A program made the position numbers and the translations under genes. Positions 1 to 48,863 of a stretch of DNA of 48,863 bases are shown piece by piece. The first letter of the stretch is position 1. Each line of letters begins with the position of its first letter. The DNA lies in NCBI RefSeq assembly GCF_019247615.1, contig NZ_JAFBAT010000075.1, positions 1-48,863 on the forward strand. Direction: 5' to 3'. The DNA comes from Mycobacterium sp. (GTDB lineage: Bacteria; Actinomycetota; Actinomycetes; Mycobacteriales; Mycobacteriaceae). The notes under the pieces were generated by a model, which was given only the letters and a program-made list of their open reading frames with translations, did not search any database and was not told where the DNA came from.

Positions 1-145
1 GCGCCTTGCCCTCGACGACGTCGCAGAACGGGCCCTCCCGGATCAAGCCGTCGTCGGCGATCGTGGTTGCCAGGCCGTCCCAATCGTGTGCCGCCAGGCA
101 ATCCAGGTAGCGCTCGACCACCCCGGTCGCATCGGTGGCTGCCAC
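1..145 (-). CDS. NTF2-like / SnoaL-type protein, N-terminal part (runs off the window)
   Basis: Only the first 48 codons are in the window and the gene continues leftward. The reverse strand reads from a GTG as MAATDATGVVERYLDCLAAHD, which is the typical opening helix of the NTF2-like / SnoaL fold (a short acidic start, then a helix with ERYLDCLAAHDW). This fold covers small cone-shaped barrels used as isomerases, hydrolases or ligand binders, so the exact function cannot be given. It is divergent from the rhomboid gene, with about 70 bases between the two starts. The track does not list it because it is truncated, and the long antisense ORFs here are shadows. Confidence 0.6.
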   Translation of the reverse strand, partial: MAATDATGVVERYLDCLAAHDWDGLATTIADDGLIREGPFCDVVEGKA

Positions 146-213
146 GCAATCACCGTAAGGGACGGCAGCACGGGGAAGGGCGCACCGGACGCGATTCGGG
201 CGACAATGGTGCG

Positions 214-1080
214 ATGAGCGCTCCCAGTGCACCGGAGTCGCCCGCCGAGGCGCCGACCTGCTACCGGCATCCCGACCGTCGGACCTACGTCCGGTGCAAC
301 CGCTGCGAGCGCTACATCTGCCCGGATTGCATGCGCGCCGCCGCGGTCGGTCATCAATGCGTGGAGTGCGTGCAGGCGGGTGCCCGGACGATTCGGCAGC
401 CACGGACGCGCCTCGGCGGCCGGGAGCGGTCCGCCAGGCCGGTGGTCACTTACGCGCTGATCGCAATCAACGTCGCGGCTTTCATACTGCAGATGGCATC
501 TAGAAATTTGGAAAGACAACTGGCGCTGTGGCCGCCGGCCGTCGCTGAGGGCCAGCTGTACCGACTGGTGACCGCGGCGTTCTTGCACTACGGCGCGACC
601 CATCTGCTGCTGAATATGTGGGCGTTGTACGTCGTCGGCCCTCCCCTCGAGATGTGGCTCGGCCGAATGCGATTCGGCGTGTTGTATGCGTTGAGCGGGC
701 TGGGCGGTTCGGTGCTGGTGTACCTGCTCTCGCCGCTCAACAGCGCGACGGCGGGCGCGTCGGGTGCAATCTTCGGGCTTTTCGGCGCCACTTTCGTGGT
801 GGCGAGGCGGTTGAGCCTCGATGTCCGCGGGGTAGCCGCGGTCATCGTGATCAACCTGATCTTCACGTTCGTCGTTCCGGCGGCCAGTTCGCAGCGCATC
901 AGCTGGCAGGCGCACGTGGGCGGGCTCGTTACGGGTGGGCTGGTCGCCGCAGCCTTCGTCTATCCACCGATAAAGCGCCGAAACCTGGTGCAGGCCGCGG
1001 TGACCGTCCTTGTCCTGGCCGTGTTTGCCGCGCTGATCTGGTGGCGCACAGGGGTTCTCCGCGCGGAGTTGTCGATATGA
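214..1080 (+). CDS. Rhomboid intramembrane serine protease with N-terminal zinc-finger (Rv0110-like)
   Basis: This is a multi-pass membrane serine protease of 288 aa. The track ORF begins at 67, but the natural start is the ATG at 214 (MSAPSAPESP). Residues about 15-60 carry a B-box-like cysteine/histidine cluster (CYRHPD, CNRCERYICPDC, CVEC) that probably binds zinc in the cytosol. The rhomboid domain follows with six or more hydrophobic segments, the active-site motif GASGAIFG containing the catalytic Ser, and the catalytic His in the later AHVGG segment. The conserved HLLLNM motif of the second helix is also present. The layout matches M. tuberculosis Rv0110. It overlaps the next gene by four bases (ATGA), so the two are probably cotranslated. 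Substrates are unknown. Confidence 0.9.
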   Translation: MSAPSAPESPAEAPTCYRHPDRRTYVRCNRCERYICPDCMRAAAVGHQCVECVQAGARTIRQPRTRLGGRERSARPVVTYALIAINVAAFILQMASRNLERQLALWPPAVAEGQLYRLVTAAFLHYGATHLLLNMWALYVVGPPLEMWLGRMRFGVLYALSGLGGSVLVYLLSPLNSATAGASGAIFGLFGATFVVARRLSLDVRGVAAVIVINLIFTFVVPAASSQRISWQAHVGGLVTGGLVAAAFVYPPIKRRNLVQAAVTVLVLAVFAALIWWRTGVLRAELSI

Positions 1081-1538
1081 GTTGGTGGCTCTCCCATGCC
1101 GAGCGGACCCTGTCCGAAGCGGTCCCCGCGCCACCCGAGGAGGTCCGCAACTTCTATGTGGATCTGAACAACATCAAGCTCGTACACCCGCTGATCGTGT
1201 CCGTGCGGGCGACCTCGCGCACCGAGACGCCGGACGGGTACCTGCAGGACTACCGGGTCGTGGACCGAATTCCGTTGGGTCCATTCATCATTCGAATCAC
1301 CTACCGGGCGCGACTGCAGGTGCCCGTGGATGGCGACGTGCTGACCGAGGCCGATCAGTCGCCCGGGGTGCGGCTGCGCGGCCGGGTGAGCTTTGCGCCG
1401 GTCGACGGCGGCACCCGCATCAGCGAGCGGATACGGATTACCGCGCCCCGGCCGCTGGCGTCCGTCACCACGCGCGAGGCGGTCAAGGCGCATATCGAAA
1501 TGCTGGCGGGCATCCGGTGCCACTTCGAATCCGGCTGA
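1077..1538 (+). CDS. SRPBCC / polyketide cyclase-like protein
   Basis: The product is 153 aa and starts at the ATG overlapping the rhomboid stop codon (ATGA). The pattern is a START/SRPBCC fold: an N-terminal strand (RTLSEAVPAPPEEV), a short helix with FYVDLNN, several amphipathic strands, and a long C-terminal helix (ASVTTREAVKAHIEMLAGI) that would close the hydrophobic cavity. Such proteins bind or act on hydrophobic ligands. No catalytic residues can be assigned. Coupling to the rhomboid gene rather than to the catabolic island suggests it belongs to the backbone. It converges with the SDR gene four bases downstream. Confidence 0.8.
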   Translation: MSWWLSHAERTLSEAVPAPPEEVRNFYVDLNNIKLVHPLIVSVRATSRTETPDGYLQDYRVVDRIPLGPFIIRITYRARLQVPVDGDVLTEADQSPGVRLRGRVSFAPVDGGTRISERIRITAPRPLASVTTREAVKAHIEMLAGIRCHFESG

Positions 1539-1542
1539 CCAC

Positions 1543-2331
1543 CTAGGTTTTTGGCGGCCGCCACTGGGAGTTCAGCGCCGTGTCCGAGAGGTACTTCGTC
1601 GTGCTCCAACCGCCGTCGACGACGATTGTCTGTCCGTTGATGAAGGCGCCCCCCGGAGAGCACAAGAACGCCACGGTGCTTGCCACGTCATCGACGGTCC
1701 CCAAGCGCTGGTGAGGTGTCATCTCGGTGTTGATCCTGCGGAAGCGCTCGTCGCGCAGGCGCGGCTCGGTCATCGGAGTCTGAATAACGCCGGGAGCCAC
1801 AGCATTACACCTTATCCCCTGCGCGCCGTACTGGCAGGCGATGTGGGTGGTCAGCGCCGTCAGGCCGCCCTTGGCCGCCGAGTAGGCGCCGCCGCGAAGT
1901 CCGCCGACGACGGCGAACGTCGAGGTGACGTTGATGATCGCCGATCCCGGTGGCATGTGCGGCAGCACCTCGCGAATCAGGCGGAAGGGCGCACGCAACA
2001 TCAAATCCAAAAAATGGTCCAGTGTTTCGTCGTCAGTCTCGTGCACCGGCTTGGGACTGCCGATCCCGGCGACGTTGACCAAGAAGTCGACGTGCCCCCA
2101 ACGGTCAAGGGCGAGATCGGTGATGTATCTGGGTGCTTCGTCGTCTCTCAGGTCGATGGCGAGCGTGGCCGAGCGATCCGGATCCCCGACGATTTCCGCC
2201 AGTCGGGCAAGCTTGGCCTCGTTGCGCCCGGTCGCGAGCACCGCCATCCCCATCCCGGCCAGCTTCGCCGCACAACCCGACCCGATCCCGCCGCTCGCGC
2301 CGGTGACGATCGCTACCTGCATGGTCTGCAT
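1543..2331 (-). CDS. Short-chain dehydrogenase/reductase (SDR), last gene of the minus-strand operon
   Basis: This is a classical SDR of 262 aa. It has the N-terminal cofactor motif TGASGGIG, an NVAG strand, the catalytic Ser in the VTSTFAV strand and the active-site YSAAK. The C-terminal INGQTIVVDGGW is typical of the family. The start is taken at 2331 (MQTMQVAIV), and the ATG at 2322 is equally plausible. It begins one base after the ligase stop, so it is the fourth cistron of the operon propeller - GntR - ligase - SDR. A role in oxidising a hydroxyl or reducing a ketone of the catabolic intermediate is inferred from context. The substrate cannot be read from sequence. Confidence 0.88.
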   Translation of the reverse strand: MQTMQVAIVTGASGGIGSGCAAKLAGMGMAVLATGRNEAKLARLAEIVGDPDRSATLAIDLRDDEAPRYITDLALDRWGHVDFLVNVAGIGSPKPVHETDDETLDHFLDLMLRAPFRLIREVLPHMPPGSAIINVTSTFAVVGGLRGGAYSAAKGGLTALTTHIACQYGAQGIRCNAVAPGVIQTPMTEPRLRDERFRRINTEMTPHQRLGTVDDVASTVAFLCSPGGAFINGQTIVVDGGWSTTKYLSDTALNSQWRPPKT

Positions 2332-2332
2332 C

Positions 2333-3961
2333 TCAGGGACCCGCTTCCATCAGCACCGCCTTGATTTGGTGCTTCAGCACCTTGCCTGCATCGTTCTTGG
2401 GCAGCACGTCCCAAATGACCACCTGCTCGGGCGCCTTGAACCGGGCGACGCCCGAATCCGTCAGGAAGCGGCGCAATCCCGCTACGGTGATGTCGGAATC
2501 CGGACCGGGCGCGTCCGTGGGCGCGGCGGTGGGCACGACGACCGCGCAGGCCCGTTCACCGGTCCGCTCGTCGGGCAGCCCGACCACGGTGACCTCGGCC
2601 ACGCCGGGATGGCTCGCCAGGATGTCCTCGACCTCCTTGGGCGAGATGTTTTCGCCATTGCGGACGATGATGTCTTTGGCTCGCCCGGTGACCACGAGGA
2701 ATTCGCCGTCGACCCAGCGAGCGAGATCTCCGGTGCGAAAAAACCCCTCGGCGTCGAACGCGCCCGCTTCGTCTTCTCGGTGCTGGTAGCCGACCAGCAT
2801 TTGCGGCCCGCGGGCAAGGATCTCTCCCGCCTCGATCTTGATGTCGGCCAACCCCGCGTGCCCGTCGGTGTCGGCGGCGTGGTCGGGGTTCCCGGGTGAA
2901 CCGATCGTCGTGACGGGCACCTCCGTCGAGCCGTACACCCTCGTCACCAGCGCCGACTCGAAATAGGTTGTCGCCCTGCGGATCAGCGGCGGCGATACGG
3001 CCGCGCCGCCGCAGACGAAGAACCTCAGGTCCGGTAGGCGGGTGCCCGCCCGCTGCGCGGCCGCGAGCAGCTGCTCCAAGAACGGCGTTGCGCCGGCCAT
3101 GTGGCTGCACCGCTCCGCCTGCATCAGCCGGACCGCTTCATCGCCGTTCCATCGGTCCAGCAGCACGGCGGTGGCGCCCAGCAGCAGGGGGCACTCGAAC
3201 GCGTAGATTGAGCCACCGATGTGAGCGATCGGCGATGCAACCAGAAATCTGTCTCCCTGCTCGACAAGCCAGTGGTCGCGGATCTGGCAGATCAGCGCAT
3301 GGATCGAATTATGTGAGTGCAGCACGCCTTTCGGCCGGCCTGTGGTGCCGGAGGTGTAGAGGATCATGCGCACCGCGTCGGAGTTCAGCGTCGGCAGCCG
3401 GCCGGGGGCCGCGCGCTGGTCGAGCAGTGGCGCGAACGGGATCTGATCGGCGCCCAGATCCCCGCGGACCACAACGACATCGGGTGGCGATTGGAGCTGG
3501 GCGGCTACCCGGGCCAGCATCGCGGGGTAGTCGTGGTCCCCGAAACGGCCGGGGACGAAGATCATTCGGCTCTCAGCGTCCTCGAGGATGAATCGCAGTT
3601 CGCGGTCCCGCATGGACGGCAGGATGGGGTTGGCAACCATGCCCGCCAGGGTTGCGGCCAGGTAGATCACCGCGGCCTCGTACCAGTTGGGCAGCATGAA
3701 AGAAACCACGCTCCCGGGGGGAATGCGGTCTTGCAGTGCGTGCGCCAACGTTGTCGCCTGCGCGCACAGACTTTGGCAGTCCACGAGCCGATCGCCGTCT
3801 ACCACCGCCACTCGATGCGGGGTATGCCGAGCGGCATTGCGCAGCGAGTCGGCCAACGTGCCCGGGACCCACCACCCGCGGGCGTAGGCATCGGCGGCGC
3901 GCTCGTCGTCCCAGCGAATCGAGCGTCCGCTCACAAGCTTTCGGCCCTGGGCTTTCGGCAT
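2333..3961 (-). CDS. Acyl-CoA ligase of the AMP-binding family
   Basis: The product is 542 aa and belongs to the ANL superfamily, which activates a carboxylic acid as acyl-AMP and passes it to CoA. Visible motifs are the P-loop-like YTSGTTGRPKG (about residue 200), VYGSTE (A5), FFRTGDLARW and the hinge GRAKDIIVRNGENISPKEVED, with the C-terminal lysine region NDAGKVLKHQ. The N-terminal segment (LPNWYEAAVIYLA, NPILP) resembles cyclohexanecarboxylate-CoA ligase and FadD-type enzymes. That suits an alicyclic acid, but this is an inference. It lies 14 bases after gntR and one base before the SDR, so all are likely on one mRNA. Confidence 0.9.
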   Translation of the reverse strand: MPKAQGRKLVSGRSIRWDDERAADAYARGWWVPGTLADSLRNAARHTPHRVAVVDGDRLVDCQSLCAQATTLAHALQDRIPPGSVVSFMLPNWYEAAVIYLAATLAGMVANPILPSMRDRELRFILEDAESRMIFVPGRFGDHDYPAMLARVAAQLQSPPDVVVVRGDLGADQIPFAPLLDQRAAPGRLPTLNSDAVRMILYTSGTTGRPKGVLHSHNSIHALICQIRDHWLVEQGDRFLVASPIAHIGGSIYAFECPLLLGATAVLLDRWNGDEAVRLMQAERCSHMAGATPFLEQLLAAAQRAGTRLPDLRFFVCGGAAVSPPLIRRATTYFESALVTRVYGSTEVPVTTIGSPGNPDHAADTDGHAGLADIKIEAGEILARGPQMLVGYQHREDEAGAFDAEGFFRTGDLARWVDGEFLVVTGRAKDIIVRNGENISPKEVEDILASHPGVAEVTVVGLPDERTGERACAVVVPTAAPTDAPGPDSDITVAGLRRFLTDSGVARFKAPEQVVIWDVLPKNDAGKVLKHQIKAVLMEAGP

Positions 3962-3975
3962 GGCAGCGCTGCCGG

Positions 3976-4725
3976 TTAGCCTCTCATGCGCCGCATCGTC
4001 ATCGAGTGACGGAAGCGCGACGCGGGGTGAGTGTTGATCGTGACCTGGGCGATCTGTCCGTCGGACGTCGTGTAGGTGCGCCGCACCTGCAGCGCGGGCG
4101 TCCCAGGCTCGACCTCGAGGCCGCCCGCCAGCGCCGGGGGAATGAGCATCGCCGCAATCTCTTGATGGACGTCAACGATAGTCAGTCCGAAGAGGTCTTC
4201 GATCAGCGGGAAGATCGGCCCTTGGTGGCGCTGCAGGAGTCTGCCGACCGCCGCGAATGCACGGTTGATGTAGTACTCGGTGCGGCACAACGCGGGCTCC
4301 GACGCCTGGGCCCCCTCGGCGCGCCGGAAACCGCGAACGGATAGCCACTGCTCGCCGCCGGCCAGGCCGGTGCGGGCGGCCAGCTCGTCGTCGAGCGTGA
4401 CCATCGCGATCGATTCGATCGCGAACTGGGTACCGGCCGCGAACGCCAGCAGATCGTTGATCGACATGACATGCTGCACATAGGAATCCGATGACGGCCG
4501 CGGCACGACGAGGGTTCCGGTGCGCGGACGCGACGACACCAGATTGTCCTCGCGCAACCGACGCAGGGCCTCCCGAATGGTGTAGCGGCTGACCGCAAAC
4601 CGCGCGCACAGCTCGTGTTCGGTCGGCAATTGGGATCCCACCGGGTATACCCCGTCCACGATCTCTTTTCGCAGGGTGCGCGCAACCTGCAAATAGCGAT
4701 GATCCGCGACTTTGGTCTCAGGCAT
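3976..4725 (-). CDS. GntR-family regulator, HutC/UTRA type
   Basis: The track ORF starts at 4920, but the N-terminal 65 codons overlap the upstream gene. The natural start is MPETKVADHRYLQ at 4725, giving 249 aa. Residues about 9-75 form the winged helix (LPTEHELCARFAVSRYTIREAL, then the wing SRPRTGTLVV). The rest resembles a UTRA ligand domain, with the family-like stretches LSVRGFRRAEG and the C-terminal TINTHPASRF. UTRA regulators are usually repressors released by a pathway metabolite. Here the likely targets are the two TTGTCCAGACAA-type sites between 6382 and 6488. The gene starts 8 bases after the propeller gene, so it probably controls its own operon as well as the divergent oxygenase operon. 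Confidence 0.9.
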   Translation of the reverse strand: MPETKVADHRYLQVARTLRKEIVDGVYPVGSQLPTEHELCARFAVSRYTIREALRRLREDNLVSSRPRTGTLVVPRPSSDSYVQHVMSINDLLAFAAGTQFAIESIAMVTLDDELAARTGLAGGEQWLSVRGFRRAEGAQASEPALCRTEYYINRAFAAVGRLLQRHQGPIFPLIEDLFGLTIVDVHQEIAAMLIPPALAGGLEVEPGTPALQVRRTYTTSDGQIAQVTINTHPASRFRHSMTMRRMRG

Positions 4726-4733
4726 GGGGCCCT

Positions 4734-6353
4734 TCAGGTTTCCTGCCGTATCGCCAGCACGCTGCCCTCGGCGTCCGCCGAAACGTACAGCGTGCCGTCG
4801 AGCCCGGCGGCGATGCCCGCGAACGGGCCCTGCGGGCCCGAGAACGGCGGCATGCCCAGCAGCGGCTTCGGGATGACGCCCGGTGGGGCGCCGACCGGCA
4901 AGTTGGAGGCGATGGTGCACCGGGCGCCGGTGCGCGGGTCGAACGCGACGAGTTCCTTCGCACCGGCGTCGACGACATACAGTTGCTCGTCGAGCACCAG
5001 GACTCCCTGGGGTCGCTGCAAGCCGTCGAGCATGGTTCCCGTGCCCACCTTGACCAGCCGCCCGGCTGCCGCCTCGGTGACCAGACAGGCCCCGTCGGGA
5101 GCGATTGCCACGCCGACGGGATCCCCGAGCCCGGAGGCGAGCACCTCGACGTTCGGGCCGGACGGGCCGGGCCGGATCGACAGCACCCGCCCGGCCCCGA
5201 GTTCGGCGACCACGATTGTGCCGCCGGGAGCGATCGCCACGCCGTACAGCTGGTCAAAACCCTCTGCCAGGACATCGCTTTGGTTGTGCTCCGGTACATA
5301 TCGGGCGACCTGACCGTTGGACGTGGTGACGACGAATTCGCCCGCCCCAGCGCATGTCACACCGCGAAGGAACCCCGGATATCCCGGACTGAAAAGCATC
5401 CCGACGGTCCGCAACGAGCCGGTCATGGGCGGCGAGACATAAAAGTACGTTCCGTCGGCGATGTAGAGACTGCCGTCAGCACCGACCGCGAGGTCCAGCG
5501 GCCAGTTCAACCCGGCTGGCAGCACGGTCCGGGCCTGCCCGCCGGGGAGGACCTCGGTGATCTTGCCGGTGAAGCTCGAGACCAACAGCCGCCGGCCCAC
5601 GAAGGTGAGGTTGTCCAGGCCGGGGTCCAGGGTTGCCAACACCGTGCGTTCGCCGTTGCGGGGGTCGATGCGCAGCACCTGGCCGCTGTGCAACTGGGTC
5701 GAAACGAGGCGTCCGCTTGAATCGAACTTCACCGCATCGGGCACGCCAAGGTCGGCGGCAACGCGTTGCCCTTCGCCCCCCTCGGGATTGATGCGCCAGA
5801 TCTCGTTGGCACCCATCACCGGGAAATACAACAAGCCGTCCGGGCCGACCTCCATGGCGTTGGGGAACGGCACACCCTCCAGCAGCACCCGCGGCGGGCC
5901 GCCGGCCAGATCGAGTTCGAGCAGCCGGCCGCCTTCGCGGCACTCGCCGACGAACAACCGGCCCCGGTGAAAAGTGATGCCGTTGGCCGACGCCACGTCG
6001 TCCCGGAGCACTCGTACGTGACCCGCCGCGTCGAGCGCGCTCACCCGCCCGTCCATGACCTCGGTGGCGTAAAGGTTGCCACTCGGGTCGAAGGCCACGT
6101 CATCGGGCGCGACGATGTCTCCTCCCTTGGCAGTAATGGTCTCCAGCTGCCCGGTCGTCAGGTCGAGCGCGCTGATCTGGCTGCCGGTCACCTGCGCTAT
6201 GTACACCCGGCCGTCCGGACCGGTGCGCAGGCCGTTGGCCCCGAACAGCCGGCTGGGTGGCGTAAGCCGATTCAGGCTCCAGCCGTCGGCAAGGCATGGC
6301 CGTCCACCCGAGTAGCGGCCAGCATGCAGCGGTAACCCGGTTCCGGCGGCCAT
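4734..6353 (-). CDS. SMP-30/gluconolactonase-like protein with 12 beta-propeller repeats
   Basis: The start is taken at MAAGTGLPLH (6353), giving 539 aa. The track extends to 6488 but would swallow most of the divergent promoter. The sequence is built of twelve evenly spaced blade-like repeats of the pattern G-x-LY-x-(A/S/T)-(5-7)-G-x-V-x-x-(L/I)-D, for example LYATEVMDGRVSALD, LVSTQLHSGQVLRID, IVVAELGAGRVLSI and LYVSADAEGSVLAI. Six-bladed SMP-30-like lactonases are usually about 300 aa, so this looks like two propellers in tandem. No signal peptide is clear from this start. A lactonase role fits a pathway containing a Baeyer-Villiger enzyme, but catalytic metal ligands were not identified. 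It is the first gene of the minus operon. Confidence 0.8.
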   Translation of the reverse strand: MAAGTGLPLHAGRYSGGRPCLADGWSLNRLTPPSRLFGANGLRTGPDGRVYIAQVTGSQISALDLTTGQLETITAKGGDIVAPDDVAFDPSGNLYATEVMDGRVSALDAAGHVRVLRDDVASANGITFHRGRLFVGECREGGRLLELDLAGGPPRVLLEGVPFPNAMEVGPDGLLYFPVMGANEIWRINPEGGEGQRVAADLGVPDAVKFDSSGRLVSTQLHSGQVLRIDPRNGERTVLATLDPGLDNLTFVGRRLLVSSFTGKITEVLPGGQARTVLPAGLNWPLDLAVGADGSLYIADGTYFYVSPPMTGSLRTVGMLFSPGYPGFLRGVTCAGAGEFVVTTSNGQVARYVPEHNQSDVLAEGFDQLYGVAIAPGGTIVVAELGAGRVLSIRPGPSGPNVEVLASGLGDPVGVAIAPDGACLVTEAAAGRLVKVGTGTMLDGLQRPQGVLVLDEQLYVVDAGAKELVAFDPRTGARCTIASNLPVGAPPGVIPKPLLGMPPFSGPQGPFAGIAAGLDGTLYVSADAEGSVLAIRQET

Positions 6354-6381
6354 CACCGCTCGCACGTTATCAACGGGGCAA

Positions 6382-6393
6382 TAGTCCAGACAA
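6382..6393. promoter_or_regulatory. Candidate GntR operator, copy 2 (TAGTCCAGACAA)
   Basis: This matches the perfect site at 6477 at 11 of 12 bases and lies 28 bases upstream of the proposed start of the propeller gene on the minus strand. HutC-type GntR regulators commonly bind GTC-YA-GAC cores such as TGGTCTAGACCA. The assignment to the local GntR is inferred. Confidence 0.55.
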
Positions 6394-6476
6394 TACACCA
6401 GCCAAAATATGCACCGCTCTTGACGGCGGGAGCTTGCCGGGAGAATCATGCTCTCTGATGTGTGCACGTCATTATC

Positions 6477-6488
6477 TTGTCCAGACAA
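6477..6488. promoter_or_regulatory. Candidate GntR operator, copy 1 (TTGTCCAGACAA)
   Basis: The arms TTGTC and GACAA are a perfect inverted repeat around CA. The site ends 13 bases before the ATG of the oxygenase operon and overlaps a TATCTT that could be its -10 element (6473-6478). Binding here would block transcription start. The core GTCCAGAC resembles the GTCTAGAC core known for UTRA-type GntR repressors. Confidence 0.6.
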
Positions 6489-6501
6489 ATGCTACTAGCC
6501 G

Positions 6502-7401
6502 ATGAGCCAAGATCTGCTCGGGCTTGACGGGCGCGTTGTCGTGGTTTCGGGCGCGGGTGGTGGCGGCATCGGGACGACCGTCACGCGCATGGTCGCGGAG
6601 GCCGGCGCCAGCGTGGTCGCGGTGAGCCGCGATCGCGACAACCTCGATCGACACCTGGGACCCCTCATTGCCGACGGTCTCTCGATCGTGCCCGTGGCGG
6701 CCGATGCCGCCACCGCCGACGGCGTGAGCACCGCGCTCGAGGCCGTGCGGCGCACCGGCGGCGCGCTGCACGGCCTGGTGAACGTCGCCGGGGGCGCCGA
6801 TCCGTCGACCTGGATGTCGTCCATCCGGGTGACGCGCAGCGATTGGCGCGCATTGTTCACCCGAAATCTGGAGACGATGTTCTTCATGAGCCAGGCCGTG
6901 GCTGCCGAACTGCAGCGGAGCAACTGCGGGGGTTCGATCGTGTCGGTCTCGTCGATCAGCGGGATGAACACCGCCCCCTTCCATATCGCCTACGGCACTG
7001 CCAAAGCCGCGATCGTGGCGGTGACCCGCACTATGGCGCTCGAACTGGCCGTTGGCGGAAGCGGGGCCCGGGACGGGGCTGCCATCCGGGTCAACGCCGT
7101 GGCACCCGGCGTCACCAAGACACCGGCGTCGGGCACCTACGTCGACGAAGACGCTGAGCGCGATCGGCGCACCATCGCGATGGGTCGCCGCGGCCGCCCG
7201 GAGGAGGTGGCCGGCGCCATTCTGTTTCTGCTGTCGGACCTTTCGAGCTACATCACCGGGCAGACGCTGCTGGTGGACGGCGGCCTGAACCTTCGATGGT
7301 GTCATTTGGCCGCCGACAACACCTCGGTGTTCCTGAAGGACGAAACACTCCGGAAGGCGATCACACGCTGGGAAAGTGAGGACTGCGATGGGCCCGGCTG
7401 A
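6502..7401 (+). CDS. Short-chain dehydrogenase/reductase, first gene of the oxygenase operon
   Basis: The product is a 299 aa SDR. The cofactor loop reads SGAGGGGIG (residues about 16-24), followed by NVAGG, the catalytic serine region VSVSSISG, and the active-site YGTAK. The C-terminus has ITGQTLLVDGG and then an extra tail of about 35 residues ending LRKAITRWESEDCDGPG. The tail is longer than usual and overlaps the start of the next gene, which begins at 7388. It is likely to oxidise a hydroxylated intermediate, supplying the ketone for the Baeyer-Villiger-type enzyme downstream, but that order is inferred. It follows the operator-bearing promoter directly. Confidence 0.9.
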   Translation: MSQDLLGLDGRVVVVSGAGGGGIGTTVTRMVAEAGASVVAVSRDRDNLDRHLGPLIADGLSIVPVAADAATADGVSTALEAVRRTGGALHGLVNVAGGADPSTWMSSIRVTRSDWRALFTRNLETMFFMSQAVAAELQRSNCGGSIVSVSSISGMNTAPFHIAYGTAKAAIVAVTRTMALELAVGGSGARDGAAIRVNAVAPGVTKTPASGTYVDEDAERDRRTIAMGRRGRPEEVAGAILFLLSDLSSYITGQTLLVDGGLNLRWCHLAADNTSVFLKDETLRKAITRWESEDCDGPG

Positions 7402-8749
7402 CGAAATGACCGCGCCCGTCACCATTCCGGTCGAAGCCTACGTCTCCGAGGAGTACGCCCGCGCCGAACGTGACAAACTGTGGCGCAAGGTGTGGCAGCA
7501 GGTCGGGCGCGTCGAAGACCTCCCCAAAGTGGGCAGCTACCTCACCCACGAGATCCTCGACGACTCCGTTCTGGTGGTGCGAACCGGGCCGGACACGATC
7601 GTGGCGCACCACAACGTGTGCATGCATCGCGGACGTCGGCTGGTGGACGTTCCCCAAGGCGCCAAAAGCGCTTGCGGCCATAGGAAGTCGTTCGTGTGCG
7701 GCTTCCACGGGTGGACCTATGACCAAGACGGCGGCTGCATTCACGTGCCCGAGAGACAGGACTGGCAGGGTGCCCTCACGCCGGAGAACACCCACCTGGC
7801 GCCCGTCAACGTGGACACCTGGGGCGGCTGGATCTGGATCAACATGGATCCGGCGTGCGAACCGCTGCGCGACTACCTCGAACCCGCCGCAACCATGCTG
7901 GATCCCTTCCGGTTACAGGACATGCGTTGCAAATGGCGCAAGTGGCTGCATTTCGGGTGTAACTGGAAGGTCGCCATGGAGGCCTTCAACGAGACCTACC
8001 ACGTCGCCACCACGCATCCGCAGTTCAACAAGTTCGGGAACTTCCGCGGTTGGGCCATGGCACAGGGCAAGCACAGCAACATCGGCTACGACGCGCCCGC
8101 GGAGCTGGCAGAGACGAAGTCGAAGATCCGGCTCGGCACCGGCGCCGATCCCCGCGTGTCGACGGCCGAGATGCAGGTGTACACGCTGGAGGAGACCAAC
8201 GCCACCACCACGCAGACACTGGTGGACGCGGCGCGCAGGCTCGTCGACGAGTTGCCGGCGGGCGCCCCGGCCGACAAGGTGCTCGAACACTGGTTGTCGT
8301 CGGCACGGCGGGACGACGCCGCGCGGGGCGTGGTCTGGCCGACGATCGCGCCCGAGCATCTGGCCCGCAGCGGCACCGCCTGGCAGATCTTTCCCAACTT
8401 CCAGATCGGGCAGGGACTGACCACCGCGTTGTGCTACAGCGCCCGGCCCCACGGGTACGACCCGGACAGCTGCATCTTCGAAGTCTCCAGCTACGAGCTG
8501 TATCCCGAAGGCCAAGAGCCCCAGACAGACTGGACGTATGCCCCGCCGGACGACCCGAACTGGCGAAGCGTGCTGCCGCAGGACTTCTCCAACATGGCCG
8601 CGGTACAGCAGGGCATGAAGTCCTATGGCTTTTCCGGCCCCAGGCCGAACCCCTACATGGAACGCAGCACCGCAAACCTGCACCGTCACCTTGCCGAATA
8701 CATGGGCACCGGTGCGCCACGCAAGATAGTTACGGAGATCGAGCGATGA
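7388..8749 (+). CDS. Rieske non-heme iron oxygenase, catalytic alpha subunit
   Basis: The start ATG at 7388 is preceded by GTGAGGA, a good ribosome site, and is preferred to the GTG at 7376. The product is 453 aa. The Rieske [2Fe-2S] ligands are C78-M-H80 and C104-GF-H107. The catalytic iron site has NETYHVATTHP, with H205 and H210 as iron ligands and an Asp further on. The enzyme would insert oxygen into a ring or C-H bond using electrons from a reductase, but no reductase or ferredoxin gene lies in the window. The 23-residue gap between the two Rieske ligand pairs is longer than the 15-17 typical of this family and contains an extra CGH. It overlaps its upstream neighbour by 14 bases and its downstream neighbour by four. 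Confidence 0.93.
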   Translation: MGPADEMTAPVTIPVEAYVSEEYARAERDKLWRKVWQQVGRVEDLPKVGSYLTHEILDDSVLVVRTGPDTIVAHHNVCMHRGRRLVDVPQGAKSACGHRKSFVCGFHGWTYDQDGGCIHVPERQDWQGALTPENTHLAPVNVDTWGGWIWINMDPACEPLRDYLEPAATMLDPFRLQDMRCKWRKWLHFGCNWKVAMEAFNETYHVATTHPQFNKFGNFRGWAMAQGKHSNIGYDAPAELAETKSKIRLGTGADPRVSTAEMQVYTLEETNATTTQTLVDAARRLVDELPAGAPADKVLEHWLSSARRDDAARGVVWPTIAPEHLARSGTAWQIFPNFQIGQGLTTALCYSARPHGYDPDSCIFEVSSYELYPEGQEPQTDWTYAPPDDPNWRSVLPQDFSNMAAVQQGMKSYGFSGPRPNPYMERSTANLHRHLAEYMGTGAPRKIVTEIER

Positions 8750-9921
8750 AAGTCAACCTCGGTTTTGGCGCTCACAATTCGCGCGACTGGGATCGTGTGC
8801 TGGCCAAGGATTTCGGTCACCAGCCCGCAATCCCGGACTGGGAATGCGTGCAGGCCACGCTGGCCATTGCCGATCTGGCCGAACCGCTGGGTTTCGACGG
8901 CATCTGGATGCCGGAGCACTGTGGAACCCCGTACGGCATGACGCCCAACCCGATTCAGACCCTGAGCTATTTCGCCGGGCGTACCGAACGTGTCAGCCTC
9001 GGCACTTTCGTGGTCGTCGCGCCGTGGTGGCATCCGGTCCGGCTCGCGCACCAGATCGCCTACCTCGACATCCTGTCCAACGGCCGATACACGACGATCG
9101 GAATCGGCCGTGGGGTCTCCAAGGGTGAGTTCGAGGCGGTCGGCGTACCCCGCGAGGAAAGCAGGCAGCGATTCAACGAAACCCTTGACATCCTGCAGCT
9201 GGCGCTCTCCGGCGAGAGGTTCTCCTATGAAGGGGAAATCTTCAAGGTCCCCGAGATGTCGCTTCGCCCCGAACCGCAAAGCAAAGACCTCTTTTCTCGC
9301 ATTTACAGCTCCTCGTCGACGGCCGAGTCCCTGGAGATCCTGGCGCGGCGCGGCATGGTTCCGCTGTTCGTGGGCAACAAGCCGATCGGGGACGCCGGAC
9401 GGGAAGTGCAGAAGGTCAACACGTTCCGCAAGGAGGAAGGCCTGCCGCCCTGCCAGCCGAAGAACGTGATGTTCATGTACTGCACGACGGAGGACCCGGC
9501 CAGAACGGAGGAGTGGATCTGGACCGCCAACCGCGACGTCACCGTACACTACGGATTCGCCGACGCGTCGAACTTCAAGGGCGTCAAGGGTTATGAGGCC
9601 TACGCAGCCCGGGAGGCCACCGCGACGGCGGTGCTCGCCTCGTCGGTGACTGGTGAAGCTCAGGGCGGCCCGTCCAAGACGCCGGGCTACCACGCCTCCA
9701 ACCTGTTGATCGGCACGCCCGAGGAGATTTTCAGTCGGATCAAGGCTGCGCAGGAGGCCTGCTCCTTCTGCGAGCTGACGATCGTCCCGCAGTTCGGCAC
9801 CATGCCGTACCCCGAGGCGATCGCCAGCACGGAGCTGTTCGCGAAGGAGGTATTGCCCGCGGTGCAGCAGATGCCGGCGCCGCTGCATCGCGCGGCGCTC
9901 CCGGAAAACGCGCTGGCATGA
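8746..9921 (+). CDS. LLM-class (luciferase-like) flavin-dependent oxidoreductase
   Basis: The true start is the ATG overlapping the Rieske stop (ATGA), giving 391 aa. The long track ORF from 8050 is a read-through shadow. The TIM-barrel pattern of the bacterial luciferase family is clear: an early strand VNLGFGAHNS, then GFDGIWMPEH, RVSLGTFVVVAPWWHPVRLA, and LDILSNGRYTTIGIGRGVSKGEF, which is the family flavin/phosphate region. Members use FMNH2 or F420 and act as monooxygenases or dehydrogenases. Which cofactor is used here cannot be decided by eye. The tight overlap with the Rieske and Baeyer-Villiger genes places it in the same pathway. Confidence 0.9.
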   Translation: MKVNLGFGAHNSRDWDRVLAKDFGHQPAIPDWECVQATLAIADLAEPLGFDGIWMPEHCGTPYGMTPNPIQTLSYFAGRTERVSLGTFVVVAPWWHPVRLAHQIAYLDILSNGRYTTIGIGRGVSKGEFEAVGVPREESRQRFNETLDILQLALSGERFSYEGEIFKVPEMSLRPEPQSKDLFSRIYSSSSTAESLEILARRGMVPLFVGNKPIGDAGREVQKVNTFRKEEGLPPCQPKNVMFMYCTTEDPARTEEWIWTANRDVTVHYGFADASNFKGVKGYEAYAAREATATAVLASSVTGEAQGGPSKTPGYHASNLLIGTPEEIFSRIKAAQEACSFCELTIVPQFGTMPYPEAIASTELFAKEVLPAVQQMPAPLHRAALPENALA

Positions 9922-11771
9922 CCGACCCAAACTGTCCACCCACTCAAACGCCCGACGACATCGATTTCGAGGCGCTGCGAGAAAGGTATCGCCGCGAACG
10001 CGAAAAGAGGTTACGCCCAGAGGGTTCCAAGCAGTACGTCGAACTCGTCGATGACTTCGCGGGTTACTACGAAACGGATCCGCACTCGCCGCCGTCGCTG
10101 CGCGACCCCATCTCGGAGGATATCGACGTCGCGGTAATCGGTGGCGGCTTCGGCGGCCTGCTCTGTGGGGCATACCTGAAAAAGGCAGGGGTCGAGGACG
10201 TGCGGATCATCGAGCTCGGCGGTGACTTCGGCGGGGTCTGGTACTGGAACCGCTACCCCGGCCTGCAATGCGACAACGAGTCATACTGCTACATACCGCT
10301 TCTCGAAGAGCTGAACTTCATGCCGTCGAAGAAGTTCGCCGACGGCATCGAGATCTACGAACATTGCCGGCGCATCGGAAAGCACTACGGCCTCTATGAT
10401 TCCGCGATCTTCTCCACCCAGGTCCGCGACTTGCGCTGGGACGAGGACGTCAGGCGGTGGCGGATCGGCACGAATCGCGGCGACGAGATCCGCGCGCGTT
10501 TCGTGGTGATGGCCTCGGGTCCCTTCCATCGGCCGAAACTTCCGGGCATTTCCGGCATCAAGGACTATCGGGGCCACAGCTTTCACTCGTCCCGCTGGGA
10601 CTACGGATACACCGGCGGCGACAGCAACGGGGGGATGGACAAGCTTGCCGACAAGCGGGTCGCGGTGGTGGGGACGGGCGCGACCGCTGTCCAGATCATT
10701 CCGTACCTTGGCCGAGACGCCAAGCATCTCTATGTCTTTCAGCGCACGCCGTCATCGGTCGGTGCGCGGAACAATGCCCCGACCGATCCGCAGTGGGCGG
10801 AATCGCTGCGACCGGGCTGGCAGAAGGAGCGGCAACGCAACTTTCATGCCTGGACGTTCGAGGGGATGGCACTGGGCCAGCCCGATTACGTCTGCGACTT
10901 CTGGACCGAACTCGGCCGCAATACCGCGGCGCGGGTGATGGCGCTGGAGGATCCCGCGGCGATGACGGCCGAGCAGTTCATGGCCATTCGGGAGGAAGAG
11001 GACTTTCGGGTCATGGAGCGCCTGCGCCGCCGGGTGGAAAACATCGTGGAGGACGCCGACACCGCGGAGGCGCTCAAGCCCTACTACCGGTTCCTGTGCA
11101 AACGACCGTGCACCAACGACGAATATCTACAGACCTTCAACCGCCCGAATGTGACGCTGGTCGACGTGTCTGCGGCAAAGGGCGTCGAGCGGGCGACGGC
11201 AAGGGGCCTCGTTGCCAATGGCGTTGAGTACGAGGTCGACTGCATCATCTATGCGAGCGGATTCGAGATCACGACGGAAATCAGCCGCCGGTATTCGATC
11301 GACGCGATCAAGGGTCGCGAAGGTCTTTCGCTCTTCGACTACTGGCATGATGGATACCAGACATTCCACGGGATGACCAGCCGCGGTTTCCCTAACCAGT
11401 TCTTCACCGGGTTCACCCAGGTGGGTATCTCGGCGAACATCGCCGCGAACTACGAACTGCAGGGCGAGCACATCGCCTACATCATCTCCGAGGCCCTGGC
11501 CCGCGGCGCGGTGACCGTCGAGCCCACCCAAGAGGCGCAGGACGAATGGTGCCACACCATCCGGAGAACCGCGATCGACACCAGCCAGTTCGACGCGCAA
11601 TGCACGCCCGGCTACTACAACAACGAAGGCGGCGGCGCCGGTGTCGAGGAGGGCGAGGGCATCCGCTCGCATCTGGGCGAACCGTACGGACCGGGCTTTT
11701 ATGCGTTCGGCGAGTTATTGGCCCAGTGGCGCGACGACGGCAAGCTTGCGGGCCTGGTTCTCGAATCGTGA
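9918..11771 (+). CDS. FAD/NADPH-dependent Baeyer-Villiger-type monooxygenase
   Basis: The product is 617 aa. It carries two Rossmann motifs: GGGFGG (residues 75-80) for FAD and VVGTGATAVQ (about 250-259) for NADPH. Between them is YRGHSFHSSRWD (217-228), which fits the Baeyer-Villiger fingerprint FxGxxxHxxxW[P/D] with Tyr for the first Phe. The N-terminal extension of about 70 residues is like that of the larger steroid/phenylacetone/cyclopentadecanone monooxygenase group. These enzymes convert ketones to esters or lactones. Translation is coupled to the LLM gene (ATGA) and to the next SDR (TGATG). This is the key clue to the pathway chemistry; the actual ketone is unknown. Confidence 0.92.
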   Translation: MTDPNCPPTQTPDDIDFEALRERYRREREKRLRPEGSKQYVELVDDFAGYYETDPHSPPSLRDPISEDIDVAVIGGGFGGLLCGAYLKKAGVEDVRIIELGGDFGGVWYWNRYPGLQCDNESYCYIPLLEELNFMPSKKFADGIEIYEHCRRIGKHYGLYDSAIFSTQVRDLRWDEDVRRWRIGTNRGDEIRARFVVMASGPFHRPKLPGISGIKDYRGHSFHSSRWDYGYTGGDSNGGMDKLADKRVAVVGTGATAVQIIPYLGRDAKHLYVFQRTPSSVGARNNAPTDPQWAESLRPGWQKERQRNFHAWTFEGMALGQPDYVCDFWTELGRNTAARVMALEDPAAMTAEQFMAIREEEDFRVMERLRRRVENIVEDADTAEALKPYYRFLCKRPCTNDEYLQTFNRPNVTLVDVSAAKGVERATARGLVANGVEYEVDCIIYASGFEITTEISRRYSIDAIKGREGLSLFDYWHDGYQTFHGMTSRGFPNQFFTGFTQVGISANIAANYELQGEHIAYIISEALARGAVTVEPTQEAQDEWCHTIRRTAIDTSQFDAQCTPGYYNNEGGGAGVEEGEGIRSHLGEPYGPGFYAFGELLAQWRDDGKLAGLVLES

Positions 11772-12706
11772 TGGGTGAACTACGATTCGACGACCGTGTG
11801 GCGGTCGTCACCGGCGCGGGGCGGGGGCTGGGGCGAGCCTACGCGCTGCTGTTGGCATCCCGGGGCGCCCGCGTGGTCATCAACGACACCGGTGGCGTGC
11901 TGAGCGGTGACGGCACGGATGCCGGTCCCGCAGAACAGTTGGTGGCCGAGATCAGGGCGGCGGGCGGCGACGCGGTGGCGTGCCTCGAGTCGGTCGCGAC
12001 ACCCGAGGGTGGTCAGGCAATCATCGGTGCGGCGCTGGACCGCTACGGCCGCATCGATATCCTCATCCACAACGCCGGCAACGTGCGCCGAGGATCGTTG
12101 AAGGACATGAGCTATGACGATTTCGATGCCGTCATCGATGTCCACCTGCGCGGCGCCTTCCACGTGGTTCGTCCCGCGTTCCCGCTCATGTGCGAGGCGC
12201 AGTACGGCCGCATCGTGTTGACCTCGTCGATCGGCGGCCTGTACGGAAACCATGGCATCGCAAACTATGCGGCCGCCAAGGCGGGCCTCATGGGGCTGTC
12301 CAACGTCGTCGCCCTTGAAGGCGCGGCGGACGGTGTGCTGTGCAACGTCATCGTTCCGTCGGCGGTGACGAGAATGGCTGAGGGGCTCGATATTTCGGCA
12401 TATCCGCCGATGGGAACCGAACTGGTGGCGCCCGTGGTGGGCCTGCTTTCGCATGAAAGCTGCCCGGTGACCGGCGAGATGCTGGTCGCCATCGCCGGCC
12501 GGGTGGCCCGGGCGGTGGTCGCCGAAACAGCGGGAGTGCACCGCCCGTCCTGGTCCATCGAAGACGTTTTCTCACAGCTCGATACCATCCGTTATCCGGC
12601 CGCGCCGCTGGTCTTTCCCGTCGTACCTAGTGGTCATGCCGACCACATCCGTTACAGTTTCGAGGTCGCCGCAAGGATCGGACGGGAAGAGGCGCACCAT
12701 GGTTAG
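11771..12706 (+). CDS. SDR of the multifunctional-enzyme-2 / 17-beta-HSD4-like type
   Basis: The product is 311 aa. The cofactor motif TGAGRGLG is followed by VVINDTGG, the ND-x-GG signature seen in the hydroxyacyl-CoA dehydrogenase part of peroxisomal MFE-2. The catalytic Ser region is LTSSIGGLYGN and the active site is YAAAK. After the usual SDR core there is a C-terminal part of about 60 residues with PSWSIEDV, also typical of that subgroup. It could act as a 3-hydroxyacyl-CoA dehydrogenase in side-chain or ring degradation. It overlaps the BVMO by one base and the CoA-transferase by eight. Confidence 0.9.
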   Translation: MGELRFDDRVAVVTGAGRGLGRAYALLLASRGARVVINDTGGVLSGDGTDAGPAEQLVAEIRAAGGDAVACLESVATPEGGQAIIGAALDRYGRIDILIHNAGNVRRGSLKDMSYDDFDAVIDVHLRGAFHVVRPAFPLMCEAQYGRIVLTSSIGGLYGNHGIANYAAAKAGLMGLSNVVALEGAADGVLCNVIVPSAVTRMAEGLDISAYPPMGTELVAPVVGLLSHESCPVTGEMLVAIAGRVARAVVAETAGVHRPSWSIEDVFSQLDTIRYPAAPLVFPVVPSGHADHIRYSFEVAARIGREEAHHG

Positions 12707-13883
12707 CTCGGGCCCCCTGGCGGGGGTGCGCGTCGTCGACCTGACCGCGATGGTGATGGGACCCTATTGCACCCAGATCATGGCCGACATGGGTGCCGAC
12801 GTCATCAAGGTCGAGCCCCCGCAGGGCGACGACACCCGGTACATCTCGGTCGGGCCGGCGCGCGGCATGGGTGGCGTCTTCGTCAACGTCAACCGCGGCA
12901 AGCGCGGTATCACGATCGACCTGCGGTCCGATTTCGGTAAGTCGGTGCTGCGTGCGCTGATCGAACGCGCCGACGTCTTCATTCACTCCATGCGGGCGAA
13001 GGCGGTTGCGCGGCTCGGATTCGGCTATGACGAGGTCGCGGCGATCAATCCCGCCATCGTCTACACCAACTGCTACGGGTACAGCCGGCGCGGACCCAAC
13101 GGGGATCTGCCCGCCTATGACGACACCATCCAGGCGGCGTGCGGGCTGCCGTTCGTTCAGGAGCAGTTGACCGGCGAGCCGCATTACGTGGGCACGATAT
13201 TGGCCGACAAGGTCGCCGCCCTCACGGCGCTCTACGCCACGGTCATGGCGCTCTTCCACCGTGAGCGCACCGGCGAAGGCCAAGAGGTGGAAGTCGGGAT
13301 GTTCGAGACGATGGCGTCGTTCATGTTGGTCGAGCACGCCAACGGCGCGATCTTCGATCCGCCGTTGGGTCCCGCTGTCTATCCGCGTACGGTGGCGCCC
13401 AACCGTCGGCCGTACCGCACCAGCGATGGTTATGTCGCGGCGTTGATCTACAACGACAAGCATTGGGCGGCGTTCATCGACGCCGTGCGCCCCGACTGGG
13501 CCAGCGACCTGTACGCCACGCTCGAGCTGCGCGCGGGTCAGATCGACGCCGTGTACGCCCTGCTGGCCGAGACGCTGTCGCAGCGAACGACGCGGGAGTG
13601 GCTCGACCTGTTCCACGACCTGGAGATCCCCGCCTCCCCCCTGTCCAGTCCGGCGGCGTTGTTCGACGACAATCATCTCGGCGCCGTCGGTTTTTTCGAG
13701 ACGGTGGACACGCCGCACGGTCCGGTGCGGTTCCCCGGTGTGCCGACCTGGTTTTCGCGAACGCCGGGCAGCGTCGCCGGGCCCGCCCCGGAGCTGGGCG
13801 CCGACACCGAAGACGTGCTCGAAGAACTCGGATTGGGGCTCCCCACCGCGAAAGCCACCGCCAAACCGGCGGCATCCGGATAG
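12699..13883 (+). CDS. Class III (CaiB/BaiF-type) CoA-transferase
   Basis: The start is taken at the ATG at 12699 (MVSSGPLAGVRVVDLT), not the ORF start at 12630, because it gives the family-typical N-terminus and an eight-base overlap with the SDR stop. The product is 394 aa. Family features are DLTAMVMGPYCTQIMADMGADVIKVEPP, NRGKRGITIDL and the segment YDDTIQAACG, which holds the Asp expected to form the covalent CoA intermediate. It would move CoA from a donor thioester to a pathway acid, an alternative to the ATP-using ligase of the minus operon. It is the last gene of the six-gene operon. Confidence 0.92.
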   Translation: MVSSGPLAGVRVVDLTAMVMGPYCTQIMADMGADVIKVEPPQGDDTRYISVGPARGMGGVFVNVNRGKRGITIDLRSDFGKSVLRALIERADVFIHSMRAKAVARLGFGYDEVAAINPAIVYTNCYGYSRRGPNGDLPAYDDTIQAACGLPFVQEQLTGEPHYVGTILADKVAALTALYATVMALFHRERTGEGQEVEVGMFETMASFMLVEHANGAIFDPPLGPAVYPRTVAPNRRPYRTSDGYVAALIYNDKHWAAFIDAVRPDWASDLYATLELRAGQIDAVYALLAETLSQRTTREWLDLFHDLEIPASPLSSPAALFDDNHLGAVGFFETVDTPHGPVRFPGVPTWFSRTPGSVAGPAPELGADTEDVLEELGLGLPTAKATAKPAASG

Positions 13884-13956
13884 GGCAAGTCCGACACCGC
13901 AGAAGCCAAGAGCGCCTTCGCGTGTCTTCGCCGCGATCGGCTGCGTCGCCTCTAAG

Positions 13957-13971
13957 CTTGCTTCGAGCAAG
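13957..13971. terminator. Short hairpin downstream of the oxygenase operon
   Basis: CTTGCT-TCG-AGCAAG is a perfect six-base stem 73 bases after the CoA-transferase stop. There is no T-run, so it would be at most a weak terminator or processing site. The rest of the 228-base gap before the acyltransferase gene shows nothing else I recognise. Confidence 0.3.
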
Positions 13972-14111
13972 AGGAGGGGCAACGACGTATCGGCAGCAAC
14001 CACGGCGCCGGGCGACCTGCTGGTCAGGGCGCGCTGGCAGCGAGCACTGAGCCGGGCGGGGCACACCCCGCACCGGCGCGTTCTGGTTCGCGGCCGCGTT
14101 GGGTTGCTCCC

Positions 14112-16121
14112 GTGCGCCGGGTCGGGCGGCTGGCGATCTGGGATAAACCAGAGCGGCGCAGCGGCATTCCCGCGCTGGACGGGCTTCGCGCGGTAGCGGT
14201 TGCGCTCGTCCTCGTCGGGCACGGTGGGATCCCGGGTATGGTCGGTGGGTTCATCGGCGTGGATGTCTTCTTCGTTCTCAGCGGCTTCCTGATCACCTCG
14301 CTGCTGCTGGACGAGTTGGGACGCACCGGTCGGATTGAGCTGACCGGCTTCTGGATTCGGCGGGCACGACGGTTGCTCCCGGCGTTGGTGTTGATGGTGC
14401 TCACCGTGGGAGCGGCGCGTGAACTGCTGCCGTCGCAGGCTCTCACCGGGCTGCGCAACGACGCGATCGCGGCGTTCCTGTGGGTGGCGAATTGGCGGTT
14501 CGTGGCACAAAAGACCGACTATTTCACCCGGGGCGCTCCGCCCTCACCGCTCCAGCACACCTGGTCGCTCGGGGTCGAGGAACAGTACTACATTGTGTGG
14601 CCGGTCCTGTTGATCGCGGTGACCCTGATACTGGCCGCGCGGGCCAGGCGCTACTTCAGGCGAGCCACGGTGGGCGGCGTACGGTTTGCCATCTTCGTGA
14701 TCGCCACCGTGGGCGCGCTGACGTCCGCGGCGGCCGCCGCCCTCCTTGCCTCCGACACCACACGCGACCGGATATATTTCGGCACCGACACCCGCGCGCA
14801 GGCGTTGTTGACCGGTGCCGCGGCCGCGGCCCTGCTGGTCAGAGATTGGCCGTCGCTCAACCGCGGCTGGTGCCTGATCGGCACCCGTTGGGGACGGCGG
14901 GTGGCCCGCTTGCTGCCGCTGGTCGGCGTGGCCGGGTTGGCGGCGGCGACGCACTACGCGACGGGCAGAGCGGACGAGTTCCGCCATGGTTTGCTGTTCG
15001 GCGTCGCGATCGCTGCCGTCCTCGTGATCGCTCCCGTGGCGCTGGAGCAGCGCGGAGCGATCGCCCGGCTCCTCGCGCTGCCTCCTCTGGTGTGGCTCGG
15101 CACCATCTCGTACGGCGTCTATCTGTGGCACTGGCCAATCTTCTTGGCGCTCAACGGCGAGCGCACCGGATGGTCGGGTTCGCCATTGTTCGCGGCGCGG
15201 TGCGCCGCGACGGTGGCGGCGGCCGCCGCTTCATGGTGGCTGATCGAACAGCCCATCCGGCGCTGGCGGCCGGCCCGGGTGCCGCTACTCCCGCTCGCGG
15301 CGGCCACCGTGGCCAGCGCCGCCGCGGTGACGTTGCTGGTGGTTCCGGTGGGCACCGGGCCCGGCTTGCGCGAGTCCGGCCTGCCCCCCGGAGTATCGGC
15401 GGTCGCCGCGGTGTCGCCATCGCCACCGGGTGGAAGCCGCCCAGGTCCGGTAGGGCCGCGAGATCCCAATCGGCCGTTCACCGTTTCGGTCTTCGGCGAT
15501 TCCATCGGGTGGACCTGGATGCATTACCTACCGCCCACACCGGGATTCTCGTTCGTCGACCACACGGTCATCGGCTGCAGCCTCGTGCGGGGAACACCAT
15601 ATCGGTATATCGGTCAAACGCTCGAGCAGAGACCGGAGTGCGATGGCTGGCCGATCAGGTGGTCGGCGCAGCTCGGCCAGGACCAGCCGGACGTCGCACT
15701 GTTGATCATCGGCCGTTGGGAGACGGTTGACCGCGTCAATGAGGGCCAGTGGACCCATATCGGCGATCCGACGTTCGACGCATATCTCAGCGGGGAACTG
15801 CAGCGGGCCCTGAATATACTGGGCGCGAGCGGTATTCGCGTCATGGTGGCGACGGTCCCCTACAGCCGCGGCGGCGAAAAGCCCGACGGCCGCCTGTACC
15901 CGGAGGATCAACCGGATCGGGTCAATCTCTGGAATGCCATGCTGCGCAAAACGGTTGCTCTGCACCAGAATGTACAAATTCTCGACCTGAACAAGAAGCT
16001 ATGTCCCGATGGCGTTTACACCGCAAAAGTCGACGGGATCAAGGTGCGCAGCGACGGCGTGCATCTCACCCCGGAGGGGGTGAAGTGGCTGACGCCGTGG
16101 TTGGAGGAGTCGCTCAGGTAG
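14112..16121 (+). CDS. Acyltransferase-3 membrane protein with C-terminal SGNH domain (Rv0111-like)
   Basis: The product is 669 aa from a GTG start with no strong ribosome site. Residues 1 to about 420 are an acyltransferase-3 (OafA/YrhL) membrane domain: PALDGLRAVAVALVLVGH near the N-terminus, GGFIGVDVFFVLSGFLIT, FWIRRARRLLPAL, and SLGVEEQYY, followed by many hydrophobic helices. Residues about 465-669 are an SGNH domain facing the outside, with VSVFGDSIGW (block I Ser) and a C-terminal DGVHLTPEG (Asp/His pair). Such proteins O-acylate cell-wall glycans or glycolipids. It matches Rv0111, which in M. tuberculosis directly follows Rv0110; here a 13-kb island lies between the two. Confidence 0.9.
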   Translation: MRRVGRLAIWDKPERRSGIPALDGLRAVAVALVLVGHGGIPGMVGGFIGVDVFFVLSGFLITSLLLDELGRTGRIELTGFWIRRARRLLPALVLMVLTVGAARELLPSQALTGLRNDAIAAFLWVANWRFVAQKTDYFTRGAPPSPLQHTWSLGVEEQYYIVWPVLLIAVTLILAARARRYFRRATVGGVRFAIFVIATVGALTSAAAAALLASDTTRDRIYFGTDTRAQALLTGAAAAALLVRDWPSLNRGWCLIGTRWGRRVARLLPLVGVAGLAAATHYATGRADEFRHGLLFGVAIAAVLVIAPVALEQRGAIARLLALPPLVWLGTISYGVYLWHWPIFLALNGERTGWSGSPLFAARCAATVAAAAASWWLIEQPIRRWRPARVPLLPLAAATVASAAAVTLLVVPVGTGPGLRESGLPPGVSAVAAVSPSPPGGSRPGPVGPRDPNRPFTVSVFGDSIGWTWMHYLPPTPGFSFVDHTVIGCSLVRGTPYRYIGQTLEQRPECDGWPIRWSAQLGQDQPDVALLIIGRWETVDRVNEGQWTHIGDPTFDAYLSGELQRALNILGASGIRVMVATVPYSRGGEKPDGRLYPEDQPDRVNLWNAMLRKTVALHQNVQILDLNKKLCPDGVYTAKVDGIKVRSDGVHLTPEGVKWLTPWLEESLR

Positions 16122-16130
16122 CTCACCAGC

Positions 16131-16790
16131 TCAGTCGCCCACGCGGCAGCTGACTTCCATGCTGTCGCTGGCCCGCACGGCGAAGTTGAAGCTCACGTAG
16201 CCGTTCCCGGGATCGCGCACCCGGTCGAGGTAGGGCCGGGTGTCGGCGGCGTTGGCATTATCGGCGACCACCAATGCGCCGGTCGACAGCCGCGGTTCGA
16301 GGAGCTCGATCACCGGAAGATACAGATCCTTCCAACCGTCGAGCAGAACGAACTCGATGGGCCCACCGACATCGGCGAGTGTGGACAGCGCATCTCCCTC
16401 GAGAATGGTGATCAGGTCGTCCAAACCGGTCTCGGCGAACGTCTGCCGGGCGGCGGCGATTTTGCCGGCGTTGAGCTCGGTGGTCACCACACGGCCGGTC
16501 CCGTTGTCGCGCACCGCGGATGCCAGATGGATGGCGGAAATGCCGAAAGACATGCCGAATTCGATCACCGTCGTCGGCCGGATCGCCCGCACCAGGGCAT
16601 ACAGCAGCCGGCCGGCCTCCGCCGTCACCGGGATGTAGAACTCGCTCATCGCGTCGGCGCGCTCCTGCGCGGTCATCGGCCGACCGAATTCGCCGTGCCT
16701 CGCGCGCAACAGCGACATTTGCGCCTTCGCTTCGGCGTACATCCGGTCGAGCGCGGCGGCGACCCTGGGGTCGCGAAGAGTGCTGGCCAT
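16131..16790 (-). CDS. Class I SAM-dependent O-methyltransferase
   Basis: The product is 219 aa. It shows the Rossmann SAM fold of catechol/caffeoyl-CoA type O-methyltransferases: IEFGMSFGISAIHLA (motif I), VVTTELNAGK with the ribose-binding acidic residue, LDDLITILEGDAL, and FVLLDGWKD followed by ALVVADNA, the usual metal-binding acidic region. The substrate is not evident. It converges with the acyltransferase gene and is divergent from the magnesium riboswitch region. Confidence 0.88.
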   Translation of the reverse strand: MASTLRDPRVAAALDRMYAEAKAQMSLLRARHGEFGRPMTAQERADAMSEFYIPVTAEAGRLLYALVRAIRPTTVIEFGMSFGISAIHLASAVRDNGTGRVVTTELNAGKIAAARQTFAETGLDDLITILEGDALSTLADVGGPIEFVLLDGWKDLYLPVIELLEPRLSTGALVVADNANAADTRPYLDRVRDPGNGYVSFNFAVRASDSMEVSCRVGD

Positions 16791-16874
16791 GTCCTCGAGA
16801 GTAGGCAGGCAAGCGCCGCGAAACGCAAATTCGCTCTTGGTTACGAAAAGCTTAATTGAAGGTTGCGAAAAGGT

Positions 16875-16904
16875 TTGACGGCCCTTGGGTCACGCAGGCA
16901 AAAT
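16875..16904 (+). promoter_or_regulatory. Possible promoter of the M-box leader
   Basis: TTGACG is separated by 18 bases from CAAAAT, ending just before the first conserved M-box bases. The -35 element is close to consensus and the -10 element is poor, so this is a suggestion only. Confidence 0.35.
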
Positions 16905-16908
16905 GGAT

Positions 16909-17078
16909 GAGCAAGCACCTCGGTAGGTGAGGCGTCTGCACGGATAGAGGCCACTGACCCCGAACGTCGAGAGACGCCCCGGTTCAGGACAGCTCTTCCC
17001 GGGTCCAAGGGTTGAGCCCAAGTGGCTTCTGGACGCGGTTCCGGATACGCCGTGCAGTGCCGAAGCTCCGGCGAGAGG
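16909..17078 (+). promoter_or_regulatory. M-box (ykoK) magnesium riboswitch aptamer
   Basis: The 391-base gap between the methyltransferase and the first small ORF holds the conserved blocks of the M-box in the right order: GGTAGGTGAGGC, then GGATAGAGGCC, CGTCGAGAGACGCC, and finally ATACGCCGTGCAGTGCCGAAGCTC. These match the known consensus (GUUAGGUGAGGC, GAGAGACGCC, ACGCCAUACAGUGCUAAAGCUC) closely. M-box RNAs fold tightly when Mg2+ is plentiful and then turn off magnesium-uptake genes. M. tuberculosis has M-boxes before Rv1535 and the PE20 locus. Here the downstream genes are two small ORFs and an NRAMP-family transporter. Exact ends are approximate. Confidence 0.9.
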
Positions 17079-17121
17079 GGTGTGCGACCGGCGCGTTCGG
17101 CGTCGGTCAGTGGCGCCTCTT
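17073..17121 (+). promoter_or_regulatory. Candidate expression-platform hairpin after the M-box
   Basis: GACCGGCGC pairs with GCGTCGGTC around a GTTCG loop (one G-U pair), enclosed by AGAGG/CCTCT. The 5' flank overlaps the end of the aptamer, as expected for a switching hairpin. A T-rich tract is missing, so control could be by Rho or at translation. Confidence 0.45.
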
Positions 17122-17181
17122 TCGTTCAGGTGGATGTCATGACACCCGCGTGTGTCCCGGCCGTGAGGAGGTGAGGGCGAG

Positions 17182-17292
17182 ATGAGCAAGACCAGTCCGG
17201 GCGATAGTCGGTATCCAAAATCATCTCGTCCCGATCCGGATGTCGAGTTCTTCCCCACGTGCGTTGAATCCGTTGCGCGTGCGCGCAGTTGA
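17182..17292 (+). CDS. Small ORF (36 aa) directly after the M-box
   Basis: This ORF is too short for the track. The ATG is preceded by GTGAGGAGGTGAGG, a very strong ribosome site, and encodes a 36-residue, proline- and charge-rich peptide (starts MSKTSPGDSRYPK, ends SVARARS). It has no hydrophobic segment. It may be a real small protein or a leader peptide that adds a second level of control to the riboswitch. No family was recognised. It ends 55 bases before the next small ORF. Confidence 0.55.
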   Translation: MSKTSPGDSRYPKSSRPDPDVEFFPTCVESVARARS

Positions 17293-17347
17293 CGCAGTGG
17301 CGTGGAAACGAGACGAGTCGGTCGGGCCCTCCGGCAAGGAGAAGATC

Positions 17348-17554
17348 ATGGCATTTGTCATTTCACGGCGACTCACCGGCCAACGAACCCGCTCCATGCT
17401 GCGTGCCGGCCGCCTATGGGCCGACAAGCTGCACCTGCGGAGCACGCTGACTCCGCAGGAGCGGGCGAATCTTTATGTCTCGCGGATGCCGATCGCGGTG
17501 GTCACCGCCTCGCTGGGCGGCCACCCCTCGGACAGCACGCGCAGCCGGCAGTGA
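17348..17554 (+). CDS. Small conserved-looking protein (68 aa) between riboswitch and transporter
   Basis: The start is the ATG at 17348, preceded by AAGGAGA at good spacing; the track ORF from 17240 is longer than needed. The product is basic and soluble: it opens MAFVISRRLTGQRTR, then has LRAGRLWADKLHLRSTLTPQERANLYVSRMP in its middle part and a Ser-rich tail. No domain is recognised. The position behind an M-box parallels the small unknown protein Rv1535 of M. tuberculosis, and homology should be tested. It ends 118 bases before the transporter, with a strong hairpin in between. Confidence 0.65.
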   Translation: MAFVISRRLTGQRTRSMLRAGRLWADKLHLRSTLTPQERANLYVSRMPIAVVTASLGGHPSDSTRSRQ

Positions 17555-17566
17555 TTCCCTCCCATG

Positions 17567-17605
17567 GCTCAGCGGCGGGCGCCGGTGCGGGGCCCGCCGC
17601 TGAGC
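17567..17605 (+). terminator. Perfect 14-bp hairpin between the small ORF and the NRAMP gene
   Basis: GCTCAGCGGCGGGC and GCCCGCCGCTGAGC are perfect complements around an 11-base loop. There is no T-run. It could stop most transcripts after the small ORF, attenuate the transporter, or protect a processed end. It starts 12 bases after the 68-aa ORF stop. Confidence 0.6.
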
Positions 17606-17672
17606 GAGCATTCCTCGCGGACGCAGGCCGCCGGTTTCCCCAGCTCGAAGTCGTTGAGCGGGCGACGATTCG

Positions 17673-19331
17673 ATGACGTCTGTCTCGACCGATGCGGCGG
17701 CCGCGGTTCCCCCGTGCGAGGGGGACATCATCGGCGCATTCGGCCGCGTTGGCCGTGACGTCACCAGCGACGGTCGCAGATGGTGGCAACGGCTGCGTCT
17801 GCTGATGGTCATCGCCGGTCCCGGACTGATCGTCATGATCGGCGACAACGATGCCGGCGGGGTCGCCACCTACGCACAGGCCGGACAGAACTGCGGCATG
17901 CAGCTGCTGTGGGCGCTCGTGCTGATGATTCCGGTTCTTTACGTCAACCAGGAGATGGTCCTTCGGCTGGGCGCAGTCACCGGGGTGGGACATGCGCGAC
18001 TGATCTTCGAACGGTTCGGCAAGTTCTGGGGCGCATTCAGCATCGGCGACCTGGTGGTTCTCAACGCGTTGACCATTGTCACGGAGTTCATCGGCGTGGC
18101 GCTGGCGCTCGGCTTCCTCGGATGTCCGAAGACCATCGCGATACCGGCGGCCGCCGTCTTGCTGTTCGCAGTGGTGGCCGGCGGCTCGTTCCGCCGTTGG
18201 GAGCGGGTGACATTCGTGCTCATCGCGGCGAACGTCGCGCTCATCCCGCTCATCCTGTTGGTGCATCCCGCCCTGGGCCCAACCCTGCACGGGTTGGTGC
18301 CGTCGTTGCCCGGCCATCCCGACTCGGTCGTGCTGTTGTTGATCATGGCGATCGTGGGTACCACGGTGGCGCCGTGGCAGTTATTCTTCCAGCAGTCCAA
18401 CGTCGTCGATAAGCGGATCACGCCGCGCTGGATGCGTTACGGGCGAGCCGACCTGGCCATCGGCATCGTCGGCGTAATCGGAGGCGCGATCGCCCTGATG
18501 GCGACCACCGCGTTCGGTCTGGCCGGTACCGCCGCTGCGGGCAGGTTCACCGACGCCGCGGCGGTGGCCTCCCAGCTGTCCGGCCACCTCAGCCACACGG
18601 CCGGGGTCCTGTTCGCAATCATCTTGTTGGATGCGTCGCTGATCGGTGCGAACGTCGTCGGGCTCTCGACCACCTACGCGCTCGGTGACGCTATGCGCAA
18701 GCCGCATTCGCTGCATTGGAAAGTCACCGAGGCGCCACTGTTTTACGGGTGCTACGCGGTGCTGCTGGCGGTATCGGCGGCCGTGGCGTTCAGCCCGGAC
18801 CACATCCTCGGGCTGATCACCCAAGGCGTGCAAGCGCTTGCCGGCGTTCTGTTGCCTTCGGCCACAGTGTTTTTGGTGCTGCTCTGCAACGACCGAGCTG
18901 TGCTGGGTCCTTGGGTGAACACCGTGCGGCAGAACGCCCTGGCGTGGACCATCGTATGGTCGCTGGTCGTGCTTTCGCTGATGTTGACCACGGTGACGTT
19001 CTTTCCCCAGCTGTCGACTCCGACGCTGGCGAGCGGGCTCGCCGTCGGCGCCGGGCTCGGCGCGCTCGGCGCCGCCGTCGTCTTTGCCGTCGGCTGGTTC
19101 ACGGACCGACGCGACGGGGATACATCGGCGAGGTTCGGCGGCCTGACGTTGGCGGAAAACACCGCCATTCGCGATGAGATGCGCGCCAACTGGACCACGC
19201 CTGCATTGGCGACGCTGGAACGGCCGGTGATGTCGTCGATGCGGCGGGCCGGGCTGCTGACGTTGCGTTGCTATCTTGTCCTGGCCGGCGTTCTGGTCGT
19301 TGTCAAAGTGGTGGAGGCCGGCTTGGCTTGA
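17673..19331 (+). CDS. NRAMP-family transporter, probably a magnesium transporter (NRMT-like)
   Basis: This is a membrane protein of 552 aa with about eleven hydrophobic segments in the NRAMP/SLC11 pattern (AGPGLIVMIGD in helix 1, GTTVAPWQLFFQQS in helix 6). The metal-site motifs differ from manganese/iron NRAMPs: DPGN is replaced by D60-A-G-G and the MPH of helix 6 by A233-P-W, so the soft methionine ligand is missing. The related NRMT branch, which moves Mg2+, also lacks that methionine and was first recognised through M-box riboswitches. Together with the upstream M-box this makes Mg2+ uptake the best guess. The C-terminal extension after about residue 450 (TDRRDGDTSARFGG, then one more helix) is longer than in short NRAMPs. 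Confidence 0.88.
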   Translation: MTSVSTDAAAAVPPCEGDIIGAFGRVGRDVTSDGRRWWQRLRLLMVIAGPGLIVMIGDNDAGGVATYAQAGQNCGMQLLWALVLMIPVLYVNQEMVLRLGAVTGVGHARLIFERFGKFWGAFSIGDLVVLNALTIVTEFIGVALALGFLGCPKTIAIPAAAVLLFAVVAGGSFRRWERVTFVLIAANVALIPLILLVHPALGPTLHGLVPSLPGHPDSVVLLLIMAIVGTTVAPWQLFFQQSNVVDKRITPRWMRYGRADLAIGIVGVIGGAIALMATTAFGLAGTAAAGRFTDAAAVASQLSGHLSHTAGVLFAIILLDASLIGANVVGLSTTYALGDAMRKPHSLHWKVTEAPLFYGCYAVLLAVSAAVAFSPDHILGLITQGVQALAGVLLPSATVFLVLLCNDRAVLGPWVNTVRQNALAWTIVWSLVVLSLMLTTVTFFPQLSTPTLASGLAVGAGLGALGAAVVFAVGWFTDRRDGDTSARFGGLTLAENTAIRDEMRANWTTPALATLERPVMSSMRRAGLLTLRCYLVLAGVLVVVKVVEAGLA

Positions 19332-19463
19332 GCGCGCCCGACTCCCGCGCTGGCCGGCGACCGCTGCTTGTTCCCGCAGGCATTTCGAAGTAGCCTCAGG
19401 CGCCGCGGCCGAAGTGCCATGGTTCGGCGCTTCACCGAGGGATGGATATGGAAGGGAATGCCG

Positions 19464-20105
19464 ATGGAGGTCGGGCGGGCTCCCGTCGTGCGCTGGGCGG
19501 TCGCGATCGCCGTGGGCGGCGCCGCCATCTCCGGGTGCGCCCACAAACCCCCGTCGCCGTGGGTACCGGGGCCGGGCGCGGGTACCGTCGCTTCGTCCAC
19601 CAGCCCGAGCCCAAGCACCTCAACCAGGACGAGCAGCCCGACGAGCCAGGCGCCCGCAGCGCCGCCCGATTACAGTTCCTTGTTGATCAAGGTGGCGGAC
19701 CTTGGTGGCGATTTCACCACTCCCCAACCACCCGTGCTCAATCCCGGGATGCCCGGCGTCGCCCAGCTTTTCACCAACGCCGACAACACCAGACGCATCG
19801 GGGACACCATCTTGATCGTCGCCGACCCCGCCGCGGCGGTAGTGGGGGTTGCGAACACCAGGGGCAACTACGCGAGCAAGGTCAACGGTACGTGGCAATC
19901 GGTCGATGTCGGTTCCAACGGGACGATGATCTCCGGAACATCGCCGGACAACTCCCAGGCGGTGACCGCCCTCGTGTTCGCCGAGGGCAAGGCGCTGGTC
20001 AACCTGGAATTCGACAGCGCGGCCAACGATCCCATAGATCCTGCAGCCGCCATCGACATCGGCCTGAAGCAAGACGCCGCGATCAAGAGCGGGTTGCCCG
20101 GCTAG
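19464..20105 (+). CDS. Secreted lipoprotein of unknown function
   Basis: The start is chosen at the ATG at 19464 (MEVGRAPVV), seven bases after GAAGGGA; 19458 is possible. The product is about 213 aa. A hydrophobic signal stretch ends in the lipobox AISGC, followed by a long Ser/Thr/Pro linker and then a globular domain of about 140 residues starting DYSSLLIKVADLGGDF. I do not recognise the family; the pattern of a linker plus small alpha/beta domain is common among mycobacterial Lpp/Lpq proteins. It converges on ldtA. The 199 bases between them show no clear terminator. Confidence 0.75.
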   Translation: MEVGRAPVVRWAVAIAVGGAAISGCAHKPPSPWVPGPGAGTVASSTSPSPSTSTRTSSPTSQAPAAPPDYSSLLIKVADLGGDFTTPQPPVLNPGMPGVAQLFTNADNTRRIGDTILIVADPAAAVVGVANTRGNYASKVNGTWQSVDVGSNGTMISGTSPDNSQAVTALVFAEGKALVNLEFDSAANDPIDPAAAIDIGLKQDAAIKSGLPG

Positions 20106-20304
20106 CTCGGTCCCCGGGCTGGATCACGTTGAAGCGCGCGCGGGAACTGCATGGACACATTGTATTCCGGTCCGGGCGGCGAAGGCCTGCGGAATATCTT
20201 GAGCTGCAACAGTTTTGGCTGAACCCGACGAAATTTGTCCGGCGATGCCGGCGCGGGGACCTGGGATCAGTCGGGCCCGTACCCAACCGCGGAATGCTCG
20301 ACGG

Positions 20305-21060
20305 TCAGGCCACCACCTCGATGGGGTCGCCGACGTTGACCTGGTTGAAGTACCACGCGGCGTTGTCCGGGCTCAGGTTGATGCACCCGTGGCTGACGTT
20401 GGCGTGGCCCTGTGAATCGACGGACCAGGGCGCCGAATGCACGTAGACACCGCTCCAGGTGACCCGCACCGCGTACTGGGCCGTGATCTTGTATCCGTCG
20501 GGCGAACTCAGCGGGATACCGATGGTGCGCGAGTCCATCACCACCGTGCGGTCCTTCTCCAGGGCGGTGAAGTTGCCGATCGGCGTCGGGCGGCTGGGCT
20601 TGCCCATCGAAGCCGGCATGGTGCGCAGCACCTCTCCGTTTCGGCTGACGGTGAAGGTGTGCCCGGACAGGCTCGCAACGCCGAGCAACGCGTCGCCGGT
20701 GTCAAATCCCGACGTCAGTGCCTGGACGCCGACCGAGACGTGGGTGTGGGTGGGCCAGTAGTGGTTTGGTACCCACTGCACGACGTTGTTCTGCAACCAC
20801 TCGAAATGTCCGGGTACGGCGCTCGGCGATGAAACATGGATAGAGCGTTCGGCGGCACCACGATCGGTGACCGGCGCGCTGAAAGTCACCACGACGGGAT
20901 GTGCCACACCCACGAGCGCGCCATTCGCCGGCAGGACGGAGGCGATACTTGGTACGGGTTCGGTGACCGGGACCGCGGCCATAACGCGGGCGCCACTCCA
21001 CAGCGCGCTGGTACCGGCGATCGCTACCATAACGAATAGATAACGAACCGCTCGTCGCAT
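20305..21060 (-). CDS. ldtA: L,D-transpeptidase LdtA
   Basis: The start is set at MRRAVRYLFV (21060), giving 251 aa, the length of M. tuberculosis LdtA (Rv0116c). It has an N-terminal signal or anchor, an Ig-like domain (residues about 35-120: PVVVTFSAPVTDRGAAE and WVPNHYWPTHTHVSV), and a YkuD catalytic domain with YVHSAPW and the active-site SHGCINLS whose Cys forms the acyl-enzyme. It makes 3-3 cross-links in peptidoglycan outside the membrane. It lies downstream of oxcA on the same strand, with 205 bases between them. Confidence 0.94.
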   Translation of the reverse strand: MRRAVRYLFVMVAIAGTSALWSGARVMAAVPVTEPVPSIASVLPANGALVGVAHPVVVTFSAPVTDRGAAERSIHVSSPSAVPGHFEWLQNNVVQWVPNHYWPTHTHVSVGVQALTSGFDTGDALLGVASLSGHTFTVSRNGEVLRTMPASMGKPSRPTPIGNFTALEKDRTVVMDSRTIGIPLSSPDGYKITAQYAVRVTWSGVYVHSAPWSVDSQGHANVSHGCINLSPDNAAWYFNQVNVGDPIEVVA

Positions 21061-21265
21061 TGCGTTCACCCCCCGACACGGTGCAGTCAACACACGGTAT
21101 TCTACTGGCTGTCTAACCATTACGGTTTTCAGCAACTTTGCGGCTTTCGTGCTGGCCGGTATCACGATCCCGCCATCGGTTCGGTTCGGTACCGTCGCGG
21201 GGGGACGCGCATCGAGTAGCAGCATCGTGGCAAACGATCGCTACACGCGGCACAGCCGTCGGGGA

Positions 21266-23023
21266 TCATCCGTCGGTGCTGCCCCGGCCCGTCGGCGCCG
21301 CGGCCACGCTGGTCGGGTTGAGACCGGCCAGATGGCCGCTTTCCACGCCGGCTGCCGGATCCAGTTGGCAGTCGATGACCGCCGGCTCGTTGGAGGCGAT
21401 CGCCTCGGCCAGGGCGGACCTCAGCTCGGGCGGTGAGGTGACGTGATATCCCTTGCCGCCGAACGCCTCAGCGATTAGCTCATGACGTGCCCGCGCATTG
21501 AGCACCGTCGGCGCCGGATCCCCGTTCGTGGGTGCCTCGTCGCCGCGGTAGACACCGCCGTTGTTGAGGATGACGACCGTCACCGGGAGGCGGTAGCGGC
21601 AGATCGTCTCGACTTCCATGCCGCTGAATCCGAACGCGCTGTCACCCTCGATCGCGACCACCGGGTCACCGGTTTCCACGGCTGCGGCGATCGCGTAGCC
21701 CATGCCGATGCCCATCACACCCCAGGTCCCGGTGTCGAGCCGGTGCCGTGGCAGCTCCATGTCGATGACGTTGCGGGCCAGGTCAAGTGCATTGGCTCCC
21801 TCATTGACCACGTAGACTCCCGGGTTGTCTTGCAGGACAGAGCGAATGGCTCCGAGCGCGTCGTAAAACCGCATGGGATGGTGGTGTTCCTCCAGGCGCT
21901 CACGCATCTTGGCGTTGTTGAGCGCTTTTCGAGCGGCCAGATCGTCGGTCCATTCCGCGGGTACCGCGATCAGCGGTACCGAAGAAGCGGCCATGGCATC
22001 GCAGAGCGCCGACATCACGGAGCCGATATCTCCGATCAGCGGCGCCACTATCGGTTGGTTGCTGTCGAGTTCCGACGCCGCGATGTCGACTTGCACGAAT
22101 TTGGCATCGGCACGCCATTGCGGCGAATCCCCGTGTCCAAGGAGCCAATTCAGCCGGGCGCCCACCAGCAGAACCGTGTCGGCGCGGGAGATCGCCAACG
22201 AACGCGCGGCGGCGACGGAAAGCCGGTGTGAGTCCGGCAGCAAGCCCTTGGCCATCGACATCGGCAGGAAGGGAATTCCGCTGCCCTCCACGAATTTCCG
22301 GATGATCTCGTCGGCCTGCGCGTACGCGGCACCCTTGCCGAGCACCAGCAGTGGTCGCCTCGCCTGCGCGAGCACGTCCAGCGCACGGTCAATCGCTTCG
22401 GGTGAGGGCAGCTGGCGGGGCGCGGGATCGATCACCCGCCACACGGTGGCCGCGGCGGCCGATGCGTCGAGCGCCTGGCCAAGAACCTCGCCGGGGATAT
22501 CGAGATAGACGCCGCCCGGGCGTCCCGACGTCGCCGTGCGAATGGCGCGTGAAACAGCGCGCCCGATGTCCTCGACGCGCCCGATTCGGTAGGCCGCCTT
22601 CGCGAAAGGTTTTGCGGCGCTGAGCTGGTCGAGGTCCTGGTAGTCACCGCGCTGCAAATCCACCATCGCCCGGTTGCTGGAACCCGAGATCTGGATCATC
22701 GGAAAGCAGTTTGCCGTGGCATTAGCCAAGGCCGGCAATCCGTTGAGGAAACCGGGCCCGGACGTCGTGAGACACACGCCTGGGCGCCGGGTGAGGAACC
22801 CTGCAGCGGCGGCCGCGTTGCCGGCCGATGTCTCCTGCCGAAAGCCGATGTAGCGAATGCCGGATGACTGCGCGATCCGGGCGAGATCGGTGATCGGGAT
22901 GCCGACGATGCCGTAGATGGTGTCGACGTCGTTCGCCTTGAGAGCCTCCACCACGAGGTGGAAGCCGTCGATCCGCTGGGTCGACTCGGGCGCCGTGCCG
23001 TCGGATGCCGAGGCTGTGGTCAT
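21266..23023 (-). CDS. oxcA: Oxalyl-CoA decarboxylase
   Basis: The product is 585 aa and belongs to the thiamine-diphosphate enzymes: the N-terminal Pyr domain with GFRQETSAGNAAAAAGFLT (Glu for cofactor activation) and TTSGPGFLN, a central domain, and a C-terminal PP domain with GDSAFGFSGMEVETICRY followed by NNGG, the ThDP/Mg2+ motif. The assignment to oxalyl-CoA decarboxylase (Rv0118c) rests on length, motifs and the neighbour fadD7. It would convert oxalyl-CoA to formyl-CoA. It is divergent from fadD7 across a 239-base region with a tandem repeat. Confidence 0.9.
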   Translation of the reverse strand: MTTASASDGTAPESTQRIDGFHLVVEALKANDVDTIYGIVGIPITDLARIAQSSGIRYIGFRQETSAGNAAAAAGFLTRRPGVCLTTSGPGFLNGLPALANATANCFPMIQISGSSNRAMVDLQRGDYQDLDQLSAAKPFAKAAYRIGRVEDIGRAVSRAIRTATSGRPGGVYLDIPGEVLGQALDASAAAATVWRVIDPAPRQLPSPEAIDRALDVLAQARRPLLVLGKGAAYAQADEIIRKFVEGSGIPFLPMSMAKGLLPDSHRLSVAAARSLAISRADTVLLVGARLNWLLGHGDSPQWRADAKFVQVDIAASELDSNQPIVAPLIGDIGSVMSALCDAMAASSVPLIAVPAEWTDDLAARKALNNAKMRERLEEHHHPMRFYDALGAIRSVLQDNPGVYVVNEGANALDLARNVIDMELPRHRLDTGTWGVMGIGMGYAIAAAVETGDPVVAIEGDSAFGFSGMEVETICRYRLPVTVVILNNGGVYRGDEAPTNGDPAPTVLNARARHELIAEAFGGKGYHVTSPPELRSALAEAIASNEPAVIDCQLDPAAGVESGHLAGLNPTSVAAAPTGRGSTDG

Positions 23024-23147
23024 GGTGGCTGATCCTTGCGTGCGGTTTGGTCGACCCGTCGGTGACTTGTTGCCTCAGGGCCCGTCGTGTCCAAGACTAA
23101 GCGCGAACGGGGCCACGGCCGTCAGTGATCGGTGGCCCTTCGGTATC

Positions 23148-23207
23148 CGACGGACAGGTATGGGACGGACAGGTATGCGACGGACAGGGATGCGACGGAC
23201 AGGAAGG
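23148..23207. repeat. Four tandem 15-bp repeats upstream of fadD7
   Basis: The units are CGACGGACAGGTATG, GGACGGACAGGTATG, CGACGGACAGGGATG and CGACGGACAGGAAGG. They lie in the oxcA-fadD7 divergent region, ending 55 bases before the fadD7 ATG. An additional inverted pair GGCCAC/GTGGCC (23111-23137) sits just before them. They may bind a regulator or be a replication-slippage minisatellite. Confidence 0.85.
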
Positions 23208-23262
23208 CGGCGCGAGGTGGCGCGGTTCGCAGTTTCCCGCTTGACGCGGAAGGGGTGGCCCG

Positions 23263-24822
23263 ATGGTTGCCGGCCCGCGCATCGCTGACCTGATCGAGGC
23301 GGCGGCGACCCCGCGACCGGAGGCGCCCGCGCTCGTGGTCGGGCCGGATCGCACACCGGTCACCTACCGCGACTTGACCCGACTGGTTGACCAGCTGGCC
23401 GATCGGCTGACGCGGGGTGGCCTGCTGCGGGGTGATCGGGTCGCGCTGCGCGCCGGGAGCAACGCCGAATTCGTCGTCGGCTTGCTGGCCGGGTTGCGCG
23501 CGGAGCTGATTGTGGTCCCACTGGACCCCGCCCTGCCCGTCAGCGAACAGCGCGCCCGCAGCGACGCGGCGGGAGCGCGTGCGGTGCTCGTCGACGGTGA
23601 CCGGCCCGGCGACAGCAACGAACCGAGTGTGCGATGGTGGCCCGTCACCGTTGGCGTCGGCCATGACGGGAATGCGATGGCGACGCACCTGGAGGCCGCT
23701 GCGCCGCCGGCGGACTGCCCTGCGAGACCCGAAGGCCTACACGACGACGACGCCATGATCATGTTCACCGGCGGAACGACGGGTGTGCCGAAGATGGTCC
23801 CGTGGACCCACGACAACGTTGCCGGGGTGGTGCGCGCCATCGCCGCCGGCTACGGGCTCGGACCGCAGGACGCGACCGTGGCCGTGATGCCGCTCTATCA
23901 CGGCCACGGGCTGATCGCCGCATTGCTGTCGACCCTGGCGTCGGGCGGTACGGTTTTGCTGCCGGCACGCGGTCGGTTCTCGGCGCATACGTTCTGGGAC
24001 GACATGGAGGCGGTCGGGGCGACGTGGTACACCGCGGTTCCGACGATTCACCAGATCCTGCTGGAGCGCAATCAGACCGAGCAACCGCGGTACAGACCGC
24101 CGACACTGCGGTTCATCCGCAGCTGCAGCGCCCCGCTCACACCGGAAACGGCTCGGGCACTGCGGGACACGTTCGCGGCGCCGGTGGTGTGCGCCTTCGG
24201 CATGACCGAGGCGACCCATCAGGTCGCCACCACGGGCATCGATCGCGTGCATCGAGGCGAAAGTCCTGCTGGCACACCCGGTCTCGTCGGCCGTTCGACC
24301 GGACCCGAGATCCGGATCGCCGGCCCGCAGGGCCAGCCACTACCGGCCGAAGCTGTCGGCGAGGTCTGGTTGCGCGGCCCCACGGTGGTGCGCGGCTACC
24401 TCGGTGACCCGGCGATAACCGCCGCCAATTTCACCGACGGCTGGTTGCGCACCGGCGACCTGGGATCTCTTTCGGCGACCGGCGATTTGAGCATCCGTGG
24501 CCGCATCAAGGAACTGATCAACCGGGGCGGCGAGAAGATCTCGCCCGAGCGCGTCGAGGGCGTGCTGGCCACCCACCCCAACGTGCTGGAGGTCGCCGTG
24601 TTCGGCGTGCCGGACAAGATGTATGGGGAGACGGTGGGCGCGGTGATCGTCCCCAGGAAATCGCCCGCCCCCTCGGCGGGCGAGCTTGCCGTGTTCTGTC
24701 GGGAGCGGTTGGCCGCCTTCGAAGTGCCCGCCACGTTCCGCGAAGCCGAGGAGTTGCCGCATACCGCGAAGGGCTCACTGGACCGACGCGCCGTGGCCGA
24801 AAGGTTCGGCCGCGACAGCTAG
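23263..24822 (+). CDS. fadD7: Acyl-CoA synthetase FadD7, probable oxalate-CoA ligase
   Basis: The product is 519 aa and starts at the ATG after GGAAGGGG. ANL motifs are MFTGGTTGVPKMVPWTH (P-loop), FGMTEATHQ (A5), WLRTGDLGS and the hinge GRIKELINRGGEKISPERVE, with the C-terminal TAKGSLDRR containing the catalytic Lys. Length and position next to oxcA match Rv0119, and plant/yeast oxalyl-CoA synthetases are in the same subgroup. With OxcA it would form a two-step oxalate degradation pathway. It converges with fusA2 18 bases downstream. Confidence 0.9.
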   Translation: MVAGPRIADLIEAAATPRPEAPALVVGPDRTPVTYRDLTRLVDQLADRLTRGGLLRGDRVALRAGSNAEFVVGLLAGLRAELIVVPLDPALPVSEQRARSDAAGARAVLVDGDRPGDSNEPSVRWWPVTVGVGHDGNAMATHLEAAAPPADCPARPEGLHDDDAMIMFTGGTTGVPKMVPWTHDNVAGVVRAIAAGYGLGPQDATVAVMPLYHGHGLIAALLSTLASGGTVLLPARGRFSAHTFWDDMEAVGATWYTAVPTIHQILLERNQTEQPRYRPPTLRFIRSCSAPLTPETARALRDTFAAPVVCAFGMTEATHQVATTGIDRVHRGESPAGTPGLVGRSTGPEIRIAGPQGQPLPAEAVGEVWLRGPTVVRGYLGDPAITAANFTDGWLRTGDLGSLSATGDLSIRGRIKELINRGGEKISPERVEGVLATHPNVLEVAVFGVPDKMYGETVGAVIVPRKSPAPSAGELAVFCRERLAAFEVPATFREAEELPHTAKGSLDRRAVAERFGRDS

Positions 24823-24840
24823 GCCCAAAGGCACCGGCAT

Positions 24841-27006
24841 TCACGCGGTTGATTTCACCTTGGCCGCAGCCGTTTCCGGCATCGGTTCGTAGCGGACGAA
24901 CGAACGGGTGAAGGACGCCGCCCCATGCGAAAGCGAACGCAGATCGATCGCATAGCGGGTCAGCTCGACCTGAGGCACCTCGGCTTTGACCACCGTGCGC
25001 TCGTGGCCGGCGGTATCGGTGCCGAGCACGCGTCCACGCCGCCCCGACAGGTCGCCCATCACCGCGCCCACGTAGTCATCCGGCACCAGCACCGAGATCT
25101 CGTCGATCGGCTCGAGCAGGATCACCTTCGTCGCCGCCGCGGCCTCCCGCAGGGCCAGCGCTCCTGCCGCCTGGAACGCGAAATCCGATGAATCCACGCT
25201 GTGCGCCTTGCCGTCGAACAGCGTCACCCGGATGTCGACCATGGGGTACCCGGCGTGCACCCCCTTTTCCATCTGCGCGCGGACGCCTTTTTCCACGCTG
25301 GGAATGAAATTCCGGGGCACCGCTCCGCCCACCACCTTGTCGACGAACTCAAACCCGGCACCCTCCGGCAGCGGCTCGACCTCGATGTCGCAGACCGCGT
25401 ATTGGCCGTGCCCACCCGACTGCTTGATGTGACGCCCGTGGCCTTTTGCCTTGCCGCCCAACGTCTCCCGCAGTGGGACGCGGAGCTCCACCGTGTCGAC
25501 GCTGACACCGTACCGGTTGGCCAGCGCGTCCAGGACGACGCCGGCATGGGCCTCGCCCATGCACCACAGCACGATCTGGTGCGTCTCCTGGTTCTGCTCG
25601 ATCCGCAGTGTCGGGTCCTCGGCGGCCAACCGCCCCAGCCCCACCGACAGCTTGTCCTCGTCGGCCTTGGCATGAGCCTCGATCGCGATCGGCAGCAGCG
25701 GCTCCGGCATGGTCCAGGGCCGCAGCACCAGCGGCTCGGACTTGTCCGAGAGTGTGTCGCCGGTTTCGGCCCGACTCAGCTTGCCGATCGCGCAGATGTC
25801 GCCCGCCACCGCGGCGGGGGCGGGGCGCTGTTGCTTGCCGAGGGGGAAGGACAGCACTCCAATGCGTTCGTCTTCGTCGTGGTCCGGGTGCGAGTTGCCG
25901 TGGGAGTTCGAGCCGTTGGCTCCGCCGAAAAACGACGAAAAGTGGCCCGAGACATGGACCGTCGCGTCGGGCCTGATGGTCCCCGAGAACACGCGCACCA
26001 GGCTGACCCTGCCCACGTAGGGGTCCGACGTCGTCTTGACCACCTCGGCGAGCAAGGGCGCGCCGACATCACAAGCGAGCGAAGCGTGCCGGGCGCCTTG
26101 GGGTGTGAAGACCTCGGGTAGCGGATGTTCCATCGGGGATGGGAATCCCCGGGTGGCTACCTCGAGCAATTCCAGGGTGCCGACGCCGGTGGTGCTGCAC
26201 ACCGGGATCACCGGGAAGAACGAGCCGCGCGCAACCGCTTTCTCCAGATCCTCGATGAGCACCGATTCGTCGATCGCCTCACCGCCGAGATAGCGGTCCA
26301 TCAGCGACTCGTCCTCGGATTCCTCGATGATCCCTTCGATCAGCGTGCCACGGGCCTCCTCGATGAGGTCGGCGTCCGACGGGTCCGGCGGATGCAGGGT
26401 TCGCTTGCCGTCGGCGTACTGGTAGCGCGTTTGCGACAGCAACCCGATCAGGCCCGTGCAGTTGGGGGAAGTCGGCAGATAGAGTGGTAAGACCTTGTCG
26501 CCGAAGGCGTTCTGGGCCGCGCCCAGGGCCTCTTGATAGTTCGCCCGGGCGTGGTCGAGCTTGGTGATCACCACGGCGCGGGGCATGGCGACCTGACTAC
26601 ATTCCTGCCACAGCGACTTCGTTGGTTCGTCCACGCCTTCGTTCGCGGCGATCACGAACAGCGCGCAATCCGCGGCCCGCAAGCCGGCGCGCAACTCGCC
26701 GACGAAGTCGGCATACCCGGGCGTGTCGACCAGGTTGATCTTGACGCCGTTGTGTGACAGGGAGGCCACCGCAAGCCCCACGGACCGCTGTTGGCGGATC
26801 TCGGCATCGTCGTAATCGCAGACCGTGCTGCCTTCGGTGACCGAACCCGGCCTCGAGAGCACTCCGGCGGCGACGAGCAATGCCTCGACCAGGGTGGTCT
26901 TGCCGCCCCCCGAGGGTCCTACCAGGACCACATTGCGAACGTCGGCCGGACTGTTCGCGGTGGGGGCGGCTGCCGCGCCCTGGGAAGCGTTCGCCTTGTC
27001 CGCCAT
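24841..27006 (-). CDS. fusA2: Elongation factor G-like protein FusA2
   Basis: The start is MADKANASQG at 27006, behind CTGGAGGAAAG, giving 721 aa (Rv0120c is 714 aa). The domain order is as in EF-G: a G domain with GPSGGGKTT (G1), DTPGYADF (G3) and ITKLDH (G4, with T for the usual N of NKxD), then the beta-barrel domain II and domains III-V, including VEKGVRAQMEKGVHAGYPMVD. The divergent G1 and G4 motifs mark it as the paralogue, not the main translocase. Its job is unclear; roles in ribosome recycling or stress have been discussed for such paralogues. It lies convergent to fadD7 and 141 bases after the Rv0121c-like gene. Confidence 0.93.
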   Translation of the reverse strand: MADKANASQGAAAAPTANSPADVRNVVLVGPSGGGKTTLVEALLVAAGVLSRPGSVTEGSTVCDYDDAEIRQQRSVGLAVASLSHNGVKINLVDTPGYADFVGELRAGLRAADCALFVIAANEGVDEPTKSLWQECSQVAMPRAVVITKLDHARANYQEALGAAQNAFGDKVLPLYLPTSPNCTGLIGLLSQTRYQYADGKRTLHPPDPSDADLIEEARGTLIEGIIEESEDESLMDRYLGGEAIDESVLIEDLEKAVARGSFFPVIPVCSTTGVGTLELLEVATRGFPSPMEHPLPEVFTPQGARHASLACDVGAPLLAEVVKTTSDPYVGRVSLVRVFSGTIRPDATVHVSGHFSSFFGGANGSNSHGNSHPDHDEDERIGVLSFPLGKQQRPAPAAVAGDICAIGKLSRAETGDTLSDKSEPLVLRPWTMPEPLLPIAIEAHAKADEDKLSVGLGRLAAEDPTLRIEQNQETHQIVLWCMGEAHAGVVLDALANRYGVSVDTVELRVPLRETLGGKAKGHGRHIKQSGGHGQYAVCDIEVEPLPEGAGFEFVDKVVGGAVPRNFIPSVEKGVRAQMEKGVHAGYPMVDIRVTLFDGKAHSVDSSDFAFQAAGALALREAAAATKVILLEPIDEISVLVPDDYVGAVMGDLSGRRGRVLGTDTAGHERTVVKAEVPQVELTRYAIDLRSLSHGAASFTRSFVRYEPMPETAAAKVKSTA

Positions 27007-27113
27007 ACTTTCCTCCAGTTCCCGCAAGTCCATTGGCTCGCCGTGTGTGTCGTGCACCACAGTCCCCAGTAAGCAACTTTTCCCCCAACCGCGGCCCAAC
27101 ACAAGGCCACCGG

Positions 27114-27132
27114 CCCACCACAATCGGGTGGG
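27114..27132 (-). terminator. Weak hairpin after the Rv0121c-like gene
   Basis: CCCACC and GGTGGG pair around a seven-base loop 15 bases downstream of the gene stop on the minus strand. There is no T-run, and the stem is short. Confidence 0.3.
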
Positions 27133-27147
27133 TCCGAACCGGCCGGA

Positions 27148-27573
27148 TCAGGCGTGCCAGCTCGACCAGCGGTGCACCGTGATCGCTATGACCGGCCCAT
27201 CCAAAGAAAACGATTGATACTGAGGGTATTTCGCACGCAGCAAGCGATATCCGGTGTCCATCGCGTCACCGCCGGAATGAATCTCGGCCACACCGTCGGC
27301 CCGGATCCACCACAATCGCGTCCAATCATCGACGTAATGGTCGACGAGCAGGCAGACCCTTGGATGGCTTTCGATGTTGGATAGGCGGCGCAGCCTTCGC
27401 GTTGCCTTCCGCTTCCCGTCAATGGCGGTGTACACCGTGTCGCGCCCCGCGGGCCCGCCGACGTCGGCCGCGAACACCACCGGCACCACGTGCGGCATGC
27501 CGTCGGGCGTGAGGGTGGCCAGCCGGGCGACGGGGGACTGTGTGAACCTGACCCTGGGGTCGAATTCGCCCAC
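27148..27573 (-). CDS. Pyridoxamine-phosphate-oxidase-fold protein of the Rv0121c type (likely F420-binding)
   Basis: The product is 141 aa with the split-barrel FMN/F420-binding fold: RVRFTQSPVARLATLTPDGMPHVVPVVFA at the N-terminus, AIDGKRKATRRLRRL with the phosphate-binding basic cluster, and a strand VCLLVDHYVDDW. It matches the mycobacterial Rv0121c family, whose members are generally grouped with F420-dependent reductases. The substrate is unknown. Position between fusA2 and the pepA region agrees with the M. tuberculosis order. Confidence 0.88.
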   Translation of the reverse strand: MGEFDPRVRFTQSPVARLATLTPDGMPHVVPVVFAADVGGPAGRDTVYTAIDGKRKATRRLRRLSNIESHPRVCLLVDHYVDDWTRLWWIRADGVAEIHSGGDAMDTGYRLLRAKYPQYQSFSLDGPVIAITVHRWSSWHA

Positions 27574-27660
27574 TCATTCAGCTTAGGGTTCCGCCTGCTT
27601 GGCGCGTACCGCGCCGATCAGTGGGACTCGGGTAAGAGGCGGTCCATGGCCTCGTGTTGC

Positions 27661-27963
27661 TCAGCGCACCGCCGTGATCACCCGAAGCAGTTCCTGGAGC
27701 CGGTGCGCGTCGTCGCTGTGGGTATAAGCGTCGAGCCAATTAGTGAGCTTGGCTACGAGTCCGGCGGGCAAGGCCGAGCCCTGTCCCGCCAGGATTTGCA
27801 GTACCGCGTCGATCGCGGCGTATGAGTCGCCTGAACCGATGGCGGCGTAAAGCCGGTCGCGCTCACGGTCCCGGTTGGCGAGTAGAGGGCTGATCGCCTC
27901 AGCCAGTTCCCACGCCAGGTCGGATGCGGCCCAGTCGTCCACCTTCTCATCTTCGGTGGCCAA
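27661..27963 (-). CDS. Small hypothetical protein (about 100 aa)
   Basis: The ORF opens with TTG at 27963 (reads ATEDEKVDDW after the start); a GTG at 27942 is an alternative. It encodes an acidic, mostly helical soluble protein with two helix-rich parts (LAWELAEAISPLLANRDRE and YAAIDAVLQILAGQG). No motif or family is recognised. Codon use looks like a real mycobacterial gene and there is no competing ORF on the other strand. It stands alone between the Rv0121c-like gene and the GGDEF gene. Confidence 0.6.
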   Translation of the reverse strand: MATEDEKVDDWAASDLAWELAEAISPLLANRDRERDRLYAAIGSGDSYAAIDAVLQILAGQGSALPAGLVAKLTNWLDAYTHSDDAHRLQELLRVITAVR

Positions 27964-28178
27964 ACGAATCCATAAATTGCCGCGAAGTAAATTTCCTCGA
28001 AGCCTCGCAACCAGAGACGAGGCCGCGAAACTGTCCGGCGTCGAATGAGCCGGCGCCGGGCCATCGAGTCTCGATGAGGGGTAATCGGGTCTCCGCCGAG
28101 ACCGCGGTATTCAGAGCTTGTCAGACATATGAGATCAATCGCCGTGCCCGTATGTTTGAAAAATGCCACCGGGCAATG

Positions 28179-28200
28179 ACTTCTCCGCGACTTCTCCGCG
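28179..28200. repeat. Two tandem copies of ACTTCTCCGCG
   Basis: A perfect 11-base tandem duplication lies 28 bases before the start of the GGDEF gene. The 264-base gap around it is somewhat AT-richer than the neighbours and also contains GGTCTC-CGCC-GAGACC (28088-28103), a perfect six-base inverted repeat that may be an operator. Confidence 0.6.
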
Positions 28201-28227
28201 GGCCACCAACGTGCGCGGGTGATGTAG

Positions 28228-29313
28228 GTGATCAGCTGGCGACCGAACCCGCACTACGACTGGCTGTCCGGGTATCTTGCTGCGCGGCGTTTGATCGTGG
28301 TGACACGCGCCCTGATGGCCTTTCTCATGGCGTCGTACATCGGATGCCTGCTTGCCCTGCTGGCGGGTAGAGACAGCCCCCACGGGTCCATACCGATTGC
28401 GATGACGTGGATCGCGTGCGCTGGGGGCGTCGCCGGGCTGCTGTTGTGGGTATGCCGCTGGCCCACCTGCGCACAATCGATGGCGTTCGCCCTCGGGCTC
28501 AACATCAGCATCGCGTTGGCATGCCTGGCCTATCCCAATCCGCTGGCCGGGATCATCGGCTGCATCGCCTTCGCCACGTGCGGCGCCTATATCGCCTTAT
28601 TCCAGACGGCCGGGTGGGTGCTTTACAACTTCGCCGTGAGCGCCGCCGTCGCCTCGATTCAGGCGGCACGGCTGGCCGCATCCGGACATCCCGCTCTCGC
28701 AGGGGTCGACCTATGGCTGGTGATCCAGGTCAATATTGCTCTGCCTGTGGCGATCCACGCCCTGGTTAGGGCCGTAGCAGGTGATCTGTTGCAGGCCGAG
28801 CACGACCCCTTAACCAACCTCCTCAACCGGCGCGCCTTCAATCACAAAGTCCTCGGGATAATCACCACCCGCCGCAAGGTCGACACCCATCTGGTGGTGC
28901 TGGTCATGGATCTCGACAACTTCAAAGCTGTCAACGACACGCGCGGGCACAATGCCGGTGACCAAGCGCTCGTCGCCGTCGCCCATGCACTGCTAACCCT
29001 GGTCGACGGTCACCAAGCCACGATCGCACGAAGCGGCGGTGAGGAATTCGTCTTAGCCGCCCTATCGCCGACCTGCAACGCAGAGGCTTTGGCCAACGAG
29101 GTCTGCGATGCTGTCGCCGCCTTGCCGGCCGCAATCACAGCCAGCGTGGGCACCGCCTGCGCCCATGTCGATGACGAAACACTCGCCGTGTATCACGCAC
29201 TCCTCAAGGATCTCATCACCGCCGCCGACACCGCGATGTACACCGCCAAACGCCGCGGCGGCAACCAAACCCACCACCACGGCCTCCTATCTGGGCACCG
29301 GGACAGGATCTGA
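28228..29313 (+). CDS. Membrane-bound GGDEF diguanylate cyclase
   Basis: The product is 361 aa from a GTG start. The first 180 residues hold about six hydrophobic helices forming a membrane sensor (LIVVTRALMAFLMASYIGCL and onward). The GGDEF domain starts at DPLTNLLNRRAF (about residue 192) and contains MDLDNFKAVND and the active-site loop RSGGEEFV. The active site looks complete, so it should make c-di-GMP from GTP. The RxxD inhibitory site expected just before GGEEF is absent. No EAL or HD-GYP domain is attached. It ends with a His-rich tail. It is not in the M. tuberculosis order here, where Rv0122-Rv0124 would be. Confidence 0.88.
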   Translation: MISWRPNPHYDWLSGYLAARRLIVVTRALMAFLMASYIGCLLALLAGRDSPHGSIPIAMTWIACAGGVAGLLLWVCRWPTCAQSMAFALGLNISIALACLAYPNPLAGIIGCIAFATCGAYIALFQTAGWVLYNFAVSAAVASIQAARLAASGHPALAGVDLWLVIQVNIALPVAIHALVRAVAGDLLQAEHDPLTNLLNRRAFNHKVLGIITTRRKVDTHLVVLVMDLDNFKAVNDTRGHNAGDQALVAVAHALLTLVDGHQATIARSGGEEFVLAALSPTCNAEALANEVCDAVAALPAAITASVGTACAHVDDETLAVYHALLKDLITAADTAMYTAKRRGGNQTHHHGLLSGHRDRI

Positions 29314-29372
29314 TCAGCTCTCCTCGAGGCGTGCTGATGCTCGCTCCATGAGCCACGCCGTAGGTTTACCGC

Positions 29373-29834
29373 ATGCTGGCGGAGACACAGATCACCAACC
29401 TCCTGTATCGCTATGCCGAATGCATCGACGCCGGCGATCTCCCGGGGGCGGCAGCGCTGTTCGAGCACGCGCGTATCCGCATCGGCGGCACCGACGATCA
29501 GGACACCATCGATGCGGCCCGCCTGCTGGGCATCTGGAAGTCGCTGATCCTGCTCCACGCGGACGGCACACCCCGGACCAAGCATCTGACCACCAATCCG
29601 ATCATCGAGATCGACGATGAGGCCGGCACCGCGAGTTGCCGCAGCTATTACACCGTGCTGCAGCAGAGCGACGAGTTTCCCCTGCAGGCCATCGTCACGG
29701 GCCGCTACCACGACCGCTTCGAGCGCGTCGATGGCCGGTGGCGGTTTTCCTATCGTGACCTGACGCTCATCGACATGGTCGGGGACGTCAGCTGCCACCT
29801 GGCCCACCCCATCACTCCGGCCGAACGCCGCTGA
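29373..29834 (+). CDS. SnoaL-like / NTF2-fold protein
   Basis: The product is 153 aa with the SnoaL-like pattern: an N-terminal helix ITNLLYRYAECIDAGDLPGAAALFE, then strands HLTTNPIIEID and CRSYYTVLQQ, and a terminal YRDLTLIDMVGD. Such domains are found in polyketide cyclases and ring-dioxygenase beta subunits, and there is no partner gene here to choose between them. The function is unknown. It stands 59 bases after the GGDEF gene on the same strand. Confidence 0.85.
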   Translation: MLAETQITNLLYRYAECIDAGDLPGAAALFEHARIRIGGTDDQDTIDAARLLGIWKSLILLHADGTPRTKHLTTNPIIEIDDEAGTASCRSYYTVLQQSDEFPLQAIVTGRYHDRFERVDGRWRFSYRDLTLIDMVGDVSCHLAHPITPAERR

Positions 29835-29991
29835 GCAACCCGAGCAGATAGCCGCAGGGTAAGGGCCCAATGAGGGGCTCACCACTGCCGTGCATAGCTA
29901 CCTGCATTACGGTTATACGGATTAGGTCATATCGCCCGGACCCCGAGCTGGGCCAGTCCTCGTTCTTGGACGCGACGCAGGAGGTGACGGG

Positions 29992-31071
29992 ATGAGCAAA
30001 GGGCACCACCGCTCAGTCTGGTGGTCATGGTTGGTCAGCGTGCTGGCTGTGATCGGGCTGGGCATGGGCCTCGCCATCGCGCCGGCGTCCGCCACACCAT
30101 CCGGGCCGTCCACCCCGGCGCTCGACCGGTTCGACGATCGACCGATGGCGCCGCTCGACCCCTCGGGGATCGTCGGGCAGGTGGGGCCGCAGGTGGTCGA
30201 CATCAGCACCAAGTTCGGCTACAACAACGCGGTGGGCGCCGGAACCGGCATCGTCATCGATCCGGCCGGCGTAGTGCTGACCAACAACCACGTCATTTCG
30301 GGTGCCACGGACATCAGCGCGTTCGCCGTCGCCAACGGCCAGATCTACCCGGTTGACGTGGTCGGGTACAGCCGATCCGCGGACGTGGCGGTCCTGCAAC
30401 TGCGCGGGGCGGGCGGCCTGCCCAGCGCCAACATCGGTGGCGGGGTCGGGGTCGGTGACCCGGTCGTCGCGCTCGGCAATGCCGGTGGCCAGGGCGGAAC
30501 TCCGAGCGCGGTGGCCGGTAGGGTCGTCGCCCTCAACCAGAGCGTGTCGGCGACCGACACCCTCACCGGTGCTCAAGAGAATCTCGGCGGATTGATCCAG
30601 GCGGACGCCGCGATCAGGCCCGGCGACTCGGGCGGTCCCATGGTCAACAACGCCGGGCAGGTGATCGGCATGAACACCGCCGCCACCGACAGCTACAAGA
30701 TGTCCGGCGGCCAGGGCTTCGCCATTCCGATCGGTACGGCGATGGGCGTCGCCGGGCAGATCCGGTCCGGCGCCGGGTCGAACACCGTCCACATCGGTCC
30801 GACCGCCTTCCTCGGCCTGGGTGTGACGGACGCCGGCGGCAACGGCGCGCGGGTGGAACGGGTGGTCGGCAGCGGCCCCGCCGCGGCGGCCGGGATCTCG
30901 GCCGGCGACGTCATCACCGCCGTCGACAATGTCCCGATCAATGGGGCGACGTCGATGACCGACGTGCTCGTTCCGCATCACCCCGGCGACACGGTCATCC
31001 TGCACTGGCGCGCTCGAGGCGACGGCGATCGCAGCGCGCCGGTGACATTGGCTGATGGGCCACCGGCCTGA
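29992..31071 (+). CDS. pepA: Secreted trypsin-like serine protease PepA (Mtb32A-like)
   Basis: The start is an ATG preceded by CAGGAGGTGACGGG, a strong ribosome site. The product is 359 aa, close to Rv0125 (355). It has a signal peptide ending near APASA, a chymotrypsin-fold protease domain with the triad His in LTNNHV, Asp in SADVAVLQ and Ser in GDSGGPM, and a C-terminal PDZ domain starting near FLGLGV with GDVITAVDN. It acts outside the membrane as an HtrA-like protease. It precedes treS on the same strand by 120 bases. Confidence 0.94.
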   Translation: MSKGHHRSVWWSWLVSVLAVIGLGMGLAIAPASATPSGPSTPALDRFDDRPMAPLDPSGIVGQVGPQVVDISTKFGYNNAVGAGTGIVIDPAGVVLTNNHVISGATDISAFAVANGQIYPVDVVGYSRSADVAVLQLRGAGGLPSANIGGGVGVGDPVVALGNAGGQGGTPSAVAGRVVALNQSVSATDTLTGAQENLGGLIQADAAIRPGDSGGPMVNNAGQVIGMNTAATDSYKMSGGQGFAIPIGTAMGVAGQIRSGAGSNTVHIGPTAFLGLGVTDAGGNGARVERVVGSGPAAAAGISAGDVITAVDNVPINGATSMTDVLVPHHPGDTVILHWRARGDGDRSAPVTLADGPPA

Positions 31072-31191
31072 TTAAGCCCGGGTCATGCCCGTATCCCATC
31101 GAATTCGTTTGCGGCCCAGCGTGATTCGTCGCTTGACGGTAGGCGTGATTCCCGGCGACGCGCCTCGGGTACCCGTGGCAGCGTGGAATTG

Positions 31192-32967
31192 ATGAACGAC
31201 GCAAGAGACGCTGTCGAGCACGATCCTGCGGGGGGGAGTCACGTCGAGGGCGGCGTGGTGGAACACCCGAACGCCGAGGATTTCGGCAATGCCGCCGCGC
31301 TGCCGGCGGACCCGACGTGGTTCAAGCACGCCGTCTTCTACGAGGTGCTGGTCCGGGCGTTCTACGACGCGAGCGCCGACGGTGCCGGCGACCTTCGTGG
31401 GCTCCTCGAACGCCTGGACTACCTGCAGTGGCTCGGCATCGACTGCATCTGGCTGCCGCCCTTTTACGACTCGCCACTGCGGGACGGCGGCTACGACATT
31501 CGGGACTTCTACAAGGTGCTGCCCGAGTTCGGCACGGTCGACGATTTCGTCGCGCTGGTGGACGCCGCGCACCGGCGGGGCATCCGCGTCATCACGGACC
31601 TGGTGATGAATCACACGTCCGAGTCGCATCCCTGGTTCCAGGAGTCGCGCCGCGATCCCGATGGGCCATACGGGGATTACTACGTGTGGAGCGACACCAG
31701 CGAGAAATACGTCGACGCCCGCATCATCTTCGTCGACACCGAAGAGTCGAACTGGACGTTCGATCCGGTTCGTCGCCAGTTCTACTGGCACCGGTTCTTT
31801 TCCCATCAGCCGGACTTGAACTACGAAAACCCGGCCGTGCAGGAGGCGATGATCGACGTCATTCGCTTCTGGCTGGGACTCGGAATCGACGGGTTCCGCC
31901 TGGACGCGGTGCCCTACCTGTTCGAGCGGGAGGGCACCAATTGCGAGAACCTGCCCGAAACGCACGCATTTCTCAAGCGGGTGCGCAAGGTCGTCGACGA
32001 CGAGTTCCCCGGCCGGGTGCTGCTTGCCGAGGCCAACCAGTGGCCCGGCGACGTGGTCGAGTACTTCGGTGACCCGAGCACCGGCGGCGACGAATGCCAC
32101 ATGGCATTTCACTTTCCCTTGATGCCGCGCATATTCATGGCCGTCCGCCGGGAGTCGCGGTTTCCGATCTCGGAGATCATGGCGCAGACGCCGCCGATTC
32201 CCGACATGGCGCAGTGGGGGATATTTCTGCGCAACCATGACGAGTTGACCCTCGAAATGGTCAGCGATGAAGAGCGTGACTACATGTACGCCGAGTACGC
32301 CAAGGACCCGCGGATGAAGGCGAACGTCGGCATTCGCCGCCGATTGGCGCCCCTGCTGGACAACGACCGCAACCAGATCGAACTGTTCACCGCGCTGCTG
32401 CTCTCGCTGCCCGGCTCGCCGGTCCTCTACTACGGCGACGAGATCGGGATGGGCGACGTGATCTGGTTGGGCGATCGCGACGGCGTCCGCACCCCGATGC
32501 AGTGGACACCCGACCGCAACGCCGGGTTCTCCACGGCCAACCCCGGCCGGCTGTACTTGCCCCCGAGCCAGGACCCCGTCTACGGCTATCAGGCCGTCAA
32601 CGTCGAGGCCCAGCGGGATACGTCGACGTCGCTGCTGAACTTCACCAGAACGATGCTGTCGGTGCGGCGCCGGCACCACGCGTTCGCGATCGGCACCTTC
32701 GAAGAGCTCGGGGGGTCGAACCCGTCGGTGCTTGCGTTCATCCGCGAGGCGGGGGACGGTGCCGGCGACACCGTGCTGTGCGTCAACAACCTGTCCCGGT
32801 TCCCCCAGCCCATCGAACTGAACCTGCAGCACTGGAACGGCTGGACGCCGGTGGAGCTGACCGGACACGTGGAATTTCCCCGCATCGGTCACCTGCCCTA
32901 CCTGCTGACGCTGCCGGGACACGGCTTCTATTGGTTCCAGTTGTCCGCATCGGAGGAGAACCTATGA
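31192..32967 (+). CDS. treS: Trehalose synthase/maltose alpha-glucosyltransferase TreS
   Basis: The ATG at 31192 ([10 protein letters not shown]) is chosen over the GTG at 31183 because it fits the family N-terminus; the product is 591 aa. It is a GH13 enzyme that interconverts trehalose and maltose. The conserved GH13 regions are visible: [20 protein letters not shown] (nucleophile Asp), LLAEANQWP (acid/base Glu) and FLRNHDELT. Its stop overlaps the start of mak (ATGA), so both are made together for the route trehalose - maltose - maltose-1-phosphate that feeds GlgE alpha-glucan synthesis. Confidence 0.96.
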
Positions 32968-34322
32968 GTCTTCCGGCCAAGCTGCCCTGGATTGATTGGC
33001 TTCCGCAGCAACGCTGGTACGCCGGACGCAACCGCCAGTTGTCCGCGGTCGAGGCCGCGGTGGTCATCCCGCTACGGGAGGACCTCGACCTGGTGTTGGT
33101 CGACGCCCACTACGACCGCGGTTCGTCGGAGCGCTACCAGGTGATCGTCGGGTGGGACTCCACGCCGCTTTCCGAGTACAGCACGATAGCCACGATCGGC
33201 GCCGCGGAGGACCGGACGGGCGTCGACGCCCTCTACGACGGCGACGCGCCGCGGTTCCTGCTGTCGCTGATCGAGTCGTCGGCCGTGCGTGGTTCGTCCG
33301 ACGCTGAGGTGACATGTTTTAAGGAACCGGACGTGGAGCTGCCGCTGGAGGCGATGCCGCACGTCTCCGACGCGGAGCAGAGCAACACCAGCGTGATCTT
33401 CGATCGGCGCGCCATCTTCAAGGTGTTCCGCCGGATCAGCCGCGGCATCAACCCCGACATCGAGCTCAACCGCGTGCTGGGGCGCGCCGGGAACCCGCAC
33501 GTGGCCCGGTTGCTCGGTAGTTACGAGCTGACGACCCCCGACGCCGATGACCCACGAGATGACGAGCCATGCCCGTTGGGCATGGTGACGGAGTTCGCCT
33601 CCAATGCCGCGGAGGGCTGGGCGATGGCCACCGCAAGCGTTCGGGACCTGTTCGCGGAGGGTGACCTATATGCGTACGAGGTGGGCGGCGACTTCGCCGG
33701 CGAGTCCCGCCGGCTCGGCGAGGCGGTGGCCTCGGTGCACGCCACCCTGGCCGAATGCCTCGGAACGGCGCAGGCAACGTTTCCGCTGGACACCGTGCTG
33801 GCGCGATTGTCGGCCACGGCTGCGGCAGTGCCCGAGTTGCAGGAATACGCGGCAACCATCGAAGAACGATTCCACAAACTCGGCAGCGAGCCGATCACCG
33901 TCCAGCGCGTGCACGGCGACCTGCACCTCGGACAAGTCCTGCGCACCCCGGAAAGCTGGCTGCTGATCGACTTCGAGGGCGAGCCGGGCCAGCCCCTCGA
34001 CGAGCGCCGGGCGCCGGATTCACCGTTGCGCGACGTCGCCGGCGTCCTGCGCTCTTTCGAGTACGCCGCCTACGGGCCGCTCGTCGACCAGGCCGCCGAC
34101 AAGCAGCTGGCCGCCCGCGCCCGCGAATGGGTCGAGCGCAACCGCACCGCGTTCTGCGACGGCTATGCGGCCGCGGCCGGGATCGACCCGCGGGATTCGG
34201 CACAACTGCTGGCCGCCTACGAACTCGACAAGGCCGTCTACGAGGCCGGCTACGAGGCCCGGCACCGGCCCGGATGGCTCCCAATCCCGTTGCGGTCCAT
34301 CGCTCGGCTGACCGCCGCCTGA
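32964..34322 (+). CDS. mak: Maltokinase
   Basis: The start is the ATG overlapping the treS stop. The track ORF from 32502 is extended upstream through treS. The product is 452 aa (M. tuberculosis Mak is 455). It phosphorylates maltose to maltose-1-phosphate with ATP. The N-terminal cap domain contains [14 protein letters not shown]. The eukaryotic-like kinase lobe has the motif [11 protein letters not shown] and then LLIDFEGEP, the catalytic and metal-binding Asp residues. Coupled to treS, it supplies the GlgE pathway. Confidence 0.96.
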
Positions 34323-34378
34323 TCCAGCGCAATCGGAGAAAGCCTTCCCGGCTGCACGGGCCCGTGTCGTCTGAAAGC

Positions 34379-35113
34379 ATGTTCTTCATGGCGAGCGGGC
34401 CCACGAGCGGGGTGTTCAACAGCGAGGCGCGGTTGTCGTGGGTGCTGGCGGTGCTGGCCGGCGTGCTCGGGGCGATCTCTTTCACCCACTCCGCGGGGTA
34501 CTTCGTGGTGTTCATGACCGGGAACGCCCAACGCGCTATGCTGTCGTATTTCACGCATCAACCGTGGCTTGCCGTGACCGCCGGCCTGCTCATGGTGGCG
34601 TTCGTCGCCGGCGTCGTGATTGCCTCCGTGTGCAGGCGGCATTTCTGGGTCAACCATCCGCACGGCCCGATCGTGCTGACGACGCTCACCCTTGTCGCAG
34701 CCACGCTGGTGGACCTCATCGATGAAGGCTGGGAAGAGAATTACCTCGACTTCGCCCCAATTGTGTTGCTGGCCTTCGCCAATGGAACCTTGAATACGTC
34801 ATTCGTCAAGGATGGCGAGGTGTCGGTCCCGTTGAGCTACGTGACCGGCACGATGGTCAAGATGGGTCAGGGTATCGAACGCCACATTGCGGGTGGGCGA
34901 GCGTCCGACTGGCTCGGTTACTTTCTGCTGTTGGCCAGCTTCATGGTGGGTGCGGCGCTGGGGGGCGTGATCAGCGTCGTCGTCAACGGGACGTGGATGC
35001 TGGTGATCGCGACGGCAGTGTGCGCGCTGGCCACTGTCTACACGTACTTCCATCAGGACCGCCGGCTGCTGCTGGCCGCAGAGGCGAACAAGGAGGATCG
35101 GCAGCAGCGCTGA
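34379..35113 (+). CDS. DUF1275/YoaK-like membrane protein (Rv0128 position)
   Basis: The start is taken at the ATG at 34379 (MFFMASGPTS), giving 244 aa; a GTG at 34364 and an ATG at 34388 are alternatives. About six hydrophobic helices are present, with GAISFTHSAGYFVVFMTGNAQR near the N-terminus and FANGTLNTSFVKDG and VSYVTGTMVKMG-like stretches later. These are the internal-repeat features of the YoaK/DUF1275 family, whose function is unknown. It occupies the place of Rv0128 between mak and fbpC. Confidence 0.82.
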   Translation: MFFMASGPTSGVFNSEARLSWVLAVLAGVLGAISFTHSAGYFVVFMTGNAQRAMLSYFTHQPWLAVTAGLLMVAFVAGVVIASVCRRHFWVNHPHGPIVLTTLTLVAATLVDLIDEGWEENYLDFAPIVLLAFANGTLNTSFVKDGEVSVPLSYVTGTMVKMGQGIERHIAGGRASDWLGYFLLLASFMVGAALGGVISVVVNGTWMLVIATAVCALATVYTYFHQDRRLLLAAEANKEDRQQR

Positions 35114-35134
35114 CCGGTGCGCCGCTGCCGATCC
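35095..35134. terminator. Bidirectional terminator hairpin between the DUF1275 gene and fbpC
   Basis: GGATCGGCAGC pairs with GCTGCCGATCC (11 bases), continuing after one mismatch into GCGC/GCGC around an eight-base loop, which gives about 15 pairs. It overlaps the last codons and stop of the upstream gene, and the opposing fbpC ends 23 bases beyond. There is no T-run, as is common in mycobacteria. Confidence 0.65.
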
Positions 35135-35156
35135 GTCTCTCGCTCAGGCAAATCCG

Positions 35157-36179
<1,023 letters not shown>

Positions 36180-36338
36180 TCAACTGCCGCACGAAGCGGT
36201 TGATGTACTCGCCTTGGCAGTGAAACACAGAGGCGCGAGGTCGCCCGTCTGTCAGAGCCGAAGTGCCACATCGCGATTGGCTAACGGTTCGGAGTCGGCC
36301 GTGAGATGTTGTGATCCGGTCACATCCGGCGGGTAGGG

Positions 36339-37649
36339 TCAATCGGTGTAATCGGCCGCCGATTGCGGTGGTTTGACGATGACGATGGGCAGGGGCCGAT
36401 GTCGGCCCTCGGTGACCCCCGCGGGGCGTGCGCTGCCACTTGCGGTCCCGACCGCCCTTCCCGCCAAGCTCGCCAAAGCCGCCTCACCGAAAAGGATTCC
36501 GTCGTCTCCCGCAGCCGCGGCGCCGGCGCCGAGTCCGTTACTGGTCAATGCCTCGGCGGCAAGCTTGATCTCCGGGGCGGCCGTCGTCCAGCCGTACGGA
36601 ACCGACAGCGCGCCGACCGAGGACGCCTGCCCAAGGCCGCTCGACACGACACCACCGAGGCCCGTCGACCCAACCGGGCCGGCCGTCGACGCGACCTCGG
36701 CTTCAACCGGCACCGATCCCAGCGCCGTTCCTGCGGCCGCATCCGCGGGCGCGGCCGCGCCAGCAGCCCCGGCGGCGCCGGCGTTCCCCATGCCGGCGAA
36801 ATCGGTCATGGTGCCCAGGTAGTTGCCCGGCATGTAGAAGCCGGACGAGAACATGGTGTTCAACAGATTGTTGTTCAGGAAGGCACCCATCGGCGACCCA
36901 TCTGCGCCGGCCAGAAAGCTCAAAATGCCTGCCGGGCTTGTGAAGTCGGCGCCGTTCAGCCCCATCCACGCCGCCATTGCCGGCGCGGACGACACGGGTG
37001 AGGTGAGGCCATGCAGCGCGGCCGGCACGGCGGACAGCAGCTGGGCTAACGCTGCCGACGTGTTGGCCGCCCGTGACGTGGCAGCGGCGTTGGTGGTTGC
37101 GGCGGCCTGCATCACCTGTCCTGCCGGGTTGGCGGTCTGCGGCGGTGGGGTAAACGGGGTCACCGCCGACGCGGTGGCCGAATCCGCGGCGTAGGAGTAC
37201 ATCGCGACGGCGTCTTGGGCCCACATTTCGCCGTACTGCGCCTCGGTGGCCGCAATGGCAGGCGTGTTCTGCCCCAATACGTTTGTGGCCACCAGCGACA
37301 GCAACAGGCTGCGGTTGGCCGCGACCGCCGCCGGCGGCACCGTCATCGCGAACGCGGCCTCAAATGCGCTCGCGGCGGCCCTGGCCTGGGTGGCGGCCCG
37401 CTCCGCCTGAACGGCGGTGCTTCCCATCCACGCTGTATAGGGCGCGGCAGCGTGCGCCATGGAATCCGACGCCGGACCCCGCCAGTCACCGGCCAGCTCC
37501 GCGATCACCGAGCAACACGTCGAGGTCGCGGCACTGAGCCGCGAGGCCAATCCGTCCCAGGCGATCGCGGCGCTCAGCATCGGCGTCGCCCCGGGACCGG
37601 CATACATCAAGCCGGAGTTGATCTCCGGCGGTAACAAGGCGAAATCCAT
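36339..37649 (-). CDS. PPE family protein, SVP subgroup
   Basis: The product is 436 aa. The PPE domain (residues 1 to about 180) starts [13 protein letters not shown] and contains the PPE motif and WRGPAS. The C-terminal half is Ala/Gly-rich and carries GALSVPYGW, the GxxSVPxxW motif of the SVP subgroup. It starts 11 bases after the PE stop, and the pair should be cosecreted by a type VII system as a heterodimer. The C-terminus ends with a short proline/basic tail. Expression likely follows the iron box upstream of PE. Confidence 0.94.
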
Positions 37650-37660
37650 TGTAGCCCAAC

Positions 37661-37966
37661 CTATCTAGCGGCGAGCGAGTTGGCCGTTTCGGTGGCCGCA
37701 TACGAACCGGCGTTGGTCCGAAGCATGGTCACCATCATTTCGTGAATGGCCGCCGCCTGGGCGCTGACGGCCTGGTACATCCGGGCGTGCGCGGCGAATT
37801 GCGCCGCCGTCAATGCCGACACCGCATCGGCGGCGGCGGGCAGCACTCCGGTTGTCGGAGCCGCCACGGCCGCATTTTCGGCGACCACTGCCGAGCCGGC
37901 CGCCTGCAAGGTGCTTGCCGCCGCGGCCAGCGTTTCCGGTTGAGTGATAACGAAAGGCATGGACAT
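37661..37966 (-). CDS. PE family protein (short, PE domain only)
   Basis: The product is 101 aa starting [11 protein letters not shown] with a good ribosome site GGGGGAG. It contains only the PE helical hairpin, ending near [13 protein letters not shown]; the YxxxE secretion-type motif is visible as YAATE. It is the partner of the PPE gene that follows. The start lies 39 bases downstream of the IdeR-like box. Confidence 0.93.
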
Positions 37967-38004
37967 CTCCCCCTAGCAAGATGGCGAATGCGTACCGAGC
38001 TATA

Positions 38005-38023
38005 TTAACTTAGGCTACCCTAA
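38005..38023. promoter_or_regulatory. IdeR-like iron box upstream of the PE/PPE pair
   Basis: TTAACTTAGGCTACCCTAA matches the IdeR consensus TTAGGTTAGGCTAACCTAA at 16 of 19 positions, and its reverse complement also matches 16 of 19. It lies 39 bases before the PE start codon, where a bound repressor would block transcription when iron is sufficient. Confidence 0.75.
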
Positions 38024-38103
38024 GTAGACTAGTCCGATCTTCCCCCGGATTTCCGAACGCATCACAATGCAAGCCGGAGCCGGTGATCCACAGGGGATTC
38101 CGT

Positions 38104-38122
38104 GGTCTCAGACGAAGAGACC
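38104..38122 (-). terminator. Hairpin downstream of the DyP peroxidase gene
   Basis: GGTCTC-AGACGAA-GAGACC is a perfect six-base stem about 30 bases beyond the peroxidase stop on the minus strand, and before the PE/PPE iron box. It separates the two transcription units. No T-run is seen. Confidence 0.4.
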
Positions 38123-38151
38123 GGACCCGGATGCGCCTAACCGCTGGCGGC

Positions 38152-39426
38152 TCATCGGAACATGCCGCTACCGAGCCAGTCGGTTGCGTCGCGGACGCCG
38201 GGCGGCAGGAAGAAGTAGCCGCCGCCGAACGGCGTCACATAGTCGACGAGGGGCTCGTCGATCAGGCGCGTTTGCACGGATTCGAATTGGCGCTCCACGT
38301 CCTGCTGGAAGCAGATGAACACGTGACCGCAGGACATGTTCCCGTTGGGATCGAGGCCCAAATCGTAATTGTAGGAACGACGTAGCAAGCGTTCGCGGTC
38401 CGTCTTTGCGATACGGGGATTCGCAAGGCGCATATGCGAATCCAACGGGATCACCGCCCCGTGCGGATCTGCGGCGTAATCAGGAACATCGAACTCGGCG
38501 GACCCGTCCAGCGGCGCACCCGAGTCGCGGCGCCTGCCGAACATGTTTTCCTGCTCGGAGATTGAAATGCGATCCCAAAATTCGACGAGCATGCGGATCA
38601 AGCGCACCACCTGGTAGGTGCCGCCGCGTGTCCACGCGGGCTCCGGGCCGCCCTCCACCCATACCAGCGACTCGGCGTCCGAACCGGTGGGGTTGGCCGT
38701 TCCGTCCTTGAACCCGAGCAGATTTCGTCCGGTCCCCGAGGGTCGCGGCGGTGCGTTGTAACCCTGTATCTTCCACCGCGGCTGCATCCCGGCCCGGGTG
38801 TGCTTGGCGATGTCGCGGAGCGCGTGGTGCAAGGTGTCCGGGTGGTTGGCGCACAACTGAAGGATCAGGTCACCGTGCATCTGTGCCGGGTCGGGCTGAT
38901 CGTTGGGGAACACCCGCATCGGTTTCAGCTTCGCGGGCTTCACCGCGGCCAGCCCGAACCGCTGGTCGAACAGGCTGGCTCCCACGCCGAGCGTGATCGT
39001 CAGACCGTCGGCGGGCACCACCGGGCCGAGCACCGCGTTGTCGGACGGCGGGGCTCCCACACCGAGATCCGCCGGAGCGCCGCCGCAGCACAAGAAGCGG
39101 GCCCGCTCGGTCACTGTCTTGAGCAACGACATCAGCTCGGTGCGTGCCGGGGCTATCACGTCGAACGACGCCATCATGAGATACGGCTGCTTAGCGGCCG
39201 GGCCTGGGGTCAGAACCCCGGATTGGTGTTCTCCGTGGAACGGGTAACTCGGCTGGTCGGGGGCGACCATGGCGGCGCGGGCGTCCGCACGCGCGCCGCC
39301 CGCGACAAGAGCCCCGCTTGCCGCGGCGCCCACCGCCCCGGCGGCGGCACCCTGAAGGAACCGGCGCCGGCCGAGCCGGGCGGTGCCGCCGTCGTCGCCG
39401 GGTGCGTTGGCCGGGTCAGTTGGCAT
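38152..39426 (-). CDS. Tat-exported DyP-type peroxidase (EfeB-like)
   Basis: The product is 424 aa. The N-terminus carries a Tat signal with GRRRFLQG followed by an Ala/Gly-rich hydrophobic stretch. The DyP fingerprint GFKDGTANP (GxxDG) and the proximal His in DSHMRLANPR are both present. EfeB-type peroxidases are heme proteins that work with EfeU/EfeO in iron uptake outside the membrane. Its start overlaps the end of the EfeU-EfeO fusion gene by 11 bases, which supports one iron-uptake operon. Confidence 0.92.
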   Translation of the reverse strand: MPTDPANAPGDDGGTARLGRRRFLQGAAAGAVGAAASGALVAGGARADARAAMVAPDQPSYPFHGEHQSGVLTPGPAAKQPYLMMASFDVIAPARTELMSLLKTVTERARFLCCGGAPADLGVGAPPSDNAVLGPVVPADGLTITLGVGASLFDQRFGLAAVKPAKLKPMRVFPNDQPDPAQMHGDLILQLCANHPDTLHHALRDIAKHTRAGMQPRWKIQGYNAPPRPSGTGRNLLGFKDGTANPTGSDAESLVWVEGGPEPAWTRGGTYQVVRLIRMLVEFWDRISISEQENMFGRRRDSGAPLDGSAEFDVPDYAADPHGAVIPLDSHMRLANPRIAKTDRERLLRRSYNYDLGLDPNGNMSCGHVFICFQQDVERQFESVQTRLIDEPLVDYVTPFGGGYFFLPPGVRDATDWLGSGMFR

Positions 39427-41479
39427 GTTTGGGCACCTCCAGCAGGGTCGGCACGAGGGACAGCGTTTCCAGGGCGGCGCCGACGACGCCGTTGACTCGC
39501 TCGCGGGCCGCCGGTGGGGTCTGGTCGAGCGGGCGCCAGGCGCCGTCGGGTCCCTTCGCCTCGTTGAGCGCCTGGGTCACCGCGCTCAGTTGTGCTCGAG
39601 ACGTCCGCAGCAAGTCGGCGTCGCGGGCGGCGATCAACGGCTCGAACTGAGTGAGGACAACCTGGGTCACATCGACGTCGGCGGCGGTCGCAGCCAGCGC
39701 CGCGCCACCGCCCTGGTCGTCGGCGCCGCTGAGGTGATCGCGCAACGCGTCTTCGAGAATCTCCTGTGGCCGCTTGGTGAGTTTGACGGGATCACCGGCG
39801 ATGTCGTCGGTGCCAAGCGCGCCGGCAATATCGTCGACTCCGCGCGCGGTGGTGTCGACCACCGGTAGCAGCTCCGAAGCGGCCTGTCCGTGATAAAGCC
39901 CGTACTCCAGCCGGCGCAGGCCCGTGAAGTCGGGATCGTTCACGCCGGCGGGGAGCCCGTCCGGTGAGCCAGCAACCGCGGTACCGGCCTTGCCGAAGCT
40001 GTTGTACGAGGCGCCCACGCGCTCCCAGTCGAGGAGGGCCGCCAGCCAGGCCCGTTTGGCCGCCGAGTAGTCGCCCCCGGCCAGTGCGGTCCGCACCAGG
40101 CCGAGGTCGGCTTTGAGTGCGGGCAGCACGGTCAGTACGTAGTTCTGGTACGCGCCGTTCGAGCCGGCGAGATCGGCGGTAGTGACGGGCGAGACGGCCC
40201 TCGGGGCATTGACCGCCGCGCCGCTGACGGTGAACAACGGCGACCGGCGCTCCGGTTGGCCGGCCAGATAGCAGACGAACTGGTAGCTGCCGGCGCCGAG
40301 GGTCGCCATGAGCTGGGCCGTGGTGGCCGGTCCCATGGTTTCGATCTCACCGACCACGGCGCCGGCGCCGTTGACCAGGTTCACCTCTCCCGATTTGCCG
40401 GACCTGTTCGTCACCGAAATCCGTTGGGTCCCCGCGCTGAGCCCCGGGGCATCTCGCCCACACCCATCCGCGGTGACGGTGATAGCCGTGGCGGACTCGG
40501 TCCGCCGCGGCAGGGCCGCTATCACCGCCACCGCGACCACCACCGGCACGACGGCGATGACGGCCGCAGTCAGGATCAACCTGTTGGCGGCGAGGTGTTG
40601 GGCCGACCGTTCAAACCAGCCGTGCTCGCGCGCCGGTGTCTCGGAAGTCGCCGGTTGGCGCCCGGACGCCAGGAAGGCGGTTGATACCACGGCGAGGTAA
40701 ACGCACCAGGCGAACACCTGCAGGACCGTCATGCGGGGCGTCAAGTTCGTGACGCCTGTGATCAGCGTGGCCCACCACGAATCGGGATTGACCGAGTGAC
40801 GCAGGTCGAATGCTGTCCAGCTGCGACCCGGGAGCCAGCCGGCGTTCTGCAGGTCGCCGAGCCCGTAGGCCAGCACTCCGGCCGCCACCAGGATCAACAG
40901 CACACCGGTGCGGGAGAAGAAAACCCCGAGGTTCACGCGCAGGGCCTGCATGTAGAGCAGCACGCACAAGCCGATGGCCACCGTGAGGCCTACGGCGGCG
41001 CCCAGCGCGGGTGCGAGATTGTCTCGGGACGCCTTCGCGGCGGCCCACAGGAACAGGGTGGTTTCCAACCCCTCCCGAGCCACGGCGAAGAACGCCGTCA
41101 TGACCAAAGCCCCGGTGCCCAGGTGCGCCGCGCGCTGCACCCCCGCCCGCAACTCGCCCGACAGCGACCTGGCAACCCGCCGCATCCAGAAGATCATCGC
41201 GGTGACCAGGCAAACCGCAGCCACGGTAAGCAAGCCGCCGGCGATGTCCTGGGCTTCTGACGACAACGCTGCCGTGCCGAAACCGAGGACCGCGGCAAAG
41301 CTCGCCGACACCGAGACCGCCCCCACGACGCCGAGCCAGACGGGCACGACGGAGCCACCGGCCCGGCGCACCGCCGCGAGCAAGATGCTCACGATCAGCC
41401 CGGCTTCCAGACCCTCGCGAAGGCTGATCAGGAAATTTGGAAGGGCATCACTCCACAGCACCCGTATAAGGTAAGGCAT
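39416..41479 (-). CDS. EfeU-EfeO fusion: FTR1-type iron permease joined to cupredoxin and M75 domains
   Basis: The product is 687 aa (or 681 from a GTG at 41461). Residues 1 to about 290 are a seven-helix FTR1/EfeU permease with both iron motifs REGLE (21-25 and 135-139). After a transmembrane segment comes a cupredoxin-like domain (about 330-420: VTADGCGRDAPGLSAGTQ, later GSYQFVCYL). A C-terminal EfeO/imelysin domain follows (LAGSNGAYQNYVLTVLPAL, later FTGLRRLEYGLYHGQ). The HxxE site of that domain reads R522-R-L-E525 here. EfeU, EfeO and EfeB are usually three genes; here U and O are one polypeptide and the DyP follows. The likely role is iron import. Confidence 0.88.
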   Translation of the reverse strand: MPYLIRVLWSDALPNFLISLREGLEAGLIVSILLAAVRRAGGSVVPVWLGVVGAVSVSASFAAVLGFGTAALSSEAQDIAGGLLTVAAVCLVTAMIFWMRRVARSLSGELRAGVQRAAHLGTGALVMTAFFAVAREGLETTLFLWAAAKASRDNLAPALGAAVGLTVAIGLCVLLYMQALRVNLGVFFSRTGVLLILVAAGVLAYGLGDLQNAGWLPGRSWTAFDLRHSVNPDSWWATLITGVTNLTPRMTVLQVFAWCVYLAVVSTAFLASGRQPATSETPAREHGWFERSAQHLAANRLILTAAVIAVVPVVVAVAVIAALPRRTESATAITVTADGCGRDAPGLSAGTQRISVTNRSGKSGEVNLVNGAGAVVGEIETMGPATTAQLMATLGAGSYQFVCYLAGQPERRSPLFTVSGAAVNAPRAVSPVTTADLAGSNGAYQNYVLTVLPALKADLGLVRTALAGGDYSAAKRAWLAALLDWERVGASYNSFGKAGTAVAGSPDGLPAGVNDPDFTGLRRLEYGLYHGQAASELLPVVDTTARGVDDIAGALGTDDIAGDPVKLTKRPQEILEDALRDHLSGADDQGGGAALAATAADVDVTQVVLTQFEPLIAARDADLLRTSRAQLSAVTQALNEAKGPDGAWRPLDQTPPAARERVNGVVGAALETLSLVPTLLEVPKHAN

Positions 41480-41485
41480 ACCTCA
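41467..41485. promoter_or_regulatory. Weak IdeR-like box over the EfeUO start
   Basis: TAAGGTAAGGCATACCTCA matches the IdeR consensus at 14 of 19 positions with inverted AGGTA/TACCT arms. It overlaps the ATG at 41479, which either argues for the downstream GTG start at 41461 or for a leaderless, iron-repressed transcript. Confidence 0.4.
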
Positions 41486-41556
41486 CTGCGGAGTCGAGCC
41501 GCCTCGGTTCGGCGATGCGTGGAGTGCGCAAAACGGCCCGCACGCACCTGTGGGCC

Positions 41557-42387
41557 CTAAGCAACCAGGCGCCGCAAAAGGGTTGATGCCGCGGCGATTC
41601 CGACGGCGGCCGCGATCAGCAGCACGAGGAAGTCGACGGGGTTGAGCGCGGTGCCCAGTAGCAGTCCGCGCAGGGCGTTCACCTCGTAACTCAGCGGGTT
41701 CACCTTGCTCAGGGCGTGCAGCCAGGACGGCATCACGTCGACCGGGTAAAGCGCGTTGGAGGCGAAGAACAAGGGCATCGTGATGGCCTGCCCGATGCCC
41801 ATCATGCGGTCCCGGTTGCGCACCAACCCGGCCAACGTCATCGACAGGCACGAGAAGAACGCGGCACCCAGGATGACGATGGCCATGGCTGCCAGCACCC
41901 GCAATGGATTGACGGTTAGCCCGACGCCCATCAGATAGGCGAGCGCCATGACACCGATCACCTGGGCGACCGAACGCACCCCCGCCGCGAAGGCCTTGCC
42001 CGTGATGAGCGCCGACGCCGGCGCAGGCGTCACCATGAGTTTCGCGAGCACGCCCGCATCTCGATCCCAGATGATCTGGATGCCATAAAAGATCGAGATG
42101 AACAGCGCCGACTGGGCGATGATTCCCGGTGCCAGGAAGGCCAGGTAGGGCACCTTACCGGTGTTGATCACGTGCAGATGGGTGAACGTGGTACCGAAGA
42201 TCAACAGCCATAGCGCAGGCTGCACCATGCGTGTCACCAGTTCGCTACGGTCATGCCGCAACTTCTGCATCTCGACGATGGCGAACGCTCCCACGCGGCC
42301 CAACGTGGCGCCGACCCGTTGCCATCCGCGCGGCGCCCGGACCAGGCTGACCGCCGGGGGCTTCGCGATGTCCTGGTTAACTGACAC
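41557..42387 (-). CDS. ABC-2 type transporter permease
   Basis: The true start is probably the GTG at 42387 (reads SVNQDIAKPP after the start), 11 bases inside the ATPase gene; the track start at 42495 is too long. The product is 276 aa with six hydrophobic helices and the ABC-2 export pattern (LVTRMVQPALWLLIFG, FLAPGIIAQSALF, NPLSYEVNALRGLLLG). It pairs with the ATPase upstream, like DrrA/DrrB drug or lipid exporters. The substrate is unknown. It forms an operon with the MarR and ATPase genes. Confidence 0.9.
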   Translation of the reverse strand: MSVNQDIAKPPAVSLVRAPRGWQRVGATLGRVGAFAIVEMQKLRHDRSELVTRMVQPALWLLIFGTTFTHLHVINTGKVPYLAFLAPGIIAQSALFISIFYGIQIIWDRDAGVLAKLMVTPAPASALITGKAFAAGVRSVAQVIGVMALAYLMGVGLTVNPLRVLAAMAIVILGAAFFSCLSMTLAGLVRNRDRMMGIGQAITMPLFFASNALYPVDVMPSWLHALSKVNPLSYEVNALRGLLLGTALNPVDFLVLLIAAAVGIAAASTLLRRLVA

Positions 42388-43195
42388 GGCGGGCAACCTT
42401 TCTGGCCGAACGGATTTCACGGAATGATCCTGCGGCCTGCTCGCCGTCCAGGCCCGAGGCCGCGTAGTGGCGGAACACGTCGTCGAGCGTGGCATGGGGC
42501 GACACGGTCAACTTCAGCTTGGCCGGCGTGCCCACGGCGCGTAACTGACCGCGATGCATCAGAGCGACTCGATCGCACAGCGCGTCGGCCTCTTCCATGT
42601 AGTGCGTGGTGAGCAGTACGGTCATGCCAAACTGCGCCTGCATTTTCTGTACCTGGGTCCAGACGCCGTCGCGCGCAATGGGATCCAGCCCGACGGTCGG
42701 CTCGTCCAGCACCAGCAAGGATGGGCGGTTGACAAGGGCCTGCGCAACTTCCAGCCGGCGGACCATCCCACCGGAGTACGTCGCCGCCAGTCGGTCGGCC
42801 ACGTCGAGCAGCTCGAGGGCGCCAAGGGCCTCATCGACTCGTTCGGCCCGGTCGGCGCGGGCCACGCCGTACAGACGGGCGAACCATTCCACATTCTGCC
42901 GTCCCGTCAGCGCCGGCTCAATTGAAAGTTGCTGCGGCACATAGCCAATATTGCTGCGAATGTCCGTCGTCTCCCGGCGCGCGTCCATACCGAAAACACG
43001 CAGTTCGCCCTGCTGCACCGGTGTCAGCGTGGTGAGCATGCGGACCAGCGTCGTCTTGCCGGCGCCGTTGGGTCCGAGCAGACCCATGGTCTCGCCCGGA
43101 CGAACCTGCAACGTCACGTGGTCGACCGCGGTGAACTGGCCGTAGCGATAAGTGACGTCGCAGCAGTCGATGGCCATGGGAAGTCGTGCGCTCAT
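42377..43195 (-). CDS. ABC transporter ATP-binding protein (DrrA-like)
   Basis: The product is 272 aa with Walker A GPNGAGKTT, Q-loop YVPQQL, signature YSGGMVRRLE, Walker B LLVLDEPTVGLD and the switch His in TTHYMEEAD. It is of the DrrA-type subgroup that drives ABC-2 exporters. The start overlaps the MarR stop by four bases, and its end overlaps the permease start, so the three genes are one operon. The direction is probably export of a drug or lipid. Confidence 0.93.
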   Translation of the reverse strand: MSARLPMAIDCCDVTYRYGQFTAVDHVTLQVRPGETMGLLGPNGAGKTTLVRMLTTLTPVQQGELRVFGMDARRETTDIRSNIGYVPQQLSIEPALTGRQNVEWFARLYGVARADRAERVDEALGALELLDVADRLAATYSGGMVRRLEVAQALVNRPSLLVLDEPTVGLDPIARDGVWTQVQKMQAQFGMTVLLTTHYMEEADALCDRVALMHRGQLRAVGTPAKLKLTVSPHATLDDVFRHYAASGLDGEQAAGSFREIRSARKVARRVS

Positions 43196-43662
43196 GATTG
43201 CCGCTCCTGCAATAGTCGGGTCAGGGTGTCGATGACCGCCAATCCCTTTGTGAGGTCCTCGATTTGGTCTTCATCGAGTTCGCCCAGCACACTGGACAGC
43301 ACCGCGCGACGCGTGGCCCGCGACGCGTCGACGATTTGCTGGGTGGGCTCGGCAAGCCGTAGGCGGCCGACGCGGCGGTCGGTCTCCCCCACGGTCCGAT
43401 TGAGCGAACCGTTGGCCACCAGCTTGGAGACCAGGGTGGAGGCGGTGTTGGGCACCAGGCCCAGCTCCGCAGCCGCGGCGCTGACCGAGATCCCGGGTCG
43501 CCGGCCGACGAGCCACAACAACTCCGACTGCGCCTCGCTGAGCCGCGCCGGATCGAGCCCGCGGCCGGTCGACCTGCGAAGTTGTCGACGGAATCGACCG
43601 ACGACGCCGAAAACGTCGCCGACCAAGGCGACCACATCGGGACTCGTCTTCACCGCATCCAT
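43192..43662 (-). CDS. MarR-family regulator of the ABC exporter operon
   Basis: The product is 156 aa. The winged helix is visible: LLWLVGRRPGISVSAAAAELGLVPNTASTLVSKLVANGSL, then TVGETDRRVGRLRLAEPTQQ as the wing. It is the first cistron of the operon MarR - ATPase - permease. A perfect seven-base inverted repeat lies three bases before its start codon, so autoregulation is likely. The ligand may be a substrate of the exporter. Confidence 0.92.
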   Translation of the reverse strand: MDAVKTSPDVVALVGDVFGVVGRFRRQLRRSTGRGLDPARLSEAQSELLWLVGRRPGISVSAAAAELGLVPNTASTLVSKLVANGSLNRTVGETDRRVGRLRLAEPTQQIVDASRATRRAVLSSVLGELDEDQIEDLTKGLAVIDTLTRLLQERQS

Positions 43663-43664
43663 AT

Positions 43665-43685
43665 ATAGCTCTGTTTACGAGCTAT
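43665..43685. promoter_or_regulatory. MarR operator candidate (ATAGCTC-N7-GAGCTAT)
   Basis: ATAGCTC and GAGCTAT are perfect inverted arms around TGTTTAC, ending at the base just upstream of ATGG of MarR. The size and position fit a MarR dimer site that represses its own operon. Confidence 0.65.
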
Positions 43686-43709
43686 TTATGGGCGCCAGCT
43701 GTGTAAGAC

Positions 43710-44225
43710 CTAGATCTCAGCTACTTTTCGATTCGGTAGGTGATGCAGCACTACGTCCGTCAGTGCCCCCTGGTCCACGGTCGCCGTCATGTAGCTGCAG
43801 AACGGTTGCCGGCGGCGGTCCGTGGGCGAACCTGGGTTGAGCAGCCGCAAGCCCGTATCAGTCGTGGTATCCCACGGGATGTGGCTGTGGCCGAACACCA
43901 GGACGTCGGTGTCCGGGTAGAGCCGCGACATCCGCGCCTCCCGGCCGGCCGCGGCCCCGGTCTCGTGGACCACGGTCAAGTGCAGCCCGGCCACCATCGC
44001 GTCGGCGCGCTCCGGCAGTCGCGCGCGCAACTCCGGACCGTCATTATTTCCCCAGCACGCCACCAGCCGAGCGGCCCTGGACTGCAGCTGGTCGAACAAT
44101 TCGGGCGCCACCCAGTCGCCCGCGTGGACGACGACGCCCGCTTCGGCGACCTCGTCCCATACCCGCTTGGGCAGGTCGCGTGCGCGTCGGGGAACGTGGG
44201 TGTCGGCCAGCAGCAGCAGTCTCAC
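43710..44225 (-). CDS. YfcE/MJ0936-like metallophosphoesterase
   Basis: The product is 171 aa with the full calcineurin-like metal motif set: ADTH, HAGDW, WGNND, an isolated VVHE and VFGHSH. The size is that of YfcE-type phosphodiesterases. The physiological substrate is not visible. It ends 24 bases beyond the MarR operator region and is transcribed in the same direction, but is probably a separate unit. Confidence 0.9.
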   Translation of the reverse strand: MRLLLLADTHVPRRARDLPKRVWDEVAEAGVVVHAGDWVAPELFDQLQSRAARLVACWGNNDGPELRARLPERADAMVAGLHLTVVHETGAAAGREARMSRLYPDTDVLVFGHSHIPWDTTTDTGLRLLNPGSPTDRRRQPFCSYMTATVDQGALTDVVLHHLPNRKVAEI

Positions 44226-44418
44226 ACTGTCATCTTGCGGTCATCGCCCGCATCAGCGCGCCGATGCTAGCCCTGGCGGCTGCGCGCCTCGGCGCCCGTT
44301 TCGCCGGCATCGGTCTTGTGACGGTTCGATTCAGGCATGCGGACAGGGGTTCCCGTAAGGGTCGAAGCGACACGGGTGGCACGATGTTGATCATTGCCGA
44401 GCCACAGGAGGACACCGA

Positions 44419-44874
44419 ATGCGTACCTTCGAATCAGTAGCCGAACTTGCCACCGCGGCGGGTGAGACCATCGGGCAGAGCGACTGGGTGATTATCACCC
44501 AGGAGGACGTCAACCTGTTCGCCGACGCCACCGGTGATCACCAATGGATTCACGTCGACCCGGAGCGCGCGGCGGCCGGTCCGTTCGGCAAGACGATCGC
44601 CCATGGTTTCATGACCCTTGCCCTGCTGCCGCGGCTGCAGCACGAAATGTACACAGTCAAGGGCGTCAAACTGGCAATTAACTACGGGCTCAACAAGGTT
44701 CGCTTCCCCGCCCCGGTGCCCGTCGGGTCCCGCGTGCGCGCGCGGAGCTCGTTGGTCAGCGTCGACGACCTTGGCAATGGCGCCGTGCAGGCGACCGTGT
44801 CGACCACAGTTGAGGTCGAGGGGTCACCCAAGCCGGCATGCGTGGCTGAAAGCCTGGTTCGCTACATCTCCTGA
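44419..44874 (+). CDS. htdZ: MaoC-like (R)-specific enoyl-CoA hydratase HtdZ
   Basis: The product is 151 aa, the length of Rv0130, and starts behind CAGGAGGACACCG, a strong ribosome site. The hot-dog fold hydratase motif is present: VNLFADATGDHQWIHVDPERAAAGPFGKTIAHGF, with the catalytic Asp and His. It hydrates trans-2-enoyl-CoA in fatty-acid metabolism. It converges with fadE1. The 193 bases upstream show no other feature than the ribosome site. Confidence 0.94.
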   Translation: MRTFESVAELATAAGETIGQSDWVIITQEDVNLFADATGDHQWIHVDPERAAAGPFGKTIAHGFMTLALLPRLQHEMYTVKGVKLAINYGLNKVRFPAPVPVGSRVRARSSLVSVDDLGNGAVQATVSTTVEVEGSPKPACVAESLVRYIS

Positions 44875-44908
44875 GTAGCGCGCCGATACAGAACTCGGCG
44901 TTGGGCCG

Positions 44909-46213
44909 CTAGAACTCGGCGATCGAGTGCTCTAGGCGCTCGGCCAGTCGGGCCTGTGCCTCGGCCCGCCGGGTCGGTATGTGCGCAGACGGGAAAGGCG
45001 TTGTCACGGGCTGGTATTCGCGCAGCGTGCGACGGGCGACCGTCATCTTGTGCAATTCGGTGGCACCGTCGGCGATGCCGAGTGACTCGGCGGCCACCAT
45101 CATCTTGACGAACGGCATCTCGTCGGACACGCCCAACGCACCGTGGAGGTGCAGGGCGCGCTGCGCGACGTCATGCAGCACCTGCGGCATGGCGACCTTC
45201 ACCGCGGCGATGTCGCGGCGGACCTTTTGGTAATCGTGGTGCTTGTCGATCAACCACGCCGTGCGCAGCACCAGCAGGCGGAACTGCTCGATCTGAATCC
45301 AGCTGTCGGCGATCTTCTCCTGCGTCATCTGGAAGTCGGACAGCCGCCCGTGTCTGGTCTTGCGCGACACCGCGCGCTCACACATCATTTCGAATGCGCT
45401 GCGCGCCAACGCGATCGTGCGCATCGCGTGGTGAATGCGGCCGCCGCCCAGCCGGGTCTGGGCGATCATGAACGCCTGACCCTCGCCGCCCAGCAGGTGA
45501 TCGGCCGGCACCCGCACATCGTTATAGCGGACATAACCGTGGCTGGCGCGATTGCTGGATTCGGCACCCACCCCAACGTTGCGCACGATCTCGATCCCCG
45601 GTGTCTCGGCGGGAACGATGAACAGTGACATCTTGTCGTAGGTCCGGGACTCGGGGTTGGTGACGGCCATGACGATGAAAAACGAAGCATGCTTGGCATT
45701 TGTGGAGAACCACTTCTCCCCGTTGATCACCCAGTAGTCACCGTCACGGGTCGCCGCGGTGACGAACTGGCCGGGATCGGAACCGCCTTGCGGCTCGGTC
45801 ATCGAATAGCACGACGTGATCTCGCCGTCGAGCAGTGGCCGCAGGTAGCGGGCCTTCTGCTCGTCGGTGCCGAACAGCGCGAGGATCTCGGCATTGCCCG
45901 AATCCGGCGCCTGGCAGCCGAACACCGACGGCGCCCATCGGGAGCGTCCGAGGATCTCGTTGAGCAGCGCGAGCTTGACCTGGCCGAAGCCCTGGCCGCC
46001 AAGCTCAGGACGCAGATGCGCGGCCCACAATCCCTGGTCTTTGACCTGCTGCTGCAACGGCCGCAGGATGGCCATCACCTCGGTGTTCTTCTTGTCGTAG
46101 GGGTCGAGAGCGACCAGATCGAGCGGTTCGAGTTCGTCGACCATGAACTTTTCGACCCAATCCAGTTTCGCCTGGTATTCCGGGTCCGTTTCGAAGTCCC
46201 ACACCGTTGACAA
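44909..46213 (-). CDS. fadE1: Acyl-CoA dehydrogenase FadE1-like
   Basis: The product is 434 aa. It belongs to the acyl-CoA dehydrogenase family: an N-terminal helical domain, the middle strand domain with CYSMTEPQGGSDPGQF and WVINGEKWFSTNA, and the C-terminal helical domain with FQMTQEKIADSWIQIEQFRLLVLRTAWLID. It has FAD-dependent dehydrogenase features, but the catalytic base could not be assigned by eye. It converges with htdZ, as Rv0131c does with Rv0130. Confidence 0.9.
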   Translation of the reverse strand: MSTVWDFETDPEYQAKLDWVEKFMVDELEPLDLVALDPYDKKNTEVMAILRPLQQQVKDQGLWAAHLRPELGGQGFGQVKLALLNEILGRSRWAPSVFGCQAPDSGNAEILALFGTDEQKARYLRPLLDGEITSCYSMTEPQGGSDPGQFVTAATRDGDYWVINGEKWFSTNAKHASFFIVMAVTNPESRTYDKMSLFIVPAETPGIEIVRNVGVGAESSNRASHGYVRYNDVRVPADHLLGGEGQAFMIAQTRLGGGRIHHAMRTIALARSAFEMMCERAVSRKTRHGRLSDFQMTQEKIADSWIQIEQFRLLVLRTAWLIDKHHDYQKVRRDIAAVKVAMPQVLHDVAQRALHLHGALGVSDEMPFVKMMVAAESLGIADGATELHKMTVARRTLREYQPVTTPFPSAHIPTRRAEAQARLAERLEHSIAEF

Positions 46214-46302
46214 CCGTTCCCCGGCGCATCGTCGCAGCCGGACTCGTTGATGGAGTCACACCATCCTAGATGGACCCGATTGCCGTGATGGCGTGCCGGG
46301 GA

Positions 46303-47001
46303 TCAGCCGGCGCCGCGGGTCTCGATGACGCGCTCGGCGACGTCGACCAGCTTTGTTTGGCGCTCCTGGGACAGCCGCCGCAGCAGCTCGAACGCGCGCA
46401 TCTCGTCCACGCCGTGGCGCTCCATGATGATGCCTTTGGCCTGGCCGATGCGGTCTCTGGTCGATAGCGCCGATTGCAACTGTTCCCCGTGGCGCCCGGC
46501 CATAATGGCTGCCGCGGCATGAGCGGCGAACACCGAGCCGATGGTCTCGGCCTCGGTATCCCACACGCCCGCCGCGAAACTGAACAAGTTCAGCGCGCCC
46601 GCCGTGCGCTCCGCGGTGTACAGCTTGAACGACAGGCTGCTGAGCACACCGAGCCCCACGGCCGCCGGCGCGTACTTGGGCCAGCGCGGTTCCTTGCGCA
46701 GATCATCGGACCGCACGATGGTTTGCTTCAGAGCAGCGTCCGAACAGGGACCCTCGCCGAAGTCGTTTTGCAGCTTGTCCAGCTTTGCGACCAGTTCTTG
46801 GGTGTCCGCCAGAGATCTGAAGTCCCCGCCTTTCTTGACCAGCAGGACTCCCGCGACGTCAGCGCCTGGTATCACCTCCACGGCGGTGGCCGTGACGTCG
46901 GCGAGGACTCGTTCCAGCTCCCGGGGCGGGGCCATCTCCCGTACGAGCTCCGCCATCCGAAGGGCCAGCTGGTGTCTGGAAGTCGTGTCTGAAAGGTCCA
47001 T
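46303..47001 (-). CDS. GAF-ANTAR protein (possible RNA-binding antiterminator)
   Basis: The product is 232 aa. A GAF sensor domain (residues about 20-160, with GEGPCSDAALKQ) is followed by an ANTAR domain (about 168-228: RDRIGQAKGIIMERHGVDEMRAFELLRRLSQ). ANTAR domains bind paired hexaloop RNA hairpins and prevent termination. No target pair was found nearby. It is divergent from the manganese catalase across 140 bases. The signal it senses is unknown. Confidence 0.92.
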   Translation of the reverse strand: MDLSDTTSRHQLALRMAELVREMAPPRELERVLADVTATAVEVIPGADVAGVLLVKKGGDFRSLADTQELVAKLDKLQNDFGEGPCSDAALKQTIVRSDDLRKEPRWPKYAPAAVGLGVLSSLSFKLYTAERTAGALNLFSFAAGVWDTEAETIGSVFAAHAAAAIMAGRHGEQLQSALSTRDRIGQAKGIIMERHGVDEMRAFELLRRLSQERQTKLVDVAERVIETRGAG

Positions 47002-47045
47002 TCAGTGAAATTCCCGCTTTGCGTTTTGCAGATCGAAGAGCTGCC

Positions 47046-47070
47046 TTGAGTTGCCCTTGAGTTGCCCTTG
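47046..47070. repeat. Direct repeat TTGAGTTGCCC x2 before the catalase promoter
   Basis: Two perfect 11-base copies (47046-47056 and 47057-47067) plus a third partial TTG lie immediately upstream of the SigF-like promoter. They could be a regulator site or a slippage duplication. Confidence 0.7.
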
Positions 47071-47075
47071 TCAAC

Positions 47076-47100
47076 GTTTGGGTACTTATTGCCGGGGTAC
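47076..47100 (+). promoter_or_regulatory. SigF-type promoter of the manganese catalase
   Basis: GTTT, 15 bases, then GGGTAC match the mycobacterial SigF consensus GTTT-N15-17-GGGTAT except the last base. It lies 41 bases before the catalase ATG. SigF is a stationary-phase and stress sigma factor. Confidence 0.7.
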
Positions 47101-47141
47101 CCGCGTCGACCGGCATTATATCGAGCCATGAGAGGGAACCA

Positions 47142-48038
47142 ATGTTCGTTCACAACAAGGATCTTCAATTCGAGGTCCGGATCGACCGACCCGATCCCCG
47201 CTTTGCGTCGCTGCTCATGGAGCAGTTCGGCGGCGCCAACGGGGAACTCACCGCGGCGCTGCAGTACTTCACCCAGGCGTTCGTGCTGCGGCAGAAGAAC
47301 CCGAAAATGTATGACCTCTTCATGGATATCGCCACCGAGGAGCTCAGCCACCTGGAAATGGTCGGCTCGATGATCACGATGTTGCTCGACGGGCTCAACG
47401 ACGACCTGAAAATGGCCAATCAGCGCTGTAATTGGATGCCGGCGGTCGCCAGCACCGACGGCCGCGACGGCATCATCCACTCGGTGGCCGTCAACCCGAT
47501 GTTCCTCGTGCTCAGCGGCGGCGGCCCGGACGTCAAGGACTCCGCCGGCAACAACTGGACAGGCGCGTTCATCGACGCCAACGGCGACCCGACGGTGGAC
47601 CTGCGCAACAATGTCGCCGCCGAGTCCCGCGCCAAGGTCGTCTACGAGTACCTCAAACAGTTCACCGACGATCCCGGCGCGCAGGACACCCTGAGTTTCT
47701 TGATGACGCGGGAGGTGGCGCACTATCAGCAGTTCACGGCGGCGCTCAACGAGCTCCCGGTGAACTTCCCGCCCGGGCAACTGCCGGGAGACCCGCGGTT
47801 CCAAAACGTGGCGTTCAACATGTCGAACGGCGGTGGGGAGTCGATCCGCGGCCCCTGGAACCAGGGCCAGGGCCCGTGGCCCGAGGGCATGGAATGGGAG
47901 TACGTGGAGAAGCCCGAACAGCAGTGGCTGGGCGGCACCACGCGGCAGAACAAAGGGGCCGAGCAGAATCCCCAGGGCTCGCCGGCCGTCGAGGCGGAAA
48001 AGCCGTTCACGCACGAACAGCACACGCCGACAAGCTAA
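47142..48038 (+). CDS. Manganese catalase
   Basis: The product is 298 aa of the non-heme dimanganese catalase family, which splits hydrogen peroxide. The ferritin-like four-helix core shows the metal ligands: GELTAALQYF (Glu), ATEELSHLEMV (Glu and His), NVAAESRAKVVYEYL (Glu) and TREVAHYQQF (Glu/His). The C-terminal tail of about 90 residues is rich in Gly, Asn, Pro and Gln, as in this family. It has a SigF-type promoter and converges with the hemerythrin gene. Confidence 0.94.
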   Translation: MFVHNKDLQFEVRIDRPDPRFASLLMEQFGGANGELTAALQYFTQAFVLRQKNPKMYDLFMDIATEELSHLEMVGSMITMLLDGLNDDLKMANQRCNWMPAVASTDGRDGIIHSVAVNPMFLVLSGGGPDVKDSAGNNWTGAFIDANGDPTVDLRNNVAAESRAKVVYEYLKQFTDDPGAQDTLSFLMTREVAHYQQFTAALNELPVNFPPGQLPGDPRFQNVAFNMSNGGGESIRGPWNQGQGPWPEGMEWEYVEKPEQQWLGGTTRQNKGAEQNPQGSPAVEAEKPFTHEQHTPTS

Positions 48039-48044
48039 TTGGTA

Positions 48045-48093
48045 ACAGCAGAAGGCCGGGCGTCGGGCTGTTGGACGCCCGGCGTTCTGCTGT
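48045..48093. terminator. Strong bidirectional terminator between catalase and hemerythrin genes
   Basis: ACAGCAGAAGGCCGGGCGTC and GACGCCCGGCGTTCTGCTGT pair along 20 bases with one mismatch, around a nine-base loop. It sits exactly between the two convergent stops, six bases after the catalase stop and three before the hemerythrin stop. Confidence 0.85.
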
Positions 48094-48096
48094 AGT

Positions 48097-48675
48097 TCAG
48101 TGAACCTGCGGATCGGGCGGGTTGTCCTCCCCCCGGCCGGTGACCGCATCGCGCACGTGATCCATGACCGCCGCCCCCATGCCCATCGTCTTGAGCACCG
48201 CCGGGTTGGGCGGGGTGCCCGGATGCGGCCGGGTTGGCGCGATCTTCTTTGCCTGCTCCAGTTTTTCGCCGATCTTTTCCAGCTCCTCGCGGCTGATCGT
48301 CGTCTCGACCTGCGGCCAAACGACGTCCTGCTCGTAGGCGATGTGCTCGCGGCCGGCCTTGACGAACTCCTGCAGCGCTTCGTGGTAGTCCGGCTCGCCG
48401 GGCTTGCCGTCCTCCAGGCGCTGCAGCAGCTTCTTGCCCTCCTGCTCTTGTGCGATGGCCTTGTCGACGACGCCGTCACCGATCGCCTTGCGCACGGCGG
48501 GCCAGAAGAACTGCTCTTCGATCGCCTCATGCTGCGACTCGGCGATGATGAGGTTGTTGACCACGGTTTCCAGGCCGCTGCTCTTTGCGCCCTCGCCCGA
48601 CGGGGCGCCATCGAGCGTCTCCAATAGTCCGAGCACGCTCTTATGGTCTTGACGAAGAAAAGTGATTGCGTCCAT
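48097..48675 (-). CDS. Hemerythrin HHE-domain protein
   Basis: The start is MDAITFLRQDHKS at 48675, behind CTGGAAGG; the ORF from 48822 is too long. The product is 192 aa. The hemerythrin cation-binding ligands are present: LRQDHKSV, IAESQHEAIEEQFFWP and GREHIAYEQDVVWPQ, giving the His/Glu set for a diiron site. The second part is charged and ends with a Pro-rich linker. Such proteins bind oxygen or sense redox and NO. It is driven by a SigF-type promoter like its neighbour catalase. Confidence 0.92.
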   Translation of the reverse strand: MDAITFLRQDHKSVLGLLETLDGAPSGEGAKSSGLETVVNNLIIAESQHEAIEEQFFWPAVRKAIGDGVVDKAIAQEQEGKKLLQRLEDGKPGEPDYHEALQEFVKAGREHIAYEQDVVWPQVETTISREELEKIGEKLEQAKKIAPTRPHPGTPPNPAVLKTMGMGAAVMDHVRDAVTGRGEDNPPDPQVH

Positions 48676-48720
48676 GTGTTGCCTTCCAGTTGGGCGTCTC
48701 CTTAGAAGAGTTGCCAGCGG

Positions 48721-48746
48721 ATACCCGCGGCCCCGGTGCCGAAACC
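48721..48746 (-). promoter_or_regulatory. SigF-type promoter of the hemerythrin gene
   Basis: On the minus strand GGTTT, 15 bases, then GGGTAT: an exact match to the SigF consensus. It lies 45 bases before the proposed hemerythrin start. Confidence 0.8.
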
Positions 48747-48776
48747 GGCCCTGAAACCGGCGCTGAAACGGCTGCG
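48741..48776. repeat. Three 12-bp repeats including the SigF -35 element
   Basis: GAAACCGGCCCT, GAAACCGGCGCT and the diverged GAAACGGCTGCG follow each other. The first contains the complement of GGTTT used as -35, so a triplicated -35-like element lies upstream of the hemerythrin promoter. Confidence 0.65.
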
Positions 48777-48793
48777 CGGTGGGCCAATTCGCC

Positions 48794-48863
48794 CTATCGC
48801 AGCTTGGGCAGGACGTTGGCACGATAGAAATCGATTGCGGCGACGGGGTCTCGCTGAGGGAAA
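48794..48863 (-). CDS. C-terminus of an LLM-type oxidoreductase (Fgd2 candidate)
   Basis: Only the last 22 residues are in the window: FPQRDPVAAIDFYRANVLP then KLR and a TAG stop. This terminal helix is typical of luciferase-like, F420-dependent oxidoreductases. In M. tuberculosis fadE1 (Rv0131c) is followed by fgd2 (Rv0132c), so it may be fgd2, with the stress genes inserted between. The identity is an inference from order and a short tail. Confidence 0.5.
   Translation of the reverse strand, partial: FPQRDPVAAIDFYRANVLPKLR

Follow-up and report, generated by a model that had tools for sequence, protein, structure and literature searches.

Introduction

In Mycobacterium avium, a ykoK leader has been mapped before MAV_5197, a 'manganese/iron transporter' gene (Ignatov 2013, PMC3774663). 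A 'Mn2+-type' class of mycobacterial Mboxes, an arrangement not seen in Mycobacterium tuberculosis (Mtb), has also been described (D'Halluin 2026, PMC12810186). A literature search for 'ykoK leader' together with 'manganese transporter' in Mycobacterium returned no further report. Translation of a small ORF, uORF2, mediates the action of the Mbox of Mtb pe20 (rv1806): an anti-SD tract pairs either with SD1, located where the aptamer ends, or with SD2, and Rho-dependent termination contributes (PMC12810186). The uORF2/Rv1805A family, as described there, consists of a small ORF after the conserved SD2, with a conserved N-terminus and a nearly universal proline, and its peptide was called specific for mycobacteria. 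In Clostridium acetobutylicum, M-boxes lie upstream of Mg2+-importing NrmT (Ca_c0685 and Ca_c3329; Shin 2014, PMC4072509). NrmT of Acidobacterium capsulatum, which has no M-box, acted mainly as a Mn2+ transporter and was best at rescuing a Mn2+-uptake defect (PMC4072509). The metal-site signature of NRMT proteins is DxxG-TxxA/T (Ramanadane 2022, PMC8806188).

An initial annotation of the mycobacterial DNA analyzed here pointed out the pairing of an M-box with an NRAMP-family transporter. The pairing is not new: with a manganese-annotated transporter it is already known in mycobacteria from both studies cited above, and Clostridium provides an earlier case of an NRMT under an M-box. What we add is the assignment of the transporter to the NRMTs, the phylogenetic range of the pairing, an analysis of the expression platform and two small ORFs between switch and transporter.

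The aptamer and the genes behind it

The locus comprises the following features:

16875..16904, + strand: candidate sigma-70-type promoter, TTGACG-18-CAAAAT, 7 nt before the aptamer (a consensus match, not proof)
16912..17086, + strand: M-box (ykoK leader) magnesium aptamer, RF00380, full length
17182..17292, + strand: uORF2, 36 codons, MSKTSPGDSRYPKSSRPD..., a member of the small-ORF family that follows other mycobacterial M-boxes
17348..17554, + strand: small M-box-linked protein of 68 aa with conserved core LTPQERANLYVSRMPIAVVTASLGGHP, found in Mycobacterium and Nocardia
17673..19331, + strand: NRMT-type NRAMP transporter, 552 aa, with predicted metal site D60, G63 (DxxG) and T230, A233 (TxxA)

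A cmscan search of the whole 48.9-kb window (the entire stretch of DNA analyzed) matched the M-box model RF00380 over its full length (1–169) with 134.4 bits (E 3.4e-30), far above the gathering cut-off of 44 bits across the entire aptamer. No other RNA family was matched in the window. The M-box blocks claimed in the initial annotation, which had named this covariance-model search as a check, are thus real and were placed correctly to within a few bases. The promoter-like match is the sole one in 16750–17700, with 0.1 expected by chance.

The next membrane transporter on the same strand is indeed NRAMP-like, as first annotated (Pfam Nramp PF01566, 236.8 bits). The gene layout given earlier was right for the M-box and this gene, but overlooked the two short ORFs of 36 and 68 aa between them. 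Neither small ORF matched any Pfam or NCBIfam family.

Identity of the transporter

The best solved relative of the 552-aa transporter is ElNRMT (7QIA; E 1.3e-53, residues 39–439), whereas chains named MntH matched at only about E 1e-11. Its metal site reads DAGG in TM1 (D60-AG-G63) and TTVA in TM6 (T230-TV-A233). This agrees with the NRMT pattern of DxxG in TM1 and TxxA/T in TM6, and replaces the DPGN and AxxM of canonical MntH. The NCBIfam model for MntH (NF001923) gave 93 bits against a cut-off of 430. In a tree, the protein fell on the ElNRMT side, with DraNramp and the genome's own MntH split off at 100/100 support, although several reference branches are long. The same genome carries six NRAMP genes. 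Among them is a canonical MntH paralogue (contig C319), which carries DPGN and ATVM and whose matches (E 3e-94 to DraNramp, 1e-8 to ElNRMT) show the opposite pattern.

Because ElNRMT is the best match, the DAGG/TTVA signature is present and the tree places it accordingly, the protein is, judged from its sequence, NRMT-type and not the manganese transporter usually named. From this we infer Mg2+ as its substrate. Membership of the NRMT branch alone is no proof of Mg2+ transport, since A. capsulatum NrmT moved mainly Mn2+.

Spread of the M-box/NRMT pairing

M-boxes were found in 77 of the 149 genomes of a genus survey. At all 29 of the closest orthologue loci in the genus, the gene is preceded by an M-box on its own strand. 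The same holds for 42 of 44 named loci of at least 60% identity from Mycobacterium, Nocardia, Streptomyces, Streptacidiphilus, Kutzneria and others; in one of the two loci without a match, the contig stops ~570 bases upstream of the gene. Combined, 71 of 73 close orthologue loci, including those of Nocardia, Streptomyces and Kutzneria, carry the association, compared with 8 of 36 at 50–55% identity, all eight actinobacterial. The association therefore follows one actinobacterial branch. Together with the score of the aptamer, this conservation excludes chance for the M-box/NRAMP pairing.

Two single-contig genomes of 3.3 Mb retain an open NRMT frame behind weaker M-boxes. In one of them the M-box is decayed (84.6 bits) and the second small ORF broken, with uORF2 and the NRMT frame still open. 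Multiple M-boxes also occur: a Streptacidiphilus locus has two divergent ones (1004–1182, − strand, and 1387–1566, + strand), and two genomes each have three on one strand within 7–9 kb, near an NRMT gene.

The genome studied here contains two further M-box loci. On contig C287 (locus L150, 1540–7840) the order is M-box, PE, PPE, PPE, an MgtE-N/CBS protein and a second NRMT. On contig C96 the M-box is followed by uORF2, by a short ORF where Rv1535 would stand and by ileS, with names read from sequence. The two loci match the pe20-type and rv1535-type classes described in PMC12810186. A single Mg2+ switch apparently governs both surface PE/PPE proteins and an inner-membrane importer in L150. 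At another locus (L152, 2774–13402), with genes named by eye, two divergent M-boxes stand ~420 bases apart. One side bears an NRMT like the 552-aa transporter; the other bears PE-/PPE-like ORFs, two Esx-like small proteins, an MgtE-N-like protein and a second NRMT.

Expression platform

Four elements of the leader form the predicted platform:

17072..17082, + strand: SD1 CGAGAGGGGUG, the purine-rich 3' strand of aptamer P1 (anti-antisequestor), with P1 taken from the Rfam alignment
17086..17108, + strand: hairpin GACCGGCGC-GUUCG-GCGUCGGUC between SD1 and anti-SD, from folding
17114..17124, + strand: anti-SD tract CGCCUCUUUCG, predicted to pair with SD1 or SD2 from the joint score and MFE folds
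17163..17173, + strand: SD2 GUGAGGAGGUG, putative ribosome binding site of uORF2, from modelled accessibility

The anti-SD tract could form 11 contiguous pairs with SD1 or 9 with SD2 (17165–17173). The joint complementarity of the three elements at this locus was reached by none of 60 shuffles; among relatives it was significant singly for a few and not for most. The predicted alternative folds are mutually exclusive: MFE folding paired the anti-SD with SD1 when SD1 was present, and with SD2 when SD1 was removed (P1 closed). With a longer stretch of uORF2 folded, the modelled unpaired probability of SD2 was 0.45 with SD1 free and 0.04 with SD1 hidden, while with a shorter stretch the values were 0.21 and 0.29 and switching was absent. 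The accessibility change of 0.41 compares with a mean of 0.03 for shuffled linkers, none of 25 being as large.

Among 30 NRMT-type mycobacterial leaders, freeing SD1 made SD2 more accessible in 18 and less accessible in 2 (Wilcoxon p 0.0003, a statistic that ignores relatedness). The mean change was 0.101, against 0.028 for shuffled linkers. The parts of a pe20-type platform, namely SD1, an anti-SD with SD1 or SD2 pairing and a uORF after SD2, are thus present with moderate family-wide support. Folding favors a translational OFF switch of the pe20 kind, short of proof.

The uORF2 start codon also lies inside an 11-bp stem, GGGCGAGAUGA / UCAUCUCGUCCC (17175–17185 with 17221–17232), formed with codons of uORF2 itself. 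Comparable stems in Nocardia and Streptomyces leaders had no significance against shuffles. In four groups, RNAalifold folds contained a hairpin joining SD2 or the uORF2 start to the 3' half of uORF2; two of its pairs had changes on both sides in Nocardia. Its energies were no better than those of column-shuffled alignments (z +1.4 to −1.3), and a synonymous-codon control gave no signal in NRMT-type leaders. Given these two negative results, we regard a conserved hairpin here as a mere suggestion.

The two small ORFs

At this locus, uORF2 begins right after the strong ribosome site GUGAGGAGGUGAGGG. The family is kept in Mycobacterium, Nocardia and Streptomycetaceae. Its sequence reads MSPGDSPYPKSVLSRSGSG at most NRMT-type loci, MSSGDSPSRYLTS at other mycobacterial M-box loci, MKSGDSPYPSP in Nocardia and MDCSSPGHSCPYPR in Streptomyces. 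Contrary to the mycobacterial specificity stated in the 2026 paper, the family therefore extends beyond mycobacteria, as far as these peptide sequences tell. Position and the SPGDS motif of the present uORF2 would fit the Rv1805A family, judged by the description of Rv1805A, but it has Arg (GDSR) where most relatives have Pro (GDSP), and its C-terminus is divergent.

Over the seven codons P-G-D-S-P-Y-P of NRMT-type loci, pS was 0.41 and pN 0.06, and the peptide is therefore under selection. At the same loci the motif Ser is AGT in 38/38 and the Tyr TAT in 34/34, with Pro codons varying freely. Across all distinct uORF2 genes the counts are 79/79 and 44/44, whereas in the transporter genes of these loci AGT accounts for 4.3% of all Ser codons. 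The ten codons after the motif (pS 0.23, pN 0.20) point to a constraint on the RNA.

The 68-aa protein belongs to an LTPQER...ASLGGHP family, and 11 of 13 further loci retrieved for that family have an M-box, including loci with other downstream genes. AlphaFold predicted a helical protein at low confidence (pLDDT 60). One M-box region (L175, L176) holds two copies of the small protein.

A wider, tentative proposal, which we hold to be doubtful, is that the uORF2 peptide (SPGDSPYP) and the LTPQER...ASLGGHP protein belong to a regulon module headed by the actinobacterial M-box. Translation of uORF2 could then add a second layer of Mg2+ sensing, based on the ribosome, to that of the riboswitch, and the LTPQER protein could be a partner or regulator of the NRMT. 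These two conserved, largely unexplored small proteins pose concrete, testable questions.

Proposed mechanism and alternatives

Magnesium uptake under RNA control, as first annotated, is supported as the best reading of the locus, because the M-box and the NRAMP gene are both real and Mg2+ transport in the NRMT branch has been shown in Clostridium and Eggerthella. The amendment concerns the first target of the switch, which is most likely translation of the short uORF and not the transporter itself. We consider it probable that the locus is a Mg2+-responsive operon with a translational OFF switch and an NRMT importer, running from the M-box through uORF2 and the 68-aa protein to an NRMT-type inner-membrane Mg2+ importer. 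Mg2+ as ligand, translational control and co-transcription are what we infer for it. At high Mg2+ the aptamer would close P1 and hide SD1, leaving 17114–17124 to pair with SD2 and block uORF2 translation. By analogy with Mtb pe20, Rho may then terminate the untranslated RNA, and the operon as a whole would fall silent. When Mg2+ is low, P1 would open and SD1 capture the anti-SD tract; SD2 would be exposed, and uORF2, the 68-aa protein and the importer would be produced.

Three other explanations bear on different parts of this reading. The transporter could be mainly a Mn2+ or broad divalent importer, with the M-box coupling Mn2+ uptake to Mg2+ status or sensing other divalents. The manganese annotations in PMC3774663 and PMC12810186 and the rescue by A. 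capsulatum NrmT speak for this, but the metal site is that of an NRMT, with Ala in place of the AxxM methionine (TTVA), a separate canonical MntH is encoded in the same genome, and the M-box association of orthologues is near-universal. We therefore judge it rather unlikely. We find it quite improbable that the switch uses an intrinsic terminator of transcription, the mode of B. subtilis ykoK, instead of hiding a ribosome site. A weak stem GGCGUCGGUCAGUGGCGCC followed by UCUUUCGUUC (17099–17117) does fit a loose terminator pattern, but it overlaps the stronger hairpin at 17086–17108 and has a discontinuous T run. The SD1, anti-SD and SD2 elements moreover occur as in Mtb pe20, where Rho was shown and an intrinsic terminator was not found.

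Finally, the M-box could act chiefly for the two small ORFs, with the importer expressed from a promoter or start of its own farther along; this is very unlikely. There are 118 bases between the 68-aa ORF and the transporter gene, and the same small ORFs follow M-boxes without this transporter. From Mycobacterium to Streptomyces, M-box and transporter nevertheless keep the same order and strand, and no further promoter-like match occurs between 16904 and 17673.

If a Mg2+-responsive operon with an NRMT importer is the true explanation, mycobacterial 'manganese transporters' behind M-boxes would have to be renamed Mg2+ importers. Many non-tuberculous mycobacteria would possess a dedicated inner-membrane route for low Mg2+ that M. 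tuberculosis is without, and the gene order of L150 would suggest a place for M-box PE/PPE operons.

Comparison with known systems

The closest match is to M. avium MAV_5197 and the 'Mn2+-type' class, which, judged from their descriptions, likewise have an M-box followed by a manganese-annotated transporter and are most likely orthologous to this locus. Both papers name the transporter as manganese or manganese/iron, whereas we place it in the NRMT (Mg2+) branch. The C. acetobutylicum operons Ca_c0685 and Ca_c3329 likewise have an M-box before an NRMT. They carry in addition an MgtE-N-like gene that the present operon lacks, although the second M-box operon of the same genome (L150) has one.

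The 552-aa transporter and ElNRMT (Ramanadane 2022, PMC8806188), aligned over 39–439, have DAGG and TTxAPW in common; the mycobacterial protein differs in ~110 extra C-terminal residues with further hydrophobic segments. E. coli MgtL offers a logic comparable to the second-sensor role proposed for uORF2. Both have Pro and acidic residues early in the N-terminus, a lead only, and the EPDP motif of MgtL is absent from uORF2. In its leader, the locus resembles Mtb pe20 (rv1806, with uORF1 and uORF2/Rv1805A), sharing aptamer, SD1, anti-SD, SD2 and a conserved small ORF after SD2. The genes controlled differ, being PE/PPE and mgtC in Mtb and, as proposed, an NRMT here.
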